Assembly (NCBI RefSeq): GCF_002043005.1
Contig: NZ_CP020330.1
Span: 828,501-892,500 of the forward strand
Length of the DNA stretch: 64,000 bases
Reading direction: 5' to 3'
Source of the DNA: Martelella mediterranea DSM 17316
GTDB lineage: Bacteria > Pseudomonadota > Alphaproteobacteria > Rhizobiales > Rhizobiaceae
Positions within the stretch are counted from its first letter, which is position 1, and each line of letters begins with the position of its first letter. Shown piece by piece: positions 1 to 64,000 of the stretch. The translations under genes and the position numbers were made by a program. Under the pieces are notes generated by a model, which was not told where the DNA came from, ran no database searches, and saw only the letters and a program-made list of their open reading frames with translations.

Positions 1-180
1 CGGCAGATAGAACATGCCGGCCATCCAGGCGATCACCGCCATGATGTGGATTGCCTTGGCCCAGAGATAGAAATTATCGCGGTCAAAGATGTAGATGCCA
101 AGACAGAGCGCCAGAAACGCCAGCAGCGCCGTCATGGCCCGTCCTGCCGCCTTGCTGCCGGCATTGTTCTGCTCTGCCAT
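1..180 (-). CDS. hemJ: HemJ-type protoporphyrinogen oxidase, N-terminal part
   Basis: The window edge cuts this gene; the first 60 codons are visible, starting at the ATG at 180. It begins with a short polar leader, then a hydrophobic segment (ALLAFLALCLGIYIF), then the conserved HemJ/UPF0093 stretch KAIHIMAVIAWMAGMFYLP, which includes the family histidine. HemJ is an inner-membrane haem protein that oxidises protoporphyrinogen IX to protoporphyrin IX late in haem synthesis. It lies 25 bp downstream of hemE on the same strand, so both are probably co-transcribed. The product call rests only on the N-terminal quarter but the motif is distinctive. Confidence 0.85.
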   Translation of the reverse strand, partial: MAEQNNAGSKAAGRAMTALLAFLALCLGIYIFDRDNFYLWAKAIHIMAVIAWMAGMFYLP

Positions 181-205
181 CAGGCATCCTCCCTCTTGAA
201 AAAAA

Positions 206-1231
206 TTATTCTTCGCCTCTCACGAGCCGGACAAGCGCTGCCACATGCTCCGGATCGGCCTCGGGCGTGATTCCGTGGCCAAGATTGAAGATCAGCGGTC
301 CGTCCGCAAGCGCTTCGAGAATGGCAAGGGCGCGGCTTTTCATCGCATGGCCGCCGGCGACCACGGAAAGCGGGTCAAGATTGCCCTGCACTGGCCCATC
401 CTTCTGCAGGTCTCTGGCGATGGCAAGAGGCACCGTCCAGTCGAGGCCGATCGCGTCCGCGCCAGTCTTGGCGCGATACGAGGCGAGGTTGGGGCCCGCG
501 CCCTTGGCGAAGGCGATGATCTTCGCCTCCGGATGCGCCGCCCGCACTTTCGCAACGATCCGCGCGACGGGTGCCGCAGCAAAGTCGGCAAAATCCTCCT
601 CGCCGAGCACACCGGCCCAGCTGTCGAAGATCTGCACCGCGCCGGCGCCGGCCTCAAGCTGGCGGATCAGGTAATCGGCCGAGAGATCGGCAAGGTAGTC
701 GAGCAGTTTCAGGAATTCGCGTCTGTGGCGATAGGCAAACAGCCGCGCCGGCGCCTGGTCGGGGGTGCCGCGTCCGGCAATCATATAGGTCGCCACGGTA
801 AAGGGCGCGCCGCAGAAACCGAGCAGCGCCGTTTCCTCCGGTAACTCCCGGCGTATCCGCCTCACCGCTTCGATGACCGGATCGAGCCGGCCTGCGTCAT
901 AGCTCTTTTCAAGAGCCAAGATGCCGTCTGCGTTGATCGGATCAAGTCTCGGTCCTTCCCCGGCCTCAAAGCGGACATTGCGCTTCAGCGCATCGGGAAT
1001 GACCAGAATGTCGGAAAACAGGATCGCCGCGTCAAAGCCATATCGCCTGATCGGCTGCAGCGTCACTTCCGTTGCAAAATCCGGATTATAGCAGAGGTTC
1101 AGAAAGCCTCCGGCCTTCTCCCGCACGGCGCGGTACTCCGGCAGATAGCGTCCTGCCTGGCGCATCAGCCAGATCGGCGGCGGGTTTACGGTTTCGCCAT
1201 CCAGCACCCGTTCCAGTGCTCTTTTCGCCAT
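206..1231 (-). CDS. hemE: Uroporphyrinogen decarboxylase
   Basis: This 341-residue protein has the usual HemE length. It carries the N-terminal signature [14 protein letters not shown] at about residues 21-34, which binds the substrate carboxylates, and the early aspartate region ([16 protein letters not shown]) expected of the family. HemE removes four acetate carboxyls from uroporphyrinogen III to give coproporphyrinogen III in the cytosol. It reads away from the putative replication origin and is followed by hemJ on the same strand. In Caulobacter and Sinorhizobium the gene next to the chromosome origin is also hemE, which is why the gap upstream of its ATG deserves attention. Confidence 0.95.
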
Positions 1232-1639
1232 ATCCCCAGCCTCGCCTCTAAATGAATCTTGTTATCTTCGGTTTCTTTTATTTCTTAGAGTCTGTGACGA
1301 TCAAGGATTAAAGCTTTTGCCGCAGTTATGAGTCATTTCCCCGGTTTCCAGTTTCGCATCGATGATTTTTGGAACCGTGATTTCGGCAAACCGGGGATTT
1401 CGCTGTTCACCTCAATGGATTCAACGCCTCCCGGCTCTGGCGCAAGACGGAAACCCTGTGTAAAACCCACGGCAAAGCGGTGCGATGGTCGGCATTGTCC
1501 CCGTTTTCAACAGGCTGGATTTCACGCTTCCGTCATTTGAGCATATGTGGATAAACACGCGCACTGCCCACAGGCGAAAACCGGATGAGATTTTTCGTCC
1601 CGGTTTCTCCAATGTTATGAACAGCAGGCGAAGGACATC
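1232..1639. other. Putative chromosomal replication origin (oriC) between hemE and ppsR
   Basis: This 408-bp gap holds no plausible gene. Seen directly: one perfect DnaA box (TGTGGATAA, 1546-1554); degenerate boxes near 1457 and 1503 with two mismatches each; an AT-rich stretch at about 1250-1330; and four CcrM-type GANTC sites at 1254, 1288, 1330 and 1418. Known: chromosome origins in Caulobacter and in Sinorhizobium lie beside hemE, and CcrM methylation of GANTC marks replication state in these bacteria. Inferred: this is oriC or part of it. Promoters of the two divergent operons must also lie here. Confidence 0.7.
1546..1554 (-). promoter_or_regulatory. Perfect DnaA box (TTATCCACA on the minus strand)
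   Basis: The plus strand reads TGTGGATAA, the exact complement of the DnaA consensus TTATCCACA. It sits 85 bp upstream of the ppsR start, in the hemE-ppsR gap. A single exact box can occur by chance; its position beside hemE is what gives it weight. Confidence 0.65.
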
Positions 1640-2461
1640 GTGGAAAACCGGAAAAACTTCTTTCACCTGCATCTGATCTCCGATTCGACGGGCGAAACGC
1701 TGATCTCGGCGGGCCGCGCGGTATCCGCCCAGTTCGGCGGTCATGAGCCGATCGAGCATGTCTATCCGCTCATCAGAAGCCGCAAGCAGCTGCTCACCGT
1801 GCTGCGCGCGATCGATGATGCGCCGGGCATCGTGCTTTATACCGTGGTCAACGAGGAGCTTTCCGCCCTGATCCACGAAATGTGTCGCGACATGGGCGTG
1901 CCGAGCGTCAATGTGCTGGAGCCGGTGGCCGCCGTCTTCCAGTCCTATCTCGGCACCACGCTGCAACGCCGCGTCGGCGCCCAGCACAGCCTCAACGAGG
2001 ATTATTTCGCCCGCATCGAGGCGCTGAATTTCACCATGGAACATGATGACGGCCAGATGCCCGAGACCTATGACGAGGCCGATATCGTCATACTGGGGAT
2101 CAGCCGGACATCGAAAACGCCGACATGCGTCTATCTCGCCAATCGCGGCGTCAAGGCGGCCAATATCCCGATCGTGCCGGGGGTTGCCCTGCCGGACAGT
2201 CTCTACAGCGCTGAAAAGCCGCTGATCGTCTGCCTGATCGCGTCCACGGGGCGGATTTCGCAGGTGCGCGAATATCGTGAATTCGGCGCCGGCGGCGATC
2301 ACGGCAAGAGCGATTATACCGACCGCGCCGTCATTGCCGAGGAGCTGAAATATGCCCGCTCGCTGGCCGCCCGAAACGACTGGCCGATCATCGATGTCAC
2401 GCGCCGCTCGATCGAGGAGACGGCGGCCGCCATCCTCGCCCTGAAACACCAGCGCGGCTGA
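1640..2461 (+). CDS. ppsR: Pyruvate, phosphate dikinase / PEP synthase regulatory kinase-pyrophosphorylase
   Basis: A 273-residue protein of the DUF299/PPSR family. The N-terminus has [11 protein letters not shown] (about residues 9-19) and the central P-loop-like signature GISRTSKTP lies near residues 152-160; both are diagnostic. The family switches pyruvate phosphate dikinase or PEP synthase off and on by ADP-dependent phosphorylation and Pi-dependent dephosphorylation of a threonine. The start is a GTG at 1640 with AAGGA just upstream. It is the first gene of a plus-strand run (ppsR-maf-aroE-coaE-dnaQ) reading away from the putative origin. Confidence 0.9.
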
Positions 2462-2480
2462 CAAGGCCGGAAGGAGAGAC

Positions 2481-3095
2481 ATGAGCGCTACCTATGAAAA
2501 ACCCGCGATCGTGCTTGCCTCGACCAGCCCCTCGCGCCGGGCGCTGCTCGCAAATGCCGGACTCGTCTTCACCGCCAAAAAGCCCGATGTCGACGAGCGC
2601 GCCGTCGAAGCGCCCTATCTGAAGACGGGCGCAACACCCGCCTTCCTGGCGGCTCTGCTGTCGCGCGAAAAGGCGCTCGCTGTTTCGGCGCGGGCGGAAA
2701 ATGCTTTTGTGATCGGTGGCGACCAGGTCATGGAATTCGAAGGCCGGCCCTATTCCAAGCCGGAAAGCCGGGAAGAGGCCCGCGATCATCTCAAGCGGCT
2801 TTCGGGCAAAAGCCATTCGCTGATCAGCGCATTCGCCATCGCCAGAGACGGCGAAATTGTCTTCGAAGCCGCGGAGACGGCGCGGCTCACCATGCGCACA
2901 CTCGGTGAGGCGGCGATCGATCGCTATCTCGCGCTGCTACCGGATGAGGTGCTTTTTTCCTCCGGCGTTTACCAGCTTGAAGGACCGGGCGTGCAACTGT
3001 TTTCGAAAATCGAGGGCGACTTTTTCACGATACTGGGCCTGCCGATGCTGACGCTTTTGAAGGCCTTGCGCAAACTGGGAGCGATTGATGAATGA
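2481..3095 (+). CDS. maf: Maf-family nucleoside triphosphate pyrophosphatase (YceF-like)
   Basis: A 204-residue Maf protein. It has the N-terminal signature LASTSPSRRALLANAGL (about residues 11-27), the conserved aspartate in VIGGDQVM, and the C-terminal YQLEGPGVQLF...GDFFTILGLP block typical of the YceF subgroup. These enzymes hydrolyse modified or non-canonical nucleotides (YceF prefers 7-methyl-GTP) to monophosphate and pyrophosphate. A good Shine-Dalgarno, AAGGAGAG, precedes the ATG. It starts 19 bp after ppsR and its stop overlaps the start of aroE. The exact substrate cannot be told from sequence. Confidence 0.88.
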   Translation: MSATYEKPAIVLASTSPSRRALLANAGLVFTAKKPDVDERAVEAPYLKTGATPAFLAALLSREKALAVSARAENAFVIGGDQVMEFEGRPYSKPESREEARDHLKRLSGKSHSLISAFAIARDGEIVFEAAETARLTMRTLGEAAIDRYLALLPDEVLFSSGVYQLEGPGVQLFSKIEGDFFTILGLPMLTLLKALRKLGAIDE

Positions 3096-3948
3096 TTCAC
3101 GTGAAACGGCAAAGCCAAGGGCCTGCGTCATCGGCCATCCGGTGGATCAATCGCGCTCGCCGCTGGTGCATGGCTACTGGCTGAAGAAATACGACATTGA
3201 CGGGGACTATGTCCGCCAGGATGTCGCGCCCGGCGCAATCGGCGAATTCATGGAAAAGTTGCGTTCCGGCGAGGCCGGCTATGTCGGCTGCAATGTCACC
3301 ATGCCCTACAAGGCCGCGGCCTTCGAGCTTGCCGATGAGCGCGACGAGCTTGCCACCACGCTCGGCGTCGCCAACACGCTGTGGGTGGAAGACGGCCGCA
3401 TCCACGCCACCAATACCGATGGATTCGGCTTTGCCAGCAGCCTCGACGCGCTCCATCCCGGCTGGGATTATGCCGAGCGCGCGGTGGTGCTGGGCGCCGG
3501 CGGCGGGGCGAGCGCCGTGGTGCTGGCGCTGAAGAACCGCGGCTTTTCCCATGTCCATATCGTCAACCGCACGCTGGCGCGCGCCTCCGAACTCGCCTTC
3601 AGGCTCGGCGACCGGGTCCATGCCCACGACATGGACAATCTCGAGGCGGTGATGGAAGGCGCGGGCCTGTTCGTCAACACCACCTCGCTCGGCATGAAGG
3701 GCGGCGCGGTGCCGGATTTCGATTTTTCGCCACTGCATGAAAACGCGATCGTCGCCGATATCGTCTATGTGCCGCTCGAAACGCCGATCCTCAAACAGGC
3801 GAAACAACAGGGTTTCAGGACCGCCGAGGGGATCGGCATGCTGCTTTATCAGGCCGTGCCCGGTTTCGAGAAATGGTTCGGCAGGACGCCCGAGGTCGAT
3901 GACGGGCTGATGACCGAAATCCTCGCCGATCTCGGGGAAACCGCATGA
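3088..3948 (+). CDS. aroE: Shikimate dehydrogenase
   Basis: AroE reduces 3-dehydroshikimate to shikimate with NADPH in the aromatic amino acid pathway. The 286-residue protein has the substrate motif QSRSPLVHGYW near residues 18-28, catalytic Lys in GCNVTMPYKAAAF, Asp in NTDGFGF, and the NADP Rossmann stretch VLGAGGGASAVV followed by NRT. ATG at 3088 is preferred over the TTG directly before it. The start overlaps the maf stop and the end overlaps coaE (ATGA), so translation is probably coupled through the operon. Confidence 0.93.
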   Translation: MNDSRETAKPRACVIGHPVDQSRSPLVHGYWLKKYDIDGDYVRQDVAPGAIGEFMEKLRSGEAGYVGCNVTMPYKAAAFELADERDELATTLGVANTLWVEDGRIHATNTDGFGFASSLDALHPGWDYAERAVVLGAGGGASAVVLALKNRGFSHVHIVNRTLARASELAFRLGDRVHAHDMDNLEAVMEGAGLFVNTTSLGMKGGAVPDFDFSPLHENAIVADIVYVPLETPILKQAKQQGFRTAEGIGMLLYQAVPGFEKWFGRTPEVDDGLMTEILADLGETA

Positions 3949-4568
3949 TCGTGCTCGGCCTCACCGGATCGATCGGCATGGGCAAGTCGACCACGGCGGG
4001 CTTTTTCGCCGAGGCCGGCATGCCGGTCTTCAATGCCGATGACGCCGTGCACCGGCTTTATCGCGGCCGTGCTGTCGAACCTGTGGAAGCGGCCTTCCCC
4101 GGCGTCGCCGTCAATGGCGCGATCGACCGGCAGAAGCTCAGCAAAGCGCTTGCCGGCAAGGCCGAGAACTTCAAGCGGCTCGAGGCGATCGTCCACCCGC
4201 TGGTGCGCGAGGAACGACGCGCCTTTCTGAAACAGGCCAGCGTCGATGGCGCGCCGATCGCGGTGCTCGACATACCGCTGCTTTACGAGACCGGCGGCGA
4301 GCGCGATGTCGATTATGTCGTGGTCGTCACCTGCGATCCGGAAATCCAGCGCCAACGCGTGCTGTCGCGGCCGGAAATGACGGTGGAAAAACTCGAAACC
4401 GTGCTGAAACAACAGTTCCCCGATGGCGAAAAACGCGCGCGGGCCGATTATATTGTCGACACTGGCAATGGCATGGACGCGGCGCGCGCGGCGGTTGGCG
4501 CGATCATTGCCGAACTGAAAACACGGGGCCCGCGGGCGACAAGAGACAGCACAAGGGACAGCATCTGA
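3945..4568 (+). CDS. coaE: Dephospho-CoA kinase
   Basis: CoaE phosphorylates the ribose 3'-OH of dephospho-CoA, the last step of coenzyme A synthesis. The P-loop GLTGSIGMGKST is at residues 5-16, the substrate-binding Asp-Asp follows in FNADDAVH, and DIPLLYE lies in the middle, all as expected. The length of 207 residues is normal, with a slightly extended basic C-terminus (RGPRATRDSTRDS). It overlaps aroE by four bases and its stop shares a base with the dnaQ start. The other CoA gene in this window is coaBC at 10841. Confidence 0.93.
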   Translation: MIVLGLTGSIGMGKSTTAGFFAEAGMPVFNADDAVHRLYRGRAVEPVEAAFPGVAVNGAIDRQKLSKALAGKAENFKRLEAIVHPLVREERRAFLKQASVDGAPIAVLDIPLLYETGGERDVDYVVVVTCDPEIQRQRVLSRPEMTVEKLETVLKQQFPDGEKRARADYIVDTGNGMDAARAAVGAIIAELKTRGPRATRDSTRDSI

Positions 4569-5281
4569 TGAAGGCGCAGCGCGATATCATCTTCGATACC
4601 GAAACCACAGGTATGGACAAGAATGACGATCGGATCATCGAGATCGGCGCGGTCGAACTGATCGACCATTTTCCGACCGGGCGCACCTTCCACGTCTATA
4701 TCAATGCCGATGGCAAGACCGTGCATCCGGAAGCCCTGCAGGTGCATGGAATCACCGACGAGTTCCTGCAGGACAAGCCGAAATTCTCGGAAATCGCCGA
4801 TGATCTTCTGGCCTTTTTCGAGGGTGCGCGCTGGATCGCCCACAACGCCGCCTTCGATATGGGCTTCATCAATGTCGAGCTCGGTCGCCTTGGCAAGGGA
4901 CCGATCGCCGATGACATGGTTCTCGACACGCTGGCACTGGCGCGCCGCAAGCATCCGATGGGCCCCAACAGCCTCGACGCGCTCTGCAAGCGTTATTCGA
5001 TCGACAATGCCCACCGCACCAAGCACGGCGCGCTGCTCGATGCCGAACTGCTGGCGGAAGTCTATATCGAGATGTCGGGCGGCCGGCAGGCGGCGTTTCG
5101 CCTCGTCAATGCTGGCGATGGCGACCAGTATGACGCCGACGGCAATGTCCGCAAGCTCCCCCCCCTCGTCCGCCCCCGCCCCCTTGCCCCGCGCATTCAC
5201 CCGGAAGAACTGGAAGCCCACGCGAAAATGGTCGCCGAGATCGGCGACAAGGCGTTGTGGCATTCGGTGGCGGTGGAGTAG
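4568..5281 (+). CDS. dnaQ: DNA polymerase III epsilon subunit (3'-5' proofreading exonuclease)
   Basis: A 237-residue DEDDh exonuclease. Exo I is IIFDTETTGMDKNDDRIIEIG (residues about 8-28, D-x-E), Exo II is HNAAFDMGF (about 95-103), and Exo III has H and D in KHGALLDAELL (about 154-164). After the nuclease domain comes a proline-rich linker and a short C-terminal part that would contact the alpha subunit, as in DnaQ rather than a stand-alone nuclease. It is the last gene of the operon. In several rhizobia secB follows nearby; here an inverted repeat and a minus-strand gene follow instead. Confidence 0.92.
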   Translation: MKAQRDIIFDTETTGMDKNDDRIIEIGAVELIDHFPTGRTFHVYINADGKTVHPEALQVHGITDEFLQDKPKFSEIADDLLAFFEGARWIAHNAAFDMGFINVELGRLGKGPIADDMVLDTLALARRKHPMGPNSLDALCKRYSIDNAHRTKHGALLDAELLAEVYIEMSGGRQAAFRLVNAGDGDQYDADGNVRKLPPLVRPRPLAPRIHPEELEAHAKMVAEIGDKALWHSVAVE

Positions 5282-5304
5282 CGGGCACGGCTTCGCCGCT
5301 TGCT

Positions 5305-5456
5305 CCCAATACTCTCTCCCGCTGGCGGGAGAGATGCCCCGACAGGGGCAGTGAGGGTGGCGCAGCGTATCAAGCCGTGAGGGCGTTCGCGGTGATGGAC
5401 TCCCCCCTCACTGTCGCTTTCGCGACATCTCTCCCCTCCGGGGCGAGAAGATTGGG
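5305..5456. repeat. Inverted-repeat element made of two related double-hairpin arms
   Basis: The left arm (5305-5357) and the right arm (5405-5456, inverted) align over about 52 bp, both running CCCAAT - hairpin - GGGAGAGATG - hairpin - CAGTGAGGG. The inner hairpin stem is TGCCCC/GGGGCA in the left arm but TGTCGC/GCGACA in the right, so both strands of the stem changed together. The arms are separated by about 47 bp. This looks like a member of an intergenic repeat family of the kind known in rhizobia (RIME-like); the exact family is not known to me. It could also terminate transcription between convergent dnaQ and the epimerase gene. Confidence 0.7.
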
Positions 5457-5505
5457 GGCTATGCGGTCAAGCCATACGCGACAGCCGTTTTCTTTCCGCC
5501 ACGCC

Positions 5506-6396
5506 TCACCTCACATATTTGCGCCAGTCATGCTCTTCCTTGAACCCGAGAACCTCGCGGATCTTGCGGTTGGAGAGCGGGGCCTCGTATTCGTCCAATT
5601 CGCGCGTGATTGGCGTATTGGGCGCGTATTTGGCGAGGAAACTCCTGGTCGGTTCGTTGGCGGTGATGGTGTCGTTGGTGGCGTTGAACACCTGAAAGCC
5701 GAGGCCATCCTTTTCGAGGCAGAGATCGACGATCTGGCCGAGATCGCGGGCGTCGATATAGCTCCAGGCATTGCGCTTGCGCGACGGCGGGTCGGCGAGG
5801 AAGCCCGGGAAATTGACGTAGTCTTCCGGCGAGATCACGTTGCCGATCCTGAGGGCGTAAATGTCGGCGCCAAAGCGCATGGCGAAGGCACGCGCGGTCT
5901 TTTCGTTGCAGACCTTGGAAAGCCCGTAGCTGTCCATCGGGTCGACATCGTAATCCTCTTCCAGCGGGAAGGACTTGAAGTCCTTGTCGCCCTCGGTGAA
6001 GCAGACGCCATAGGTGGTTTCGCTCGACGCGATGATCACCTTGCGCACGCCAAGTTTCATCGCCGCCTCAATGACATTGTAGGTCGAGACCACATTGGTC
6101 TCATAGGTCACATTGTCGGGCTGCAGCAGCACCCGCGGCACGGCGGCGAAATGGACGACCGCGTCCGGCGCCTCCGGCAGCGCGCCGCTCTCATAGCCCT
6201 CAAAGCCGAAATGCATCGAAAGCGCGTTGAAAACCTCGCCGCTCTTGGTGAGATCGGTGGTGAGCGTGTTCACGCCGGGATGGTCGAACGGTTTCAGGTC
6301 GAGATTGAGGACGGAATGCCCCTTGTCCAGAAGATAGGGTATGACGTCGCGGCCGGCCTTGCCGCTGCCGCCGGTGAAAACGATACGCTTGCTCAT
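5506..6396 (-). CDS. NAD-dependent epimerase/dehydratase, extended SDR family
   Basis: A 296-residue protein with the extended-SDR Rossmann motif TGGSGKAGRDV (about residues 8-18), the catalytic Ser region IIASSETTYG and the Tyr-Lys pair in SYGLSKVCNE (about 161-170). WSYIDARDLGQI is the usual nucleotide-sugar epimerase block. Such enzymes act on UDP-sugars or free sugar acids using bound NAD. There is no polysaccharide or sugar operon next to it, so the substrate is open; a UDP-glucose 4-epimerase-like or uronate dehydrogenase-like role are both possible. It is convergent to dnaQ and divergent from the SorC-type regulator. Confidence 0.75.
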   Translation of the reverse strand: MSKRIVFTGGSGKAGRDVIPYLLDKGHSVLNLDLKPFDHPGVNTLTTDLTKSGEVFNALSMHFGFEGYESGALPEAPDAVVHFAAVPRVLLQPDNVTYETNVVSTYNVIEAAMKLGVRKVIIASSETTYGVCFTEGDKDFKSFPLEEDYDVDPMDSYGLSKVCNEKTARAFAMRFGADIYALRIGNVISPEDYVNFPGFLADPPSRKRNAWSYIDARDLGQIVDLCLEKDGLGFQVFNATNDTITANEPTRSFLAKYAPNTPITRELDEYEAPLSNRKIREVLGFKEEHDWRKYVR

Positions 6397-6632
6397 GGTT
6401 CCTCACTGTCCGCCGTCTGGAAATGGCGGCTTTTCCCGATCCGTTCGGGCGGCGCGAAACCGCCGCTGCCTGCTTTTATCGTCATCGCCCCCCGATCGAC
6501 AAGCGCCCGCGTGCCGAAAACCGGTTTCCGGGGAATGAGCGACGGCAAGCGCCGGGACTGGTTCCCTTCAGGCGCAGCAGACACTAAGCTGCCGGTTGAC
6601 GAAGGCTCAACCAAGGAAGATGGCGGCCCGCA

Positions 6633-7586
6633 ATGGCGAAAAAAATCGGCAAAACTTCCCGTCTCGACGATGCGGCGCGCGCCGGCTGGCTTTACTATGT
6701 CGCCGGGCGCACCCAAGACGAGATTGCCGCCGCCATGGGCATTTCCCGCCAGAGCGCCCAGCGCCTGGTATCGCTCGCCATGTCGGAACGCCTGATCAAG
6801 GTCCGCCTCGACCACCCGATCGCCGAATGCCTGGCGCTTTCAAGCGCGCTTCAGCAGGAATTCGGGCTGAAACAGGCAGTGGTGGTGCCGAGCGATCCGG
6901 GCTCCGACAGTTCCGTCGCCGGCATTGCCGAGGAAGGAGCCGCCGAAATCGAGCGCTGGCTGAAACGCGCCGAGCCGACGGTGCTTGCCATGGGCACCGG
7001 GCGCACGCTGCGCGCCGCCGTGGAACAATTGCCGCCGATGGATTGCCCGCAACACCGGATCGTCTCGCTCACCGGCAATATCAGCCCGGATGGCTCCGCG
7101 GCCTATTACAACGTCATCTTCCTGATGGCCGACGCCATCAATGCCCGCCATTTCCCGATGCCGCTGCCGGTTCTGGTATCGACGCCCGAGGAGCGCATCC
7201 TGTTTCACGCCCAGCCGCTGGTGAAGCCGACGCTGGAGCTCGGCGCCACGGCGGATGCGACATTCGTCGGCATCGGCGAGCTTGGCGCGCACGCGCCCCT
7301 TCTGGTCGATGGCTTCCTGACGGCCGGCGAGATGGAGGAACTGCTTGCCGCAGGCGCCGCCGGCGAAATCTGCGGCTGGATCTTCGACGACAACGGCCAG
7401 CTTCTGGACCACCCGATCAACCAGCGCGTCGCCAGCATTCCCATTCCGGTTCATGAGGATACCACGGTATTTGGCCTCGCCCGCGGCGCGCGCAAGCATC
7501 GCGCCATCCGCGCCGCCGTCCGCGGCGGACAGATCAACGCGCTGATCACCGATGAGGACGCGGCCCGCTATCTGTTGAAGGGCTGA
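6633..7586 (+). CDS. SorC/DeoR-type sugar-binding transcriptional regulator
   Basis: A 317-residue regulator. An N-terminal helix-turn-helix (YYVAGRTQDEIAAAMGISRQ... about residues 21-50) precedes a C-terminal sugar-phosphate binding domain with the phosphate-loop-like region TVLAMGTGRTLRAAVE and a late block FVGIGELG typical of SorC proteins. These repressors or activators respond to phosphorylated sugars or polyols, and rhizobial relatives control polyol and sugar transport operons. No transporter lies beside it here, so its target is not evident; it reads divergently from the epimerase, which is a candidate target. An AAGGA lies upstream of the ATG. Confidence 0.8.
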   Translation: MAKKIGKTSRLDDAARAGWLYYVAGRTQDEIAAAMGISRQSAQRLVSLAMSERLIKVRLDHPIAECLALSSALQQEFGLKQAVVVPSDPGSDSSVAGIAEEGAAEIERWLKRAEPTVLAMGTGRTLRAAVEQLPPMDCPQHRIVSLTGNISPDGSAAYYNVIFLMADAINARHFPMPLPVLVSTPEERILFHAQPLVKPTLELGATADATFVGIGELGAHAPLLVDGFLTAGEMEELLAAGAAGEICGWIFDDNGQLLDHPINQRVASIPIPVHEDTTVFGLARGARKHRAIRAAVRGGQINALITDEDAARYLLKG

Positions 7587-7730
7587 GAGCGTTGCGGCCG
7601 GGGCTTTATGCTGTCGACCCGGCGAAATCCCCGCTTCGAGGTTGATTTTACCGTCCGCTTGAATATGTAGACCTCGACAGCCCGTCGCGCCCGGGCGCTT
7701 CTTTGACGCCGCCTGAAAGAGGTCACGCCG

Positions 7731-8825
7731 ATGCAAACGCCCTATTATCTCATCGACAAGCAGCGCCTGACGGCGAATATGGAAAAGATCGCCTGGCTGC
7801 GCCAGGCCTCCGGCGCGAAGGCCCTGCTCGCGCTCAAATGCTTCGCCACCTGGTCGGTGTTCGACCTGATGAGCCAGTATATGGACGGCACCACCTCGTC
7901 ATCGCTCTACGAGGTCAAGCTCGGCTACGAGAAATTCGGCGGCGAGACCCATGCCTATTCGGTGGCCTACGGCGAAGACGAGATCGACGAAGTGCTCGCC
8001 AATTGCGACAAGATCATCTTCAATTCGGTCGGTCAGCTTTCCCGGTTCGAGCGTCAGTCGGCTGACAGGATCCGCGGCCTGCGCGTCAACCCGCAGGTCT
8101 CGAGCTCGGATTTCGACCTCGCCGATCCCGCCCGGCCGTTCTCGCGGCTTGGCGAGCACGATCCGGCGGTGATCGAGCCGGTGCTCGACAAGGTTTCGGG
8201 CTTCATGTTCCATAATAATTGCGAAAACGAGGATTTCGAACGTTTCGACGACATGCTCGGCGTGATCGAAGAGCGTTTTGGCCATCTCCTCTCGCAGCTT
8301 GATTGGGTCAGCCTTGGCGGCGGCATCCATTTCACCGGCGAAAACTATCCGCTGGAAAGGCTCGCCGACCGGCTGAAGGCGTTTTCGGAGAAATACGGCG
8401 TTCAGGTCTATCTGGAACCCGGCGAGGCGGCGATTACGGGTGCCGCGACGCTGGAAGTGACGGTGCTCGACACGCTCAACAACGGCAAGGATCTCGCCAT
8501 CGTCGATTCATCGATCGAGGCCCATATGCTCGATCTGCTGATCTATCGCGAGCGCGCCACGATTTTGCCCGATACCGGGCCGCACAAGGTTATGATCTGC
8601 GGCAAGTCCTGCCTTGCGGGCGATATTTTCGGCGAGTTTTCCTTCGAGCAGCCGGTCAGGGTCGGCGATCGTCTTTCGATCGAAAACGCCGCCGGTTATA
8701 CGATGGTCAAGAAGAACTGGTTCAATGGCGTGAAAATGCCGGCGATCGCCCATCGGGAGCTGGATGGAACCATCCGCCCCGTGCGCCAGTTCGGCTATGA
8801 GGATTATGTCGCGAGCCTTTCGTGA
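7731..8825 (+). CDS. nspC: Carboxynorspermidine/carboxyspermidine decarboxylase
   Basis: A 364-residue fold III (alanine-racemase-like) PLP decarboxylase. The Schiff-base lysine is K36 in LLALKCFATW, and the C-terminal substrate/PLP region has CGKSCLAGDIFGEF with the Cys and Asp of the active site. NspC removes CO2 from carboxyspermidine or carboxynorspermidine, giving spermidine or norspermidine. A Shine-Dalgarno (AAGAGG) precedes the ATG. It is followed 58 bp downstream by the matching carboxy(nor)spermidine dehydrogenase, so the two-step alternative spermidine pathway is complete here apart from the aspartate semialdehyde supply. Confidence 0.9.
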   Translation: MQTPYYLIDKQRLTANMEKIAWLRQASGAKALLALKCFATWSVFDLMSQYMDGTTSSSLYEVKLGYEKFGGETHAYSVAYGEDEIDEVLANCDKIIFNSVGQLSRFERQSADRIRGLRVNPQVSSSDFDLADPARPFSRLGEHDPAVIEPVLDKVSGFMFHNNCENEDFERFDDMLGVIEERFGHLLSQLDWVSLGGGIHFTGENYPLERLADRLKAFSEKYGVQVYLEPGEAAITGAATLEVTVLDTLNNGKDLAIVDSSIEAHMLDLLIYRERATILPDTGPHKVMICGKSCLAGDIFGEFSFEQPVRVGDRLSIENAAGYTMVKKNWFNGVKMPAIAHRELDGTIRPVRQFGYEDYVASLS

Positions 8826-8883
8826 CGCTTGATTTTTCACCGGCCCAGCGGCCACAACGGACGAAACCGGAGACGTTGTCCTG

Positions 8884-10128
8884 ATGAAGAAGAATGTCCT
8901 GATTATCGGCGCCGGCGGCGTCGCCCAGGTGGTGGCTCATAAATGCGCCCAGAACAATGATGTGCTCGGCGACATTCATATCGCCTCGCGCACCAAGGCG
9001 AAATGCGATGCGATCATCGAAAGCATCATGGAAAAGAAGGCGCTGAAGCAGGAAGGCGTCCTTCAGGCGCACCAGCTCGACGCGCTGGATATTCCCGCGA
9101 CCGTCAGCCTGATCAAGGAGACCGGCGTCGAGATCGTTATCAATGTCGGCACGGCGTTTCTCAACATGTCGGTTCTGGAAGCCTGCCTCGAGACGGGCGC
9201 CGCCTATATCGACACCGCCATCCACGAGGAGCCGGACAAGATCTGCGAAACCCCGCCGTGGTATGCGAACTACGAGTGGAAGCGGAAGGATCGCTGCGCC
9301 GAGAAGGGCGTGACCGCGATCCTCGGCGCCGGCTTCGATCCGGGCGTCGTCAACGCCTATGCGCGGCTTGCCAAGGACGATTATGTCGACGACATCACCG
9401 ATATCGATATCGTCGACATCAATGCCGGCAGCCACGGCAAGTATTTCGCCACGAACTTCGACCCGGAAATCAATTTCCGCGAGTTCACCGGCGTGGTCTA
9501 TGCCTGGCAGAACAATGAGTGGACCACGAACAAGATGTTCGAGATTGGCCATGAGTTCGATCTGCCCGTCGTGGGCAAGCAGAAGGCCTATATGTCCGGC
9601 CATGACGAAATCCATTCGCTGGCCAAGAACATGGGCTCGCCCAATGTGCGCTTCTGGATGGGCTTCGGCGATCACTACATCAACGTCTTCACCGTGCTGA
9701 AGAGCCTCGGCCTGCTCTCCGAACAGCCGGTGAAATTGGCCGACGGCCAGGAAGTGGTGCCGCTCAAGGTGGTCAAGGCCGTGCTGCCCGATCCCTCCTC
9801 TCTTGCGCCCGGCTATACCGGCAACACCTGCATCGGCGATTTCGTCAAGGGCACCAAGGACGGCAAGCCGGCCGAAGTGTTCATCTACAACGTCTCCGAT
9901 CACAAGGAAGCCTATAACGAGGTCGGCTCGCAGGGCATTTCCTACACCGCCGGCGTGCCCCCAGTTGCCGCCGCCATGCTGGTGGCGTCGGGCGAATGGG
10001 ACGTGAAGACCATGGCCAATGTCGAGGAACTGCCGCCCAAGCCGTTCCTGCACATCCTGAACCAGATCGGCCTGCCGACCCGGGTGAAGGACAAGGATGG
10101 CGACCGGGCGCTCGATTTTTCGAAGTAA
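8884..10128 (+). CDS. Carboxy(nor)spermidine dehydrogenase, saccharopine dehydrogenase family
   Basis: A 414-residue protein. The N-terminal Rossmann motif IIGAGGVAQVVAHKCAQ (about residues 6-22) and the overall saccharopine dehydrogenase-like layout (GAAYIDTAIHEEP, then ILGAGFDPGVVNAYARLA) match the carboxynorspermidine dehydrogenase group. The enzyme condenses putrescine (or diaminopropane) with aspartate semialdehyde using NADPH to form carboxyspermidine (or carboxynorspermidine), the substrate of the upstream nspC product. GGAGA lies upstream of the ATG. It ends at a strong hairpin at 10137-10168. Which diamine is used cannot be read from the sequence. Confidence 0.88.
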   Translation: MKKNVLIIGAGGVAQVVAHKCAQNNDVLGDIHIASRTKAKCDAIIESIMEKKALKQEGVLQAHQLDALDIPATVSLIKETGVEIVINVGTAFLNMSVLEACLETGAAYIDTAIHEEPDKICETPPWYANYEWKRKDRCAEKGVTAILGAGFDPGVVNAYARLAKDDYVDDITDIDIVDINAGSHGKYFATNFDPEINFREFTGVVYAWQNNEWTTNKMFEIGHEFDLPVVGKQKAYMSGHDEIHSLAKNMGSPNVRFWMGFGDHYINVFTVLKSLGLLSEQPVKLADGQEVVPLKVVKAVLPDPSSLAPGYTGNTCIGDFVKGTKDGKPAEVFIYNVSDHKEAYNEVGSQGISYTAGVPPVAAAMLVASGEWDVKTMANVEELPPKPFLHILNQIGLPTRVKDKDGDRALDFSK

Positions 10129-10136
10129 ACTGAGAC

Positions 10137-10168
10137 CCGGCGCGGCCTGTCGAAACAGGCCGCGCCGG
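10137..10168. terminator. Strong 14-bp hairpin between convergent genes
   Basis: A perfect 14-bp stem (CCGGCGCGGCCTGT, 10137-10150) closes on a CGAA tetraloop, with the second arm at 10155-10168. No T-run follows, so it is a candidate bidirectional stop or RNA 3' end rather than a textbook intrinsic terminator. It lies between the stop of the polyamine dehydrogenase (10128) and the stop of the convergent minus-strand gene (10171). Confidence 0.65.
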
Positions 10169-10170
10169 CT

Positions 10171-10635
10171 TCAGCGCGCAAGGCCGAACTGAATCTCGAT
10201 CCGGTGATAACCGGCCTTGGCGCCGTTCCATGCATGATAGATTTCCCGGCTCTCTCCAGAGAAGACATGGCGCGATACGCTGATTTCCTCAACCAACGGC
10301 GCATAGCCCTTGGTGAACAGGCCCCGCAGCGTACCCTGATAGGTGCGGGTCGCGACCATGATCGGCTCGAATGCCTTGAGCGCGAAGTCGTCCTGATGGC
10401 GGTATCCATCGGGTACCGTCACCGGGCAGCAGATCGTCCAGTCGAACAGTGTCTTGCCGTCATGGGGCAGGTTCTGCGCCATGAATATCCATGGACCGGC
10501 GATCGCGAGGCCACAGGCCGCCGCCTCGTTTTCAATCTTCGGCGACAGCTCCGCCGCCGCCGCCTTGACGTCAGGGATGGCAAGGCGGCGCGATGCCGTC
10601 AGTCCCTTGAATACTTCCGTCTCGATAATTTTCAT
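10171..10635 (-). CDS. GyrI-like / effector-binding-domain protein
   Basis: A 154-residue stand-alone protein that looks like the small-molecule binding domain of GyrI/SOUL-type proteins: two beta-rich repeats, with CCPVTVPDGYRH in the middle and the later block TRTYQGTLRGLFTKGYAPLVEEI, where GyrI-like domains line the ligand pocket. No DNA-binding domain is present. The ATG at 10635 is chosen because an AGAGGG ribosome site lies upstream and the protein then starts directly with the domain (MKIIETEVFKGL). Function unknown; relatives bind drugs or hydrophobic ligands. It is convergent to the polyamine genes. Confidence 0.6.
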   Translation of the reverse strand: MKIIETEVFKGLTASRRLAIPDVKAAAAELSPKIENEAAACGLAIAGPWIFMAQNLPHDGKTLFDWTICCPVTVPDGYRHQDDFALKAFEPIMVATRTYQGTLRGLFTKGYAPLVEEISVSRHVFSGESREIYHAWNGAKAGYHRIEIQFGLAR

Positions 10636-10840
10636 CTGGACCACCCTCTTTCGACAGGCGTGATAAACCCGCATTCGTTTGGAACCAACGAAATCTGTAG
10701 AAGATTTTTTCTTTCTGTGCCTTCAATCAGCCACCAGGCAGACGAATTTTTCTCCGGCCGGGCTCCCGCCCTTCAAGGGAGGTTTTCCGGCGCAGCATCC
10801 ATGCTAATGGTAGCGGCAGAATGGTAGGGAAAGCACGCTC

Positions 10841-12040
10841 ATGTCGCTTCGAGATAAACGCATCCTTCTGATCATCACCGGCGGCATCGCGGCTTACAAA
10901 AGCCTCGACCTGATCCGGCGGCTGAAGGAGCGTGGCGCGGCGGTGACGCCGATAATGACCGCGGCGGCGCAGGAATTCATCACGCCGCTTGCCGTCGGCG
11001 CGCTGACGGGCGGGCATGTGTTCACCGATCTGTTTTCGCGCGAGGACGAGCAGGATGTCGGCCATATCCGGCTCGCTCGCGAGCATGACCTGATCCTGGT
11101 CGCGCCCGCCACCGCCAGCCTGATGGCGAAGATGGCGGCAGGGATCGCCGATGATCTCGCCGGCGCGGTGCTTCTGGCGCGCGATTGCCCGGTGATGATC
11201 GCGCCCGCGATGAATCCGAAAATGTGGACTGCCGCGCCGACTTCGCGCAACCTCGCGACCCTCGTCGGCGACGGCGTCATGACCATCGGCCCGATGGCGG
11301 GCGAAATGGCCGAGCGCGGCGAGGCCGGCACTGGCCGGATGGCCGAGCCGCTCGAAATCGTCGCTGCCGTCGAAGCCTTTTTTGATGAAGCGCCGAAGCC
11401 GCTTGCCGGCCGCCGCGCGATCGTCACCTCCGGTCCGACGGTCGAAGCGATCGATCCCGTGCGCTATATCGCCAACCGCTCCTCAGGCCGGCAGGGCCAC
11501 GCGATTGCAGCAGCCCTTGCCCGGCTCGGCGCGGAGGTGACGCTGGTCGCAGGTCCGGTCAATATCGCCGATCCCGCAGGCGTCACCGCCGTGCATGTCG
11601 AAAGCGCGCGCGAGATGCTTGCCGCCGTGGAGGCCGCCCTGCCCGCCGATATCGCGGTCATGGTCGCGGCGGTATCGGACTGGCGGGCGGAAGATGCGGC
11701 CCCGCAGAAGATGAAGAAGAAGCCCGGCGAGGCGCCGCCGCCGCTGAAACTGGTCGAAAATCCCGACATCCTGAAGACGGTCGGCCATCATAGCGATCGC
11801 CCGGCGCTGGTCGTCGGCTTTGCCGCCGAAACCAACGATGTCGCCGCCTATGCCCGCGACAAGCTCGCCCGCAAGGGCGCCGATCTGATCGTCGCCAATG
11901 ACGTGTCGGAAGAGGGCGTCATGGGCGGTCAGCGCAACCGGGTCACGCTGGTGACGAAGGATGGCGCGGAGGATTGGCCGGATATGGACAAGACCGACGT
12001 CGCCGAGCGGCTCGCCGCATGGATCGCAGGCCGGTTTTAG
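10841..12040 (+). CDS. coaBC: Bifunctional phosphopantothenoylcysteine decarboxylase / phosphopantothenate-cysteine ligase
   Basis: A 399-residue Dfp protein. The N-terminal CoaC flavoprotein half has GGIAAYKSLDLIRRL, the catalytic His in HIRLAREHD and PAMNPKMW. The C-terminal CoaB half starts near residue 189 with RRAIVTSGPTVEAIDPVR and IANRSSGRQG, and ends with the ANDVSEEGVMGG region. It makes 4'-phosphopantetheine from phosphopantothenate and cysteine. Oddity: the segment before GRMAEP reads MAERGEAGT, so residue 159 is Arg where E. coli Dfp has its conserved Cys158 (ACGDIGPGRM). See findings. AGGGAAAG precedes the ATG. Confidence 0.93.
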   Translation: MSLRDKRILLIITGGIAAYKSLDLIRRLKERGAAVTPIMTAAAQEFITPLAVGALTGGHVFTDLFSREDEQDVGHIRLAREHDLILVAPATASLMAKMAAGIADDLAGAVLLARDCPVMIAPAMNPKMWTAAPTSRNLATLVGDGVMTIGPMAGEMAERGEAGTGRMAEPLEIVAAVEAFFDEAPKPLAGRRAIVTSGPTVEAIDPVRYIANRSSGRQGHAIAAALARLGAEVTLVAGPVNIADPAGVTAVHVESAREMLAAVEAALPADIAVMVAAVSDWRAEDAAPQKMKKKPGEAPPPLKLVENPDILKTVGHHSDRPALVVGFAAETNDVAAYARDKLARKGADLIVANDVSEEGVMGGQRNRVTLVTKDGAEDWPDMDKTDVAERLAAWIAGRF

Positions 12041-12067
12041 AACCCTTCCCCATACGCAAAGCTGTCC

Positions 12068-13354
12068 TCACTCCGTCTCCATCCGCCAGCGCGGCCAGGT
12101 GATGGTGATGCGGGCGCCGCCGTCGTTTTCGAAGGTCAGCGTCGCGCCGGCGCGCTCCAGCAGCGTCTTGGCGATGAACAGGCCGAGACCCAGCCCGCCT
12201 GCCCGGTTGGCGCCCTCGCGATCGGTTTGGCGGTCCGAGACGAAGGGATCGCCGATACGCGCGAGAATGTCCGGCGCGAAGCCGCCGCCATCGTCGCTGA
12301 CGGTGATGGTTACGCGCGTGGCATCGTGCCGCGCCCTGATTTTTACCGCGCGGCCGGCATGCTCGACCGCGTTTTCGATGATGTTGCCAAGGCCGTAAAG
12401 CACTGCCGGGTTGCGCTGGCCGACCGGTTCCGGACCGTCGCCCTCGATGCTGATCTCCATTTCCGCGACAAACGGCCGGTGGGGGGCCGCGGCCTCCTCC
12501 AGCAGCGAGGACAGCGGCAGCCGGCGCATATGGCTCTCGTCCTCCTTGGAAAGCGAGGCGAGCCGGGAAAGGATGTCGCGGCAGCGCTGGCTCTGGCTGA
12601 CAAGCAGCTGCACATCCTCGCCATGGTTCGGATCATCGCCGAGCGCGCGCGCCATCTCCTTGGCCACGACCGAGATCGTGGCGAGCGGCGTTCCGAGTTC
12701 ATGGGCGGCGGCGGCGGCCAGACCGTCGAGCTGGGACAGGTGCTGCTCGCGCTGCAGCACCAGTTCGGTCGCCGCCAGCGCATCCGAGATCTGCTCGGCC
12801 TCCAGCGAGATCCGGTGGGCGTAGAAGGCGGCGAAGCTCAGCATCGAGACGATCCCGATCCAGATGCCGAATTTCAGCACCGGCTCGATCTGGAGCGAAA
12901 GCCCCTCATACCAGGGCAGCGGAAACGGCTCGATCGCCAGCACGGAAACGCCCGCGACCGCCAGCACCAGAAGCGCCATGGCATGGCGCAGCGGCAGCGC
13001 GGTGAAGGAAATGATCACCGGCACCGAAATCAGCGGGACGAACGGATTGGCAAGCCCGCCGGTCAGATAAAGCAGGGCGGTAAGCTGGGCGAGGTCGAAG
13101 CCGAGCAGGGCGAAGGCGAAGCGCGGCTCCACCCGCTGCGTCGCCGGAAACCTGAGCGTCAGGATCAGATTGCCGAGCGCGAGCGCGGCGATCAGCGCGA
13201 AGACGGGGATGATCGGCATCGAGAAGTCGATCCCGAAGGCCACGAAAGTCGCGGTCGTGGTCTGGCCCGCAACCGCCAGCCAGCGCAGCCGCACCAGCGT
13301 CTGCAGGCGCAGGCTGCGGCGGCGTTCCTTCTCCAGCAATTCCGGCGCCCTCAT
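12068..13354 (-). CDS. actS: ActS/RegB/PrrB-type redox-sensing histidine kinase
   Basis: A 428-residue membrane kinase. About six hydrophobic segments fill the N-terminal half, including the quinone-sensing signature GGLANPFV. The H-box is AAAAHELGTPLATI and the redox-box cysteine is in SQRCRDIL. ATP-binding N, G1 and G2 boxes follow (NIIENAVEHA, DDGGGF, GLGLGLFIAK). RegB/ActS proteins phosphorylate RegA/ActR and control redox, carbon-fixation and acid-tolerance genes. The start at 13354 is set by AGGAGA 7 bp upstream; the frame is open further upstream but would run into hrpB. It starts 14 bp after the hrpB stop. The partner actR is not in the window. Confidence 0.88.
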   Translation of the reverse strand: MRAPELLEKERRRSLRLQTLVRLRWLAVAGQTTTATFVAFGIDFSMPIIPVFALIAALALGNLILTLRFPATQRVEPRFAFALLGFDLAQLTALLYLTGGLANPFVPLISVPVIISFTALPLRHAMALLVLAVAGVSVLAIEPFPLPWYEGLSLQIEPVLKFGIWIGIVSMLSFAAFYAHRISLEAEQISDALAATELVLQREQHLSQLDGLAAAAAHELGTPLATISVVAKEMARALGDDPNHGEDVQLLVSQSQRCRDILSRLASLSKEDESHMRRLPLSSLLEEAAAPHRPFVAEMEISIEGDGPEPVGQRNPAVLYGLGNIIENAVEHAGRAVKIRARHDATRVTITVSDDGGGFAPDILARIGDPFVSDRQTDREGANRAGGLGLGLFIAKTLLERAGATLTFENDGGARITITWPRWRMETE

Positions 13355-13367
13355 GGCCTGTCTCCTG

Positions 13368-15812
13368 TCACGTTCCGCGCGGCTTTGCCCTGCGCGTTGC
13401 TTCGGCCTCGGCCGGGTTTTCCGGCCAGAGATGTTTCGGATAGCGCCCACGCATGTCTGCGCGCACATCCTTCCAAGACCCGGCCCAGAAACCGGGAAGG
13501 TCGCGCGTCGTCTGGATCGGTCTGCCGGCGGGCGAGGTCAGTTCCAAAAGCAGCGGCACGCCGCCGGCAATCGTCGGATGAACCTTCAGCCCGTAAAGCA
13601 TCTGCACCCGGATCGAAAGCACCGGCTCGTCGCCATCATAGCGGATCGGCAGCCGGTCGCCGGTGGGCGCGGTGAAATGGGTGGGCGCCAGCCGGTCGAG
13701 ATCGGCGGCAAGCGGATAGGGCAGCAACGATTTGAGACCGTCCGTCAGGCTTTTGGACGTAACCGCCGCAAGCGATGTCTGGCCGGTCTGGAACGGCGTG
13801 AACCAGGCATCGAGGCTGTCGAGCAACCCGTCATCGCTGACGTCTGGCCAGGGCGGGCCAAGCTTGCGGTGCAGAAAGCCGATGCGCTCTCTCAGATGCG
13901 CCGCCTCCTTCGGAAAAGCGATCAGCGCCAGCCCGTGCTCGCGCAACCCCTCGGCAAGGGCCCCGGCCGCCTGCTCGCCCGCGGGCCTCTTCACCGCGCG
14001 TTCGGAAAGCACCAGCGCCCCGAGCCGGCGGACGTGGCGCGCGCGCACCGACAGGCTGTCACGGTCGAACACGCATTCCTCCAGCGTCTCGATCCCCGGC
14101 TGCGCCTCGATGACCGCGCGCGCGAGCGGGCAGGCGGCCAGAATGCGTCCGCGCGCGGCCGATCCGGTCAGATCGGCGATCACCAGAAAATCCTGGCCGG
14201 CAAGCGGATCGTCCTCGGCAAGCTCCGCCCCGCGCCCGTTCGCCATCAGATAGCGCCCGCGACCCCCACGCGCCATCGCGATGCGGTCGGGAAAGGCATG
14301 GATCAGCGCTTCGCCGGGGTCGAACGGGCCGTCCGCACGCCCGTCGCCCGCCGCCTTCGCAATCCGGTCCGCAAGGCCGCGCGCGGCCTCGGCGCGTGGT
14401 GATCGGTCGGCGGCAAACCGTCGCAGCCGCTCCGACAGATCGATGCCGGTGCCGCCAAGCCCCTGCTCGCTCATCAGCATGGCAAGCCGCGCGGCGTCTC
14501 GGGCATGGCCCTCGCGGCCGGCCTTGATCACCATGGCGGCAAGGCGCGGCGGCAGCGATAGCGCGCGGATGCGTTCGCCGGTTTCGGTCAGCCGGTCATC
14601 CTCTCCCAGCGCTCCGAGCGACTTAAGCAACTTCCTCGCCTCGGCAAGGGCCGGCGCGGGCGGCTGGTCGGGAAAGGCAAGCTGCGCGGGGTCGGTGACG
14701 CCCCAATGGGCGAGGTCGAGCACGAGGCCGGAGAGATCGGATTTCATGATTTCCGGGGGGCTGAAGGGGGCAAGCGCGGCCGTCTGGCCCTCATGCCAGA
14801 GCCGCAACGCAATCCCCGGCGCGGTGCGCCCCGCGCGGCCGGCGCGCTGGTCGGCGGCCGCGCGCGAGACCTTCACGGTTTCCAGCCTTGTGATGCCGGT
14901 TGCCGGCTCATAGGCGGGCTGGCGCTGCAATCCGCTGTCGATGATGATGGTGACGCCGTCAATGGTGATCGAGGTTTCGGCGATCGAGGTGGCGAGCACC
15001 ACCTTGCGGCGACCGGCCGGCGCGGGCTTTATCGCGGCATCCTGTTCGGCGCGGGTGAGATTGCCGTAAAGCGGCGCGATGTCGGTGTCGTCGCCCACCC
15101 TTCCCTCCAGCCGCTCGGCGGTGCGGCGGATTTCGGCCTGGCCCGGCAGGAAGGCGAGGATCGAGCCCTCTTCCGTCGCCAACATGGCGCGCACAGCGTC
15201 GGCGACGCTGTCCTCGATGCGCGCTTGCGGCGGCCGGGCCTGATAGCGGATTTCGACCGGATAGGCCCTGCCCTTGCTTTCGATCACCGGCGCATCGCCG
15301 AGAAGGGCGGCGATCCGGGCGACATCCAGCGTCGCGGACATCACCAGCACTTGCAGATCCTCGCGCAGACCGGCGCGGATATCGAGGGCCAGCGCCAGCC
15401 CGAAATCGGCATCGAGCGAGCGTTCGTGGAATTCGTCGAAGATCACCGTCGAAATGCCGGAAAGCTCGGGGTCTTCTAGCGCCATGCGGGCGAACACGCC
15501 CTCTGTCACCACCTCGATGCGGGTTTTGGCCGAGACTTTGGTGTCGAGCCGCATGCGATAGCCGACGGTGCCGCCGGGCTCCTCGCCGAGAAGGGATGCC
15601 ATGCGAAAGGCGCTGGCGCGGGCGGCAAGCCTTCGCGGCTCCAGCAGAATGATCCTGCCCGGCGGGCCGCGCTCCAGCAGGTGCAGCGGCACCAGCGTGG
15701 TCTTGCCGGCGCCGGGCGGCGCGGACAGAACCGCGCGGCCGTGGCTCTTCAACGCCGCCGTCAGCGGTTCCAGCACGGCGGTGACGGGCAGCGCCTTGGT
15801 TTCATCCTTCAT
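13368..15812 (-). CDS. hrpB: ATP-dependent helicase HrpB
   Basis: An approximately 814-residue DEAH-type helicase. Motif I is APPGAGKTTLVPL near the N-terminus, motif II is DEFHER, motif III is MSATLD, and motif VI is QRAGRAGRTAPG. The helicase-associated domain and the HrpB C-terminal domain follow (the latter near SLLPYPLAADLDRLAPTHF). HrpB is distinguished from HrpA by its shorter length and this C-terminal part. Its RNA or DNA target is not well established. I prefer the ATG at 15812; starts at 15830 or 15854 in the same frame are possible. It leads a two-gene unit with actS. Confidence 0.9.
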   Translation of the reverse strand: MKDETKALPVTAVLEPLTAALKSHGRAVLSAPPGAGKTTLVPLHLLERGPPGRIILLEPRRLAARASAFRMASLLGEEPGGTVGYRMRLDTKVSAKTRIEVVTEGVFARMALEDPELSGISTVIFDEFHERSLDADFGLALALDIRAGLREDLQVLVMSATLDVARIAALLGDAPVIESKGRAYPVEIRYQARPPQARIEDSVADAVRAMLATEEGSILAFLPGQAEIRRTAERLEGRVGDDTDIAPLYGNLTRAEQDAAIKPAPAGRRKVVLATSIAETSITIDGVTIIIDSGLQRQPAYEPATGITRLETVKVSRAAADQRAGRAGRTAPGIALRLWHEGQTAALAPFSPPEIMKSDLSGLVLDLAHWGVTDPAQLAFPDQPPAPALAEARKLLKSLGALGEDDRLTETGERIRALSLPPRLAAMVIKAGREGHARDAARLAMLMSEQGLGGTGIDLSERLRRFAADRSPRAEAARGLADRIAKAAGDGRADGPFDPGEALIHAFPDRIAMARGGRGRYLMANGRGAELAEDDPLAGQDFLVIADLTGSAARGRILAACPLARAVIEAQPGIETLEECVFDRDSLSVRARHVRRLGALVLSERAVKRPAGEQAAGALAEGLREHGLALIAFPKEAAHLRERIGFLHRKLGPPWPDVSDDGLLDSLDAWFTPFQTGQTSLAAVTSKSLTDGLKSLLPYPLAADLDRLAPTHFTAPTGDRLPIRYDGDEPVLSIRVQMLYGLKVHPTIAGGVPLLLELTSPAGRPIQTTRDLPGFWAGSWKDVRADMRGRYPKHLWPENPAEAEATRRAKPRGT

Positions 15813-16237
15813 GTTCGCGCGGTCCTGCATTGCATCCGCATCCTGATAGAGCAAAAGCGGCTTTCGGGCAAAGCGCGGTTTGGTCGCGTTCTATTGATCC
15901 ACTCGGTGTGGACCGACCAGCCTCATTTTTCAGTGAGCCGGCGAATTTCAGGTGGGTTGCGTGCGCTTCCGGCGGTCAGCTGTACGCCGCTTCCTCAAAG
16001 GCCTGCCGAATTGCGCGCAGGCCGGCGGCCACGCATTCTCCGAGTATAACAACGTTGTTATCTATCGGTGTTTCGATCATGAGTTGCATAATCTACTAAA
16101 ATATAAATTCCTTCAATAGTTAAAAAATAGACAATCATTAGCGTTGTCTATATAAGAAGTATTATGTATATTATTTAAAACTAATAATTATTGTGCTCTG
16201 GGCGCGCCCCAACGAAAATAATAAATGAGGTGAGGGA
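15813..16237. other. AT-rich intergenic patch between hrpB and two tiny genes
   Basis: GC content drops sharply at about 16060-16200 against a GC-rich background. The segment contains an exact 16-bp palindrome (ATAACAACGTTGTTAT, 16046-16061) and a 10-bp palindrome GGGCGCGCCC at 16200-16209. It separates two divergently oriented very small open frames (15976-16089 minus, 16238-16432 plus). The AT-rich part is the likely promoter region for both. No RNA gene was recognised. Confidence 0.5.
15976..16089 (-). CDS. Possible 37-residue microprotein
   Basis: A short frame, MQLMIETPIDNNVV..., with a protein-like composition: a short beta-like start, then an amphipathic helix (AAGLRAIRQAFEEAAY). It may start at 16089 or at the ATG at 16080. 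There is no clear ribosome site. The 16-bp palindrome at 16046-16061 falls inside its codons 10-15. No family recognised; it is listed because it faces the better supported small gene at 16238 across an AT-rich divergent promoter-like region. Confidence 0.25.
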   Translation of the reverse strand: MQLMIETPIDNNVVILGECVAAGLRAIRQAFEEAAYS

Positions 16238-16432
16238 ATGCATGATATTAGTGCGGATAGTCAGGAGCGCATTGGCCGCTTGCTGATTTCGGAATCAAAA
16301 AAGATACGGATGGTGCGATCCATAGAAGCCACTTTGGATCTTGCCATGAAGCTGGGCTACAGCGCGGCGGCGGTCCGCCTCTATGGTGCGCTTGAGCTGA
16401 TCCATAATGAAGACGACCTCGGTGAAGGTTGA
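16238..16432 (+). CDS. Small hypothetical protein, 64 residues
   Basis: A 64-residue protein of mostly charged, helix-favouring sequence (SQERIGRLLISESKK, then IEATLDLAMKLGYSAAAVRLYGAL). No transmembrane segment, cysteines or known motif. The ribosome site is very strong (GAGGTGAGGG just before the ATG), the upstream region is AT-rich, and an intrinsic terminator follows at 16448-16483, so this looks like a genuine single-gene transcription unit. Family not recognised. Two short helices could form a dimeric bundle, as in small regulatory proteins, but that is a guess. Confidence 0.55.
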   Translation: MHDISADSQERIGRLLISESKKIRMVRSIEATLDLAMKLGYSAAAVRLYGALELIHNEDDLGEG

Positions 16433-16447
16433 AAACGCCAGACATGG

Positions 16448-16483
16448 CGCGCCGCTACGGGAAACCTTTGCGGCGCGTTTTTT
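16448..16483 (+). terminator. Rho-independent terminator after the 64-residue protein gene
   Basis: An 8-bp stem (CGCGCCGC 16448-16455 pairing with GCGGCGCG 16470-16477), a 14-base loop, then TTTTTT at 16478-16483. It lies 16 bp after the stop of the small gene and just before the stop of the convergent EAL gene. Confidence 0.75.
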
Positions 16484-16492
16484 CGATAAACC

Positions 16493-17707
16493 CTAACGTC
16501 TTTCCGCCAACCATTCCTGCGCACTGCCGATCTCCATCGGCTTGGCGAAAAGGTAACCCTGACCCAGATCGACCTTCAGGCGGAGCAGGGTCGCGTATTC
16601 CTCCTCGGTTTCCACGCCTTCGGCGATGGTAAGCGCGCCGGTCTGGCGGGCGAAATCGACCATACCCAGCACAAGCGCCTGTTTGGCGAGGTTGGAATTG
16701 ATGTCGCGCACCAGTTCGATATCGAGCTTGAGGATATCGGGGCGCATGCGCAAAAGCGCGATCAGGCCGGAAAACCCGGCCCCGACATCGTCGGCGGCGG
16801 TGCGTATGCCACGCCGGCGCAATGTTTGGAGCGCGGTTGCGAGCTCGTCGAAGTCCTCCGCCACGTCGTGCTCGGTGATTTCCACCACAAGGCGCTCCGC
16901 CGGTATATGGCCGATCGCTTCAAGCAGAGCGTCGCTGGTAATGGTCTGCGGTGAGGCATTGAAGCCGATCGCCATCTCTTCCGGGAGCTGGCCGGGCAAT
17001 GTCAGCGCTTTCTCAATGGCTGCGATTTCGAGTTCGATCTGCCGGCCCACCTGCCGGGCCTCCTCGAACCAGATATTGGGCGGACGGCCATCGGCAAACC
17101 GTGACAGCGCCTCGAACTTGATCGGACGCAGGGTTTCGAGATCCACAACCGGCTGCAGCGCGATCCTGAAGCCGTCCGCGACAAGCGCGCTGTCCAGGCG
17201 GGCATTGATGTCGGCGATCTCGGCGCGGCGGCGCAGGCCGTCATTGATCTGGTTGCCGGCAAGCCCGGCAAAGGTCTCCATGACCGCAAGATCGCGCTCG
17301 CCAAGGCTTGGATGCGGCGTGCTGCGCAGGCAGCAGAGCATGCCGTAGACCTGGCCATTGTCGCGGTAGACCGGCAGGCTCAGATGCGCGCCGATCGGCA
17401 CGTTGCGCGTTATCGGCATGGCCACGGCGAGTGGATGCTGGCTGGTATCGGTCATCAGGTTCGGCAACACGCCGTCGAGAATGTGCTGGCAATAGACCTC
17501 GGAAAGCGGGATCACCGATCCCGGGCTGATAACCGCCTCGAAACCCGGCGCACTGACCGCGCGGAAAACCGACTGGCCATCGACGATCTCGGAAAGATAG
17601 GCGACCTCCATGTCGAAATGCTTGCGTACCGTCTCAAGGATAATATCGACGGCGTCCCTGGGCTGGTCTATCGGGTCCAGGGTAAGGTTCAGGGGTAGGC
17701 GACCCAT
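16493..17707 (-). CDS. GAF-EAL cyclic di-GMP phosphodiesterase
   Basis: A 404-residue cytoplasmic protein. A GAF-type sensor domain (about residues 20-160, including LSLPVYRDNGQVYGMLCCL) is followed by an EAL domain (about 165-400). EAL catalytic residues look intact: FEALSRF, GFNASP, VVEITEHD, DDVGAGFSG, LKLDIELV, IAEGVETEEE and GQGYLF. No GGDEF domain is present. It should hydrolyse c-di-GMP to pGpG, with the GAF domain sensing a small ligand. It is a single gene between the small-protein unit and the Gfo/Idh gene, with no chemotaxis or flagellar context to name the process controlled. Confidence 0.85.
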   Translation of the reverse strand: MGRLPLNLTLDPIDQPRDAVDIILETVRKHFDMEVAYLSEIVDGQSVFRAVSAPGFEAVISPGSVIPLSEVYCQHILDGVLPNLMTDTSQHPLAVAMPITRNVPIGAHLSLPVYRDNGQVYGMLCCLRSTPHPSLGERDLAVMETFAGLAGNQINDGLRRRAEIADINARLDSALVADGFRIALQPVVDLETLRPIKFEALSRFADGRPPNIWFEEARQVGRQIELEIAAIEKALTLPGQLPEEMAIGFNASPQTITSDALLEAIGHIPAERLVVEITEHDVAEDFDELATALQTLRRRGIRTAADDVGAGFSGLIALLRMRPDILKLDIELVRDINSNLAKQALVLGMVDFARQTGALTIAEGVETEEEYATLLRLKVDLGQGYLFAKPMEIGSAQEWLAERR

Positions 17708-17830
17708 CGTTTTGCGTCCGCTGTTTCGTGCTCATCAACATGCTACAGCGGTTCTTGTGTTGCCGTCCAGTTTGAAGGTGCGTCTTGCGCGGCAAGGCGT
17801 CCGCTTTGGCCTTGAATTTCTTGCCTTTTG

Positions 17831-18946
17831 TCAAGTCTGGACCCTGAAATGGTCGCCTTCGAGCTTCACCGCATGGCCGCTCATGGCCGATTGCTGCGCG
17901 GCATGGCCCATGGCGACGGCCCACCAGCCATCCTCAAGGCTCACCTCCACCGGGCGCGCGCCGGATATCGCGGCGACGAAGCTTTGATGCTGGTAGAAGG
18001 TCGAGCCATTGTGGTCGCCGGCCATTAAGAGCGTCGGATCGACCGGGATCACGGCCTCGCGCGGCCCCTTGGGGTTGCGCGGAGAATAGACCATGCGGGG
18101 ATCGGGCGGCGCGCCGAGTTCGACCGGCCAGAAGCGGGTCGGGCCGGGCACGTGGCATTCGATCTTGCCGGCCGGTCCGATCGCGGAAATCTCCTCCTGA
18201 AAGCGCGAGCCCTCCGCGAACATGCAGAGCTCAAGCGCCGCGCGGGTTCCCGAGGCGAAATCGACGATGACATAGGCGTGGTCCCAGACATCCGGCCGCT
18301 CATGGCCGTCGATGATCTCGTCGCGGTGGTTGAAAGCCTGGCCGCCGCTTGCCATGATCCGCACGGGGTCGCTTTTCATCACCAGCCGCATCAGATCGAA
18401 GAAATGGCAGCATTTTTCCACCAGCGTCCCGCCGGAATAGCGGTTGAAGCGGTTCCAGTTGCCGACCTTGGTCAGAAACGGAAAGCGGTGTTCGCGGATC
18501 GTCAGCATTCGCACGCCGCCGGTTGCGCTTTCGGCCTCCTGAAGAAGCCGCGCGATCGGCGGCATGTAGCGGTATTCCATCGCCACCCAGACAGGGGCGG
18601 GGTAGTTCGCCTTGAAGGCGCTTACCCGCGCGGTATCGCCAGGATCTGTGAAGAGCGGCTTTTCCACCATCAGCGGCAGCGGCCGCGTGCGGGCGATCTC
18701 CTCCATCTGCGATAGATGGAGGTGGTTGGGGCTGGCGATCAGCAGGCAGGTGATCGCCTCCACCGCGAGCAGATCGGCGAGGCTGTCGCAGAGCTTCGCT
18801 TCAGGTGCAAGCGCTGCCGCCTTTTCGCGCATATCCGGATCGGGTTCGAAGATCGCGCCGATTTCCGCATCAGGCAGAAGCGCGATATTGCGCAGATGCT
18901 CCTGTCCCATCATACCGCAGCCGATAATGCCGTAGATTGCCTTCAC
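17831..18946 (-). CDS. Gfo/Idh/MocA-family oxidoreductase
   Basis: A 371-residue NAD(P)-dependent sugar or polyol oxidoreductase. The N-terminal Rossmann fold starts IYGIIGCGMMGQEHLRNI (residues about 4-21), and the family motif with the catalytic lysine is MVEKPLF (about 101-107). The substrate domain has EKCCHFFDLMRLVM, placing the active-site His as in inositol dehydrogenase-like enzymes. It follows the GntR regulator on the minus strand by 11 bp and belongs to the divergent cluster with the LLM monooxygenase. The substrate is unknown; a sugar or sugar-derived aldehyde made in this cluster is a reasonable guess. Confidence 0.8.
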   Translation of the reverse strand: MKAIYGIIGCGMMGQEHLRNIALLPDAEIGAIFEPDPDMREKAAALAPEAKLCDSLADLLAVEAITCLLIASPNHLHLSQMEEIARTRPLPLMVEKPLFTDPGDTARVSAFKANYPAPVWVAMEYRYMPPIARLLQEAESATGGVRMLTIREHRFPFLTKVGNWNRFNRYSGGTLVEKCCHFFDLMRLVMKSDPVRIMASGGQAFNHRDEIIDGHERPDVWDHAYVIVDFASGTRAALELCMFAEGSRFQEEISAIGPAGKIECHVPGPTRFWPVELGAPPDPRMVYSPRNPKGPREAVIPVDPTLLMAGDHNGSTFYQHQSFVAAISGARPVEVSLEDGWWAVAMGHAAQQSAMSGHAVKLEGDHFRVQT

Positions 18947-18957
18947 CTCAGCCTCTC

Positions 18958-19665
18958 CTATTTGAGCCGCGCGACGTAACGCACCACCGCCGGGTCAAAC
19001 CATGTGTATGAAAATTCTGCACTTTCGCCGTCCCGGTCGAAGGAGATGCGCTGCACCTCGGGCACGGGTGCGCCGGACGCAAGCCCGAAATCATCCGGCG
19101 TCCAGTCCGGCACGCGGCCAAGCCCGATCCGGTCCTCGGCCCGCGTGATCCAGAGCCCCAGCCGGGTGCGGTAATGGAGATAGAGGCTTTCCGAAAGATC
19201 GGTCATGGTGAGCGTCTCGGCATAGGCCGCATCGAGCCAGATTTCCTCCAGTGCCGCGAACCGCTTGCCGACGAAGCGGCGGCGGCGGATCCGGTGGGCC
19301 TTTGCGGACGTCCCGAAATCCGGCAGGACGTCCGGCTTCGCCATAAGATCCACCGAAATCGTCCTCGCCGTCGGTAGGCTGCCGCCTTCGATCAGTTCCA
19401 GCCGGAACATGGTGTAGACGCTCGCCGGATCGGCGATCGCGCGCACGTAATTGCCCGAGCCGTGCCGGCGTTCCAGCAGCCCGCGCGTCTCCAGTTCGGT
19501 GAGCGCCTTGCGCAGCGTCCCGACCGCGACGTTCAGTTCGGCGGCCAGCTTGCGTTCGGGCGCGAGCTTCTCGCCGTCGACCAGCCGTCCGGCCGCCAGA
19601 TCGCGCACGATCAGTTCGACGATCTGAAGATAGACCGGCAGGCTGCCGTCATTGCGGGTTTCCAT
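18958..19665 (-). CDS. GntR-family (HutC/UTRA) transcriptional regulator
   Basis: A 235-residue regulator. The winged helix lies at about residues 10-75 (LAPERKLAAELNVAVGTLRK, GLLERRHGSGNYV), followed by a UTRA-type effector domain. ATG at 19665 is chosen because GAGGTG precedes it; a GTG at 19671 is also in frame. It is divergent from the LLM monooxygenase with a 74-bp gap and upstream of the Gfo/Idh gene, so it most likely controls both sides. UTRA domains bind small effectors such as sugars or amino acid derivatives. Confidence 0.85.
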   Translation of the reverse strand: METRNDGSLPVYLQIVELIVRDLAAGRLVDGEKLAPERKLAAELNVAVGTLRKALTELETRGLLERRHGSGNYVRAIADPASVYTMFRLELIEGGSLPTARTISVDLMAKPDVLPDFGTSAKAHRIRRRRFVGKRFAALEEIWLDAAYAETLTMTDLSESLYLHYRTRLGLWITRAEDRIGLGRVPDWTPDDFGLASGAPVPEVQRISFDRDGESAEFSYTWFDPAVVRYVARLK

Positions 19666-19739
19666 CGTCACCTCAAAATTGATACACTATTGATTTACTC
19701 AAAATTTGATGATACGCAAGCAAAAAATGGGAGAAACGC
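19666..19739. promoter_or_regulatory. Divergent promoter/operator region of the monooxygenase cluster
   Basis: The 74-bp gap between the GntR gene and the monooxygenase gene is AT-rich and contains two related stretches: AAAATTGATACAC and, about 28 bp on, AAAATTTGATGATACGC. Both carry TTGAT and GATAC elements that could be GntR half-sites. The plus-strand gene has GGGAG before its ATG. No clear -35/-10 pair could be assigned. Confidence 0.4.
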
Positions 19740-20897
19740 ATGACCGTCGTGCCCGTCACATCCGCCGAACTGAACGCTGCCGAAGTCTCGTGGTTTTCCG
19801 CGCTGTGTTCGGATGACTACGCCTATCTCGGCGTGCCGGACGGCAGTCTGCGTTCGTCCTTCGAACATTGTTCGGCAATCGTGCAGAAGGCGGAGAGCCA
19901 TGGCTTCCGCAACATCCTGTGCCCGTCCTCCTATCAGGTGGGGCAGGACACGCTGAGTTTCGTGGCCGGTTGCGCGCCCATTACGGAAAAACTCAATTTC
20001 CTGGCGGCGATCCGCTGCGGCGAGATGCAGCCGATCATGTTGGCGCGCACGGTCGCCACACTCGACCACATGCTGAAGGGCCGGCTGACGCTGAACGTGA
20101 TCTCCTCCAATTTTCCGGGCGAGGAGGCCGACAGCGCCTATCGCTATCGCCGCAGCCATGAGGTGGTGGAGATACTGCGCCAGGCCTGGACCCGCGACGA
20201 AATCAATTACGACGGCGAAATCTACAAGTTCAAGAATGTGACGACTGAGCCCGCGCGGCCCTATCAGCAAAATGGCGGGCCGCTGCTTTATTTCGGCGGT
20301 TATTCGCCGGACGCGCTGGAGCTTTGCGGCGCGCAGTGCGATGTCTATCTGATGTGGCCGGAGACGAAGGACCAGCTCGCCGAGCGGATGAAGGCTGTCC
20401 ACGCCCGCGCCGCCGCCCATGGCCGCACGCTCGATTACGGCCTGCGCGTCCATGTGATCGTGCGCGATACCGAGAAGGAAGCGCGCGAATACGCCGATCA
20501 TCTGGTCTCGAAGCTTGACGATGAATATGGAAGGCTGATCCGCGACCGCGCCCATGATGCCGCCTCGCTCGGCGTTTCGCATCAGGCGCGCGCCCGCGAA
20601 CTGGCCGACCAGTTCGGCTATATCGAGCCCAATCTGTGGACGGGGATCGGCCGTGCCCGCTCGGGCTGCGGCGCGGCGCTGGTCGGCTCCACCGATCAGG
20701 TGCTGTCGAAGCTTGCCGAGTATCGCGACATGGGCATTCGCGCCTTCATCCTCTCCGGCTATCCGCATCTCGATGAGGCCGATCATTTCGGAACAAAGGT
20801 CCTGCCGGCGCTTGAGACCTGTTCGCTGCCGCATGTATATGGCCGCGTACCAGAAACCACACCGGCAACGCCGCTCGGCGTTGGAGAGAGGCATTGA
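19740..20897 (+). CDS. LLM-class flavin-dependent monooxygenase, SsuD/SmoC-like (sulfonate monooxygenase type)
   Basis: A 385-residue protein that follows the alkanesulfonate monooxygenase pattern: AIRCGEMQPIMLARTVATLD, GGRLTLNV-like FMN region, YFGGYSPDALELC, then GLRVHVIVRDTEKEA with the SsuD-type Arg and His, SPNLW-like EPNLWTGIGRARSG with the Arg, and LSGYPHLDEA with the conserved Tyr. The SsuD Cys54 region is replaced by PSSYQVGQD. Such enzymes use FMNH2 and O2 to cleave C-S bonds, releasing sulfite and an aldehyde. It is followed by an aldo-keto reductase and a flavin reductase, the same trio as the sulfoquinovose SmoCBA system. Confidence 0.78.
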   Translation: MTVVPVTSAELNAAEVSWFSALCSDDYAYLGVPDGSLRSSFEHCSAIVQKAESHGFRNILCPSSYQVGQDTLSFVAGCAPITEKLNFLAAIRCGEMQPIMLARTVATLDHMLKGRLTLNVISSNFPGEEADSAYRYRRSHEVVEILRQAWTRDEINYDGEIYKFKNVTTEPARPYQQNGGPLLYFGGYSPDALELCGAQCDVYLMWPETKDQLAERMKAVHARAAAHGRTLDYGLRVHVIVRDTEKEAREYADHLVSKLDDEYGRLIRDRAHDAASLGVSHQARARELADQFGYIEPNLWTGIGRARSGCGAALVGSTDQVLSKLAEYRDMGIRAFILSGYPHLDEADHFGTKVLPALETCSLPHVYGRVPETTPATPLGVGERH

Positions 20898-21787
20898 TGC
20901 AACGGGTCGATATCGCGAAGGATTTGAGTTTCAGCCGCCTGGTCTACGGCCTGTGGCGGATCGCCGAGGGCGACGCATCGCCGAAGACCGTTCAGGCCAA
21001 GATCGAAGCCTGCCTCGCGCAGGGCATCACCACCATGGACAATGCCGATATCTATGGCGGCTACACGGCTGAAGCCGTGCTCGGCGGCGCGCTGAAGGCG
21101 TCACCCGGCCTGCGCGACCGGATCGAGATCGTCACCAAATGCGGCATCGTCGTGCCGATGGGCCGGCATTCGGCCAAGCGGGTGAAGCATTACGACACGT
21201 CGGCGCAGCATATCCGCGCCTCGGTCGAGGCCTCGCTTCGGGACATGGGGACGGATCATGTCGACCTGCTCCTGATCCACAGGCCCGATCCGATGATCGA
21301 TCCGGAGGAGACCGGCCGGGTGCTGGACGATCTGGTGGCCGAGGGCAAGATTGTTGCGGCGGGCGTCTCCAATTTCCGCCCGCATGATTTCACCCTGCTG
21401 CAATCCAATATGGAAACTTGGCTCGCCACCAACCAGATCGAGCTCGGCCTGCTTGCGACCGACCCCTTCACCAATGGCGATCTGGCCTTCCTGCAGGAGC
21501 GCAAGCTGCCGGTGATGGCATGGTCTCCGCTTGGCGGCGGCCGGCTGTTTTCAGAAGCCGGCAAGCCGCTGCTTTCCGCGCTGGAGGTGATCGGCCAGCG
21601 CTTCGGCGTCGATGGTTCTGCCGTCGCCATCGCATGGCTGCTGGCGCATCCGGCCAATATCCTGCCGGTGCTCGGCACCAACAATCTCGACCGGATTGCC
21701 GCGATTGCCGATGCGGAAAAGGTCGAGCTCGACCGGCAGGACTGGTTTGCCCTGTTCGAGACCGCGCGCGGATACGAGGTTCCTTAG
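20897..21787 (+). CDS. Aldo-keto reductase (YdhF-like)
   Basis: A 296-residue (beta/alpha)8 reductase. Asp-Tyr of the catalytic tetrad are in TMDNADIYGGY (about residues 45-55), Lys in IVTKCGI (about 80-86) and His in LLIHRPDP (about 119-126). WSPLGGGRLF and ILPVLGTNNLDRI are the C-terminal nucleotide-binding blocks. The sequence pattern is close to E. coli YdhF. It would reduce an aldehyde with NADPH. ATG at 20897 overlaps the stop of the monooxygenase gene (TGATG), indicating coupling; in the Smo pathway the analogous enzyme reduces 6-oxo-glucose to glucose. Confidence 0.85.
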   Translation: MQRVDIAKDLSFSRLVYGLWRIAEGDASPKTVQAKIEACLAQGITTMDNADIYGGYTAEAVLGGALKASPGLRDRIEIVTKCGIVVPMGRHSAKRVKHYDTSAQHIRASVEASLRDMGTDHVDLLLIHRPDPMIDPEETGRVLDDLVAEGKIVAAGVSNFRPHDFTLLQSNMETWLATNQIELGLLATDPFTNGDLAFLQERKLPVMAWSPLGGGRLFSEAGKPLLSALEVIGQRFGVDGSAVAIAWLLAHPANILPVLGTNNLDRIAAIADAEKVELDRQDWFALFETARGYEVP

Positions 21788-21839
21788 CGCATTTCGCAGT
21801 CACGCCGGACGTTCGCGAAAATGCGACAAGACATGGAGA

Positions 21840-22364
21840 ATGACGTTGCACCGGATGGCGATCGCAAAAGACAATGTTTTCGTGCCCGACCCGGCCGATA
21901 GCCGCCGCTATCGCCACGCGCTCGGCGCGTTCTCCACCGGGGTCACCGTGGTCACGCTGCAGGGCGATGCCGGGCCGCAGGGCATGACGGTCAACAGCTT
22001 CGCCTCGGTCTCGCTCGATCCGCCGTTGGTGCTGTGGTCGCCGGCCAAGTCTTCGCGCCGTCACGACCTGTTCGCCGGCGCGCGCCATTTCGCCATCCAT
22101 GTGCTCGCGGCCGACCAGCACGATCTCTCCGCCCGCTTCACGCGTGGCGGAGTGGCGTTTGAAGGGCTCGACCATCACTTTAACGAAGAAGGCGTGCCGG
22201 TGCTCGCGGGAACGCTGGCGCGGTTCGAATGTGCCCGCGCCGAATGTCATGATGCCGGCGACCACACCATCGTCATCGGCCGGGTGCTGCGCGCCGCCCA
22301 CGGCGAAGGCGAACCGCTGATCTTCTCGCGCGGCACCTTCGGCCGGTTTGCCCATCACGGCTGA
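21840..22364 (+). CDS. Flavin reductase (HpaC/SmoA-like)
   Basis: A 174-residue flavin reductase-domain protein. The diagnostic early part is YRHALGAFSTGVTVVT (about residues 19-34), then GMTVNSFASVSLDPPLVL and the later FAIHVLAADQ. These enzymes reduce free FMN with NAD(P)H and hand FMNH2 to a partner monooxygenase, here most likely the LLM protein encoded two genes upstream. ATG at 21840 is taken; an ATG at 21855 is also in frame and would still keep the domain. It lies 52 bp after the aldo-keto reductase and ends the plus-strand unit. Confidence 0.85.
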   Translation: MTLHRMAIAKDNVFVPDPADSRRYRHALGAFSTGVTVVTLQGDAGPQGMTVNSFASVSLDPPLVLWSPAKSSRRHDLFAGARHFAIHVLAADQHDLSARFTRGGVAFEGLDHHFNEEGVPVLAGTLARFECARAECHDAGDHTIVIGRVLRAAHGEGEPLIFSRGTFGRFAHHG

Positions 22365-22384
22365 GACGCCGCCCGCCCGCCGGT

Positions 22385-23332
22385 TCAGTCTTCGAAAAGC
22401 CAGGGCGCGTCGGGCGTCCAGAAAATGATATCGACGCCAAGATAGTTCTCGGCGAAATCGACGAACTCCGCCCTGGTATAGGGCTTGCCGGTCTCATCGT
22501 TCCTGTATTTCAGCGTGGGCTCCTGAATGGCCATCGCGACCACCGGCAGGCGGTCGTGATAATCGTGGAAGAACGGATAGGCGTTCTTCATCTGCCCCTT
22601 TCGATATGGCGCGATGTCGGGACCGCCAAGGCCGATGCCTTCCGCTGCCGCCGTGTCGAACAGCCGCTCCATATAGCCGTGGTCGTTGTTCCATTCGCAC
22701 GGCCAGAAATTCACATACTGCACCACATTGCTCTCGGCGAAAACGGATCGGGCGTGGCGGAGATTGTCGAGTTCGGCATCGAAATAGGCATCGCAGGAAA
22801 AACCGGTCGTGTCGGCCTCCATATCGATATCGATCGCGGTTTCCGGGAGGTTGATGCCGGCAATGCGGCCGTCGAACTCCTCGGCGAGGGCCGTCAGCAA
22901 GGCCTGGAAGCGCGTCCGCAGCGCGTCGTTCCACTGGATCGCGGCCCAGCCCTGCTGAAAGGCCAGTTCCTCGCCATTGCCGTCCATCTGGGCCACGAGG
23001 CCGCCCTCATAGATCGGATCGGTCAGGATATAGTCGGGCAGGCGACGGGCTTCGTTGGAAAAGAATCGGTCCTGGATCTGGATGAAGAATTGCTTGCCCA
23101 GCGTTTTGGTGCGGGCGAGATCGGCCTCGATCTCGGAGAAGTCATACACGCCTTCGCCGGGCTCGAGTTGCCGCCAGCTGTAGATCTGCTGGAGCCCCTC
23201 GATATCGGGCCGCTGCAACAGGCGCGTCAGCGTCACCTCATCGGCATCGCCCGAATAGATGAAATTCGCGGGCTCGGCCGCGGCGGAGGAGGCTGCCAGG
23301 TATGCCGCCGCCAGTAGAAACCTGAATGTCAT
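22385..23332 (-). CDS. Secreted TIM-barrel glycoside-hydrolase-like protein
   Basis: A 315-residue protein with a signal peptide (MTFRFLLAAAYLAASSAAAEP, cleavage probably after SAAA). The mature part resembles the start of clan GH-A-type barrels: GLQQIYSWRQLEPGEGVYDF, then a long-distance pattern with TLGKQFFIQIQ and a candidate acid/base Glu in GINLPETAIDID. FWPCEWNN and AIQEPTLKY could supply the second acidic residue. There are two cysteines spaced for a possible disulfide. No carbohydrate-binding module is seen. I could not assign a family. It is convergent to the flavin reductase gene, 20 bp apart. Confidence 0.55.
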   Translation of the reverse strand: MTFRFLLAAAYLAASSAAAEPANFIYSGDADEVTLTRLLQRPDIEGLQQIYSWRQLEPGEGVYDFSEIEADLARTKTLGKQFFIQIQDRFFSNEARRLPDYILTDPIYEGGLVAQMDGNGEELAFQQGWAAIQWNDALRTRFQALLTALAEEFDGRIAGINLPETAIDIDMEADTTGFSCDAYFDAELDNLRHARSVFAESNVVQYVNFWPCEWNNDHGYMERLFDTAAAEGIGLGGPDIAPYRKGQMKNAYPFFHDYHDRLPVVAMAIQEPTLKYRNDETGKPYTRAEFVDFAENYLGVDIIFWTPDAPWLFED

Positions 23333-23504
23333 CGCTTGTCCTCGAATGCCGGATCTGCCCGACTGCTTTGATCACGAGGAGTATAGCGCCGAATGTGAAG
23401 TCCGGACGAAGGGGTGGGGCCGAGAGGAAAAAATGGTTACCGGCCTGTTAACCCCGTTCGGCAAGCGCCCGAAAGCGTTTGAAATTGCCACGCGGGCAAC
23501 CCGG

Positions 23505-24134
23505 TCAGCGCCCGGCCACCAGTCCCGGCAGGACGCGCGTCACCGTGCGTTCGATGACGTCGACCAGCACCATGGTCTGGTGGTCGACTTCGATGTTCAG
23601 AAGGTCGCCGGGTTGGTAGCGGGTAAACGTGGTCTGGCGCAGCGTTTCCGGGATCAGGTTGATGGTGAACAGACTGTCCTCGACCTCCGCCACCGTCAGG
23701 CTGCAGCCGTTGACGGCCAGATAGCCGCGCGCAAATATATATTTCGCCCATTCCTCCGGCACGCGGAAACGGATGAAGGCCCTTTCCTCCGCGGTGCTGA
23801 TTGCTTCCACGGTGGCCGTGGTCGCCACATGGCCGGCGATCACGTGGCCGCCGTTCTCGTCTGTCATCTTGGCCGAGCGTTCCAGATTGACGCCGTCTCC
23901 CGTGGCAAGCGCGCCGAGATTGGTGCGCTCCAGCGTCGCGTTCATGGCGTCGAAGGTGACATTGTGGCCGGAAATCCCGGTGACCGACAGGCACACGCCC
24001 TCGATATTCACGCTGGCGCCGAGCTTTAGCCCTTCCAGCAATTCATCGGTGAAGGCGACCGTGAAGGTCTTGCCGCCGGGATAGCGGGTGATGTCGGAAA
24101 GCGGCCGGACGGCCTGGACGATGCCGGTATACAT
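23505..24134 (-). CDS. ribE: Riboflavin synthase, alpha subunit
   Basis: A 209-residue protein made of two lumazine-binding repeats. It opens with the classic MYTGIV; repeat 1 contains NIEGVCLSVTGI and repeat 2 contains AVNGCSLTVAEV, with DHQTMVLVDVIERTVTRVL at the end. It converts two 6,7-dimethyl-8-ribityllumazine into riboflavin and a pyrimidine. AGGAG lies 12 bp upstream of the chosen ATG; the frame is open further upstream without family similarity. No other rib gene and no FMN riboswitch was seen nearby. Confidence 0.93.
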   Translation of the reverse strand: MYTGIVQAVRPLSDITRYPGGKTFTVAFTDELLEGLKLGASVNIEGVCLSVTGISGHNVTFDAMNATLERTNLGALATGDGVNLERSAKMTDENGGHVIAGHVATTATVEAISTAEERAFIRFRVPEEWAKYIFARGYLAVNGCSLTVAEVEDSLFTINLIPETLRQTTFTRYQPGDLLNIEVDHQTMVLVDVIERTVTRVLPGLVAGR

Positions 24135-24249
24135 GGAAGAACGCTCCTGCTGACGCATCGCGGGTCGGGCGACGCTTTCGGCAATATGAGAGGATGAAGC
24201 CGTCGGGACAAGGGGCGCGGCGGCGACAATGCGTCTACATCCCGGTCCT

Positions 24250-24594
24250 TTACGCCTTTGGCGGCAGGGAGAACGCGTTTTCGACGGCGACCGAAATCCA
24301 TTCCTCGAAATGGGCATCACTGACGTCGTCGGCATCAACGTAATAGAAGCCGGACATTTTTCGGCCGCCATGAACCATCGGCTCCGACCTGCCGAGCTTT
24401 TTGGCGGCATCGGCATTCTCCTTGCCGATGCGGAACAGGTAGCTGCCCTCGCCGGATTTCCGCCGGCTGACGGCGACCACCATATGGCCGTTCACCAGAA
24501 AGCAGAGCCCGCCGAACATCTTCTTCTCGCCGAGCCCCTCAAGGCCTTCGAGACGGTCGCGCACCCTGGCGCTCAGTTCCTCGTCAATGGCCAT
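24250..24594 (-). CDS. TfoX N-terminal-domain protein
   Basis: A 114-residue single-domain protein. The pattern KKMFGGLCFLVNGHMVVAV (about residues 24-42), RIGKENADAAKK, then GRKMSGFYYVDAD is typical of the TfoX N-terminal domain. Stand-alone versions are common in alphaproteobacteria and have no established function; the domain does not by itself imply competence. The start overlaps the stop region of the upstream short-chain dehydrogenase (24584) by about 11 bp, so they are probably co-transcribed. Confidence 0.8.
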   Translation of the reverse strand: MAIDEELSARVRDRLEGLEGLGEKKMFGGLCFLVNGHMVVAVSRRKSGEGSYLFRIGKENADAAKKLGRSEPMVHGGRKMSGFYYVDADDVSDAHFEEWISVAVENAFSLPPKA

Positions 24595-25450
24595 GTCCGT
24601 CGCCGTTCAGATAGGCCTTGAAGGCATCGCCGTAATCGGGGTGCCAGCGCGACAGCGGCGGACGGTTCTCGACGATGTCGCCGATCGCCCACATCATCCG
24701 CTTCTCGTCGGTGGCGCGGTCGACCTCGCCATCGGGGCACAGAATGTAGAAATCGCCCGCCTCCAGGCTTTTCAGCATGAAGTCCACGGTCTGTTCGGGC
24801 GTCCACGCGCCCTCGGGCTTTTCATCGCGGCCATTGGCCGTCAGCGGCGTGAACACGAAACCCGGGATCAGCAGATGCGCCTCGAGCCTGCAGCCTTCGA
24901 TATTGCGCAATTCATGCTGCAGCGCCTCGGTGAACGCCTTCACCCCGGCCTTGGCGACATTATAGGCCGGATTGCCGGGCGGCGTGGTGATGCCCTGCTT
25001 GGAGCCGGTGTTGATGATCATCGCCGGCTCGCCATGGGCGCGCATTTCGGGCGCGAAGATGCGGGTGCCGTTGATGACGCCCGTAAGATTGACGCCGATG
25101 ATCCGGTCCCACGGCATCTGCTTGCCGAAAACGGCGGTGCCGGGCTGGATGCCGGCATTGTTCATCAGCACATGGATGTTGCCGAAGGCGCGGTTCGCGG
25201 CGCACTCGAGCTCCTCCAGTTCCGAGAGATCGGAGACATCGGTGGCATGCGCCAGCGCCTTCACGCCCTTCTTTTCGGCAAGTTCGGCCAGTTCGTCTCC
25301 GGCCCGCTTCAGCTTCTCGCCCTTCAGGTCGGCGATCATGACATTCATGCCGAGTTCGATGAAGGCTTTGGCGGCGGCAAGGCCGATGCCGGATGCGCCG
25401 CCGGTGATGACGGCGGAGTTGCCCGCTTTCAGTGCAGGATGCTGGCTCAT
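24584..25450 (-). CDS. Short-chain dehydrogenase/reductase
   Basis: A 288-residue classical SDR. The cofactor motif is ITGGASGIGLAAAKAF (about residues 15-30), NNAGIQPG lies at about 92-99, and the active-site Tyr-Lys is in PAYNVAKAG (about 157-165) with the expected upstream Ser in NTGSKQG. The last 60 residues (LEAGDFYILCPDGEVDRATDEKRM) are found in SDRs of unknown substrate. It probably oxidises or reduces a hydroxyl/keto compound with NAD(P). It forms a unit with the TfoX-domain gene downstream. Confidence 0.82.
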   Translation of the reverse strand: MSQHPALKAGNSAVITGGASGIGLAAAKAFIELGMNVMIADLKGEKLKRAGDELAELAEKKGVKALAHATDVSDLSELEELECAANRAFGNIHVLMNNAGIQPGTAVFGKQMPWDRIIGVNLTGVINGTRIFAPEMRAHGEPAMIINTGSKQGITTPPGNPAYNVAKAGVKAFTEALQHELRNIEGCRLEAHLLIPGFVFTPLTANGRDEKPEGAWTPEQTVDFMLKSLEAGDFYILCPDGEVDRATDEKRMMWAIGDIVENRPPLSRWHPDYGDAFKAYLNGDGHGH

Positions 25451-25660
25451 GATTTCCTCCCGTTTTCCGCTTTTTGCCGGGTCGCCGGGGCGATTTGGCG
25501 CGCGGTTTGGCTTTGCTCATGACTTTTTGGCAGATGAAACTTCGTGTCAATGCGCAATTTGGCCAGACTGCGCGGCGCTTCGCCACGGTTTTCCTTGCGT
25601 GGCCGCGCAAAGCCGCTAAAACGGCTCACACATTCAAACACCATATGGACCTGAACTCAC

Positions 25661-26881
25661 ATGGCAACGCACAAAGACGTCAAGAAGGTCGTGCTCGCCT
25701 ATTCCGGCGGACTCGACACCTCGATCATCCTGAAATGGCTGCAGACCGAACTCGGCGCTGAAGTCGTCACCTTCACCGCCGATCTCGGCCAGGGCGAGGA
25801 GCTGGAACCGGCGCGCCTGAAGGCCGAGCAGGCGGGCGTGAAGGAAATCTTCATCGAGGATGTGCGCGAGGAATTCGTCCGTGATTTCGTGTTCCCGATG
25901 TTCCGCGCCAATGCCGTCTATGAGGGCGTTTACCTGCTCGGCACCTCGATCGCCCGGCCGCTGATCTCCAAGCACCTGATCGAGATCGCCGAAAAGACCG
26001 GCGCCGACGCGATCGCCCATGGCGCCACCGGCAAGGGCAATGACCAGGTCCGTTTCGAAATGTCGGCCTATGCGCTGAACCCGGATATCAAGATCATCGC
26101 GCCGTGGCGCGACTGGACGTTCAAGAGCCGGACCGACCTTCTGGCATTCGCGGAAAGCCACCAGATCCAGATCGCCAAGAACAAGCGCGGCGAAGCGCCG
26201 TTCTCGGTCGACGCCAACCTGCTGCATTCCTCCTCCGAGGGCCGCGTGCTGGAAGACCCGGCCGTCGAAGCGCCGGAATATGTCCATATGCGCACGGTGT
26301 CCCCGGAGGCTGCCCCCGACAAGGCGACGATCATCAAGGTCGGCTTCGAGAAGGGCGACGCCGTCTCGATTAATGGCGAGCGTCTGAGCCCGGCGACGGT
26401 CCTCGCGAAGCTCAACGATTATGGCCGCGACAACGGCATCGGCCGGCTTGATCTCGTCGAAAACCGCTTCGTCGGCATGAAGTCGCGCGGCGTCTATGAG
26501 ACTCCCGGCGGAACGATCCTTCTGGCCGCTCATCGTGCGATCGAGAGCATCACGCTCGACCGGGGTGCCGCGCACCTCAAGGACGAGCTGATGCCGAAAT
26601 ATGCCGAGCTGATCTATTACGGCTTCTGGTTCTCGCCGGAACGAGCGATGCTGCAGGCCGCGATCGACAAGAGCCAGGAGCATGTCGAGGGCGAGGTGAC
26701 GCTGAAGCTCTACAAGGGCAATGTCATGGTCATCGGCCGCGAGAGCCCGAAATCGCTCTACTCCGAAGCCCTCGTCACCTTCGAGGACGACCACGGCGCC
26801 TACGACCAGAAGGACGCCGCCGGCTTCATCAAGCTCAATGCGCTGCGCCTGAGGACGCTCGCCAAGCGCGACCGGAGCTGA
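25661..26881 (+). CDS. argG: Argininosuccinate synthase
   Basis: A 406-residue ArgG of type 1 length. The ATP pyrophosphatase loop [16 protein letters not shown] is at about residues 10-25, then [13 protein letters not shown], with the citrulline/aspartate-binding region around [15 protein letters not shown]. It condenses citrulline with aspartate using ATP, the penultimate step of arginine synthesis. The gene is monocistronic with a 210-bp upstream gap facing the SDR gene, and a hairpin at 26894-26921 follows the stop. Confidence 0.96.
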
Positions 26882-26893
26882 GCAGTCTTGCAA

Positions 26894-26921
26894 GACGAGG
26901 TGGCAGTCCCGCCGCCTCGTC
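26894..26921. terminator. Hairpin between argG and a convergent membrane-protein gene
   Basis: GACGAGGTGG (26894-26903) pairs with CCGCCTCGTC (26912-26921) with one G-T pair and an 8-base loop. No T-run follows, so termination is inferred from position between convergent genes. Confidence 0.45.
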
Positions 26922-26953
26922 GACCTCCCCTTGGGGATATTACCCAGACGGCG

Positions 26954-27643
26954 TCAGACGAGTTTCTCGAGCGTCACATAGGCTTGGCAGAGCGCGACCG
27001 CGATATAGACATTGACGAACCAGTTGATGACGGCGGTGATTGGAATGATGACGAGCCAGTAGAGCCATATCGCATCGGAGAGTCCGAGCGGGCCGTCAAT
27101 CTGGACGAGCGCGAAACCGATGGCGAGCACCGCCAGCGATAAAAGCGTGAACCGCCATGCAAGGGAGCCGAAACTCGCCTGACCGCGCTTTCGCGCTGCC
27201 CGGAATGTCGGGTTTTGGCCATAGACATATGCCGGGAGCCATGTGCCGAAATAGGCAATACCCCAGACCACGAAAAGCTCGAAAAGCACGGTACTCCCGT
27301 AGATCAGGGCGATGCTGACGTTCACATTCGTCAGGTCGATCAGGGTCACGATGAAAAGCAGCATGGTCGGAATGGCCGCCGACATGGCCACGATGACAAG
27401 GTCGCGCCAGACGAAACCGAACAGTTCCGCAGGCGCGATCCCCGCGCCAGGGCTGAAGGGGTTCAAGGAGGCCTGTCGCAGGAGCCGCCTGTAGATGAGA
27501 AAGAGAACCGCGCTGCTTGCGACGACCTCCAGCAGGCTCGCGATGGCGGCGGGCGCGAGCGAGGGAAGAACCGCCGTCGCGACGATCACGATCGCAAAGA
27601 ACCTGACATTGGCCCGCATGAAATCGAGCGCATTGCGCAACAT
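26954..27643 (-). CDS. Integral membrane protein of unknown function
   Basis: A 229-residue protein with about six hydrophobic segments (for example FFAIVIVATAVLPSLAPAAI, LVIVAMSAAIPTMLLFIVTL, FTLLSLAVLAIGFALV and YWLVIIPITAVINWF). There is no recognisable transport or catalytic motif. A conserved-looking soluble loop, PAYVYGQNPTFRAARKRG, sits between segments four and five. The layout is like the many rhizobial hypothetical membrane proteins with a stalled assignment. It is transcribed alone, convergent to argG. Confidence 0.6.
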   Translation of the reverse strand: MLRNALDFMRANVRFFAIVIVATAVLPSLAPAAIASLLEVVASSAVLFLIYRRLLRQASLNPFSPGAGIAPAELFGFVWRDLVIVAMSAAIPTMLLFIVTLIDLTNVNVSIALIYGSTVLFELFVVWGIAYFGTWLPAYVYGQNPTFRAARKRGQASFGSLAWRFTLLSLAVLAIGFALVQIDGPLGLSDAIWLYWLVIIPITAVINWFVNVYIAVALCQAYVTLEKLV

Positions 27644-27719
27644 GATCTGTGCCCCCGGAATGACGATCTCAACCTTAGCGGGCTTGCGCGGGGAATACCA
27701 GTAAAAGGCGATATGTCCG

Positions 27720-29015
27720 TTATTTTATCGCTGCGGAACGCTGGGGGTCCTTGTTCCAGTCATCGCCGGCTGCAGGCGGTTCGGCCGGCTCCCGGATTTC
27801 CGGAGTTGCCGGCTCCCGCGTTTCGATCAGGCGGAGCCAGAGATAGCAGGCGACGGCGATCGCGCCCATTGCCGGCACCATGATCTGCATGGCCAGTACC
27901 GGGGAACCGAGAAGGGCGGCGATCATGCCGGTGACGAGGCCGGAGCCCATCTGCATGAAGCCCATCATCGCCGAGGCCGAGCCGGCGATATCTGGAAATG
28001 GCAGCAGCGCGGCGTTGGTGATATAGGGTATCAGGAAGGCGATGCCGAAGGCGAAGCAGCCGACCGGCAGCATCACCGAAAGATAGGAGATCGGCAGAAC
28101 CTCCGTGGAAATGGCAAGCGCGACCGCGCCGATGCCGACGAAGGAAAGGCCGAAGGCCACCTGCGCCTTCGACGTGAACCAGCGAAGCAGGATGCGGAAG
28201 ACCACCGAGCCGGAAAAATAGCAGCCGGTCTGCATCAGCATGCCGATGCCGAATTGTGATGGCGTCAGGCCCGCAAGATTGATCATCACGAAGGGCAGGA
28301 TCGATGCCAGCGCGTAGAGCGACCCGGTCGAGGTTGCGATGATCAGGGAGGAGGCCATGAAATGCTGGCTGCGCAACAGCCGGCCATAGGCCTTCAGCAG
28401 CGGCAACGGCCTGGCCTTGGCGCGATCCGGCTTGCCGGTCTCCTCCATCAGCAGCAGCACCAGCGCGCCGAGCGTGAGGCCGAAACCGATCATGGCGACA
28501 AAGATCGCCTTCCAGCCAATGAGATAAAGGATGATGCCGCCGAATGTCGGCGCGATCGCCGGGCCGACAGCGAGCATGATGCCGAGCATGTTGAGTATCC
28601 GCGAGGCCGGCTCGCCGGTGAACTGGTCGCGCACGATCGCGCGGCCGACGGTCAGCCCCACCGAAGCGCCGATGCCTTGCACCAGCCGGCCCGCCAGCAG
28701 CATCGACACGCTGCCCGCGAAGGCGGCGAGGATGCTGCCGAGCAGATAAAGCGCCAGAAACCACACAACCGTGCGCCGCCGCCCGAACGCATCCGACAGC
28801 GGTCCGGTGGCGAGCATCGCGAAGGCGAAGCCGCCGAAATAGAACGACAGCGACAGCTTGATCGCCGCATCCGTGGTGGCGAAGGCCTCCGTCAGCGCCG
28901 GCATGGCGGGCGTATAGAGCGACAGCGAAATCGGCCCGAGCATGGAGAGCGCCGCGCCCAGCACGCTTGTGCGTCCTTCGCTCATCAACGGTCGGGTTGC
29001 GGAATTCTGGCTCAT
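27720..29015 (-). CDS. MFS drug-resistance transporter, Bcr/CflA type
   Basis: A 431-residue, 12-helix major facilitator. LYTPAMPALTEAF in helix 1, the A-motif GPLSDAFGRRRTVV between helices 2 and 3 and LVQGIGASVGLTVGRAIVRD in helix 4 mark the DHA1 Bcr/CflA group, proton-driven exporters of bicyclomycin, chloramphenicol-like drugs or metabolites. A polar C-terminal tail of about 45 residues follows helix 12. The ATG lies 14 bp after the MarR stop, so the two form an operon and the transporter is the probable MarR target. An in-frame ATG eleven codons on is an alternative start. Confidence 0.85.
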   Translation of the reverse strand: MSQNSATRPLMSEGRTSVLGAALSMLGPISLSLYTPAMPALTEAFATTDAAIKLSLSFYFGGFAFAMLATGPLSDAFGRRRTVVWFLALYLLGSILAAFAGSVSMLLAGRLVQGIGASVGLTVGRAIVRDQFTGEPASRILNMLGIMLAVGPAIAPTFGGIILYLIGWKAIFVAMIGFGLTLGALVLLLMEETGKPDRAKARPLPLLKAYGRLLRSQHFMASSLIIATSTGSLYALASILPFVMINLAGLTPSQFGIGMLMQTGCYFSGSVVFRILLRWFTSKAQVAFGLSFVGIGAVALAISTEVLPISYLSVMLPVGCFAFGIAFLIPYITNAALLPFPDIAGSASAMMGFMQMGSGLVTGMIAALLGSPVLAMQIMVPAMGAIAVACYLWLRLIETREPATPEIREPAEPPAAGDDWNKDPQRSAAIK

Positions 29016-29029
29016 CGTCGCGTCATCTC

Positions 29030-29467
29030 TCACAGTCGCGCGAAATTGTTGCGCATGGTTCTGAGCGCCCGTGAAAGCGCCTGCCTGTCGCCTTCGGGAA
29101 GGTCTGTCTGCAGGCGCGCCAGCAGATCGTCGGAATGCGCGCGGATGGCGGATACCACGGCGTCGGCTTTCTCGGTCGTGGTCACGCATTTGGCGCGTCC
29201 ATCTCTCGGGTCGGCGGTGCGCTTTATCAGCCCTGCCTTTTCCAGCCCGTCGACATAGCGCGACAGCGTCATCGGCTCGATGCCGAGCGCCACCGCGATC
29301 TCGCTCTGCCGGCCACCGTTGATGGCAGCGATGCGGGCAAGCGCGCGCGCCTCGCCAGGCGTCACGCCGAGCCCGCTTTTCGCGATCTCGCGTTCGAAGG
29401 CCGCGCGAAACAGCCGTGCGACGTCGTTCAGCAGGAAACCGATCCTGTCGGTCGGTGCTTGCGTCAT
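29030..29467 (-). CDS. MarR-family transcriptional regulator
   Basis: A 145-residue winged-helix protein. The recognition region is GGRQSEIAVALGIEPMTLSRYVDGLEKAGLI, with the wing TADPRDGRAKCVTTTEKA (about residues 85-102) containing the usual D-x-R. MarR proteins repress adjacent efflux genes and let go on binding phenolic or similar ligands. A perfect 13-bp palindrome at 29496-29508, 29 bp upstream of the start, is a likely autoregulatory operator. Confidence 0.87.
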   Translation of the reverse strand: MTQAPTDRIGFLLNDVARLFRAAFEREIAKSGLGVTPGEARALARIAAINGGRQSEIAVALGIEPMTLSRYVDGLEKAGLIKRTADPRDGRAKCVTTTEKADAVVSAIRAHSDDLLARLQTDLPEGDRQALSRALRTMRNNFARL

Positions 29468-29495
29468 TGGGGTTTTCTCGTGGTCGGCAATTTAA

Positions 29496-29508
29496 TAAGC
29501 ATTGCTTA
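29496..29508. promoter_or_regulatory. Palindromic operator candidate for the MarR regulator
   Basis: TAAGCATTGCTTA is a perfect palindrome around a central T, in an AT-rich stretch between the MarR gene and the divergent peptidase gene. Size and position fit a MarR dimer site. Confidence 0.5.
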
Positions 29509-29605
29509 CTATTTTTTAAGCGGTCGATCAAGGCCCTTGCCTTGAAGCCGCGTCTGCCGCACACACATGATAGGCCGCCAGCCAGCATGAAAGGACCGAT
29601 GCGAC

Positions 29606-31663
29606 ATGACCGATACGATCAACAGCGCTCTCATCCGCTGGGAGGGTTTTGCGGGCCTGCCCGAATTCGACCGCATCGCGGACGGCGATTTCACTGCTGC
29701 CTTCGACTGGGCGATGGCCGACCATAATCGCGAGATCGACGCGATCGCGGCCAATCCGGATGCCCCCGATTTCGCCAACACGGTCGATGCGCTGGAGGTT
29801 TCCGGCGATGCGCTGTCGCGGGTCAGTGCGGTGTTCTTCACGCGCGCAGGCGCCGACACCAATCCCGAGATCCAGAAGATCGAGCGCGAGATCGTGCCGA
29901 AGCTCTCCAGCCACTATTCCGCGATCGGCGCCAACAAGGCGCTGTTCCAGCGCATCGACACGCTCTGGCAGGCGCGCGAGGGGCTGGGGCTCACCGGTGA
30001 GCAATGGCGTGTGCTGGAGCGCCACTGGAAGGGCTTCGTCCGCTCCGGCGCGCAGCTTGAGGGCGCGGAGCAGGAACGGCTTGCCGCCGTCAACCGCCGG
30101 CTTGCCGAACTCGGCGCGGCCTTCGGCCAGAACGTGCTGGCCGACGAAAGCGACTGGGCGATGTTTCTGACGCAGGAAGACGAGCTTGCCGGCCTTCCCG
30201 ATTTTCTGATCGACGCGATGGCGGGCGCGGCCAGCGAGCGCGGCCGCGAGGGCGCGTATGCCGTCACCTTGTCGCGCTCGATCGTAGAGCCGTTCCTTAC
30301 GCTCTCGGCCCGTCGCGACCTGCGTGAAAAGGCATTCAAGGCCTGGACCGCACGCGGCCTGTCCGGCGGGGAGCACGACAACCGCGACATCATGAAGGAA
30401 ACGCTGGCGCTGCGCGCGGAAAAGGCTGCACTTCTCGGCTATGAGAATTTCGCCGCGCTGAAGCTCGACAACACCATGGCCAAGACCGCGAACGCCGTCG
30501 ATGCGCTGCTGATGGATGTCTGGGAAAAGGCCGTGAAGGCGGCGGCGGCCGATGAGGCGGAACTGCGAGAGCTTGCCGCCGAGGAAGGTTACAACGGCGA
30601 GATCGAGGCCTGGGACTGGCGCTATTACGCCGAGAAGCTCAAGGCCCGGAAATTTGATTTCTCCGAAAGCGAGGTGAAGCCCTATCTTCAGCTCGAAAAG
30701 ATCATCGAGGCCTGTTTTGCCGTGGCCGAGCGCCTGTTCGGCATTCGCGCCGTGGCGAAGCCGGATGTGAAGGCCTATCATCCGGATGTGCGGGTCTATG
30801 AAATCCGCAATGCCGATGACGAGCTGATCGCGCTTTTCCTCGGCGATTATTTCAACCGCACCTCGAAGCGCTCCGGCGCGTGGATGAACGCACTGCAGAG
30901 CCAGCACCGGCTGACCCTGCCGAATGGCGAGCAGGGCGAAATCCCGATCGTCATCAATGTCTGCAACTTCGCCAAGCCCGCCGCCGGAAAGCCGGCGCTG
31001 CTGTCGCTCGACGACGCCCGCACGCTGTTCCACGAATTCGGCCATGCGCTCCACGGCATGCTGTCGGATGTCACCTACCCGTCCGTCTCGGGCACCGGCG
31101 TCGACCGCGATTTCGTCGAACTGCCCTCACAGCTCTACGAACACTGGCTGACCACGCCGGAGGTGCTGAAGACCTATGCGCTGCACGCCGAAACCGGAGA
31201 GGCGATGCCGGAGGCGCTGATGGACAAGGTGCTTTCCGCCGCGACCTTCGGTCAGGCCTTCGCGACCGTCGAATACACCGCCTGCGCGATTGTCGACATG
31301 CGCCTTCACACCGCCGAACACCCGCCGGCCGATCCGGTGGCGTTCCAGGATGGGGTGCTCAATGCGATCGGCATGCCCAAGGCGATCGCGATGCGCCACG
31401 CGATCCCGCATTTCCTGCACATCTTCGCAGGCGATGGCTATTCGGCAGGATATTATTCCTACATGTGGTCCGAAGTGCTCGACGCCGACGCCTTTGAAGC
31501 CTTCGAGGAGGCGGGCAACGTCTTCGATCCGGCAACCGCCGGCAAGCTCAAGTCTGAAATCCTCACCAAGGGCGGATCGGTCGCGCCGGAAGCGGCCTAT
31601 CAGGCGTTTCGCGGCCGCATGCCCGGCCCCGAGGCTATGCTGAAGGGACGCGGGCTGGTGTAA
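29606..31663 (+). CDS. dcp: M3-family metallopeptidase (dipeptidyl carboxypeptidase Dcp-like)
   Basis: A 685-residue zinc peptidase. The HExxH zinc site is LFHEFGHALHGML, about residues 475-487, followed by the third-ligand region with FVELPSQLYEHW. The length and GTGVDRDFVELPSQ context fit dipeptidyl carboxypeptidase (Dcp) or oligopeptidase A; both remove or cut short peptides in the cytoplasm or periplasm. No signal peptide is seen, so it is probably cytoplasmic. AAAGGA precedes the ATG. It is divergent from the MarR gene. Confidence 0.88.
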   Translation: MTDTINSALIRWEGFAGLPEFDRIADGDFTAAFDWAMADHNREIDAIAANPDAPDFANTVDALEVSGDALSRVSAVFFTRAGADTNPEIQKIEREIVPKLSSHYSAIGANKALFQRIDTLWQAREGLGLTGEQWRVLERHWKGFVRSGAQLEGAEQERLAAVNRRLAELGAAFGQNVLADESDWAMFLTQEDELAGLPDFLIDAMAGAASERGREGAYAVTLSRSIVEPFLTLSARRDLREKAFKAWTARGLSGGEHDNRDIMKETLALRAEKAALLGYENFAALKLDNTMAKTANAVDALLMDVWEKAVKAAAADEAELRELAAEEGYNGEIEAWDWRYYAEKLKARKFDFSESEVKPYLQLEKIIEACFAVAERLFGIRAVAKPDVKAYHPDVRVYEIRNADDELIALFLGDYFNRTSKRSGAWMNALQSQHRLTLPNGEQGEIPIVINVCNFAKPAAGKPALLSLDDARTLFHEFGHALHGMLSDVTYPSVSGTGVDRDFVELPSQLYEHWLTTPEVLKTYALHAETGEAMPEALMDKVLSAATFGQAFATVEYTACAIVDMRLHTAEHPPADPVAFQDGVLNAIGMPKAIAMRHAIPHFLHIFAGDGYSAGYYSYMWSEVLDADAFEAFEEAGNVFDPATAGKLKSEILTKGGSVAPEAAYQAFRGRMPGPEAMLKGRGLV

Positions 31664-31679
31664 GTTACCAGACGGCGGA

Positions 31680-32606
31680 TCAAAGCCCGATTTCGTGGGC
31701 GAAGGGCGGATTGGCGCCGGCGCGCGAGACGGTGACGGCGGCGGCCTTTGCGCCAAGCGCCAGCGCGTCGCGGATGGCGTTGGCGGAAAGCGTCCTCACC
31801 TTGTCCTTGGTCAGCAGGCCGGCGAGGTCGAGCGAGGCGAGGATGCCGGCATCGAAGGTGTCGCCGGCGCCGACGGTGTCGACCACCTCGACCTTTTCGC
31901 TCGCCACCTCGACCTTTTCCGTGGCTGTATAGCCGATCGTGCTGTCGCTGCCGCGGGTGACGACGACGAGGCTGGCGCCGGCCGCAATCCAGTGGCGGGC
32001 CTTGTCGTCGAGCGAGCCTTCGAGCCCGAACCAGTCGAGATCCTCGTCGGAGAATTTCAGAATATCGGCCTTCGCCGCCATCCGCTCGATTCGGGCGCGG
32101 TGCTTGTCGGCGTCGGTGATGAAGCTCGGGCGGATGTTGGGGTCGAGCGAGATCACGCGCTTTTCCGCCTCGCGCATCAACAGCGCCTCATAGGTCGAGC
32201 CGCAGGGCTCCGGGATCAGGCTGATCGCGCCGAAATGCATGGCGCGGCAGTCATCGCCGATTTCCGGCAGGTCGGCCTCGGTGATCATCCGGCCGGCGGT
32301 GTTCTCGTCATAGAAGGCGTAGCTCGCCGCACCGTTCACCAGCTTGACGAAGGCCAGCGTGGTGGGGCGGTCGGAGGTCGCGACATAGGAATGGTCGACA
32401 TTGGAGGCGTCGAGCTTTTCGCGGATGATATCGCCCATCAGGTCCGATGACAGGCCGGAGAAGAAGCCGGTTGGCCGGCCGAGCCTTGCGAGCGCCACCG
32501 CCGTGTTGCAGACCGCGCCGCCGGCATAGGGCGAAAACGCCGGCTCGCCCTTTGTGGTCTCACGGGGCAGCATGTCGATAAGGGCTTCGCCGCAGCACAG
32601 AATCAT
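31680..32606 (-). CDS. PfkB-family carbohydrate kinase (fructokinase-like)
   Basis: A 308-residue ribokinase-fold sugar kinase. The start ILCCGEALIDMLP and the sugar-binding part with AGGAVCNTAVALARLGRPTGF are PfkB signature 1, and DTVGAGDTFDAGILASL (about residues 245-261) is signature 2 with the catalytic Asp. The pattern is that of rhizobial fructokinases, which make fructose 6-phosphate, but the substrate cannot be proved from sequence. It sits 29 bp downstream of pyrE on the minus strand and is convergent to the M3 peptidase. Confidence 0.82.
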   Translation of the reverse strand: MILCCGEALIDMLPRETTKGEPAFSPYAGGAVCNTAVALARLGRPTGFFSGLSSDLMGDIIREKLDASNVDHSYVATSDRPTTLAFVKLVNGAASYAFYDENTAGRMITEADLPEIGDDCRAMHFGAISLIPEPCGSTYEALLMREAEKRVISLDPNIRPSFITDADKHRARIERMAAKADILKFSDEDLDWFGLEGSLDDKARHWIAAGASLVVVTRGSDSTIGYTATEKVEVASEKVEVVDTVGAGDTFDAGILASLDLAGLLTKDKVRTLSANAIRDALALGAKAAAVTVSRAGANPPFAHEIGL

Positions 32607-32635
32607 TATGTTCTCCCAGTTGTTTTCAGCGCGTC

Positions 32636-33331
32636 TCAGGCGGACAGTCGGTCGACGCCGCCGCGCGCCTTCGACCAGGCCATCGGCTGGTCGAGAAAAT
32701 CGGCGACGGAATCGAGCGCCTTGTCATCGAACAGTTTCTTCTCCCGCGCCACCGCCAGCACGTTCTGCCATGTCGCGATATAATGAAGGTCAACGCCGCC
32801 ATCGGCGAAACGTTTCCCGGCCTCGGCGAAAATATCGTAGTAGAACAGCGCCATGCCGTGATTGACGATGCCGCCGGCATTGCGGATCGCGTCGATGAAG
32901 TTGAACATCGAGCCGCCGGCCGTGGTCAGGTCCTCGATCACCAACACCCGCGCGCCTTCCGGCATATGGCCCTCGATCTGCGCGTTCTTGCCATAGCCCT
33001 TCGGCTTCTTGCGGCAGTAGATCATCGGCAGGTCGAGGCGTTCGGCCAGAAAGGCGGCGAAGGGAATGCCCGCGGTCTCGCCGCCGGCCACGCAGTCGAA
33101 CTGCTCGAAGCCGGCCTCGGCCATGATCTTCGCGGCCGCGAAATCCATCAGGGTGGAGCGGATGCGCGGAAACGAGATCAGCCGGCGGCAGTCGATATAG
33201 ACCGGGCTCACCAGGCCGGAGGAGAGCTTGTAGGGCTCGTCGGGCGAAAAATGCACCGCCTCGATTTCCCACAGCATCCGGGCCATCAGGTCGGCCATCA
33301 CTTGCGGCTCGGCAAAACTCGCGCTGGTCAT
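32636..33331 (-). CDS. pyrE: Orotate phosphoribosyltransferase
   Basis: A 231-residue type I phosphoribosyltransferase. The PRPP-binding motif is [15 protein letters not shown] (about residues 125-139). Upstream lie [16 protein letters not shown], which places the orotate site, and the flexible-loop region [17 protein letters not shown]. PyrE makes orotidine 5'-phosphate in pyrimidine synthesis. The start at 33331 has AAAGGA 8 bp upstream; the frame runs open for another 1.2 kb upstream but without similarity. An 11-bp tandem repeat lies just upstream at 33355-33397. Confidence 0.92.
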
Positions 33332-33712
33332 CTCGGTTCCTTTCGTCTGGCCGCCCTGTCTGTGGCCTGTCTGTGGCTTGTCCGTGCCCTGTCCGGAGGG
33401 AAAAATCAATCGCCTGCCGCGGAAAGAGAGGGGGGCGGCGGGCCGAAGATAGCGAAATGGCGGGCCGCTGCAATGATGTTGGCCGGTTTTCAGGAATTTC
33501 CAACAGTGAAGAGCGAGGGCGTGGGGTGGGGCTCGACGACCTATAATCTCCTCTCCGGGCGGAGAGGTCGCTATTGCAAGGGCCCTGCAAAGCGGAGGCC
33601 TGCGACTGTTCTCGGTCCTGCCCCGCCATCCCCCGATTATTTTCCCGTCATCAATATTCCTGTTACAAAATGCGTATAGTAGGCGCAGTTCAGGAGATTT
33701 CGGGAGCATCGG
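33332..33712. other. pyrE-phoR intergenic region
   Basis: A 381-bp gap between divergent pyrE and phoR with no plausible gene. It contains the 11-bp tandem repeat (33355-33397), a hairpin CCTCTCC-gggc-GGAGAGG at 33550-33567, and a near-palindrome around GGGCCC at about 33575-33592. The hairpin and its flank (CCTATAATCTCC...GGTCGC) weakly resemble one arm of the inverted repeat at 5305-5456; that relation is uncertain. Promoters for both genes must lie here. Confidence 0.5.
33355..33397. repeat. Four tandem copies of an 11-bp repeat in the pyrE leader
   Basis: Unit CCTGTCTGTGG occurs at 33355 and 33366 exactly, then as CTTGTCCGTGC at 33377 and CCTGTCCGGAG at 33388. The repeat lies 24 bp upstream of the pyrE start. 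The 11-bp period with a TGTC core in each unit recalls Pho box spacing, but the AT-rich spacers of a true Pho box are missing. Confidence 0.6.
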
Positions 33713-34957
33713 GTGAACCGTGTGGAAGGCATTCTGAGCGGCATTGCCTCGCGCATGGCCGCGGCGTGGTTCGTGTTGCTTGCAACGACGGCGGTGGCGC
33801 TGCTTGCGCTCTATGACGGTGCGCTCCCGGCCCTTGCCGTCATTTCCGCCTGGCTCATCGTCTGCGCTGCCGCCATTGCCGCCATCCGGCCCAGGCTGGC
33901 CGCGGAGGAGGAGAGCGTTCCCGACAGTCTGGAGACCGTGCTCGCCTTCGATTTCGGCGACCTTCCCGGCCTGCTCGATGAAATCGACCTTGCGATCTAT
34001 CTTCTGGCCCCCGACGGCACGGTTCTGTTCCAGAACCGCTCGGCGAGCGACACGTTCGGAAAATTCCCGCTCGGCTCCCACATCTCGGCGCGCATGCGCG
34101 CCCCCGGCGTGCTCGACATCATCCGCGATACGTTGGCGAACGGCCGCGTCAACCAGATCGAATATTCCGAGCGACTGCCCTCCGAGCGCGTCTATCTGGT
34201 GCGCAGCGCGCCGGTTTCCGATGCCGAGAAGCCGGTGTTCATGCTGGTGCTGCGCGATGTCTCCGAGGCGCGCCGGATCGATCGCATGCGCTCCGATTTC
34301 GTCGCCAATGCCAGCCACGAACTCAGAACCCCGCTCGCCTCGCTGCGCGGCTATATCGAAACGCTGCAGGGCCCGGCCAAGCACGATGTGAAGGCGCAGG
34401 AACGGTTCCTGCCGATCATGCTCGACCAGGCGACCCGGATGAGCCGTCTGGTCGACGACCTGATGAGCCTGTCGCGGCTGGAGGCCAAGGCCCATCTGCC
34501 GCCGGACCAGACGGTCACGCTCAACGCCCTGCTCGGCCATGTCCGCGACAGCCTGCTGCCGCTGGCTGAGGATCTGGAGGTGTCGATCCACCTGTTCATG
34601 CCCGAGGAGCCGGTGACGGTGAACGGCGACAAGGACGAACTGGTGGAAGTGTTCGAGAACCTGATCGAGAACGCCTGCAAATACGGCTCAGAAGGCGGCA
34701 AGGTCGAGGTCTATCTCAAGCCGCTTTCGCCTTCCGGCGCCGAGGTTTCCGTGGTCGATCACGGCCCTGGCATCCCCTCCGAACACGTGCCGCGACTGAC
34801 CGAACGCTTCTATCGCGTCTCGGTCGCCGACAGCCGTTCGAAGAAGGGCACCGGCCTTGGCCTCGCCATCGTCAAGCACATCCTCACCCGCCATCGCGCC
34901 CGGCTCTCGGTAAAATCCGAAGTCGGCCAGGGCACGACCTTCACCGTCCGGTTCTGA
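33713..34957 (+). CDS. phoR: Phosphate-regulon sensor histidine kinase PhoR
   Basis: A 414-residue kinase. Two N-terminal membrane segments (residues about 15-60) and a PAS-like domain (about 90-195, [20 protein letters not shown]) precede HisKA with the phospho-His in [16 protein letters not shown], then the ATPase boxes [18 protein letters not shown] and [12 protein letters not shown]. PhoR phosphorylates PhoB when phosphate is scarce, under restraint from PstSCAB and PhoU. The start is GTG at 33713. It precedes pstS, whereas its partner phoB ends the cluster. Confidence 0.9.
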
Positions 34958-35001
34958 CGGCGTCCGAAAAGTGAAACCCTTAATTTTTTCATAGGGATAG
35001 A

Positions 35002-35030
35002 CTGTCATAAAACTGAAGTAAAAATGACAT
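35002..35030 (+). promoter_or_regulatory. Pho box ahead of pstS (three 11-bp repeats)
   Basis: CTGTCAT (35002), CTGAAGT (35013) and ATGACAT (35024) are each followed by AAAA. The exact 11-bp period and A-rich spacers match the PhoB binding pattern, with the first unit a perfect half-site. It lies 54 bp upstream of the pstS ATG, so pst expression should respond to PhoB. Confidence 0.85.
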
Positions 35031-35083
35031 AAAACCGGGTCAACCCGAGAGGGCACCGCAAAGCCGCAAGAGGCGAGCCAGCC

Positions 35084-36127
35084 ATGAAGCCATTCATCCT
35101 GCCGATCGTGACGCTTGCCGCCGCGCTTGCCTTTGCCGCGCCGGCGCTGGCGCGCAGCCAGATCCAGATCGCCGGCTCCTCCACCGTGCTGCCCTATGCC
35201 AAGATCGTGGCGGAAACCTTTGGCGAGATCTATCCCGACTACAAGACGCCGATCGTGGAATCGGGCGGCTCGTCGGCCGGGCTCAAGGAATTCTGCAAGG
35301 GCGTCGGCCCGCGCACCATCGATATCGCCAATGCCTCGCGGCCAATGCGCGAGGGCGAGCGCGAAAACTGCGCCAAGAACGGTGTTACCGGCATTTCCGA
35401 GATCGTGTTCGGTTATGACGGCATCGTGTTCGCCACCGACGCCGCGATGGAACCGATGGCGCTGACGCCGCTCGATCTCTATAAGGCGCTCGCCGCCGAA
35501 CTGGTGATCGACGGCAAGCTCGTGCAAAACCCCTATACCCGCTGGGCGCAAGTCAATCCGGCGCTGCCCGATGTCGAGATCACCGCCTATATTCCCGGCG
35601 AAAAGCACGGCACCCGCGAGGTGTTCGAGGAAAAGGTGCTAGCGGTCGGCTGCGAAGAGTCGGGCGCTGTCGAATTTCTCACGAAAGAATTCGGCGAGAA
35701 GCAGGGCGAGAGCAAATGCATTGCGGTGCGCAAGGATGGCCGCGCGCCGGGCATTGACGGCGACTATACCGAAACGCTGGCGCGGGTCGCCGCCAACCGT
35801 TCGGCGCTCGGCGTCTTCGGCCTGTCCTTTTACGACAACAATACTGACAAGCTGAATGTGGCGACGATCGACGGCGTCACGCCGACGCTCGAAACCGTCG
35901 GCTCCGGCGAATACCCGGTCTCGCGACCGCTCTATTTCTACGTCAAGAATGCCCATGTCGGAGCGATCGCGGGCCTCAAGGAATATGTCGATTTCTTCCT
36001 CTCCGACGACATGGCCGGGCCCTATGGCCCGCTTGCCGAATATGGCCTCGTGCCGGCTTCGGAAGCGGAACGCGCGGCAACCAAGGCCGCTTTCGATGCG
36101 GGCGTGACGCTGCAGCAGACACAGTAG
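35084..36127 (+). CDS. pstS: Phosphate ABC transporter, periplasmic phosphate-binding protein
   Basis: A 347-residue binding protein with a signal peptide (FILPIVTLAAALAFAAPALA, cleavage before RSQIQ). The mature start IAGSSTVLPYAKIVAETF and the ESGGSSAGLKEFCKGVG loop bind phosphate; DIANASRPM follows. It captures inorganic phosphate for PstCAB and feeds the signalling state sensed by PhoR. A triple-repeat Pho box lies directly upstream. It opens the pstS-pstC-pstA-pstB-phoU-phoB run. Confidence 0.93.
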   Translation: MKPFILPIVTLAAALAFAAPALARSQIQIAGSSTVLPYAKIVAETFGEIYPDYKTPIVESGGSSAGLKEFCKGVGPRTIDIANASRPMREGERENCAKNGVTGISEIVFGYDGIVFATDAAMEPMALTPLDLYKALAAELVIDGKLVQNPYTRWAQVNPALPDVEITAYIPGEKHGTREVFEEKVLAVGCEESGAVEFLTKEFGEKQGESKCIAVRKDGRAPGIDGDYTETLARVAANRSALGVFGLSFYDNNTDKLNVATIDGVTPTLETVGSGEYPVSRPLYFYVKNAHVGAIAGLKEYVDFFLSDDMAGPYGPLAEYGLVPASEAERAATKAAFDAGVTLQQTQ

Positions 36128-36139
36128 CGACCGCTATGA

Positions 36140-37678
36140 ATGACAATCGCCGCCGCCGGCGGCAACAAGGGGCCTGAAGCCCCGGATGGTCCGGATATGC
36201 ATGTGTTTTTGATCATACTGGCGCTCATCGTGCTTCTCAGCGCAGGCGGTTTCTTCGCCGCCCGCGCCAAGGCCTATGCGCTGGCCGATGCCGGGCGGAT
36301 CAACTCACGCCCCAGCCACCACGCAAGCTTCGTCACGATCGCGACCGTCGTTCCGGCCGTGCTCCTGATGGCGGTATGGATGGTGGCGAGCCCGCTCCTG
36401 ATCGGCGCGGAGATCCGTGAAGGTTTTCCCGATAGCGTGAAGGCGCAGCCGGCCTCCGCCCAAAGCCTGACCTTCAACACCGTCACCTCCGTCGCCTACG
36501 GCCTGCGCCAGCTTCCCGATGCCGCGCGCGAACGCGTCGCGGAAGATTCCAGCCAGCTTCGCGCGGTGCTTGCCAAAAGCGGCATTCCGCTGGCCGCCAA
36601 TCCGCAGCCCTTCGTGCTCAAATCGGCGGAGCGGATGAACGCGCTTTCGGCGAAAAGCAGCTACGCCATGGCGGCCGCCGTGCTGGCCGTCGCTCTCGTC
36701 TCGCTGGCGCTGTCCTTCCGCGCGGTCAGGCCGCAGTTCCAGGCCCGCAACCGCGTCGAACAGGTGGTGCTGGGGGCCCTGCTTCTGGCCTCCACCATCG
36801 CGATCCTGACGACCGTTGGCATCGTGCTGTCGATGTTGTCGGAATCGCTGCGCTTCTTCGCCCAGGTCTCGCCGATCGATTTCTTCTTCGGCACGGTGTG
36901 GGACCCGCGTTTTGCCGCCGCCGGCGAGACCGGCTCGCCCGGCCAGTTCGGCCTGATCCCGCTTCTGGCCGGCACGATCTATATTTCCGCGGTGGCGATG
37001 GCGGTTGCGGTGCCGATCGGGCTCTATGCCGCGATCTACATGTCGGAATATGCCAGCGGCCGGCTGCGTTCGATCGCCAAGCCGCTGCTGGAGGTGCTCG
37101 CCGGCATTCCGACCATCGTCTACGGCTTTTTCGCGCTGATCACGGTCGGCCCGCTGCTGCGCGATATCTCGGTGGAGCTGAACGGGCTGTTCACCGGCAA
37201 TTACCGCAATTTCATCGAGGCGCAGTCGGTGCTGACGGCGGGCGTGGTGATGGGCATCATGCTGATTCCCTTCGTTTCGTCGCTCTCCGATGACATCATC
37301 AACGCCGTGCCCGACAGCCTGCGCAAGGGCTCGCTGGGGCTTGGCGCGACGCAGTCGGAGACCATCAAGCGCGTGGTTCTGCCGGCGGCGCTGCCGGGCA
37401 TTGTCGGCGCGCTGCTTTTGACGGCCTCGCGCGCGATCGGCGAGACCATGATCGTGGTGCTTGCCGCCGGCGTTGCCGCCAATCTGCAGATCAATCCGTT
37501 CGAGCCGATGACGACGGTGACGGTGAAGATCGTCAACCAGCTCACCGGCGACCTCGAATTCAACACGCCGCAGACGCTGGTGGCCTTCGCGCTCGGCCTG
37601 ACCCTGTTCGTGATCACGCTCTGCCTCAATGTCTACGCGCTCTATGTCGTGCGCAAATACCGGGAGCAGTACGCATGA
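36140..37678 (+). CDS. pstC: Phosphate ABC transporter permease PstC
   Basis: A 512-residue permease, longer than enterobacterial PstC because of an N-terminal extension with an extra membrane segment and a periplasmic loop, as usual in rhizobia. The binding-protein-dependent transport domain covers about the last 280 residues, with GLYAAIYMSEYASGR and the EAA-type loop SLRKGSLGLGATQSETIKRVVLP. The translation start is uncertain: ATG at 36140 or, more natural for the membrane topology, ATG at 36197 (MHVFLIILAL). A neighbouring ATG at 36136 is in another frame and stops quickly. Confidence 0.9.
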   Translation: MTIAAAGGNKGPEAPDGPDMHVFLIILALIVLLSAGGFFAARAKAYALADAGRINSRPSHHASFVTIATVVPAVLLMAVWMVASPLLIGAEIREGFPDSVKAQPASAQSLTFNTVTSVAYGLRQLPDAARERVAEDSSQLRAVLAKSGIPLAANPQPFVLKSAERMNALSAKSSYAMAAAVLAVALVSLALSFRAVRPQFQARNRVEQVVLGALLLASTIAILTTVGIVLSMLSESLRFFAQVSPIDFFFGTVWDPRFAAAGETGSPGQFGLIPLLAGTIYISAVAMAVAVPIGLYAAIYMSEYASGRLRSIAKPLLEVLAGIPTIVYGFFALITVGPLLRDISVELNGLFTGNYRNFIEAQSVLTAGVVMGIMLIPFVSSLSDDIINAVPDSLRKGSLGLGATQSETIKRVVLPAALPGIVGALLLTASRAIGETMIVVLAAGVAANLQINPFEPMTTVTVKIVNQLTGDLEFNTPQTLVAFALGLTLFVITLCLNVYALYVVRKYREQYA

Positions 37679-39003
37679 GCGAGACATTCACCAATCCGAA
37701 CGAGGCGGGGGATTTCCGCCGCAGGGTCACCGAGACCCGCCGCAAGGGGCTGAAACGCCGCCACCGCGCCGAAAGGCGGTTCCGCGTATTCGGTTTCCTT
37801 GCGATCTTCGCCGGCCTGTTCTTCCTGGCGGCATTGCTGTTCTCGGTCGCCGGCAAGGGCTTTTCCGCCTTCCAGCAGACCACGATCACGCTGCCGATCA
37901 CGTTTTCGGAACAGGTGGTCGACCCCGAGGGCCTGCGCGACGAAAACCCGCGCCTGCTGCTGACCGCGAACTATCCGGCTCTGGTGCAGGACGCGCTGGC
38001 GAAAACGCTCGATCTCGACCCCGCCAATGCCGCCGAGATGCGCGAAGCCATGCGGCTCGTCTCGCGCTCGGCCCGCGTCGACCTGCGCGACGTGGTGATG
38101 GACGATCCGTCGGTGATCGGAAAGACCGTCGACGTGAAGCTCTTGGCCGCCGCCGATGTCGATTCCGCCAACAAGGGCCAGATCGATCTCTCGCTGCCGG
38201 AAACCAGCCGCCGCGTCTCAGATCAACAGGCCGCATGGATGGCGGAGTTGAAGGCGGAAGGCCGGCTGCACAAGAGCTTCAACGCCGGCTTCTTCACCCA
38301 TGGCGCATCCTCGCGGCCGGAATCGGCGGGCATCGGCGTCGCCTTCGTCGGCACGCTCTACATGATGGGCATCGTGCTGGTATTGTCCCTGCCGCTCGGC
38401 GTGGCGTCCGCGATCTATCTCGAGGAATTCGCGCCGAAGAACCGGTTCACCGATGTCATCGAGGTCAATATCAACAACCTCGCCGCCGTGCCGTCGATCG
38501 TCTTCGGCCTGCTCGGCGTGGCGCTGTTCATCGGCTTTCTCGGCCTGCCGCGCTCGGCCGCACTCGTTGGCGGGCTGGTGCTGACGTTGATGACGCTGCC
38601 GACGATCATCATCGCCACCCGCTCGGCGCTGAAGGCGGTGCCGCCCTCGATCCGCTCGGCGGCGCTCGGCGTCGGCGCGTCGAAGATGCAGGCGGTGTTC
38701 CACCACGTGTTGCCGCTCGCCATGCCCGGCATTCTCACCGGCACGATCATCGGCCTGGCCCGCGCGCTCGGCGAAACCGCGCCGCTGCTGCTGATCGGCA
38801 TGGTCGCCTTCGTGGCGGATTATCCGGCAAGCCCGCTCGATCCCTCGACCGCGCTGCCGGTGCAGATCTACATGTGGGCGGGCGAAGCCGAGCGCGCCTT
38901 TGTCGAGCGCACCTCGGCGGCGATCATCGTGCTGTTGGTATTCCTGATCCTGATGAACCTGACCGCAGTCATTCTCCGCCGCCGCTTCGAGCGGCGCTGG
39001 TAG
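37675..39003 (+). CDS. pstA: Phosphate ABC transporter permease PstA
   Basis: A 442-residue permease, again with a long N-terminal extension: a basic cytoplasmic start, one membrane segment ([20 protein letters not shown]), a roughly 200-residue periplasmic part, then the core permease domain from about residue 220. The EAA loop is [23 protein letters not shown]. It pairs with PstC to form the channel of the phosphate importer. The start overlaps the pstC stop (ATGA), and it is followed within two bases by pstB. Confidence 0.92.
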
Positions 39004-39004
39004 A

Positions 39005-39808
39005 ATGACCCTTGATGCGAAAAGAACAATGAGCGGAAACATGAACGAACAAACCTACAAGATGGTCGGCAAGGATGTTTCCGTCTATTACGGGCAGAAG
39101 CGGGCGCTGTTCGACGTCAACCTGAACATCCGCCAGAATGCCGTCACCGCGCTGATCGGCCCGTCGGGCTGCGGCAAGTCGACCTTCCTGCGCACGCTCA
39201 ACCGCATGAATGACACGATCGACAATTGCCGGGTGACCGGCACGATCACGCTCGACGGCGAGGATATCTATACCTCCGGCATTGATGTGGTGGAACTGCG
39301 CGCCCGCGTCGGCATGGTGTTCCAGAACCCGAACCCGTTTCCGAAATCGATCTACGAGAACGTCGCCTACGGCCCGCGCATCCACGGCCTTGCCCGTCAT
39401 CGTTCGGATTTCGACCGGATCGTGGAGACCAGCCTGCAGAAGGCGGGCCTCTTCAACGAGGTCAAGGACCGCCTGCAGGAACCCGGCACCAGCCTTTCCG
39501 GCGGCCAGCAGCAGCGGCTTTGCATCGCGCGCGCCATCGCCGTCAGCCCGGAAGTGATCCTGATGGACGAGCCGTGCTCGGCGCTCGACCCGATCGCGAC
39601 CGCCCGCGTGGAAGAGCTGATCAGCGAATTAAAGCAGAACTACACCATCGTGATGGTGACCCATTCGATGCAGCAGGCCGCGCGCGTGTCAGAGCGCACG
39701 GCGATGTTCCATCTCGGCTACATGGTCGAGGAGGACGACACCGACACGATTTTCACCAATCCCGCGGACCAGCGCACCCAGGACTACATTATGGGCAGGT
39801 TCGGTTAA
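39005..39808 (+). CDS. pstB: Phosphate ABC transporter ATP-binding protein PstB
   Basis: A 267-residue ATPase. Walker A is GPSGCGKST, signature [15 protein letters not shown], Walker [13 protein letters not shown], and the switch His is in [28 protein letters not shown] is typical of PstB. ATG at 39005 follows pstA closely; further starts at 39029 or 39041 are possible because the first residues ([10 protein letters not shown]) are not conserved. It powers phosphate import with PstCA and carries the phosphate signal to PhoU and PhoR. Confidence 0.94.
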
Positions 39809-39820
39809 GGAGACGCACAG

Positions 39821-40540
39821 ATGGCACACTCGCATATCATATCGGCCTTCGACGAGGAGCTGAAATATCTCCAGCGCCGGATTTCCGAAATGGGCGGCAT
39901 GGCGGAAGAGATGGTCTCGCAATCCGTCGTGGCGCTGGTCAACACCGATACCGAACTCGCCGAGAAGGTGATCGCCGAGGATCTGGCGCTGGACGAGGCC
40001 GAGCGCGAGGTCGGCGAAAAGGCGATCGTCACCATCGCGCGGCGCCAGCCGGTGGCGGCGGACCTGCGTGAAATCATGGGTGCGATCCGCATCGCCGCCG
40101 ACCTCGAGCGCGTTGGCGACATGGCCAAGAACACCGCCAAGCGGGTGATCTCGGTGCAGGGCACCGGGGTTCCGCGCAAGCTCGCCCACGGCATCGAGCA
40201 CCTGTCGGAACTGGCGCTGCTGCAGCTCAAGGAAGTGCTCGACGCCTACACCTCGCGCCAGGCCGACAAGGCCAATTCGATCCGCGAGCGCGACGAGGAG
40301 ATCGACGCGATCTACACCTCGCTGTTCCGCGAGCTTTTGACCTACATGATGGAGGATCCGCGCAATATCACCACCTGCACGCATCTTCTGTTCTGCGCCA
40401 AGAACATCGAGCGCATCGGCGACCACGCCACCAATATTGCTGAAATGATCTACTACATCGCCACCGGCTCGCAGCCACAGGGAGAACGCCCGAAGGACGA
40501 CATGTCGCCCTCGGTCGGCTCCGGCGAGAGCAAGTCCTGA
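39821..40540 (+). CDS. phoU: Phosphate-signalling complex protein PhoU
   Basis: A 239-residue all-helical protein built of two three-helix repeats. Each repeat holds the metal-binding motif: ERVGDMAKNTAKR in the first and ERIGDHATNIAEM in the second. PhoU links PstB to PhoR and keeps the regulon off when phosphate is plentiful. The C-terminal tail (GERPKDDMSPSVGSGESKS) is polar and probably disordered. GGAGA precedes the ATG; the gene follows pstB by 12 bp and phoB follows by 22 bp. Confidence 0.93.
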   Translation: MAHSHIISAFDEELKYLQRRISEMGGMAEEMVSQSVVALVNTDTELAEKVIAEDLALDEAEREVGEKAIVTIARRQPVAADLREIMGAIRIAADLERVGDMAKNTAKRVISVQGTGVPRKLAHGIEHLSELALLQLKEVLDAYTSRQADKANSIRERDEEIDAIYTSLFRELLTYMMEDPRNITTCTHLLFCAKNIERIGDHATNIAEMIYYIATGSQPQGERPKDDMSPSVGSGESKS

Positions 40541-40562
40541 AACCATTTGACAGAGGCACGAG

Positions 40563-41246
40563 ATGGTTCCGAAGATTGCAGTTGTCGAAGATGAAGAAGC
40601 GCTGAGCGTCCTGCTGCGCTACAACCTTGAATCGGAAGGCTATGAAGTCGAGACGATCGCGCGCGGCGACGAGGCCGAACTCAGGCTGCAGGAGCGGGTG
40701 CCGGACCTCCTGCTGCTCGACTGGATGTTGCCGGGCGTTTCCGGCATCGAGCTTTGCCGCAGGCTCCGGATGCGGCCCGAGACCGAGCGTCTGCCGATCA
40801 TCATGCTGACGGCGCGCGGCGAGGAAAGCGAGCGGGTGCGCGGTCTTGCGATCGGCGCCGACGATTATGTCGTCAAGCCGTTCTCGACCCCGGAACTGAT
40901 GGCCCGCGTCAGGGCGATCCTGCGGCGCGCCCGGCCGGAAGTGCTTTCCAGCGTGCTCAAATGCGGCGATATCGAGCTTGACCGCGAGACCCACCGCGTT
41001 CACCGCAAGGCCAAGGAAGTCCGCCTCGGGCCGACCGAGTTCCGGCTGCTCGAATTCCTGATGACCTCGCCCGGCCGGGTGTTCTCCCGCTCCCAGCTTC
41101 TCGACGGTGTGTGGGGCCACGACATCTATGTCGACGAACGCACCGTCGACGTCCATGTCGGGCGTCTCAGAAAGGCCCTCAACTTCTCGCAAATGCCCGA
41201 CGTGATCCGCACCGTGCGCGGCGCCGGCTATTCGATGGAGGTGTGA
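40563..41246 (+). CDS. phoB: Phosphate-regulon response regulator PhoB
   Basis: A 227-residue OmpR-type regulator. The receiver domain has the acidic pair VVEDEEA, the phospho-acceptor Asp in LLLLDWMLPGVSG (about residue 53) and Lys in DYVVKPFS. The winged-helix effector domain follows, with GPTEFRLLEFLMTSPGRVFSR and the recognition part DERTVDVHVGRLRKAL. Phosphorylated PhoB binds Pho boxes such as 35002-35030. It ends the cluster; a perfect 12-bp hairpin follows. Confidence 0.94.
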   Translation: MVPKIAVVEDEEALSVLLRYNLESEGYEVETIARGDEAELRLQERVPDLLLLDWMLPGVSGIELCRRLRMRPETERLPIIMLTARGEESERVRGLAIGADDYVVKPFSTPELMARVRAILRRARPEVLSSVLKCGDIELDRETHRVHRKAKEVRLGPTEFRLLEFLMTSPGRVFSRSQLLDGVWGHDIYVDERTVDVHVGRLRKALNFSQMPDVIRTVRGAGYSMEV

Positions 41247-41264
41247 GGGGCCGCATGGCCCCGC

Positions 41265-41292
41265 CAATCTCCGCCCTTGAGGGCGGAGATTG
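41265..41292. terminator. Perfect 12-bp hairpin between phoB and a convergent gene
   Basis: CAATCTCCGCCC (41265-41276) pairs exactly with GGGCGGAGATTG (41281-41292) across a TTGA loop. It is 18 bp after the phoB stop and about 60 bp before the end of the convergent monooxygenase gene. There is no T-run, so it may act as a bidirectional or Rho-assisted stop. Confidence 0.6.
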
Positions 41293-41351
41293 CGCGCCGG
41301 AGCGTCCATTGTACCGAAGTCCGGGCGATCCCGTGTTTTCGGCGACCGGGA

Positions 41352-42956
41352 TCAGCGGACTTCGAAACCGCGGTAATTGTCGTCGCGGATGGCGTTCATT
41401 TCGGTCATGTAATTGCCCATGCCGCCCATGTACCACATCGAGGTTCTGGGCTTGCCGGGAATGTTGGCGCCGTTGATCCAGCTGTCCGTCACTTCGAACA
41501 GCGTGCCGGCCATGCCTTCTTGGCACACCCGCACCCAGTCGTCCTGGGCCTCTCTCGTGGTCTCGATGATGCTGTTGCCTTGTTCGGCCTTCTCGATCAG
41601 GTCGCACAGGAAGTCGACCTGCCATTCATGCACCAGCGGCTGGCTGGTGAACGGGCTGAAGGGTCCGAATACCATCAGAAGGTTCGGGAAATCGGCGATG
41701 GACATGCCGGCATAGGCGCGCGGACCGTTCTTCCAGGCATCCTTCAGCCGTACGCCGTTGCGCCCGATCGTGTCGATCTTCAGATAGTTGCCGGTCATCG
41801 CGTCGAAGCCGGTCGCCATGATCACCACGTCGAGTTCCAGCTCCTTGCCGCCGACGATCAGCCCGTTTTCGGTGTATCGCTCGATCGGCTCCGCCTTGAC
41901 GTCGTGGAGGGTGACATTGTCGCGATTATAGGTCTCGTAGTAATTGTCGGCGGCCAGCGGACGCTTGGCGTAATAGTCGCGTGGGGTCAGTTTGCGGGCG
42001 ACTTCGGGGTCGGTGACGATGGCGTCGATCTTCGACTTGATGAAGTCGGTCGCCGTCTTGTTGGCCTCTGCGGTCACCGGAATATCGGAGAAGGTTTCGA
42101 GCAGGAAGCTGAAGCCATTGCCTTTTTTCCAGGCCTTTTCGTAAACGCGTTTGCGCTCTTCATTGTCGACCTCAAGCGCGGAAACGGTGCTTTCGTCAAA
42201 GCCGAAAACCGCCGCCGTGCTCAGCGCCCAGTCGCGGAAGCCGTGCGGATCGGCCTTGATCTTCTCGCGCGTTTCGGCCGGGAAGGGGCCGATGCCGAGC
42301 GGCACCACCCATTGCGCGGTGCGCTGTAACACATGCAGATGGCCGACCTTGTCGGCGAGCGCGGTGATGATCTGGATGCCGGTCGAGCCGGTTCCGACCA
42401 CGCCGACGCGCTTGCCCTGAAGGTCGGGCGCGTTGTCCGGCCATTTCGAGGCGAGTAGCACCTCGCCCTTGAACTTGTCCTGATCCGGGAATTGCGGGGC
42501 ATAGGAGGAGGAGAGAAGCCCCACGGCCTCGATCACATATTTTGCCTTCACCGTATCGCCGGCCGTGGTGGTCAGGAGCCAGCGGCCCTCGTCCTCTTTC
42601 CATTCGGCGCTGGCGATGCGGGTGTTGAAATGGATCGAGCGCTTCAGGTCGTGCTTGTCGGCGACCGCGTTCAGATAGTTCAGCACTTCAGGCTGCTTGG
42701 CATAGCGCTCCGACCATTCCCAGTTCTGGAACATGTCGAGGTCGAAGGAATAGGTGTAGACGGTCGATTCGGTGTCGACCCGGCAGCCCGGATAGCGGTT
42801 CCAGTACCATGTGCCGCCAACGCCGCCGGCGTCATCGAAGGCTTCGGCCTTCATGCCGAGCACGTTGCGCGTCTTGTGCAGCGCGTAGAGCCCGCCGACG
42901 CCCGCGCCGATGATGGCGACATCGAGCTCAAGCTGTTTGTGCGATACCGCGTTCAT
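41352..42956 (-). CDS. Baeyer-Villiger-type flavin monooxygenase with an altered fingerprint
   Basis: A 534-residue class B flavoprotein monooxygenase. The FAD Rossmann motif is IIGAGVGGLYALHKTR, and the BVMO motif GGTWYWNRYPGCRVD is intact. The NADPH motif is GVVGTGSTGIQII. The second fingerprint F-x-G-x-x-x-H-x-x-x-W-P reads FKGEVLLASKWPD, so the usual His (about residue 168) is Leu. The ATG at 42956 has GGAGG upstream. Such enzymes insert an oxygen next to a ketone, giving esters or lactones. It is divergent from an aldehyde dehydrogenase and an alcohol dehydrogenase across paired operators. Confidence 0.85.
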   Translation of the reverse strand: MNAVSHKQLELDVAIIGAGVGGLYALHKTRNVLGMKAEAFDDAGGVGGTWYWNRYPGCRVDTESTVYTYSFDLDMFQNWEWSERYAKQPEVLNYLNAVADKHDLKRSIHFNTRIASAEWKEDEGRWLLTTTAGDTVKAKYVIEAVGLLSSSYAPQFPDQDKFKGEVLLASKWPDNAPDLQGKRVGVVGTGSTGIQIITALADKVGHLHVLQRTAQWVVPLGIGPFPAETREKIKADPHGFRDWALSTAAVFGFDESTVSALEVDNEERKRVYEKAWKKGNGFSFLLETFSDIPVTAEANKTATDFIKSKIDAIVTDPEVARKLTPRDYYAKRPLAADNYYETYNRDNVTLHDVKAEPIERYTENGLIVGGKELELDVVIMATGFDAMTGNYLKIDTIGRNGVRLKDAWKNGPRAYAGMSIADFPNLLMVFGPFSPFTSQPLVHEWQVDFLCDLIEKAEQGNSIIETTREAQDDWVRVCQEGMAGTLFEVTDSWINGANIPGKPRTSMWYMGGMGNYMTEMNAIRDDNYRGFEVR

Positions 42957-43108
42957 TGTGAAACCTCCCATTCTCGTCAAATCTTGCGGCGGCAAGGCGC
43001 ACGCCGGTCTTTATCCTTAAGCGGGTCGCGGAGCCGGCGCTTGGTTTTGAGCCTGACGCTTCCGGCGGCAAAAAATGCGCCGCAGACCTCGCTTTCACAC
43101 ACTCATAT

Positions 43109-43180
43109 GGTATTACGGTATTATCGTCAATGACGCAAAATGCCCTTGTCATGATCATATTCCTATAATACCGTAATACG
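43109..43180. promoter_or_regulatory. Two inverted copies of a 16-bp operator-like site in the divergent promoter region
   Basis: GGTATTACGGTATTAT at 43109-43124 recurs inverted at 43165-43180 (ATAATACCGTAATACG), with 15 of 16 positions matching. Each copy is itself two direct GTATTA units. The centres are 56 bp apart, about five helical turns. The region lies between the monooxygenase (start 42956) and aldehyde dehydrogenase (start 43232) genes and is AT-rich, so a dimeric regulator bound at both sites could loop the DNA or control both promoters. No regulator gene is adjacent. Confidence 0.6.
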
Positions 43181-43231
43181 AACATATTAAAAAGGCAGCG
43201 ACCAGCGCCGCTTCACCAAGGATGGTATGAC

Positions 43232-44710
43232 ATGAACACGCAAAGTCCGCTCTCCACGGATCACGAGGCTCTGATGCCCGATCGCAGGCTCTATATCGGT
43301 GGCCAATGGGTGGAAGGGCCGTCAGAGTTTCAGGTGATGAACCCGGCAAACGGACGGCCGGTCGCGTCGGTGTCGCATGCGACCTCGGCCGAGGCGCTTG
43401 CCGCCCTTGATGCCGCGGCCGCGGCCCAGCCCGGCTGGGCAAAGCTTGCGCCGCGCGCCCGCGCCAACCTCATGCACAAGGCCTACCGTCTGATGATGGA
43501 GCGCGAGGAAGCGTTCACGAAGGTCATGACGCTCGAAAGCGGCAAGCCGCTGACGGAATCGCGGGCGGAATTTCTGCTGTCCGCCGATTTCCTGTTGTGG
43601 TTCGCGGAGCAGAGCGCCCATATCCACGGTTCCTATTCCGACAGTTCCAGCGGTGATTTCCGGGTCGTGGTCAAGCATCAGCCGATCGGGCCCTGCCTGT
43701 TGATCACCCCCTGGAACTTCCCACTGCTGATGATCGTGCGCAAGGCGGGCGCGGCCCTTGCCGCCGGCTGCACCACGATCACCAAGACTGCCCAGGAGAC
43801 GCCGCTCACGGGCGCGCTGTTTGTGGAAGTGCTGCATGATGCGGGCTTTCCGGCAGGCGTCGTCAACCTGCTGCACACCACCAAGTCCTCCGGCGTCTCC
43901 GAGCCGCTTTTGAAGGATAAGCGCCTGCGCAAGGTCTCGTTCACGGGCTCCACCGGAGTTGGCGGCCTGCTGATGGAGCAGGGCGCGCGCAACATTCTCA
44001 ACGCATCGATGGAGCTTGGCGGCGACGGGCCGTTCATCGTGCTCGATGATGCCGATATCGATCTCGCGGCCGAGCAGGCGATCATCTGCAAGTTCCGCAA
44101 TGCCGGCCAGGCCTGCGTTGCCGCCAACCGGATCATCGTCGACCGGAGGGTGGAGGCCGCGTTCACGGAAAAGTTCGTGGCCAAGGTCAAGGCGCTGAAA
44201 GTCGGCGACGGCATGGGCGCGGTCGATGTCGGGCCGATGATTTCGGCCAGGCAGCGCGACCGGCTGGGCGAGACCCTGAAGCAGCTCACCGATGCCGGCG
44301 GCCAGCTGCTTGCCGGCGGCAAGCCGGTGGCGGGCGAGGGCTATTTCTTCGAGCCGACGGTGGTGCGGTTCGAGGGCCGCAACGAAGTGATGTGCTCGAA
44401 CGAGCTGTTCGCGCCGATTGCGGCCATCTTTTCGGTCGATGGTCCGGAGGCGGCGCTCGCCTTTGCCAATGAAAGCGATTTCGGCCTGGCCTCCTATGTG
44501 TTTACAAGGGACCTGTCGCGCGCGCTGACCTTTGGCGAGCGGCTGGAGTTCGGCATGGTCGGCATCAATCGCGGCATCATGGCCGATCCCAAGGCCCCGT
44601 TCGGCGGCACCAAGGCCTCGGGCATCGGGCGCGAGGCCGGGCAGGAGGGGATCTATGAATTCATGGAGCAGAAATACATGGCGGTCACGGTCAACGAGGC
44701 GCTGAGCTGA
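43232..44710 (+). CDS. NAD(P)-dependent aldehyde dehydrogenase (succinate-semialdehyde dehydrogenase-like)
   Basis: A 492-residue ALDH. The cofactor segment is ITPWNFPLLMIVRKAGAAL (about residues 155-173), the general base Glu is in MELGGDGPFIVLDDAD and the catalytic Cys is C295 in NAGQACVAANR. C-terminal FGGTKASGIGREAG is typical. The pattern is closest to succinate/glutarate semialdehyde dehydrogenases, but the context with a BVMO and an alcohol dehydrogenase suggests an omega-oxo acid produced during ketone or cyclic alcohol breakdown. Its last base overlaps the start of the next gene. Confidence 0.87.
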   Translation: MNTQSPLSTDHEALMPDRRLYIGGQWVEGPSEFQVMNPANGRPVASVSHATSAEALAALDAAAAAQPGWAKLAPRARANLMHKAYRLMMEREEAFTKVMTLESGKPLTESRAEFLLSADFLLWFAEQSAHIHGSYSDSSSGDFRVVVKHQPIGPCLLITPWNFPLLMIVRKAGAALAAGCTTITKTAQETPLTGALFVEVLHDAGFPAGVVNLLHTTKSSGVSEPLLKDKRLRKVSFTGSTGVGGLLMEQGARNILNASMELGGDGPFIVLDDADIDLAAEQAIICKFRNAGQACVAANRIIVDRRVEAAFTEKFVAKVKALKVGDGMGAVDVGPMISARQRDRLGETLKQLTDAGGQLLAGGKPVAGEGYFFEPTVVRFEGRNEVMCSNELFAPIAAIFSVDGPEAALAFANESDFGLASYVFTRDLSRALTFGERLEFGMVGINRGIMADPKAPFGGTKASGIGREAGQEGIYEFMEQKYMAVTVNEALS

Positions 44711-45942
44711 TGACGATGGAGAATACACTGGGGCTTGGCCTCGTGCGCCAGCCGAAAACGGTGCTGTTCGGCCCCGGCCAGCGCCGCCAGCTTGGCCGCT
44801 ATGCACGCGGCTTCGGGACCCGCGCGCTGGTGGTCACCGACGCCCGCATGGCGACGACTTCGGAATTTGCGGTGCTTGCCGAGGACCTGCGCGAATGTGG
44901 TCTTGCGGTTTCGGTCTATGACCAGGCCGAGCCGGACCTGCCGCGCCGCAACGTCATGGAGGTCGCGGAGACGGCGGGCGCTGTCGATGTCATCATCGGC
45001 GTCGGCGGCGGGTCCTGCATGGATCTCGCCAAGGCGGCCTCGGCCGTACTCGCCCATGGCGGCGATGTCCGCGATTATTTCGGCGAGTTCGCGGTGCCGG
45101 GCCCCTGCATTCCGGTGATCACCATCCCGACCACCGGCGGAACCGGGGCGGAGGTCACCAGCCTCGCGATCGTCTTCGATGAGGACACCGGCATGAAGAT
45201 GGCGGTCGCCGATGCCCATATCGAGCCGGCGATTGCGATCATCGATCCCGAACTGACGCTCACCTGCCCGCCCGGCCTGACGGCGGCGACCGCCGCCGAC
45301 GCGCTGTCGCATCTGGTCGAGGCCTATACCGCGAAACCGAAGAACCCGAGCCCTGAGCAGATCGAAACCCAGATCTATGTCGGCAAGAACCGCATCACCG
45401 ACATGTTCTGCGAGAAGGGGCTCAGGCTGATGAACCGCTCGCTTGCGCGCGTGGTCGAAAACCCCGACGATCTCGCCGCGCGGTCGGATGTGATGTTCGC
45501 CGCCTATTGCGCCGGCATGGCGATCAATACGACGGGCACGGCGGCGGCCCATGCGATCCAGAGTCCGATGGCGGCGATCGGCCACACCTCGCACGGTTTC
45601 GGCGTCGGCGCGCTGCTGCCCTATGTCATGCGGCTGAACCTGCCTTATGCAACGGCGGAATTCGCGGAGATGGCGCATTGCCTCGATGTCGCCGACGCTG
45701 CGGCCGCGCCGGAGGAAAACGGCCGGGCTGCGATCGAACGAATCGAGGCGCTGCTGGAACAGGCCGGCACGCCGCTGGAGCTCAAATCGCTCGGGATCGA
45801 GGAACGCCATCTCGACCAGATCGCCCGCTCGGCGGTCAAGGCGACCCGGCTGGTGCTCAACAATCCGGCGCCGCTGACCGAGGATGCGGTCCGCAAGGTG
45901 CTGGCCCGCGGCCTTGCCGGCGACCGGAGCTGGTGGGCGTAG
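44710..45942 (+). CDS. Iron-containing (type III) alcohol dehydrogenase
   Basis: A 410-residue Fe-ADH. The cofactor site is GVGGGSCMDLAKAAS, then TIPTTGGTGAEVTSLAI. Metal ligands appear in ADALSHLVEAY (Asp then His) and in GHTSHGFGVGALLPYVMRLN, the usual H-G-x-x-x-A-x-x-L-P-x-V block. It interconverts an alcohol and an aldehyde or ketone with NAD(P). It overlaps the ALDH gene by one base (ATGA-type junction), so the two enzymes probably act in sequence: alcohol to aldehyde to acid. Confidence 0.87.
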   Translation: MTMENTLGLGLVRQPKTVLFGPGQRRQLGRYARGFGTRALVVTDARMATTSEFAVLAEDLRECGLAVSVYDQAEPDLPRRNVMEVAETAGAVDVIIGVGGGSCMDLAKAASAVLAHGGDVRDYFGEFAVPGPCIPVITIPTTGGTGAEVTSLAIVFDEDTGMKMAVADAHIEPAIAIIDPELTLTCPPGLTAATAADALSHLVEAYTAKPKNPSPEQIETQIYVGKNRITDMFCEKGLRLMNRSLARVVENPDDLAARSDVMFAAYCAGMAINTTGTAAAHAIQSPMAAIGHTSHGFGVGALLPYVMRLNLPYATAEFAEMAHCLDVADAAAAPEENGRAAIERIEALLEQAGTPLELKSLGIEERHLDQIARSAVKATRLVLNNPAPLTEDAVRKVLARGLAGDRSWWA

Positions 45943-45982
45943 GCCGGTTCCGCCAATATGCGGATTGGACGGATGACGCCTT

Positions 45983-45999
45983 GGCGGGGCGGCCCCGCC
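45983..45999 (+). terminator. GC-rich hairpin after the alcohol dehydrogenase gene
   Basis: GGCGGGG (45983-45989) and CCCCGCC (45993-45999) form a 7-bp stem with a 3-base loop, 40 bp after the stop codon. There is no T-run, so this is a weak candidate. Confidence 0.35.
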
Positions 46000-46137
46000 G
46001 CTTTCGGCCGAGCCCGCAGCAATCTCTTGTTTTCCATCAGCAATCGCTCAAAAAATGCCTTTCGCACACGTCACAATTTGGGCGTGAAGGGCGAGCCATT
46101 GTCGCCGCGCTGTCAATGTACAGAAAGGAAAACGTTC

Positions 46138-46674
46138 ATGAAAATGCGTTCACTTGTATATGCGGGGCTGGCGGCCTCGGTGGTTGGCGTGCTTTCGCTT
46201 CAGACCACGGCTTCGGCGGCGGAAGTGCTCGATACCGGCGCCACCTGGAACGCGGCCTGCAACGCGGCCATGACCTGCCGGCTGACCACCAGCGACCTGC
46301 CGGCCAATGATGGCGGCCTGGCGATCCCCTCCTTCGTGCGGACCAGCGGCGCGAACTCGCCGGTCATGATGGTGCTGCCGACGATCGACGGCTGGGACAC
46401 GCTCCCGAGCGACGGCAAGTTCACCATCTCGGTGGACGGCGAGGAGGTCGCCGCGATCAAGGTCAACCAGCTCAGGCAGGATGACGCCGAGGGCGGTTAT
46501 GTGACCACCGACCCGAAGATCGTCCAGCCGGTGCTGGCGGCGGCAAGGGTCGGCGAGGACGCGATCATGGTGAGCTATGACGGCCCGGAAAGCCAGGAAG
46601 TGGCGACCGCCGACCTCACCGGCTTCCGCGAAAGCCTCGACTGGCTGGCCCAGCAGCAGCATCACCCGGCCTGA
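46138..46674 (+). CDS. Exported protein of unknown function (DUF1176-like)
   Basis: A 178-residue protein with a signal peptide (SLVYAGLAASVVGVLSLQTT, cleavage about AASA-AE). The mature part is TWNAACNAAMTCRLTTSD with a closely spaced cysteine pair, then a beta-rich domain including DGKFTISVDGEEVAAIKV. The Cys-containing start resembles the W-x-x-x-C-x-x-x-x-x-C pattern of DUF1176 proteins, though the fit is partial. Probably periplasmic. AGAAAGGAAAA precedes the ATG. The gene stands alone. Confidence 0.6.
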   Translation: MKMRSLVYAGLAASVVGVLSLQTTASAAEVLDTGATWNAACNAAMTCRLTTSDLPANDGGLAIPSFVRTSGANSPVMMVLPTIDGWDTLPSDGKFTISVDGEEVAAIKVNQLRQDDAEGGYVTTDPKIVQPVLAAARVGEDAIMVSYDGPESQEVATADLTGFRESLDWLAQQQHHPA

Positions 46675-46755
46675 AGCCGCTTGTTTCACGTGAAAAACCA
46701 CCCTACATCGCGCAGGAAGCCTTGCGCGGTGTAGCCAAGGCCGGTCCTTGCCTGC

Positions 46756-47490
46756 ATGCTGGAGCCGACCATGCTGATAGATGCCGCCCGCCGGGCGCTT
46801 TACGATCTGATCGACCCGAAGATGCGCGCCATCCTGTGGAAGGTGCTCGGCCTTTCGCTGCTCTGCCTGATCGGATTATGGGTTGCGATCCGCAGCCTGT
46901 TCATGTGGCTTGCCGTTCCCTGGCTTCAGAACCTGTTTCCGACCATGCCGGAATGGACCGGCTGGATCACCTTCGTGCTGCTGATGTTCGCCGCGGTCGG
47001 GTTGGCGCTCGGCCTCGCGCTGCTGATGGCGCCGGTCTCCGCGCTGGTCGCCGGCATTTTTCTGGACGAGGCGGCCGAGCATATCGAGCGCAATCATTAT
47101 CCCGACGATCCGCCGGGCGAGGCGCTACCGGTCTTTGCCGCCATGAAGGAGGCGCTGGCCTTTCTCGGCGTCGTCATCCTCGGCAATATCTTCGCGCTGC
47201 TGCTGCTGGTGGTGCCGGGCGTCAACCTGATCGCGTTTTTCGTCGTCAACGGCTATCTGCTCGGCCGCGAGTTCTTCGAATTCGCGGCGATGCGGTTCAT
47301 GAGCCCGCCCGAGGCGCGGGCGTTCCGGCGCAAGCGCGGATTGACGGTGTTCCTCGCGGGCCTCGTCGTCGCCGGCTTCGTGGCGATCCCGATCGTCAAT
47401 CTCGCGACCCCGCTGTTCGCCACCGCCTTCATGATGCATCTGTTCAAGCGCATGGATCCGGTAAAAGCCGTGGTTCGTGCGGAAAATTGA
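46756..47490 (+). CDS. EI24/CysZ-family membrane protein
   Basis: A 244-residue protein with about four to five hydrophobic segments and the EI24/CysZ arrangement: an N-terminal segment LGLSLLCLIGLWVAIRSLF, a pair around ALGLALLMAPVSALVAGIFLDE followed by the conserved AEHIERNHYP, then GVNLIAFFVVNGYLLGREFFEF with the family Y-L-x-G-R-x-F-F motif. CysZ imports sulfate in E. coli; rhizobial members are uncharacterised. ATG at 46756 or 46771 (MLIDAARRAL) could be the start. Confidence 0.8.
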   Translation: MLEPTMLIDAARRALYDLIDPKMRAILWKVLGLSLLCLIGLWVAIRSLFMWLAVPWLQNLFPTMPEWTGWITFVLLMFAAVGLALGLALLMAPVSALVAGIFLDEAAEHIERNHYPDDPPGEALPVFAAMKEALAFLGVVILGNIFALLLLVVPGVNLIAFFVVNGYLLGREFFEFAAMRFMSPPEARAFRRKRGLTVFLAGLVVAGFVAIPIVNLATPLFATAFMMHLFKRMDPVKAVVRAEN

Positions 47491-47585
47491 TTTCTATTCG
47501 CAACAAACAACGAAGATTTCGCGCTTGAATCGAAGCCTGCGAGCCGCTATGACATTTTCATACCACGAAAACGCAGGAGCGCGCG

Positions 47586-48443
47586 ATGAGCCGTATCGTC
47601 TATCTCAACGGAGAATGGCTGGCCGAGGAAGAGGCCAAGGTCTCGATTTTCGATCGCGGCTATGTCTTTGCCGACGCGATTTACGAAGTCACCTGCGTGC
47701 TGGACGGCAAGCTGCTCGATTATGACGGCCATGCCGCGCGCCTGAAGCGCTCGACCAAGGCCATCGGCATCGCCATGCCGACCGATGATGATACCCTGCT
47801 TGCGCTCCATCGCGAGATCGCGGCGCGCAACGACATGACCGAAGGTCTGATCTACCTGCAGGTCTCGCGCGGCAATCCGGGCGACCGCGACTTCATGTTC
47901 GAAAACAACATGACCCCGACCTTCTCGATGTTCACCCAGAAGAAGAATGTGCTGGGCGCGGCAACGGGCAAGAACGGCATCACCGTGGTGACGGTCGAGG
48001 ATCTGCGCTGGGGCCGTTGCGACATCAAGACCGTGCAGCTTCTCTATCCGAGCCTTGCCAAGATGGAGGCCCATGAAAAGGGCGCGGACGATGCCTGGAT
48101 GGTCAAGGACGGCTTCATCACCGAGCAGACATCGGCAACCGCCTATATCGTGACGCAGGAGAGCGTGGTCGTGACCCGTCCGCTGTCGCGCGAGATCCTG
48201 CCCGGCATCACCCGCGCCACCGCGCTCGAGATCGCCGCCCGCAACGGCTTCAAGGTCGAGGAACGCGCCTTCACGGTGGAAGAGGCGAAGACCGCCAAGG
48301 AAGCCTTCTTTACCTCCGCCAGCAATTTCGTGACGCCGGTCACTGCCATCGACGGCCACAAGATCGGCGACGGCAAGCCGGGCGAGATCAGCCTGAAGCT
48401 GCGCAACCTCTATATCGCCGATCGGCGGGCGAACGCGATTTAA
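47586..48443 (+). CDS. D-amino-acid transaminase, class IV aminotransferase
   Basis: A 285-residue fold IV PLP enzyme. SIFDRGYVFADAIYEV near the N-terminus is the family start, the PLP lysine is in RCDIKTVQLL (about residue 145), and the phosphate/substrate loop has EQTSATAYIV. The pattern fits D-alanine transaminases, which make D-glutamate from D-alanine and 2-oxoglutarate, rather than branched-chain transaminases, which lack this start. A single gene; a cell-wall or D-amino-acid catabolic role are both possible. Confidence 0.85.
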   Translation: MSRIVYLNGEWLAEEEAKVSIFDRGYVFADAIYEVTCVLDGKLLDYDGHAARLKRSTKAIGIAMPTDDDTLLALHREIAARNDMTEGLIYLQVSRGNPGDRDFMFENNMTPTFSMFTQKKNVLGAATGKNGITVVTVEDLRWGRCDIKTVQLLYPSLAKMEAHEKGADDAWMVKDGFITEQTSATAYIVTQESVVVTRPLSREILPGITRATALEIAARNGFKVEERAFTVEEAKTAKEAFFTSASNFVTPVTAIDGHKIGDGKPGEISLKLRNLYIADRRANAI

Positions 48444-48516
48444 AGTTCTCTAACTTATTGAATCTGCGCATCGTGCGCTAAAGCGTATGATTGTCGCAGC
48501 AGCATCGCGATCAGGC

Positions 48517-48714
48517 TCAAGCCTCCCCGGTCTCGCTATCGGCGGAATCTCCTGACGCGCTTTTCCAGTTCATAACGAGCGCGCGGAGCCGTCCTCTTTT
48601 TTGCTGGGCTCCATTTTCGGGCTCTGGAAATTCCTTCAATTTGGGCGGTTCCACCGGGCTGCCCTTTTCGTGTTTCCGCGCGACCGCCTTCCTCTCATCC
48701 GGCGCCGAGATCAT
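48517..48714 (-). CDS. Possible small basic protein in the D-AAT to TRAP gap
   Basis: The 406-bp gap between the transaminase and the TRAP binding protein contains a 65-residue minus-strand frame, MISAPDERKAVARKHEKG..., rich in Lys, Arg, Glu and Pro with PPKLKEFPEPENGAQQK in the middle. No domain is recognised and no strong ribosome site is seen; the frame extends further upstream without a better start. Codon use is compatible with coding but an accidental frame in GC-rich DNA is equally likely. Confidence 0.25.
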   Translation of the reverse strand: MISAPDERKAVARKHEKGSPVEPPKLKEFPEPENGAQQKRGRLRALVMNWKSASGDSADSETGEA

Positions 48715-48849
48715 TCCGACAGGCGAAACGCATCCGGATTGAAATATCTCCAAAACGCAAGTCATCTTAACGTCGGGTCGGGACGGCGGATGGGCAGCGA
48801 TTGCGCCTGCATGCCGGGAAGTCAGCGAAAATGACGAGGAGGAAGACCA

Positions 48850-49989
48850 ATGAACATGATTGCGCGCATGGCGCTCGGCGCATTCTGCCTGGTGGCTGGC
48901 GGTGCTGTCGCCGATGACACCGTTACCCTGCCGAAGACGCTGGTCTGGACCAGCTTCGACACCGGCAGTCTTGGCTACAACCAGTCGATCGCGGTCGGCA
49001 AGGCGCTGGAAGATGCCTATGGCATTTCGCTGCGCGTGCTGCCGGCCTCCACCGACCTTTCGCGGATCGCGCCGGCGCGCGAGGGCCGGGTGCCGTTCGC
49101 GCTGGCCGGTAGCGATGCCTTCTATGCCTTCGAGGGTGTGTTGAGCTATGCCACGCCCGGTCTCGGGCCGCAGAAACTGACGGCCGTCGATCTGGCGGGC
49201 GCCGATAACGGCGTGGCCATGGGAGTTGCCGAGAATGGCGACATCAATTCGATCCAGGACCTGAAGGGCAAGAAGATCGGCTGGGTTGTAAGCTCGCCAT
49301 CGCTTCAGTCCAATGTCCGGGCGTTTCTGGCCTTCGGGGGCCTCACCGTTGATGATGTCCAGCTTGTCGAGCAGCCGAGCTATGGCGGTGCCTGGCAGGC
49401 ATTCACCAGCGGCCAGATCGACGCGATGACGGCGGTGACTTCCGGCAGCGGCGTGCTGGAACAGGCGGCGGCCTCGCCGCAGGGCCTGAAATGGCTGGCG
49501 ATGCCGTTCTCCGACAAGGAAGGCTGGGAGCGCCTGCAGGCCGTCAACCCGCACTTCACCCAGCGCAAGGCAACCGTCGGCGTCCATATCGACGAGGAGC
49601 ATCCGCTGGAATGCGCAGGCGTGCCCTATCCGGCGCTGATCACCTACACCGCGCCGCAAGACCTGGTCTACAACGTCACCAAGGCGATCGACCTGCAGGC
49701 GCCGGTCTATTCCAAGATGCAGTCGGGCACGTCCGGCTGGGCGGCGGACCGGCAGGTATTCGACTGGGTCGTGCCGTATAATGCCGGCGCCATCGAATAC
49801 TACAAGGAAGCCGGCGTCTGGACCGACGAAATCCAGAAGCACAATGACGACCTCGTTGCCCGCGGCAAGGTGCTGCAGGATGCCTGGGCGACCATGGAAG
49901 GCGAAAGCGGCGACGGTTTTGCCGAGAAGTGGATGCAGGTGCGCGCCGATGCGTTGGAAGCAGCGGGCTTCCCGGCCTATTTCAGGTAA
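48850..49989 (+). CDS. TAXI-family TRAP transporter substrate-binding protein
   Basis: A 379-residue periplasmic protein with a signal peptide (ARMALGAFCLVAGGAVADD). The TAXI fold is shown by WTSFDTGSLGYNQSIAVGKAL, then ALAGSDAFYAFEG and IGWVVSSPSLQSNVRAFLAFGG. It binds a carboxylate-type solute and delivers it to the permease encoded 9 bp downstream. GAGGAGGAAGA precedes the ATG, a very strong ribosome site. Which acid is carried cannot be predicted; TAXI systems often take up glutamate-like or sialic or keto acids. Confidence 0.85.
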   Translation: MNMIARMALGAFCLVAGGAVADDTVTLPKTLVWTSFDTGSLGYNQSIAVGKALEDAYGISLRVLPASTDLSRIAPAREGRVPFALAGSDAFYAFEGVLSYATPGLGPQKLTAVDLAGADNGVAMGVAENGDINSIQDLKGKKIGWVVSSPSLQSNVRAFLAFGGLTVDDVQLVEQPSYGGAWQAFTSGQIDAMTAVTSGSGVLEQAAASPQGLKWLAMPFSDKEGWERLQAVNPHFTQRKATVGVHIDEEHPLECAGVPYPALITYTAPQDLVYNVTKAIDLQAPVYSKMQSGTSGWAADRQVFDWVVPYNAGAIEYYKEAGVWTDEIQKHNDDLVARGKVLQDAWATMEGESGDGFAEKWMQVRADALEAAGFPAYFR

Positions 49990-49998
49990 GAGAAGGCA

Positions 49999-51990
49999 AT
50001 GTCCGAACCGGAAAAGATCTATCATGACGGCGAGTCGACGCCCACTCGCCAGCTTCCCGGTCCGGCGCGATGGACGGTCAGGGTCTTCACCCTGATCCTC
50101 CTCGTGCTCGGCACCAACCAGACGTTCAATCTCGGATCGCATTTCGGTTTCACGATCCTCGAAAACCAGTATTTCTATCTCGTGCTGGCGCTCGCCATCC
50201 CGATGGTGTTTCTGTTGATCCCCGGATTCGGCGGCAACACCGCCAAGGGGCCTGGCATCATCGACTGGGCGCTTGCCGCCATCACCGTCGGCACGCTCGC
50301 CTATTTCGTCATTCATTCCTATGACATCGTGCTGCTCGGCTGGGAAATGTCGCCGCCTCAAACGGCGGTGATCTTCAGCGCGATCCTGTGGGCGCTCATG
50401 CTCGACGCCGGCAGGCGCGCGGGCGGGCTTATCCTCGGCCTGATCGTGCTGTTCTTCTCTGCCTATCCGCTGTTTGCCGACCGGATGCCGGGGCCGATCT
50501 CGGCGTTTTCCTCGCCGTTTTCCTATGTCGCCGCCTATCACGCGATGAGCCTTGAAAGCATGCTCGGCATTCCGCTGAAGGCGTTCGCCAATCTGGTGTT
50601 CGGCTTCGTCGTGTTCGGCGCGGCGCTGGAACATACCGGCGCAGGCCGGTTCTTCATCAATCTCGCCTTTGCGCTTCTCGGTCATGTCCGCGGCGGACCG
50701 GCCAAGGTCGCGATCCTTTCGAGCGGGCTGATGGGTTCGCTTTCGGGCAGCGTCGTCACCAATGTGCTGACCACCGGCGTCATGACCATTCCGGCCATGC
50801 GCAGGGTCGGCATGAAGGGCACGACGGCGGCCGGGATCGAGACCTGCGCCTCGACGGGCGGCGTGCTCATGCCGCCCGTCATGGGGGCCGCCGCCTTCGT
50901 CATGGCGGATTTCCTGCAGGTGCCCTATGCCACGATCGCGGTTTCGGCCGCCATCCCCGCCTTCCTCTATTTCATGGGCCTGTTCATCCAGATCGACGCG
51001 CGTGCGGCGCGTGACGGGCTGAAGGGCATTCCGGTCGAGGAACTGCCGAAGCTGAAGCAGACGCTGAAGGAAGGCTGGCACCATGTCTTCGCCTTCGGGC
51101 TTCTGACCTTCATGCTGCTGGTGATGCAGAACGAGCAATATGCGCCGTTCTATGCCACCGCCGCGCTGCTGGTGATCAACCAGATCGTCTCGAAGACCGA
51201 TCGCTGGGGCAGGAAGGAAGTGCTGCACTTCATCGACTCGCTTGCCCGGCTGTTCGCGACGCTCGCCGCCACCCTTGCCGCCGTCGGCATGATCGTCGGC
51301 GGGCTCTCGATGACCGGCCTTGCTGCGACGCTGGTCAACGATCTGCTGTCGATCGCCGGCGACAGCCCGCTGCTGCTCCTGATCATGGGCGCGCTGACGA
51401 GCCTCGTGCTCGGCACCGGCATGACGGCGACGGCCTGCTACATCTTCCTCGCGGTGATGCTGGCGCCGGCGCTGATCCAGGTCGGGCTCGATCCGCTGGC
51501 CTCGCACCTGTTCATCTTCTACTGGGGCATGCTGTCCTTCATTACGCCGCCGGTGGCGCTCGGCGCATTCGCCGCCGCATCGGTCGCCAACACGCCGCCG
51601 ATGCGCACCGGCTTCGAGGCGATGAAGATCGGCAGCATCGTCTATTTCATTCCGTTCTTCTTCGTATTCGATCCGGCGCTGATCGGCCACGGCAGCTGGG
51701 GCAATATCGTGCTCTCGCTGATGCTGGCGCTGTTCGGGGTGTGGATGTTCGCGGGCGGCATCCAGGGCTATATCATGGGCATCGGTCCGGTGTTCCGCGA
51801 CAGCCCCTATGCCTGGATCCTGCGGCTGCCGCTCCTGATCGGCGCGATCCTGATCGCGCTGCCGGGCGAGGCAATCGCCGGGATCGGCGATCTGGAACTG
51901 CTGGCGATCGGGCTTGCGGTGATGTCGCCGGTGGTGATCGCGGCGCTCATCCAGAACCGCCGCGGGTTGAGCCCGACGGGCGCGGTCTGA
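49999..51990 (+). CDS. TRAP transporter fused permease (DctQM type)
   Basis: A 663-residue polytopic protein. A short four-helix DctQ-like part (about residues 25-160) is joined to a DctM-like part of 12 or more helices, as usual for TAXI systems. GSVVTNVLTTGVMTIPAMRR and ETCASTGGVLMPPVMGAAAF are characteristic of DctM; near the end come LGTGMTATACYIFLAVMLAP and SFITPPVALGAFAAASVANT. It uses an ion gradient, not ATP. It forms a two-gene operon with the binding protein and ends at a strong terminator (52010-52039). Confidence 0.9.
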   Translation: MSEPEKIYHDGESTPTRQLPGPARWTVRVFTLILLVLGTNQTFNLGSHFGFTILENQYFYLVLALAIPMVFLLIPGFGGNTAKGPGIIDWALAAITVGTLAYFVIHSYDIVLLGWEMSPPQTAVIFSAILWALMLDAGRRAGGLILGLIVLFFSAYPLFADRMPGPISAFSSPFSYVAAYHAMSLESMLGIPLKAFANLVFGFVVFGAALEHTGAGRFFINLAFALLGHVRGGPAKVAILSSGLMGSLSGSVVTNVLTTGVMTIPAMRRVGMKGTTAAGIETCASTGGVLMPPVMGAAAFVMADFLQVPYATIAVSAAIPAFLYFMGLFIQIDARAARDGLKGIPVEELPKLKQTLKEGWHHVFAFGLLTFMLLVMQNEQYAPFYATAALLVINQIVSKTDRWGRKEVLHFIDSLARLFATLAATLAAVGMIVGGLSMTGLAATLVNDLLSIAGDSPLLLLIMGALTSLVLGTGMTATACYIFLAVMLAPALIQVGLDPLASHLFIFYWGMLSFITPPVALGAFAAASVANTPPMRTGFEAMKIGSIVYFIPFFFVFDPALIGHGSWGNIVLSLMLALFGVWMFAGGIQGYIMGIGPVFRDSPYAWILRLPLLIGAILIALPGEAIAGIGDLELLAIGLAVMSPVVIAALIQNRRGLSPTGAV

Positions 51991-52009
51991 ACACAGCCTC
52001 CCAAGGCGA

Positions 52010-52039
52010 GCCGGCGGGGTCATGCCCGCCGGCTTTTTT
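52010..52039 (+). terminator. Rho-independent terminator after the TRAP operon
   Basis: A 9-bp perfect stem (GCCGGCGGG with CCCGCCGGC), a six-base loop, then TTTTTT at 52034-52039, 20 bp after the permease stop. It is the clearest intrinsic terminator in the window. Confidence 0.9.
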
Positions 52040-52052
52040 GTGCAATGAGGCG

Positions 52053-52664
52053 CTATGCCGTCACCCGGCGGAGCGTCAGATTGATCCGGCCGCCGTTCTT
52101 CAAAAGCGTCGAGGTGCCGGGATAGGTGCGGGTGACGCCGTGGAAGGCGAGGCGGCTTTTGCCTGCAAGCAGAACGATATCGCCGCTCTTGAGCTTCAGC
52201 GACACCGCCTTGTCGGTCCGCTCGGTCCCGCCGACGCGGAACAGGCAGGTATCGCCGAGCGAGACCGAAAGCACGGGTGCCGCGAAATCGGCCTCGTCGC
52301 TGTCCTGATGGAGGCCCATCTTGGCGGTATCGTCATAGAAATTGACGAGGCAGGCCTCGGGCGGGCGCTCGTAATCGGCGAGCGTATCCCAGAGGTTCAG
52401 AAGGCTTGCCGGCATGGGCGGCCACGGCCTGCCGGTCACCGGATGGGTTGCCTGATAGCGATAACCGCGTTCCTTGTCGGTGACCCAGCCGAGCGCGCCG
52501 CAATTGGTCATCCGGACCGACATCGGCTTGCCGGTGCGCGGCATGGTCGGCACGTAAAGCGGGGCGTCTGCGACCACGGCGCGGATTTCGGCCACCAGCG
52601 CCTCCTGGGCGGCGCGGTCGAGATAATCCGGCAGATAACGGAAGCCTTCGGGCAGGTCGTTCAT
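52053..52664 (-). CDS. alkB: AlkB-type 2-oxoglutarate/Fe(II) DNA dioxygenase
   Basis: A 203-residue demethylase. Iron ligands are H and D in LHQDSDEAD (about residues 134-142) and H in RLAFHGVTRTYPG; the 2-oxoglutarate Arg is in RINLTLRRV at the C-terminus. AlkB oxidatively removes 1-methyladenine and 3-methylcytosine lesions. The ATG at 52664 is preferred to the GTG at 52673; either way the start overlaps or abuts the arfB stop, so the two are co-transcribed with arfB first. There is no Ada protein in the window. Confidence 0.9.
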   Translation of the reverse strand: MNDLPEGFRYLPDYLDRAAQEALVAEIRAVVADAPLYVPTMPRTGKPMSVRMTNCGALGWVTDKERGYRYQATHPVTGRPWPPMPASLLNLWDTLADYERPPEACLVNFYDDTAKMGLHQDSDEADFAAPVLSVSLGDTCLFRVGGTERTDKAVSLKLKSGDIVLLAGKSRLAFHGVTRTYPGTSTLLKNGGRINLTLRRVTA

Positions 52665-52669
52665 CGCTC

Positions 52670-53107
52670 TCACTCGTCCGACGCGGGCTTGCCGCGCATC
52701 TTCTTGATGGCGCCGCGTCCGGTCTTTGCCTTCAGCCGGCGTTCGATCGAGCCCTTGGTGGGCCTGGTCTTGCGGCGTCTCGGCGGCGGCGGGGCGGCGG
52801 CGGCGAGGATCAGCTCCTTGAGACGCTCGCGGGCATCCTCGCGGTTGCGCTCCTGGGAGCGAAACCGGTTGGCCTCGATCATCAGCACGCCTTCCTTGGA
52901 GAGCTTGCGGCCGGCGATGCGCGCGGCATTGCGCTTGACCGTATCGGGCAGAGAGGGCGAGGCCGTGAGCGGAAAGAATAGCTGAACGGCGGTCGCCACC
53001 TTGTTGACGTTCTGCCCGCCGGGTCCGCCCGACAGCACGAACTGCTCGGTCAGCTCCCAGCCGAAAATGGTGATCCGGTCGTTGATGAAAAGGTCGCTTG
53101 AGGCCAT
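52670..53107 (-). CDS. arfB: Peptidyl-tRNA hydrolase ArfB (ribosome rescue)
   Basis: A 145-residue release-factor-like protein. The catalytic GGQ is in LSGGPGGQNVNKVATAV (about residues 22-38), and the C-terminus is a long basic tail (RRRKTRPTKGSIERRLKAK) that enters the empty mRNA channel. ArfB frees ribosomes stalled at mRNA ends without a stop codon. The ATG at 53107 begins directly with the domain (MASSDLFIND); the frame is open upstream without similarity. It is the first gene of a unit with alkB. Confidence 0.92.
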   Translation of the reverse strand: MASSDLFINDRITIFGWELTEQFVLSGGPGGQNVNKVATAVQLFFPLTASPSLPDTVKRNAARIAGRKLSKEGVLMIEANRFRSQERNREDARERLKELILAAAAPPPPRRRKTRPTKGSIERRLKAKTGRGAIKKMRGKPASDE

Positions 53108-53361
53108 GGCTGGCGTTATCTCACGCCGTCCCTTGCCCTTCAAGGTCGCAATCCCGGTCGGGCGGACTTTGCTTGACGCAGACGGAAAAGCGGCGTACCG
53201 AGCCATAACGGCAAGGGACGCCGGCCGCCCGCAAGCACGCTGTGCTCTGGTGAAGTTCCCTTCAAACCGATGAGCGATGTTTTCAAACCTTGCGCATTCG
53301 CGTTTCAGGCAATGCGGGCACCGGAACACCATAAAAGCGAATGCGAAGGGAAGACTTCGCA

Positions 53362-53802
53362 ATGCCCCATACACCACTCCCAGCCCTTGAGACGCTCAAG
53401 GATCAGGCGAAACGCCTGCGCGCCCGGCTGGCGCAGGAAGACCAGACCATCAGCCACTCCCGCGCGCTGGAACTGATCGCCGCGCAATACGGTTTTCGCG
53501 ACTGGAACACGCTGCATGCCAAGGTCGGCAACCGGCCGCCGCTCAATCCGTGGATGCTCGGCGCGCGCGTCAGCGGAACCTATCTCGGCCATAAGTTTAC
53601 CGCCGAGGTGATCTCGGTGCAGGCGATCCAGAACAGACCGGGCTACTACCGGCTGACGATGAAGTTCGATGAACCCGTCGATGTGGTCACGTTCGAGAGC
53701 TTTTCGGCCTTTCGCCGCCGGATCAACTGCACCATCGACGAAACCGGCCGCTCGCCTTCAAAGACGTCCGATGGACGCCCGCATGTGGAACTGTCCTGGT
53801 AG
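53362..53802 (+). CDS. Small Glyoxalase_8-type domain protein
   Basis: A 146-residue protein. The N-terminal LKDQAKRLRARLAQEDQ with SHSRALELIAAQYGFRDWNT (about residues 12-52) is the short helical domain often annotated as glyoxalase-related (Glyoxalase_8), which is also found fused to antirepressor-like and toxin-antitoxin-like proteins. The C-terminal half is beta-rich (RVSGTYLGHKFTAEVISVQ). It has no glyoxalase metal ligands, so the enzyme name should not be taken literally. ATG at 53362 is chosen; 53341 is also in frame. Confidence 0.65.
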   Translation: MPHTPLPALETLKDQAKRLRARLAQEDQTISHSRALELIAAQYGFRDWNTLHAKVGNRPPLNPWMLGARVSGTYLGHKFTAEVISVQAIQNRPGYYRLTMKFDEPVDVVTFESFSAFRRRINCTIDETGRSPSKTSDGRPHVELSW

Positions 53803-53831
53803 CAGAGTGGGGAGGCCGGCGTCTAAACGAA

Positions 53832-53865
53832 AAATACCCGAGCAACCTGAGCCGCCCGGGTATTT
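53832..53865. terminator. Bidirectional terminator between the Glyoxalase_8 gene and pckA
   Basis: AAATACCCG (53832-53840) pairs with CGGGTATTT (53857-53865) around a 16-base loop. A-rich and T-rich ends on either side allow it to act on both strands, which fits the convergent genes at 53802 and 53898. Confidence 0.7.
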
Positions 53866-53897
53866 CATGCACTCCTCCTGCGGAGCTAAAGCTGTTT

Positions 53898-55505
53898 TCA
53901 GGCCGCGGCCAGCACGCCCGGGGAAGCCGCCTTCACGCCGGCATCGACATGGTCCTCGAACTTGGCGAAGTTGGCGACGAACATGTCGACCAGCTTCTTG
54001 GCCTGCGCATCGTAGGCGGTCGGGTTCGACCAGGTGCCGCGCGGGTTAAGGATCGCGGCATCGACGCCCGGCACCGCGACCGGCACCTCGAAGCCGAAAT
54101 TGTCATCGGTGCGGAATTCGGCTTGCGCCAGCCGGCCCGACAGCGCCTCGGCGAGCATGGCGCGGGTCTGGCGGATCGGCATGCGGCTGCCGGTGCCATA
54201 GGCGCCGCCGGTCCAGCCGGTATTGACCAGCCAGCACTGGACGCCATGCTTGGCGATCAGCGCTTTTAAGAGATTGCCGTATTCGGTCGGGTGGCGCGGC
54301 ATGAACGGCGCGCCGAAACAGGTCGAGAACGTCGCTTCCGGCTCGGTCACGCCCTTTTCGGTGCCCGCGACCTTGGCGGTGTAGCCCGACAGGAAGTGGT
54401 ACATCGCCTGTTCGGGCGTGAGTTTCGCGATCGGCGGCAGCACGCCGAAGGCATCCGCCGTCAGCATGATGACGGTCCTGGGATGCGGCGCGAGCCCGGT
54501 GCGCGAGGCGTTGGGGATGTAATCCAGCGGATAGGCGCAGCGGGTGTTTTCGGTCAGCGAGCCATCGTCGAAATCGGGCTCGCGGTCGGCATCGAGCACG
54601 ACGTTTTCCAGCACCGTGCCGAACCGCTTGGTGGTGGCGTAGATTTCGGGCTCGGCCTCCGCCGAAAGCCGGATGGTCTTGGCGTAGCAGCCGCCCTCGA
54701 AGTTGAACAGGCCCTTTTCGCCCCAGCCATGCTCGTCATCGCCAATCAGCGTGCGCGCCGGATCGGCCGAAAGCGTGGTCTTGCCGGTGCCCGACAGGCC
54801 GAAGAACACCGCAGCGTCGCCATCCGGCCCGACATTGGCCGAGCAGTGCATCGGCATCACGCCGCGTTCGGGCAGCAGGTAGTTGAGCACGGTGAAAACC
54901 GACTTCTTCATCTCGCCGGCGTAGGATGTGCCGCCGATCAGCACCAGGCCGTTGACGAGATCGCAGGCGATCACGGTTTCGGTGCGGCAGCCATAACGTT
55001 TCGGATCGGCCGAAAACGACGGCAGGTTGATGATCGTCAGCTTTGCCTCGAAATGTTCAACCGCGTCGCGATCCGGACGGATCAGCAGGTTGCGGATGAA
55101 CTGGGCGTGCCAGGCATATTCACTGATCACCCGCGTTGGCAGGCGATTGTCCTCGTCGGCGCCGCCGATCAGGTCCTGGACGAACAGGTCCTTGCCGGCG
55201 GCATGGGCCAGCATGTCGGCCTTCAGAAGCGCGAAATGCTCCGGCGACATCGGCTTGTTGTTATCCCACCAGATCTGGTCGCGGGTGGCGTCGTCGCAGA
55301 CCACGAACTTGTCCTTGGCCGAGCGGCCGGTGTGCTGGCCGGTCAGCGCGCGCAAGGCGCCGCCCGCCGTCAGAACCGCTTCCCCGCGACGGATCGATTC
55401 CTCGCAGAGTTCGGCCGGAAGGAGGTTGTAGTAGACTGATTTCAGGTCTTTCAGACCCGCGCTCTCGACCGGAAAGCTGCGATTGTAGATTCCATGCTCC
55501 GCCAT
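53898..55505 (-). CDS. pckA: Phosphoenolpyruvate carboxykinase (ATP)
   Basis: A 535-residue PckA. The kinase-1a loop is [16 protein letters not shown] (about residues 232-247), followed by [21 protein letters not shown], which carries the kinase-2 Asp and metal-site residues; the substrate region [13 protein letters not shown] and [11 protein letters not shown] with the catalytic Lys lies before it. It converts oxaloacetate to PEP and CO2, the first step of gluconeogenesis from organic acids. ATG at 55505 has AAAGGCGAG upstream. It is divergent from chvI, a gene order conserved in rhizobia. Confidence 0.95.
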
Positions 55506-55839
55506 GTTCTCGCCTTTCAAGGGAAATTCAATTTTTTAAAAACATATTAAATTAATTCGCATCCGACAACCGGGGAAGTCGCAAAATCTAATGAAATCAG
55601 TCATTTAATCGATTAAAGAAATTTCGCCTATGACGCATATATGAAAATTTCTCTGTTTTCTCATGACTTTAACCCTCCAAAAAGGCCGACGCTAAATCCG
55701 GTTTAAACCGCAACGGATCGGACGTGTCGGGCGGCTTGCCACAATTTGTTCCAGTTTTTTTCCAAGAAATGCTAGAAACAGGGAGTTGGTCCGCTTTGCG
55801 GCGGCCCTTCCAAAAAACAAATGCTGACAGGGAGTTCCC
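55506..55839. promoter_or_regulatory. AT-rich divergent promoter region of pckA and chvI
   Basis: A 334-bp gap with no plausible gene. The segment 55530-55670 is AT-rich (for example TTTTTTAAAAACATATTAAATTAA near 55530). AGGGAG precedes the chvI ATG. Promoters for both genes must lie here; no defined operator could be picked out with confidence. Confidence 0.5.
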
Positions 55840-56556
55840 ATGCAGACGATCGCTCTGGTCGATGACGACCGCAACATTCTGACCTCGGTGTCGATCGCGC
55901 TCGAATCGGAGGGGTACCGCGTCGACACCTATACCGATGGCGCGACCGCGCTGACCGGACTTCAGGCCAACCCCCCGCAGCTTGCGATTTTCGATATCAA
56001 GATGCCGCGCATGGACGGGATGGAACTGTTGCGCCGCCTGCGCCAGAAATCCGATATGCCGGTGATCTTCCTCACCTCCAAGGATGAAGAGATCGACGAG
56101 CTGTTCGGCCTGAAGATGGGCGCCGACGATTTCATCACCAAGCCGTTCTCGCAGCGCCTTCTGGTGGAGCGCGTGCGCGCCGTGCTGCGCCGGGTCGCCG
56201 CCCGCGAGGCCGCCGCCAATGGCGTGAAGCCCGCCGATGGCGAGGCCAACCGTCCGCTGGAGCGCGGGCCGCTGGTGATGGACCGCGAGCGCCACACCTG
56301 CACCTGGAAGGGCGGCGCTGTGACGCTCACCGTCACCGAGTTCCTGATCCTGCAATCGCTGGCCCAGCGCCCGGGCGTGGTCAAGAGCCGCGACGCGTTG
56401 ATGGATGCGGCCTATGACGATCAGGTCTATGTCGACGACCGCACCATCGACAGCCACATCAAGCGCCTGCGCAAGAAGTTCAAGATGGTCGATACCGATT
56501 TCGATATGATCGAGACCCTTTACGGCGTCGGCTATCGCTTCCGCGAGGCGGCCTGA
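55840..56556 (+). CDS. chvI: Acid/envelope-stress response regulator ChvI
   Basis: A 238-residue OmpR-family regulator. The receiver domain has [10 protein letters not shown], the phospho-acceptor Asp in [16 protein letters not shown] (about residue 52) and Lys in DDFITKPFS. An approximately 20-residue linker leads to the winged helix, with [22 protein letters not shown] and [17 protein letters not shown]. With ChvG it controls succinoglycan, motility and acid-induced genes in rhizobia and agrobacteria. It is followed after 64 bp by chvG. Confidence 0.94.
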
Positions 56557-56620
56557 TTTTCCACGATGACGACCGGCGCTCCGCAGATAGGCGGCCGCGC
56601 CGGCGTTCGCAGGACGTAGC

Positions 56621-58390
56621 GTGACGGACACAGCCAGCAACAAAGCGAAACCGGCCCGGCGTTGGCGAAAGCCCTTCGCCGTGATGCGCTGGGTGCTGGC
56701 CTCGACCGTGTTTTCGAGCCTCAACTGGCGCATCCTGTTCTTCAACCTTCTGGCGCTGTTCTTTCTGGTCGGCGGCATTCTCTACCTCAATCAGTTCCGC
56801 GAGGGCCTGATCGACGCGCGTGTGGAAAGCCTGCTGACCCAGGGTGAAATCATCGCCGGCGCGATCGCCTCTTCGGCCTCGGTCGAAACCGACACGATGA
56901 CGATCGATCCGCAGAAGCTTCTGGAACTGCAGGCCGGCGAAAGCGCCCGGCCGACCGCAAGCGACGAGGACCTTCGCTTTCCGCTCAACCCCGAAAAAGT
57001 GGCGCCGATCCTCCGACGGCTGATCTCGCCGACCCGGACGCGGGCGCGGATCTTCGATCCCGACGCCAATCTCATCCTCGATTCGCGCTATCTCTACTCG
57101 CGCGGCCAGGTGCTGCGCTACGACCTGCCCGCCGCCAGCCAGGATGACGCCGAAAGCATCGGCGACAAGCTCGGCAACCTCATGAACCGCTTCCTGCAGC
57201 CCGGCAACCTGCCGCGCTATGAGGAAGCGCCGGGTGGCGACGGCTCGATCTATCCGGAGGTCATCAAGGCACTGGACGCCCAGCGCTCCGCCGTGGTGCG
57301 GGTCACCGACAAGGGCAAGCTGATCGTCTCCGTGGCCGTGCCGATCCAGCGGTTCCGCGCGGTGCTCGGCGTGCTGCTTTTGTCCACCCAGGCCGGCGAT
57401 ATCGACGAGATCGTCCATGCCGAGCGGATTGCGATCATCCGTGTCTTCGGGGTCACCGCGCTGGTGACGATGATCCTGTCCTTCATGCTGTCCTCGACGA
57501 TCGCAAGCCCGCTGCGCCGGCTGTCGGAGGCCGCCGTGAGGGTGCGGCGCGGCGGACCGCGCGAGCGCGAGGAAATCCCGGATTTCTCTGCCCGCCAGGA
57601 CGAGATCGGCCATCTGTCGACGGCGCTTCGGGAAATGACCACGGCGCTTTATGACCGGATCGACGCGATCGACAGTTTCGCCGCCGACGTCGCCCATGAG
57701 TTGAAGAACCCGCTGACCTCGCTGCGCAGCGCGGTCGAAACCCTGCCGCTGGCGAAAACCGAGGAATCCAAGGCCCGGCTGACGGAGATCATCCAGCACG
57801 ATGTCCGCCGTCTCGACCGGCTGATCAGCGACATTTCCGACGCTTCCAGGCTCGATGCCGAGCTTGCCCGCGAGGATGCGGCGCGCTTCGATGTCGAGGC
57901 TTTGCTCACCGATCTGGTGAATATCTCGCGCGAAACCAGCAAGCGCCACAAGAAGGTTCAGATCGGCTTTACCGCCCATCCCGGCAATCACGGCAAGAGC
58001 GCGTTCGAGACCTATGGCCATGACCTGCGCATCGGCCAGATCGTCACCAACCTGATCGAGAATGCCCGTTCCTTCGTGCCTGAAAAGACCGGCCGCGTCG
58101 ACGTGGCGCTGACCCGCACACGGGCGCAGATCATCGTCACCGTCACCGATAACGGCCCCGGCATCCGCCCCGACGCGTTGGAGCGCATTTTCGAGCGGTT
58201 TTATACCGACCGGCCGGACGGCGAGGCGTTCGGCCAGAATTCCGGGCTCGGCCTGTCGATCTCGCGCCAGATCGCCGAAGCCCATGGCGGCACGCTGATG
58301 GCGGAAAATGTCACCGATGCGGAGACCGGCGCGGTCAAGGGTGCGCGCTTCACCCTCACCCTGCCGGCCGCCACCGGCAAGGCGTCATGA
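56621..58390 (+). CDS. chvG: Sensor histidine kinase ChvG (ExoS)
   Basis: A 589-residue inner-membrane kinase. Membrane segments at about residues 32-55 (ILFFNLLALFFLVGGILYL) and about 265-290 flank a large periplasmic sensor domain, where in rhizobia the repressor ExoR binds. Then come a HAMP domain, the H-box VAHELKNPLTSLRSAVE with phospho-His, and ATPase boxes NLIENARSFV, DNGPGIRP and SGLGLSISRQ. The start is a GTG at 56621 with AGGA 7 bp upstream. It overlaps hprK by four bases, linking acid sensing to the PTS genes in one transcript. Confidence 0.93.
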   Translation: MTDTASNKAKPARRWRKPFAVMRWVLASTVFSSLNWRILFFNLLALFFLVGGILYLNQFREGLIDARVESLLTQGEIIAGAIASSASVETDTMTIDPQKLLELQAGESARPTASDEDLRFPLNPEKVAPILRRLISPTRTRARIFDPDANLILDSRYLYSRGQVLRYDLPAASQDDAESIGDKLGNLMNRFLQPGNLPRYEEAPGGDGSIYPEVIKALDAQRSAVVRVTDKGKLIVSVAVPIQRFRAVLGVLLLSTQAGDIDEIVHAERIAIIRVFGVTALVTMILSFMLSSTIASPLRRLSEAAVRVRRGGPREREEIPDFSARQDEIGHLSTALREMTTALYDRIDAIDSFAADVAHELKNPLTSLRSAVETLPLAKTEESKARLTEIIQHDVRRLDRLISDISDASRLDAELAREDAARFDVEALLTDLVNISRETSKRHKKVQIGFTAHPGNHGKSAFETYGHDLRIGQIVTNLIENARSFVPEKTGRVDVALTRTRAQIIVTVTDNGPGIRPDALERIFERFYTDRPDGEAFGQNSGLGLSISRQIAEAHGGTLMAENVTDAETGAVKGARFTLTLPAATGKAS

Positions 58391-58869
58391 CCGGCGCGGT
58401 CAATCTGCATGCAACCGCAATCGTGCTCGGCGCGACCGGCATCCTGATCACCGGCCCTTCCGGCGCCGGCAAGAGCGCGCTGGCGCTTTCGCTGATCCGG
58501 GCGGGTCGGCTGCATGGCCTTTACGCAAGCCTCGTCGCCGATGACCAGGTGATGATCTCGGCGCTGAACGGCAGGGCGGTGGCGGCCGCGCCGCCGGCGA
58601 CCGCGGGCCTGATCGAAATCCGCGGAACCGGTCTCGTGCCGATCGATTACCTGCCGGAGGCGGTTGCGGATTTTGCGCTGCGGCCCGTCGATCCGGCCAC
58701 GGCCGAGCGTCTGCCGGTGTCCGGCGAGAGGCTTGACCTTCTTCCGGGTCTGGCGCTGCCGCTCGCCCGCCTCGCCTTTCCCTCGCCCGATCCGTTTTCG
58801 GCGCTTGCAGCGCTTTGCCCCGAACTTGAGGAAGGGCGTCCCGCGCGCCCGCGTCTTGCCGACTGCTGA
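58387..58869 (+). CDS. hprK: HPr kinase/phosphorylase, short alphaproteobacterial form
   Basis: A 160-residue protein that contains only the catalytic half of HprK: Walker A GPSGAGKSALALSLI (residues about 23-37), Asp-Asp of LVADDQVMI and the signature AGLIEIRGTGLVPI. The N-terminal domain of Gram-positive HprK is absent, as usual in this class. It phosphorylates and dephosphorylates a serine in HPr in response to metabolic state. It overlaps chvG (ATGA) and precedes the EIIA gene by 113 bp. Confidence 0.9.
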   Translation: MTGAVNLHATAIVLGATGILITGPSGAGKSALALSLIRAGRLHGLYASLVADDQVMISALNGRAVAAAPPATAGLIEIRGTGLVPIDYLPEAVADFALRPVDPATAERLPVSGERLDLLPGLALPLARLAFPSPDPFSALAALCPELEEGRPARPRLADC

Positions 58870-58982
58870 CCGCGATGGCCCGGCCGCGACTGATTTCATG
58901 TGTGATTTAGCCGTTTTGGCTTGCACTTCGCGCCCGCTTCGACAAGATGCGAACGTTATCGCCCCGAGAAGGAGCTTGGTGA

Positions 58983-59384
58983 ATGATCGGACTGGTTCTT
59001 GTGACCCATGGCGGCCTTGCGGAGGAATTCCGTCTGGCGGTCGAACATGTTGTTGGGCCCCAGGATGCCATCGAGACGATTTCGATCGGCCCGGAAGACG
59101 ACATGGACCGCCGACGCGACGATATCGTTGCCGCCGTCGGCAAGGTCGATGCCGGCAACGGCGTCATCATCCTGACCGACATGTTCGGCGGAACGCCTTC
59201 AAACCTCGCGATTTCGGTGATGAGCAACGGCACGATCGAGGTGATCGCCGGCGTCAACCTGCCGATGCTGATCAAGCTTGTGGCCGTGCGTCAGGAAAAC
59301 GACATGGCAAAGGCGCTTGCCGAAGCCGAGGATGCCGGCCGGCGCTATATCAATGTCGCAAGCCGTGTGTTGAGCGGGAACTAG
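58983..59384 (+). CDS. PTS EIIA component, mannose family (regulatory)
   Basis: A 133-residue EIIA-Man domain. The phospho-acceptor His is in LVLVTHGGLAEEFR (His 9 or so), and DMFGGTPSNLAI is the second conserved block. No EIIB, EIIC or EIID gene is nearby, so this is the regulatory phospho-chain known in alphaproteobacteria, fed by EI-Ntr and HPr, rather than a sugar transporter. AAGGAG precedes the ATG. The next gene, HPr, follows in 8 bp. Confidence 0.9.
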   Translation: MIGLVLVTHGGLAEEFRLAVEHVVGPQDAIETISIGPEDDMDRRRDDIVAAVGKVDAGNGVIILTDMFGGTPSNLAISVMSNGTIEVIAGVNLPMLIKLVAVRQENDMAKALAEAEDAGRRYINVASRVLSGN

Positions 59385-59392
59385 CAGGCCAT

Positions 59393-59668
59393 ATGGAAAC
59401 CGTTACACGCCGCCTGACCATTCTCAACAAAAGGGGGCTGCATGCGCGCGCTTCGGCGAAATTCGTCCAGACCGTCGAGAAATTCGATGCCTCCGTCGCC
59501 GTTGCCAAGGATGGCATGCGCGTGGGCGGCACGTCGATCATGGGGCTGATGATGCTTGCCGCCGGCATCAACAGCACTATTGTTGTCTCAGCCGCGGGCG
59601 CGGAGGCGGAAGCGGCGCTCGATGCCATCGAGGCGCTTGTTGCCGACCTCTTCGGCGAGGACGGCTAA
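59393..59668 (+). CDS. ptsH: Phosphocarrier protein HPr (NPr-like)
   Basis: A 91-residue HPr. The EI-phosphorylated His is in [13 protein letters not shown] (about residue 18) and the HprK target serine is in [14 protein letters not shown]. It carries phosphate from EI-Ntr to the EIIA encoded just upstream, and serine phosphorylation by HprK modulates this. The ATG at 59393 follows the EIIA stop by eight bases. In Sinorhizobium ahcY lies further along here; in this window a ThuA-like gene follows instead. Confidence 0.92.
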
Positions 59669-59723
59669 GCCCGGTCGCCCCGCCTTTCGCGCCGCGCCAA
59701 TCCGAAAAAAATGGATACCAGAC

Positions 59724-60509
59724 ATGACCATCAGAACCCTTGTGTGGGGCGAGAACGTCCACGAGCAGACCAACAAGACCGTGGCCGAGCTTTACCCAAG
59801 CGGCATGCATGCCGCCATCGCCGACAGCCTCAACCGCAATGACGGCATCAAGGCGGACACCGCCGTTCTCCAGGACCCCGAGCACGGCCTGACGGCCGAG
59901 CGGCTTGCTGCGACCGACGTCCTGCTGTGGTGGGGCCATGCAGCCCATGGCGAGGTTTCCGACGCGATTGCCGAGCGCGTCTGCGAGGCGGTCTGGAGCG
60001 GGATGGGCATGATCTTCCTGCACTCGGCGCATTTTTCCAAACCGTTCAAGCGGCTGATGGGCACGGCCTGCAATCTCACCTGGCGCGAAGCCGGCGAGCG
60101 CGAGCGGCTGTGGGTGACCTCCGCCAACCACCCGATCGCCGAAGGCGTCGGCCCGATGTTCGAGCTCGAGAACGAGGAGATGTACGGCGAACCCTTCGGC
60201 GTGCCGGAACCGCTGGAGACCGTGTTCGTGAGCTGGTTCCAGGGCGGCGAGGTGTTCCGTTCCGGCCTCACCTATAAGCGCGGCGCGGGCAATGTGTTCT
60301 ACTTCCGCCCCGGCCACGAGACCTATCCGACCTATCACGACGCCAATGTCCAGCGCGTGATCGCCAATGCCGTGCGCTGGGCCCATAACCCGGCCCGCCG
60401 GATCGCCGATCCTACCGCGGCGCCCAACGTGCCCGTCGACGAAGCGCCGGAAAAGATCACCGAGCGCGGCGCCCGCCTGCACAATCCCGGCGAAGACGGT
60501 TTTCGCTGA
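59724..60509 (+). CDS. ThuA-like domain protein
   Basis: A 261-residue protein of the ThuA family (class I glutamine amidotransferase-like fold without its catalytic triad). The pattern is [21 protein letters not shown] at the start, [13 protein letters not shown], then [19 protein letters not shown] and a late [19 protein letters not shown]. ThuA and relatives help convert 3-keto-sugars such as 3-ketotrehalose. It is directly followed by a ThuB-like oxidoreductase, 16 bp on, so the pair probably oxidises or processes a sugar. ATG at 59724 begins with the conserved region. Confidence 0.8.
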
Positions 60510-60525
60510 CCACGGAGACAGCCCC

Positions 60526-61617
60526 ATGAGCAAGACGAAGAAACCGGTCCAGGTGCTGATCGTCGGCACCGGCGGCATGGCGCGCGTTCATGCCGAAGCC
60601 TTTGCCGAAATGGACGGCGTGAGCGTGGTGGCGGGCGTCGATCCGCGCGCCGAGGTGCTCGCTGCGTTCTGCGACAAACACGGGATCGAAGGCCGCTACG
60701 CCACGCTTGCCGAGGCGATCGAGCAGTGCGATTTCGACGCCGCCTCGGTGGTGACGCCCGACGGCCTGCATTATGCCACAACCATGCCGCTGATCGCGGC
60801 CGGCAAACATGTGCTGTGCGAAAAGCCGCTGAGCACCGACTACGCCTTCGCCTCCGAGATGGCCTCGGCCGCGGAGGCTGCCGGCATCGTCAACATGATC
60901 AATCTCAGCTACCGCAATGTCGCCGCCCTGCAGAAGGCCGCCGACATGATCGCCGCGGGCGAGATCGGCGCGGTGCGCCATTTCGAGGCCTCCTACCTGC
61001 AGAGCTGGCTGACGCAGTCCGTCTGGGGCGACTGGCGCACCGAGCCCGGCTGGCTGTGGCGGCTTTCCACCGCGCATGGCTCCAAGGGCGCGCTCGGCGA
61101 TGTCGGCATTCATATCGTCGATTTCGCCACCTTTGCCGCCGGCTCCGCGCCGCATTCGGTCTCCTGCCGCACCGCCGTGTTCCACAAGGCCCCAGACGAC
61201 AGGATCGGCGAATACACCCTCGACGCCAATGACAGCTTCGTCATGCATATGGACCTCGCCAATGGCGCGATCGGCACGATCACGGCGTCGCGCTTCGCCT
61301 CCGGTCACCACAATGACCTCCGCCTCCGGATTTACGGCGACAAGGGCGGGCTGCAGGTGCTGTTCGAACGCGGCGAAAGCCATTTGCGCGCGGCCATCGG
61401 CCCGGATGCGCTCGCAAAGGAGGAATGGAGCGATATCGACTGCCCGCCGGTCGCCACGATCTACCAGCGCTTCATCGCCGCGATCCGCGGCGAGGCGCCG
61501 GCCGAGCCGACCTTCCTGCGCGGCGCGGAACTGCAGCAGGTTCTCGACCTCGCCGGCCGCTCCCAGGAGATGGGCAGCCGTTCCCTGACGCTCGAGGCGG
61601 TTGCGAAACCGTCATGA
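60526..61617 (+). CDS. Gfo/Idh/MocA-family oxidoreductase (ThuB-like)
   Basis: A 363-residue NAD(P)-dependent enzyme. The Rossmann motif is LIVGTGGMARVHAEAF (about residues 11-26), the catalytic lysine is in HVLCEKPLSTDY (about 98-109), and the substrate-side His is in GDVGIHIVDFATF. It follows the ThuA-like gene and is probably co-transcribed. In the trehalose system ThuB oxidises the 3-hydroxyl of disaccharides; here the sugar is unknown. GGAGA precedes the ATG. It ends at a palindromic hairpin shared with the convergent Crp/Fnr gene. Confidence 0.83.
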   Translation: MSKTKKPVQVLIVGTGGMARVHAEAFAEMDGVSVVAGVDPRAEVLAAFCDKHGIEGRYATLAEAIEQCDFDAASVVTPDGLHYATTMPLIAAGKHVLCEKPLSTDYAFASEMASAAEAAGIVNMINLSYRNVAALQKAADMIAAGEIGAVRHFEASYLQSWLTQSVWGDWRTEPGWLWRLSTAHGSKGALGDVGIHIVDFATFAAGSAPHSVSCRTAVFHKAPDDRIGEYTLDANDSFVMHMDLANGAIGTITASRFASGHHNDLRLRIYGDKGGLQVLFERGESHLRAAIGPDALAKEEWSDIDCPPVATIYQRFIAAIRGEAPAEPTFLRGAELQQVLDLAGRSQEMGSRSLTLEAVAKPS

Positions 61618-61630
61618 AATCGTCCCGCCC

Positions 61631-61665
61631 AGGCCAAATTAACTGAATTTCAGTTTATTTGGCCT
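61631..61665. terminator. 35-bp palindrome between convergent genes
   Basis: Two 17-base arms starting AGGCCAAAT and ending ATTTGGCCT pair with one mismatch around a single central base. AT-rich parts on both sides could support termination in both directions. It lies 13 bp after the ThuB-like stop and about 30 bp before the end of the convergent regulator gene. Confidence 0.65.
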
Positions 61666-61696
61666 AACAGGCTGAAAACAAAGAGATTTGACATAT

Positions 61697-62452
61697 TCAG
61701 GCCTCGACGGGCGTCCCGTCGGGAAACCAGGATGTGTCGAGTTTGGTATGTCGGTCGGAGAAGTCGCAGATGCGCTTCATCCGGTCCTCCTCGAGGATCT
61801 CCACCGAGCCGTTGGAGCGGCGGATCAGGCCGTCTTTTTCGAGCGCCGTGAAACTGCGGCTGACATAGACATTGGTGAGCCCCAGTACATCGGAAATCTC
61901 GGTCTGGTTTAGAGGCAGCCGGAAAGTCGTCGTCATCGTCGTGTTGGTGATGCGCAGCCGCGCCTGGAGGTCGAGCAGCAGATAGGCGATCCGCTCGCGC
62001 GCGCTCATGCGGCCGATGGCACGCAGGAAATCAATCATGATCACCTGGTTGCGCACCGCAAGCGCAAACAGCAGCGCGGCAAGCTGCGGCGCGCGCTTGA
62101 ACACCTCGTCGAGATCCTTTTTCGGAAACGGGCAGAGCCGGACGTCTTCGGCGGCTCTCAAGACTGTGGTGCGTTCGGTAAAGGCGATATCGGGAAAACC
62201 GACGATATCGCCCGGGTGGTGTATCTCCACGATCTGCCGGCGGCCATCCTTAAGGTCGGCATAGCTGTAGAGCCAGCCCTTCTTAACCACATAGAGGTGA
62301 ATATTCTGGTCGCCCTCCTGATAGACCTCGTCATTCTTGGCGAAATCCTTTTCCTCGCGCTCGAAGCGGGCGATGCTCTCAAGCGAGGCTTCGTCGAGTT
62401 CGGCATAATGCGATAGCTTCTGGGCCAGACAGCTTTTCGTGTGCGCGTTCAT
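61697..62452 (-). CDS. Crp/Fnr-family transcriptional regulator
   Basis: A 251-residue regulator. A cyclic-nucleotide-binding-type sensor domain (about residues 20-140, with EVYQEGDQNIHLYVVKKGWL and HHPGDIVGFPDIAF) precedes a C-terminal helix-turn-helix (LNQTEISDVLGLTNVYVSRSF, about 185-205). Only scattered cysteines are present, not the four-cysteine N-terminal cluster of FNR, so an oxygen-sensing iron-sulfur cluster is unlikely. The ligand is unknown. ATG at 62452 is chosen because the frame upstream is not family-like. Confidence 0.83.
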   Translation of the reverse strand: MNAHTKSCLAQKLSHYAELDEASLESIARFEREEKDFAKNDEVYQEGDQNIHLYVVKKGWLYSYADLKDGRRQIVEIHHPGDIVGFPDIAFTERTTVLRAAEDVRLCPFPKKDLDEVFKRAPQLAALLFALAVRNQVIMIDFLRAIGRMSARERIAYLLLDLQARLRITNTTMTTTFRLPLNQTEISDVLGLTNVYVSRSFTALEKDGLIRRSNGSVEILEEDRMKRICDFSDRHTKLDTSWFPDGTPVEA

Positions 62453-62668
62453 CTTTCCAAAACCTTCCGGCAGAGCGACTGTGGTGACATGCTCGCTGCC
62501 ACTGCAATTATGGCCGAATGATGGCAGCCGCTGCAATCATCATGCTCGGTTGAGGCGACACTTTATGCGCGCCGTCCTCGTTTTCAACGTAATTTTAGAC
62601 GATTTGTAACCAGTTTAATGCGCGCCTTTTCTAAACAGTACAGGTACATGACAAACGAGGAGGGCCTG

Positions 62669-62794
62669 ATGTCGGAACTGCCATCGGGTCAAAAGAAGCA
62701 ATTCGCGGCCGGGCGGGTCCTGTTGATCGCGAAAATCCTTCAAAACGAACAAAGAAAGGAGGCACTCTCATGTCCTCCGCCATTGCCGTTATAG
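62669..62794 (+). CDS. Short leader ORF overlapping the glycosyltransferase start
   Basis: A 41-codon frame (MSELPSGQKKQFAAGR...) with the strong ribosome site GAGGAGGG before its ATG. It runs across the ribosome site and first 25 bases of the glycosyltransferase gene in another frame and stops at TAG 62792-62794. Translation of the leader could open or block the downstream start. The peptide has no recognised domain. It might equally be a real microprotein. Confidence 0.45.
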   Translation: MSELPSGQKKQFAAGRVLLIAKILQNEQRKEALSCPPPLPL

Positions 62795-63837
62795 ACCCAT
62801 ATTGCCTTACGCCCTATACGCTCGGCTCGCTGGAAGCCGGCGCGCTCAGCGGCGCGGAATCCATTGCCATGCGCGTTGCAAGAGCCCATGGCAGGAACTT
62901 CCGGTTTCATTTCTACCAGAACGGCCGCATCGATATCGACCGCGATGCCTGCGGCTTCTACAGACCGCTCGCGTCGCTGAAGGCGGACGATCTCGCGGGC
63001 GTTCAGGCGATCGCGGTGGTCAGCTCATGGAAATCGGCGCTGAAGGCGCGCAAGCTCAATGCGCATTGCCCGATCTTCCTCCGGCTTCATTCCAATCCGG
63101 GGCGGCACAATCGCCGCATGGGCGAAGCGCTTGCCGAGGCCGGTATCGAGATCGTCTGCGTCTCTCATGCGCATGCGCGCCATGTGAGCGAATTCCTGAG
63201 CGCGGAAAACGACAGGCTGCCGAAGATCACCACGATCTACAATCCGGTCGATGATCATCTCGCACCCGATGACACGCCGCGCGACGTGAACCGGCTGTTC
63301 TTTCCCGGCACGCCGCTCAGGGGAATTTCGGAGGTTCTCGCCAAGTTCGAACGGCTCCGCCAGCAACGCCCCGAGCTGAAGCTCGATATCGCCGAAGACG
63401 GCAACAAGATCTGGCCGGATGGCGTGCCGCCGGTCGGCGTCACCTTCCTGGGGCGGCTCGATCATGGCGAGATGATTGACCGGATGCGCGGGTCGCTTTG
63501 CGTCTTCTATCCCCAGACACGGTTTTTCGAGCCCTTCGGCCTGCCGTTGGCCGAGGCCAATGCGGTCGGCACGCCGGTGCTCGCGGATGAGGGGCTGGCG
63601 GTCAATCATGAAATTCTGGGCGGCGACGGCCAATGCGTCGACACCGGCGACATCGCCGCGATTGTCAGCCGGCTCGACGCCTGGCGCGATACGCCGCCGA
63701 AGGTTACGGCCGCGCCGCATTACCGCATTTCCCATATCGCCGAGTTGTGGCGGCAGAAGCTGACCGGGTCGCTTCAGTCGCCGCAGGGCGGTCCCGCAGC
63801 CATGGAAGCCGCGGCAGCCGCACCCGCTTCGCGGTAG
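62770..63837 (+). CDS. GT4-type glycosyltransferase
   Basis: A 355-residue GT-B protein. The N-terminal half has RLHSNPGRHNRRMGEALAEAG and VCVSHAHARHV; the C-terminal nucleotide-sugar domain contains FFPGTPLRGISEVLAKF, VTFLGRLDHGEMIDRM and the GT4-type EX7E block FFEPFGLPLAEANAVGTPVLA with two glutamates seven residues apart. It should transfer a sugar from a nucleotide-sugar donor to a glycan or small acceptor. AAAGAAAGGAGG precedes the ATG. No other glycan gene is in reach, so the product is unknown. Confidence 0.8.
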   Translation: MSSAIAVIDPYCLTPYTLGSLEAGALSGAESIAMRVARAHGRNFRFHFYQNGRIDIDRDACGFYRPLASLKADDLAGVQAIAVVSSWKSALKARKLNAHCPIFLRLHSNPGRHNRRMGEALAEAGIEIVCVSHAHARHVSEFLSAENDRLPKITTIYNPVDDHLAPDDTPRDVNRLFFPGTPLRGISEVLAKFERLRQQRPELKLDIAEDGNKIWPDGVPPVGVTFLGRLDHGEMIDRMRGSLCVFYPQTRFFEPFGLPLAEANAVGTPVLADEGLAVNHEILGGDGQCVDTGDIAAIVSRLDAWRDTPPKVTAAPHYRISHIAELWRQKLTGSLQSPQGGPAAMEAAAAAPASR

Positions 63838-63850
63838 CTGCCGCTCCTCT

Positions 63851-64000
<150 letters not shown>

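Follow-up and report, generated by a model that had tools for sequence, protein, structure and literature searches.

Where on the chromosome of Martelella mediterranea does replication start, and what in the DNA around that place could make it an origin? The genome comprises 5,693,067 bases in four contigs, and the contig considered here, C1 (4,671,477 bases), opens at dnaA (C1:121-1539). In many bacteria the origin lies beside dnaA. The first-pass annotation of the window, by which we mean the whole stretch of 64,000 nucleotides analyzed (C1:828501-892500), had placed a probable chromosomal origin in the gap between the divergent genes hemE and ppsR. This gap lies 830 kb from dnaA on the same contig. 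The gene pair, the conserved DnaA-box columns, the parS sites and parAB close by and the absence of RepC matches from C1 support that proposal, and we consider it very probable that this gap is the chromosomal, DnaA-dependent oriC of C1.

The gap measures 408 bp (window 1232-1639, C1:829732-830139; positions below are those of the window, and features carry no strand unless one is given). It is bordered on the left by hemE (206-1231, minus strand; TIGR01464, 388 bits) and on the right by ppsR, of the COG1806/Kinase-PPPase family (1640-2461, plus strand; NF003742, 325 bits; PF03618, 289 bits), matches that bear out the divergent arrangement first reported. The same pair encloses the origins of Caulobacter crescentus and R. 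prowazekii (PMC1914354); hemE-COG1806 origins are already known, and the Martelella-type gap is a further case. Besides the border genes, Cori, the C. crescentus origin, shares with the gap strong and weak DnaA boxes, an AT-rich part and several GANTC sites (PMC1914354, PMC8959179, PMC3973325). The closest named loci, as judged by PpsR, are those of other Martelella (L067, 99%; L068, 94%), and a keyword search of literature titles returned no published Martelella origin. The single-strand structure of the gap is ordinary (z -0.40), no RNA family exceeded threshold within 1000-1900, and no intrinsic terminator was found in 1200-1660.

The annotation had named a location of hemE on a secondary replicon as one case that would speak against an origin here. 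This is not what we find: the contig carries dnaA, and the five matches to the RepC family (PF03428) in the genome are confined to C2, C3 and C4, with none on C1, which therefore does not look like a repABC replicon. A high GANTC content is shared by the two kinds of origin, those of repABC replicons also being reported as GANTC-richer than expected (PMC11514494).

The ParABS system furnishes evidence that the first-pass annotation had not used and that we regard as stronger than that from the terminus and skew. A search of all 5.69 Mb with TGTTTCACGTGAAACA, allowing up to 2 mismatches, gave five sites, against 0 for the backwards control. All of them lie on C1, at 815,285, 823,019, 825,013, 831,593 and 875,182, that is, 14.4, 6.7, 4.7, 1.5 and 45.0 kb from the gap and hence all within 46 kb of it; the two at 823,019 and 825,013 are perfect. 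Two of the five lie inside the window, namely TGATTCACGTGAAACG, with 2 mismatches, at the maf-aroE junction (3093-3108), and a site with 1 mismatch at 46682-46697 (C1:875182-875197). Counterparts of the former occupy a like position in Martelella and Agrobacterium-type loci; a parS-like site with up to 3 mismatches is present somewhere in 32 of the 49 loci examined, and 17 are without one. The parB gene occupies C1:820,991-821,503 and is adjoined by an ORF with ParA-type domains, from which the gene order runs onward through gidB (rsmG), mnmG, mnmE, rho and hemJ to hemE. The proposed origin has both parS and parAB close by, in keeping with a five-order survey that found parAB close to ori in almost all genomes (PMC8116508). 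A close parallel is Hyphomonas neptunium, where parAB lies ~7 kb from hemE with two perfect parS sites, the skew is unclear and marker frequency peaks close to hemE (PMC6650430); that origin was placed by measured marker frequency, whereas the one on C1 is proposed from sequence.

The same searches bear on the alternative that the origin sits beside dnaA, at position 1 of C1. In its favor, the assembly opens there, and the survey puts dnaA close to ori in the Rhizobiales (PMC8116508). However, neither a parS-like site nor a perfect DnaA box occurs within 35 kb of position 1, and the GC skew is negative on both sides of it, in the pieces sampled at 4,420 and 50 kb, and we hold this alternative to be exceedingly improbable. 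Because the assembly starts at dnaA, 830 kb off, replichore, gene-dosage and strand-bias analyses should use ~C1:830 kb.

Within the gap, a perfect DnaA box, TTATCCACA, lies on the minus strand at 1546-1554, exactly where the first-pass annotation had it; the degenerate boxes reported with it are likewise present, but they number three rather than two, each with 2 mismatches: TTTTACACA (1457-1465, minus strand), TTTTCAACA (1504-1512, plus strand) and TTATGAACA (1615-1623, plus strand). The single perfect box is weak evidence, because TTATCCACA occurs 12 times genome-wide, fewer than the 27 copies of the backwards control, and we rejected it as an origin marker. In the window alone, boxes with up to 1 mismatch number 4 against a chance mean of 3.75. 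Conservation gives a different picture, one of several boxes, above chance and conserved: the box columns kept in at least 60% of rows number 7 among the 8 Martelella-type rows, where 299 shuffled motifs gave a mean of 0.35 and at most 3, and 4 among the 21 wider rows, where the shuffled motifs gave a mean of 0.04 and at most 1, both row sets counting the window itself. The column of the perfect box stays within 2 mismatches in 8/8 and 21/21 rows; the columns at 1457-1465 and 1615-1623 are kept in 8/8 rows each and in 13/21 and 19/21, respectively, and that at 1504-1512 is kept in 8/8 Martelella-type rows and in <60% of the wider 21. Two of the columns kept in the first set, and one of those kept in the second, overlap the start regions of the border genes and for that reason may be kept on other grounds.

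A set of relatives was fetched by PpsR, that is, by protein and without use of the conserved block described below. Of its 54 loci, 46 were counted. The other eight are L099 and L101, where hemE was not found; L113, which nearly duplicates the window but matches hemE in part and comes from a MAG assigned to a different genus; and L116-L120, Actinobacterial matches only 24-29 residues long. In the 46, boxes with up to 1 mismatch reach 5.95/kb in the gap versus 0.22/kb in the flanks, a density 27 times as high, and every gap (46/46) holds at least one; GANTC reaches 8.3/kb in the gap versus 1.97/kb in the flanks, with at least three sites in 27/46. In the Agrobacterium-type loci (L081-L089, eight Agrobacterium and one Rhizobium rhizogenes), a gap of ~408 bp and the block recur as here, along with a 1-mismatch parS-like site at the maf-aroE junction similar to the one in the window, whereas their gaps hold 1-2 GANTC sites against the four found here. 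Agrobacterium ori1 is DnaA-dependent (PMC11514494), and we infer that it corresponds to this hemE-ppsR gap. As to L113, a MAG named Parasphingorhabdus, its hemE and ppsR are 95-98% like those of the window, and it is probably a Martelella contig binned wrongly.

The four GANTC sites, GAATC at 1254-1258, GAGTC at 1288-1292, GAGTC at 1330-1334 and GATTC at 1418-1422, span 169 bp end to end, in line with the 170 bp within which they had been reported. The first and third are kept in 8/8 Martelella-type rows, window included, the fourth in 8/8 when it may move by one column (3 + 5), and the second, which lies within the conserved block, is likewise kept in all 8. GANTC is otherwise depleted in the window (46 sites versus 343 in shuffles), and 0.44% of 408-bp steps reach four; tighter four-site clusters occur elsewhere, at C1:974581, 974545, 2811497, 2811504 and 4310795. 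The comparison of boxes and GANTC with other sequence, which the annotation had proposed as a check, came out in favor of the gap: when 621.5 kb of sampled DNA was scanned in 11,766 overlapping steps of 408 bp for 2-mismatch boxes and GANTC, the only step that rich in both falls on the gap, beginning 7 bp to its left and counting 5 boxes where the gap itself has 4. The AT-rich stretch is also real, the first 100 bp of the gap (1232-1331) having 62-68% AT in 60-bp windows, and this side is a putative DNA-unwinding element; the gap as a whole has 49.3% GC versus 55-66% in the 44 sampled pieces, its AT content thus being above average. Four matches to what we take to be the IHF consensus occur in the gap, every one 2 mismatches off, among them the weak site GATCAAGGATTAA (1299-1311, plus strand). 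Cori has five CtrA sites, whereas the gap has none within 2 mismatches of TTAA-N7-TTAA (PMC1914354, PMC8959179); such sites are not strictly defining, putative origins without them having been reported (PMC1914354). The genome has one CcrM-type methylase by RAMA search (N6_N4_Mtase plus RAMA, 373 aa), and among 14 control genomes RAMA gave a match in Caulobacter only.

GC skew, the check that the first-pass annotation had listed first, gives a divided answer. Sampled in 44 pieces (40 stretches plus the window in four parts), it is positive in 20/20 pieces from 0.97 to 3.165 Mb, negative in 15/16 from 3.27 Mb round to 0.75 Mb and mixed in the eight pieces between 780 and 910 kb (2 positive, 6 negative). 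The terminus accordingly falls at 3.165-3.270 Mb and its antipode at 0.829-0.934 Mb, with the gap just inside the edge. A two-break fit puts the origin switch best at 920-960 kb and next best at 520-540 kb, and interpolation gives a minimum at 950 kb. Over the contiguous stretch from 720 to 1000 kb, the cumulative skew is lowest at 968,307, which is 138 kb away from the gap. The terminus lies roughly opposite the gap; the minimum and switch are fitted 90-138 kb away, and skew failed as a fine locator of the origin. The octamer GGGNAGGG, a marker of strand, changes orientation best at 843,766-870,780, 14-41 kb from the gap. We read these offsets, speculatively, as noise or local rearrangement. 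A separate observation concerns C1:930000-970000, which has steady negative skew and three reverse copies of GGGNAGGG (939755, 943525 and 950282), opposite to expectation; an inversion or insertion confined to this region may have displaced the minimum of the skew.

Against an origin in the gap, then, stand the skew minimum elsewhere, the octamer switch, the distance of dnaA, the lack of a CtrA site and the perfect boxes, which are not enriched. The switches, at 920-968 kb for skew and 844-871 kb for the octamer, would also suit an alternative in which the gap does no more than house the divergent promoters of hemE and ppsR together with conserved regulatory sites, and the origin lies elsewhere within ~150 kb; indeed, both genes need promoters in the gap. 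That alternative accounts poorly for the conserved DnaA-box columns and the box density in the 46 relatives, for the adjoining parS and parAB and for the matching gene pair at known origins, and a strict sigma-70 scan of 1200-1660 gave no promoter-like site, which with 0.3 expected by chance is a weak argument. We consider it quite unlikely.

Taking the gap as the origin, its anatomy suggests the following course of events. In the right part (1457-1623), DnaA would bind the perfect box along with three or more weaker ones, and this binding would melt the AT-rich, hemE-proximal side that holds the block, an order suggested by the layout of the two parts. Two forks would then leave toward the terminus near C1 3.2 Mb, and ParB on the parS sites at about -6.7, -4.7 and +1.5 kb would separate the newly copied origins. 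The four GANTC sites are probably methylated by CcrM and would therefore pass through a hemimethylated phase once replication has initiated.

The most conserved stretch of the gap is not a strong DnaA box; it is a 38-bp block, TTTTATTTCTTAGAGTCTGTGACGATCAAGGATTAAAG (1276-1313, plus strand), seen in three alignments of loci hand-picked for diversity (A1, the window plus 7 loci; A2, plus 20; A3, plus 27). A sequence-only profile of the block, R1, built from A3, matches a single place in this genome, with 150 of 401 candidates scored; in the order and family samples 38 or 39 were scored per genome, and because candidates were scored only in part, weak extra copies could be missed. In a sample of 149 genomes from the order, 5 have the block, namely this genome and four others belonging to its family; in a sample of 151 from the family, 124 have it, at one place each and always beside hemE or ppsR. 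Strict filters may lose weak matches in these counts, which also favor A3-like sequences because R1 was built from A3. The block thereby provides a sequence tag for origins of the family, occurring once per genome where found. A limited keyword search of the literature returned no description of it.

Among the 124 block loci, which as fetched are short, 99 have both hemE and ppsR (divergent in 99/99), 23 hemE alone and 2 ppsR alone. The block lies upstream of hemE; in the 99 loci, the distance between its GANTC and the start of hemE ranges from 49 to 103 bp, with a median of 62. When the block was placed with its five GANTC letters masked, the site was in register in 98 of the 99 loci and shifted by one base in the remaining one (L220). 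GANTC is kept in 122/122 copies read from loci with hemE, 120 of them by script with one base of play and two by eye (L264 and L269, with GAGTC and GACTC); the other 2 of the 124 (L194 and L227) have no hemE in the locus and were left out. Since other columns of the block are equally invariant, the constraint is not on GANTC alone. The middle base is G in 77 and C in 43 of the 120 script-read copies, never A or T, both of which do occur in the other GANTC sites of the gap, and on a FastTree tree of HemE it has changed between G and C at least 18 times. In the protein-fetched loci, TTCTnnGAnTCnGT is present in 41/46 (36 G, 5 C), and the five without it (L109-L112 and L114) are all filed outside Rhizobiaceae. 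CcrM accepts any middle base in GANTC, and because this specificity leaves the restriction to G and C unexplained, we propose that the sequence probably has a further reader, unless the sample is biased.

What the block does is framed by a puzzle: a CcrM-type site is kept family-wide in a DnaA-dependent origin, yet in published work CcrM is dispensable for initiation in Caulobacter, and in Agrobacterium no visible change of ori1 follows its depletion. The DNA content profile of Caulobacter cells without CcrM is normal, and in the authors' view control of initiation does not depend on CcrM, although its overproduction had earlier been reported to give extra chromosomes (PMC3973325); in Agrobacterium, depletion gave no obvious and overproduction no significant change at ori1 (PMC11514494). 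The notion that methylation at the block gates re-initiation is disfavored, CcrM loss having left initiation in Caulobacter and ori1 duplication in Agrobacterium unchanged in these reports. One possibility is that the block, rather than being an unwinding element, serves hemE transcription as a promoter that includes a methylation-type site. Its position upstream of hemE agrees with this, as do the importance for replication of hemE transcription in the Caulobacter origin, where it is CtrA-repressed (PMC8959179), and the loss of CcrM without a change in initiation, which leaves transcription as a possible use (PMC3973325). On the other side, the columns of the would-be -35 hexamer on the hemE strand vary, and the strict sigma-70 scan found no promoter in the block. 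We rate this possibility at somewhat short of an even chance, and the block may serve both transcription and unwinding. With considerable doubt, we further advance a Rhizobiaceae origin element of the approximate form TCTTCTrwTTCTwwGASTCkGT, whose GA(G/C)TC core would be under selection of its own and would be read either by an unknown origin factor or by the CcrM/GcrA system through an effect on hemE transcription across the origin; fork passage would in this way be coupled to that transcription, with the element itself dispensable for initiation.

Two resemblances in the block were also noted. A weak box-like TGTG adjoins its GANTC, and the consensus of its right half, TGTGGGTATCAAGGATT (window 1293-1309), agrees in 14 of 17 letters with what we take to be box R1 of E. 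coli oriC and the bases that follow it, the window's own letters agreeing in 12 of 17, a post hoc likeness that may be due to chance. A 75-base E. coli oriC query had a match in 5,370 of 5,426 E. coli genomes.

Other parts of the genome yielded several minor observations. A second ParB-like gene (59.7 bits) lies at C1:2805492-2820000, near a piece with 55.2% GC and a tight GANTC cluster, and this region is perhaps an integrated element. The genome search gave a second match, of 59 bp, on plasmid contig C2 (L002 1501-1559, C2:347460-347518); it was rejected as a second origin, being a fragment of the hemE coding region with 93% identity to window 1142-1200, the rest of hemE being absent there. 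C3 carries three RepC genes (2391, 76594 and 97825), pointing to a plasmid cointegrate or to a joined assembly. The RepC matches of C2 and C4 have equal scores and near-identical coordinates, while the ParB-family scores of the two contigs differ.
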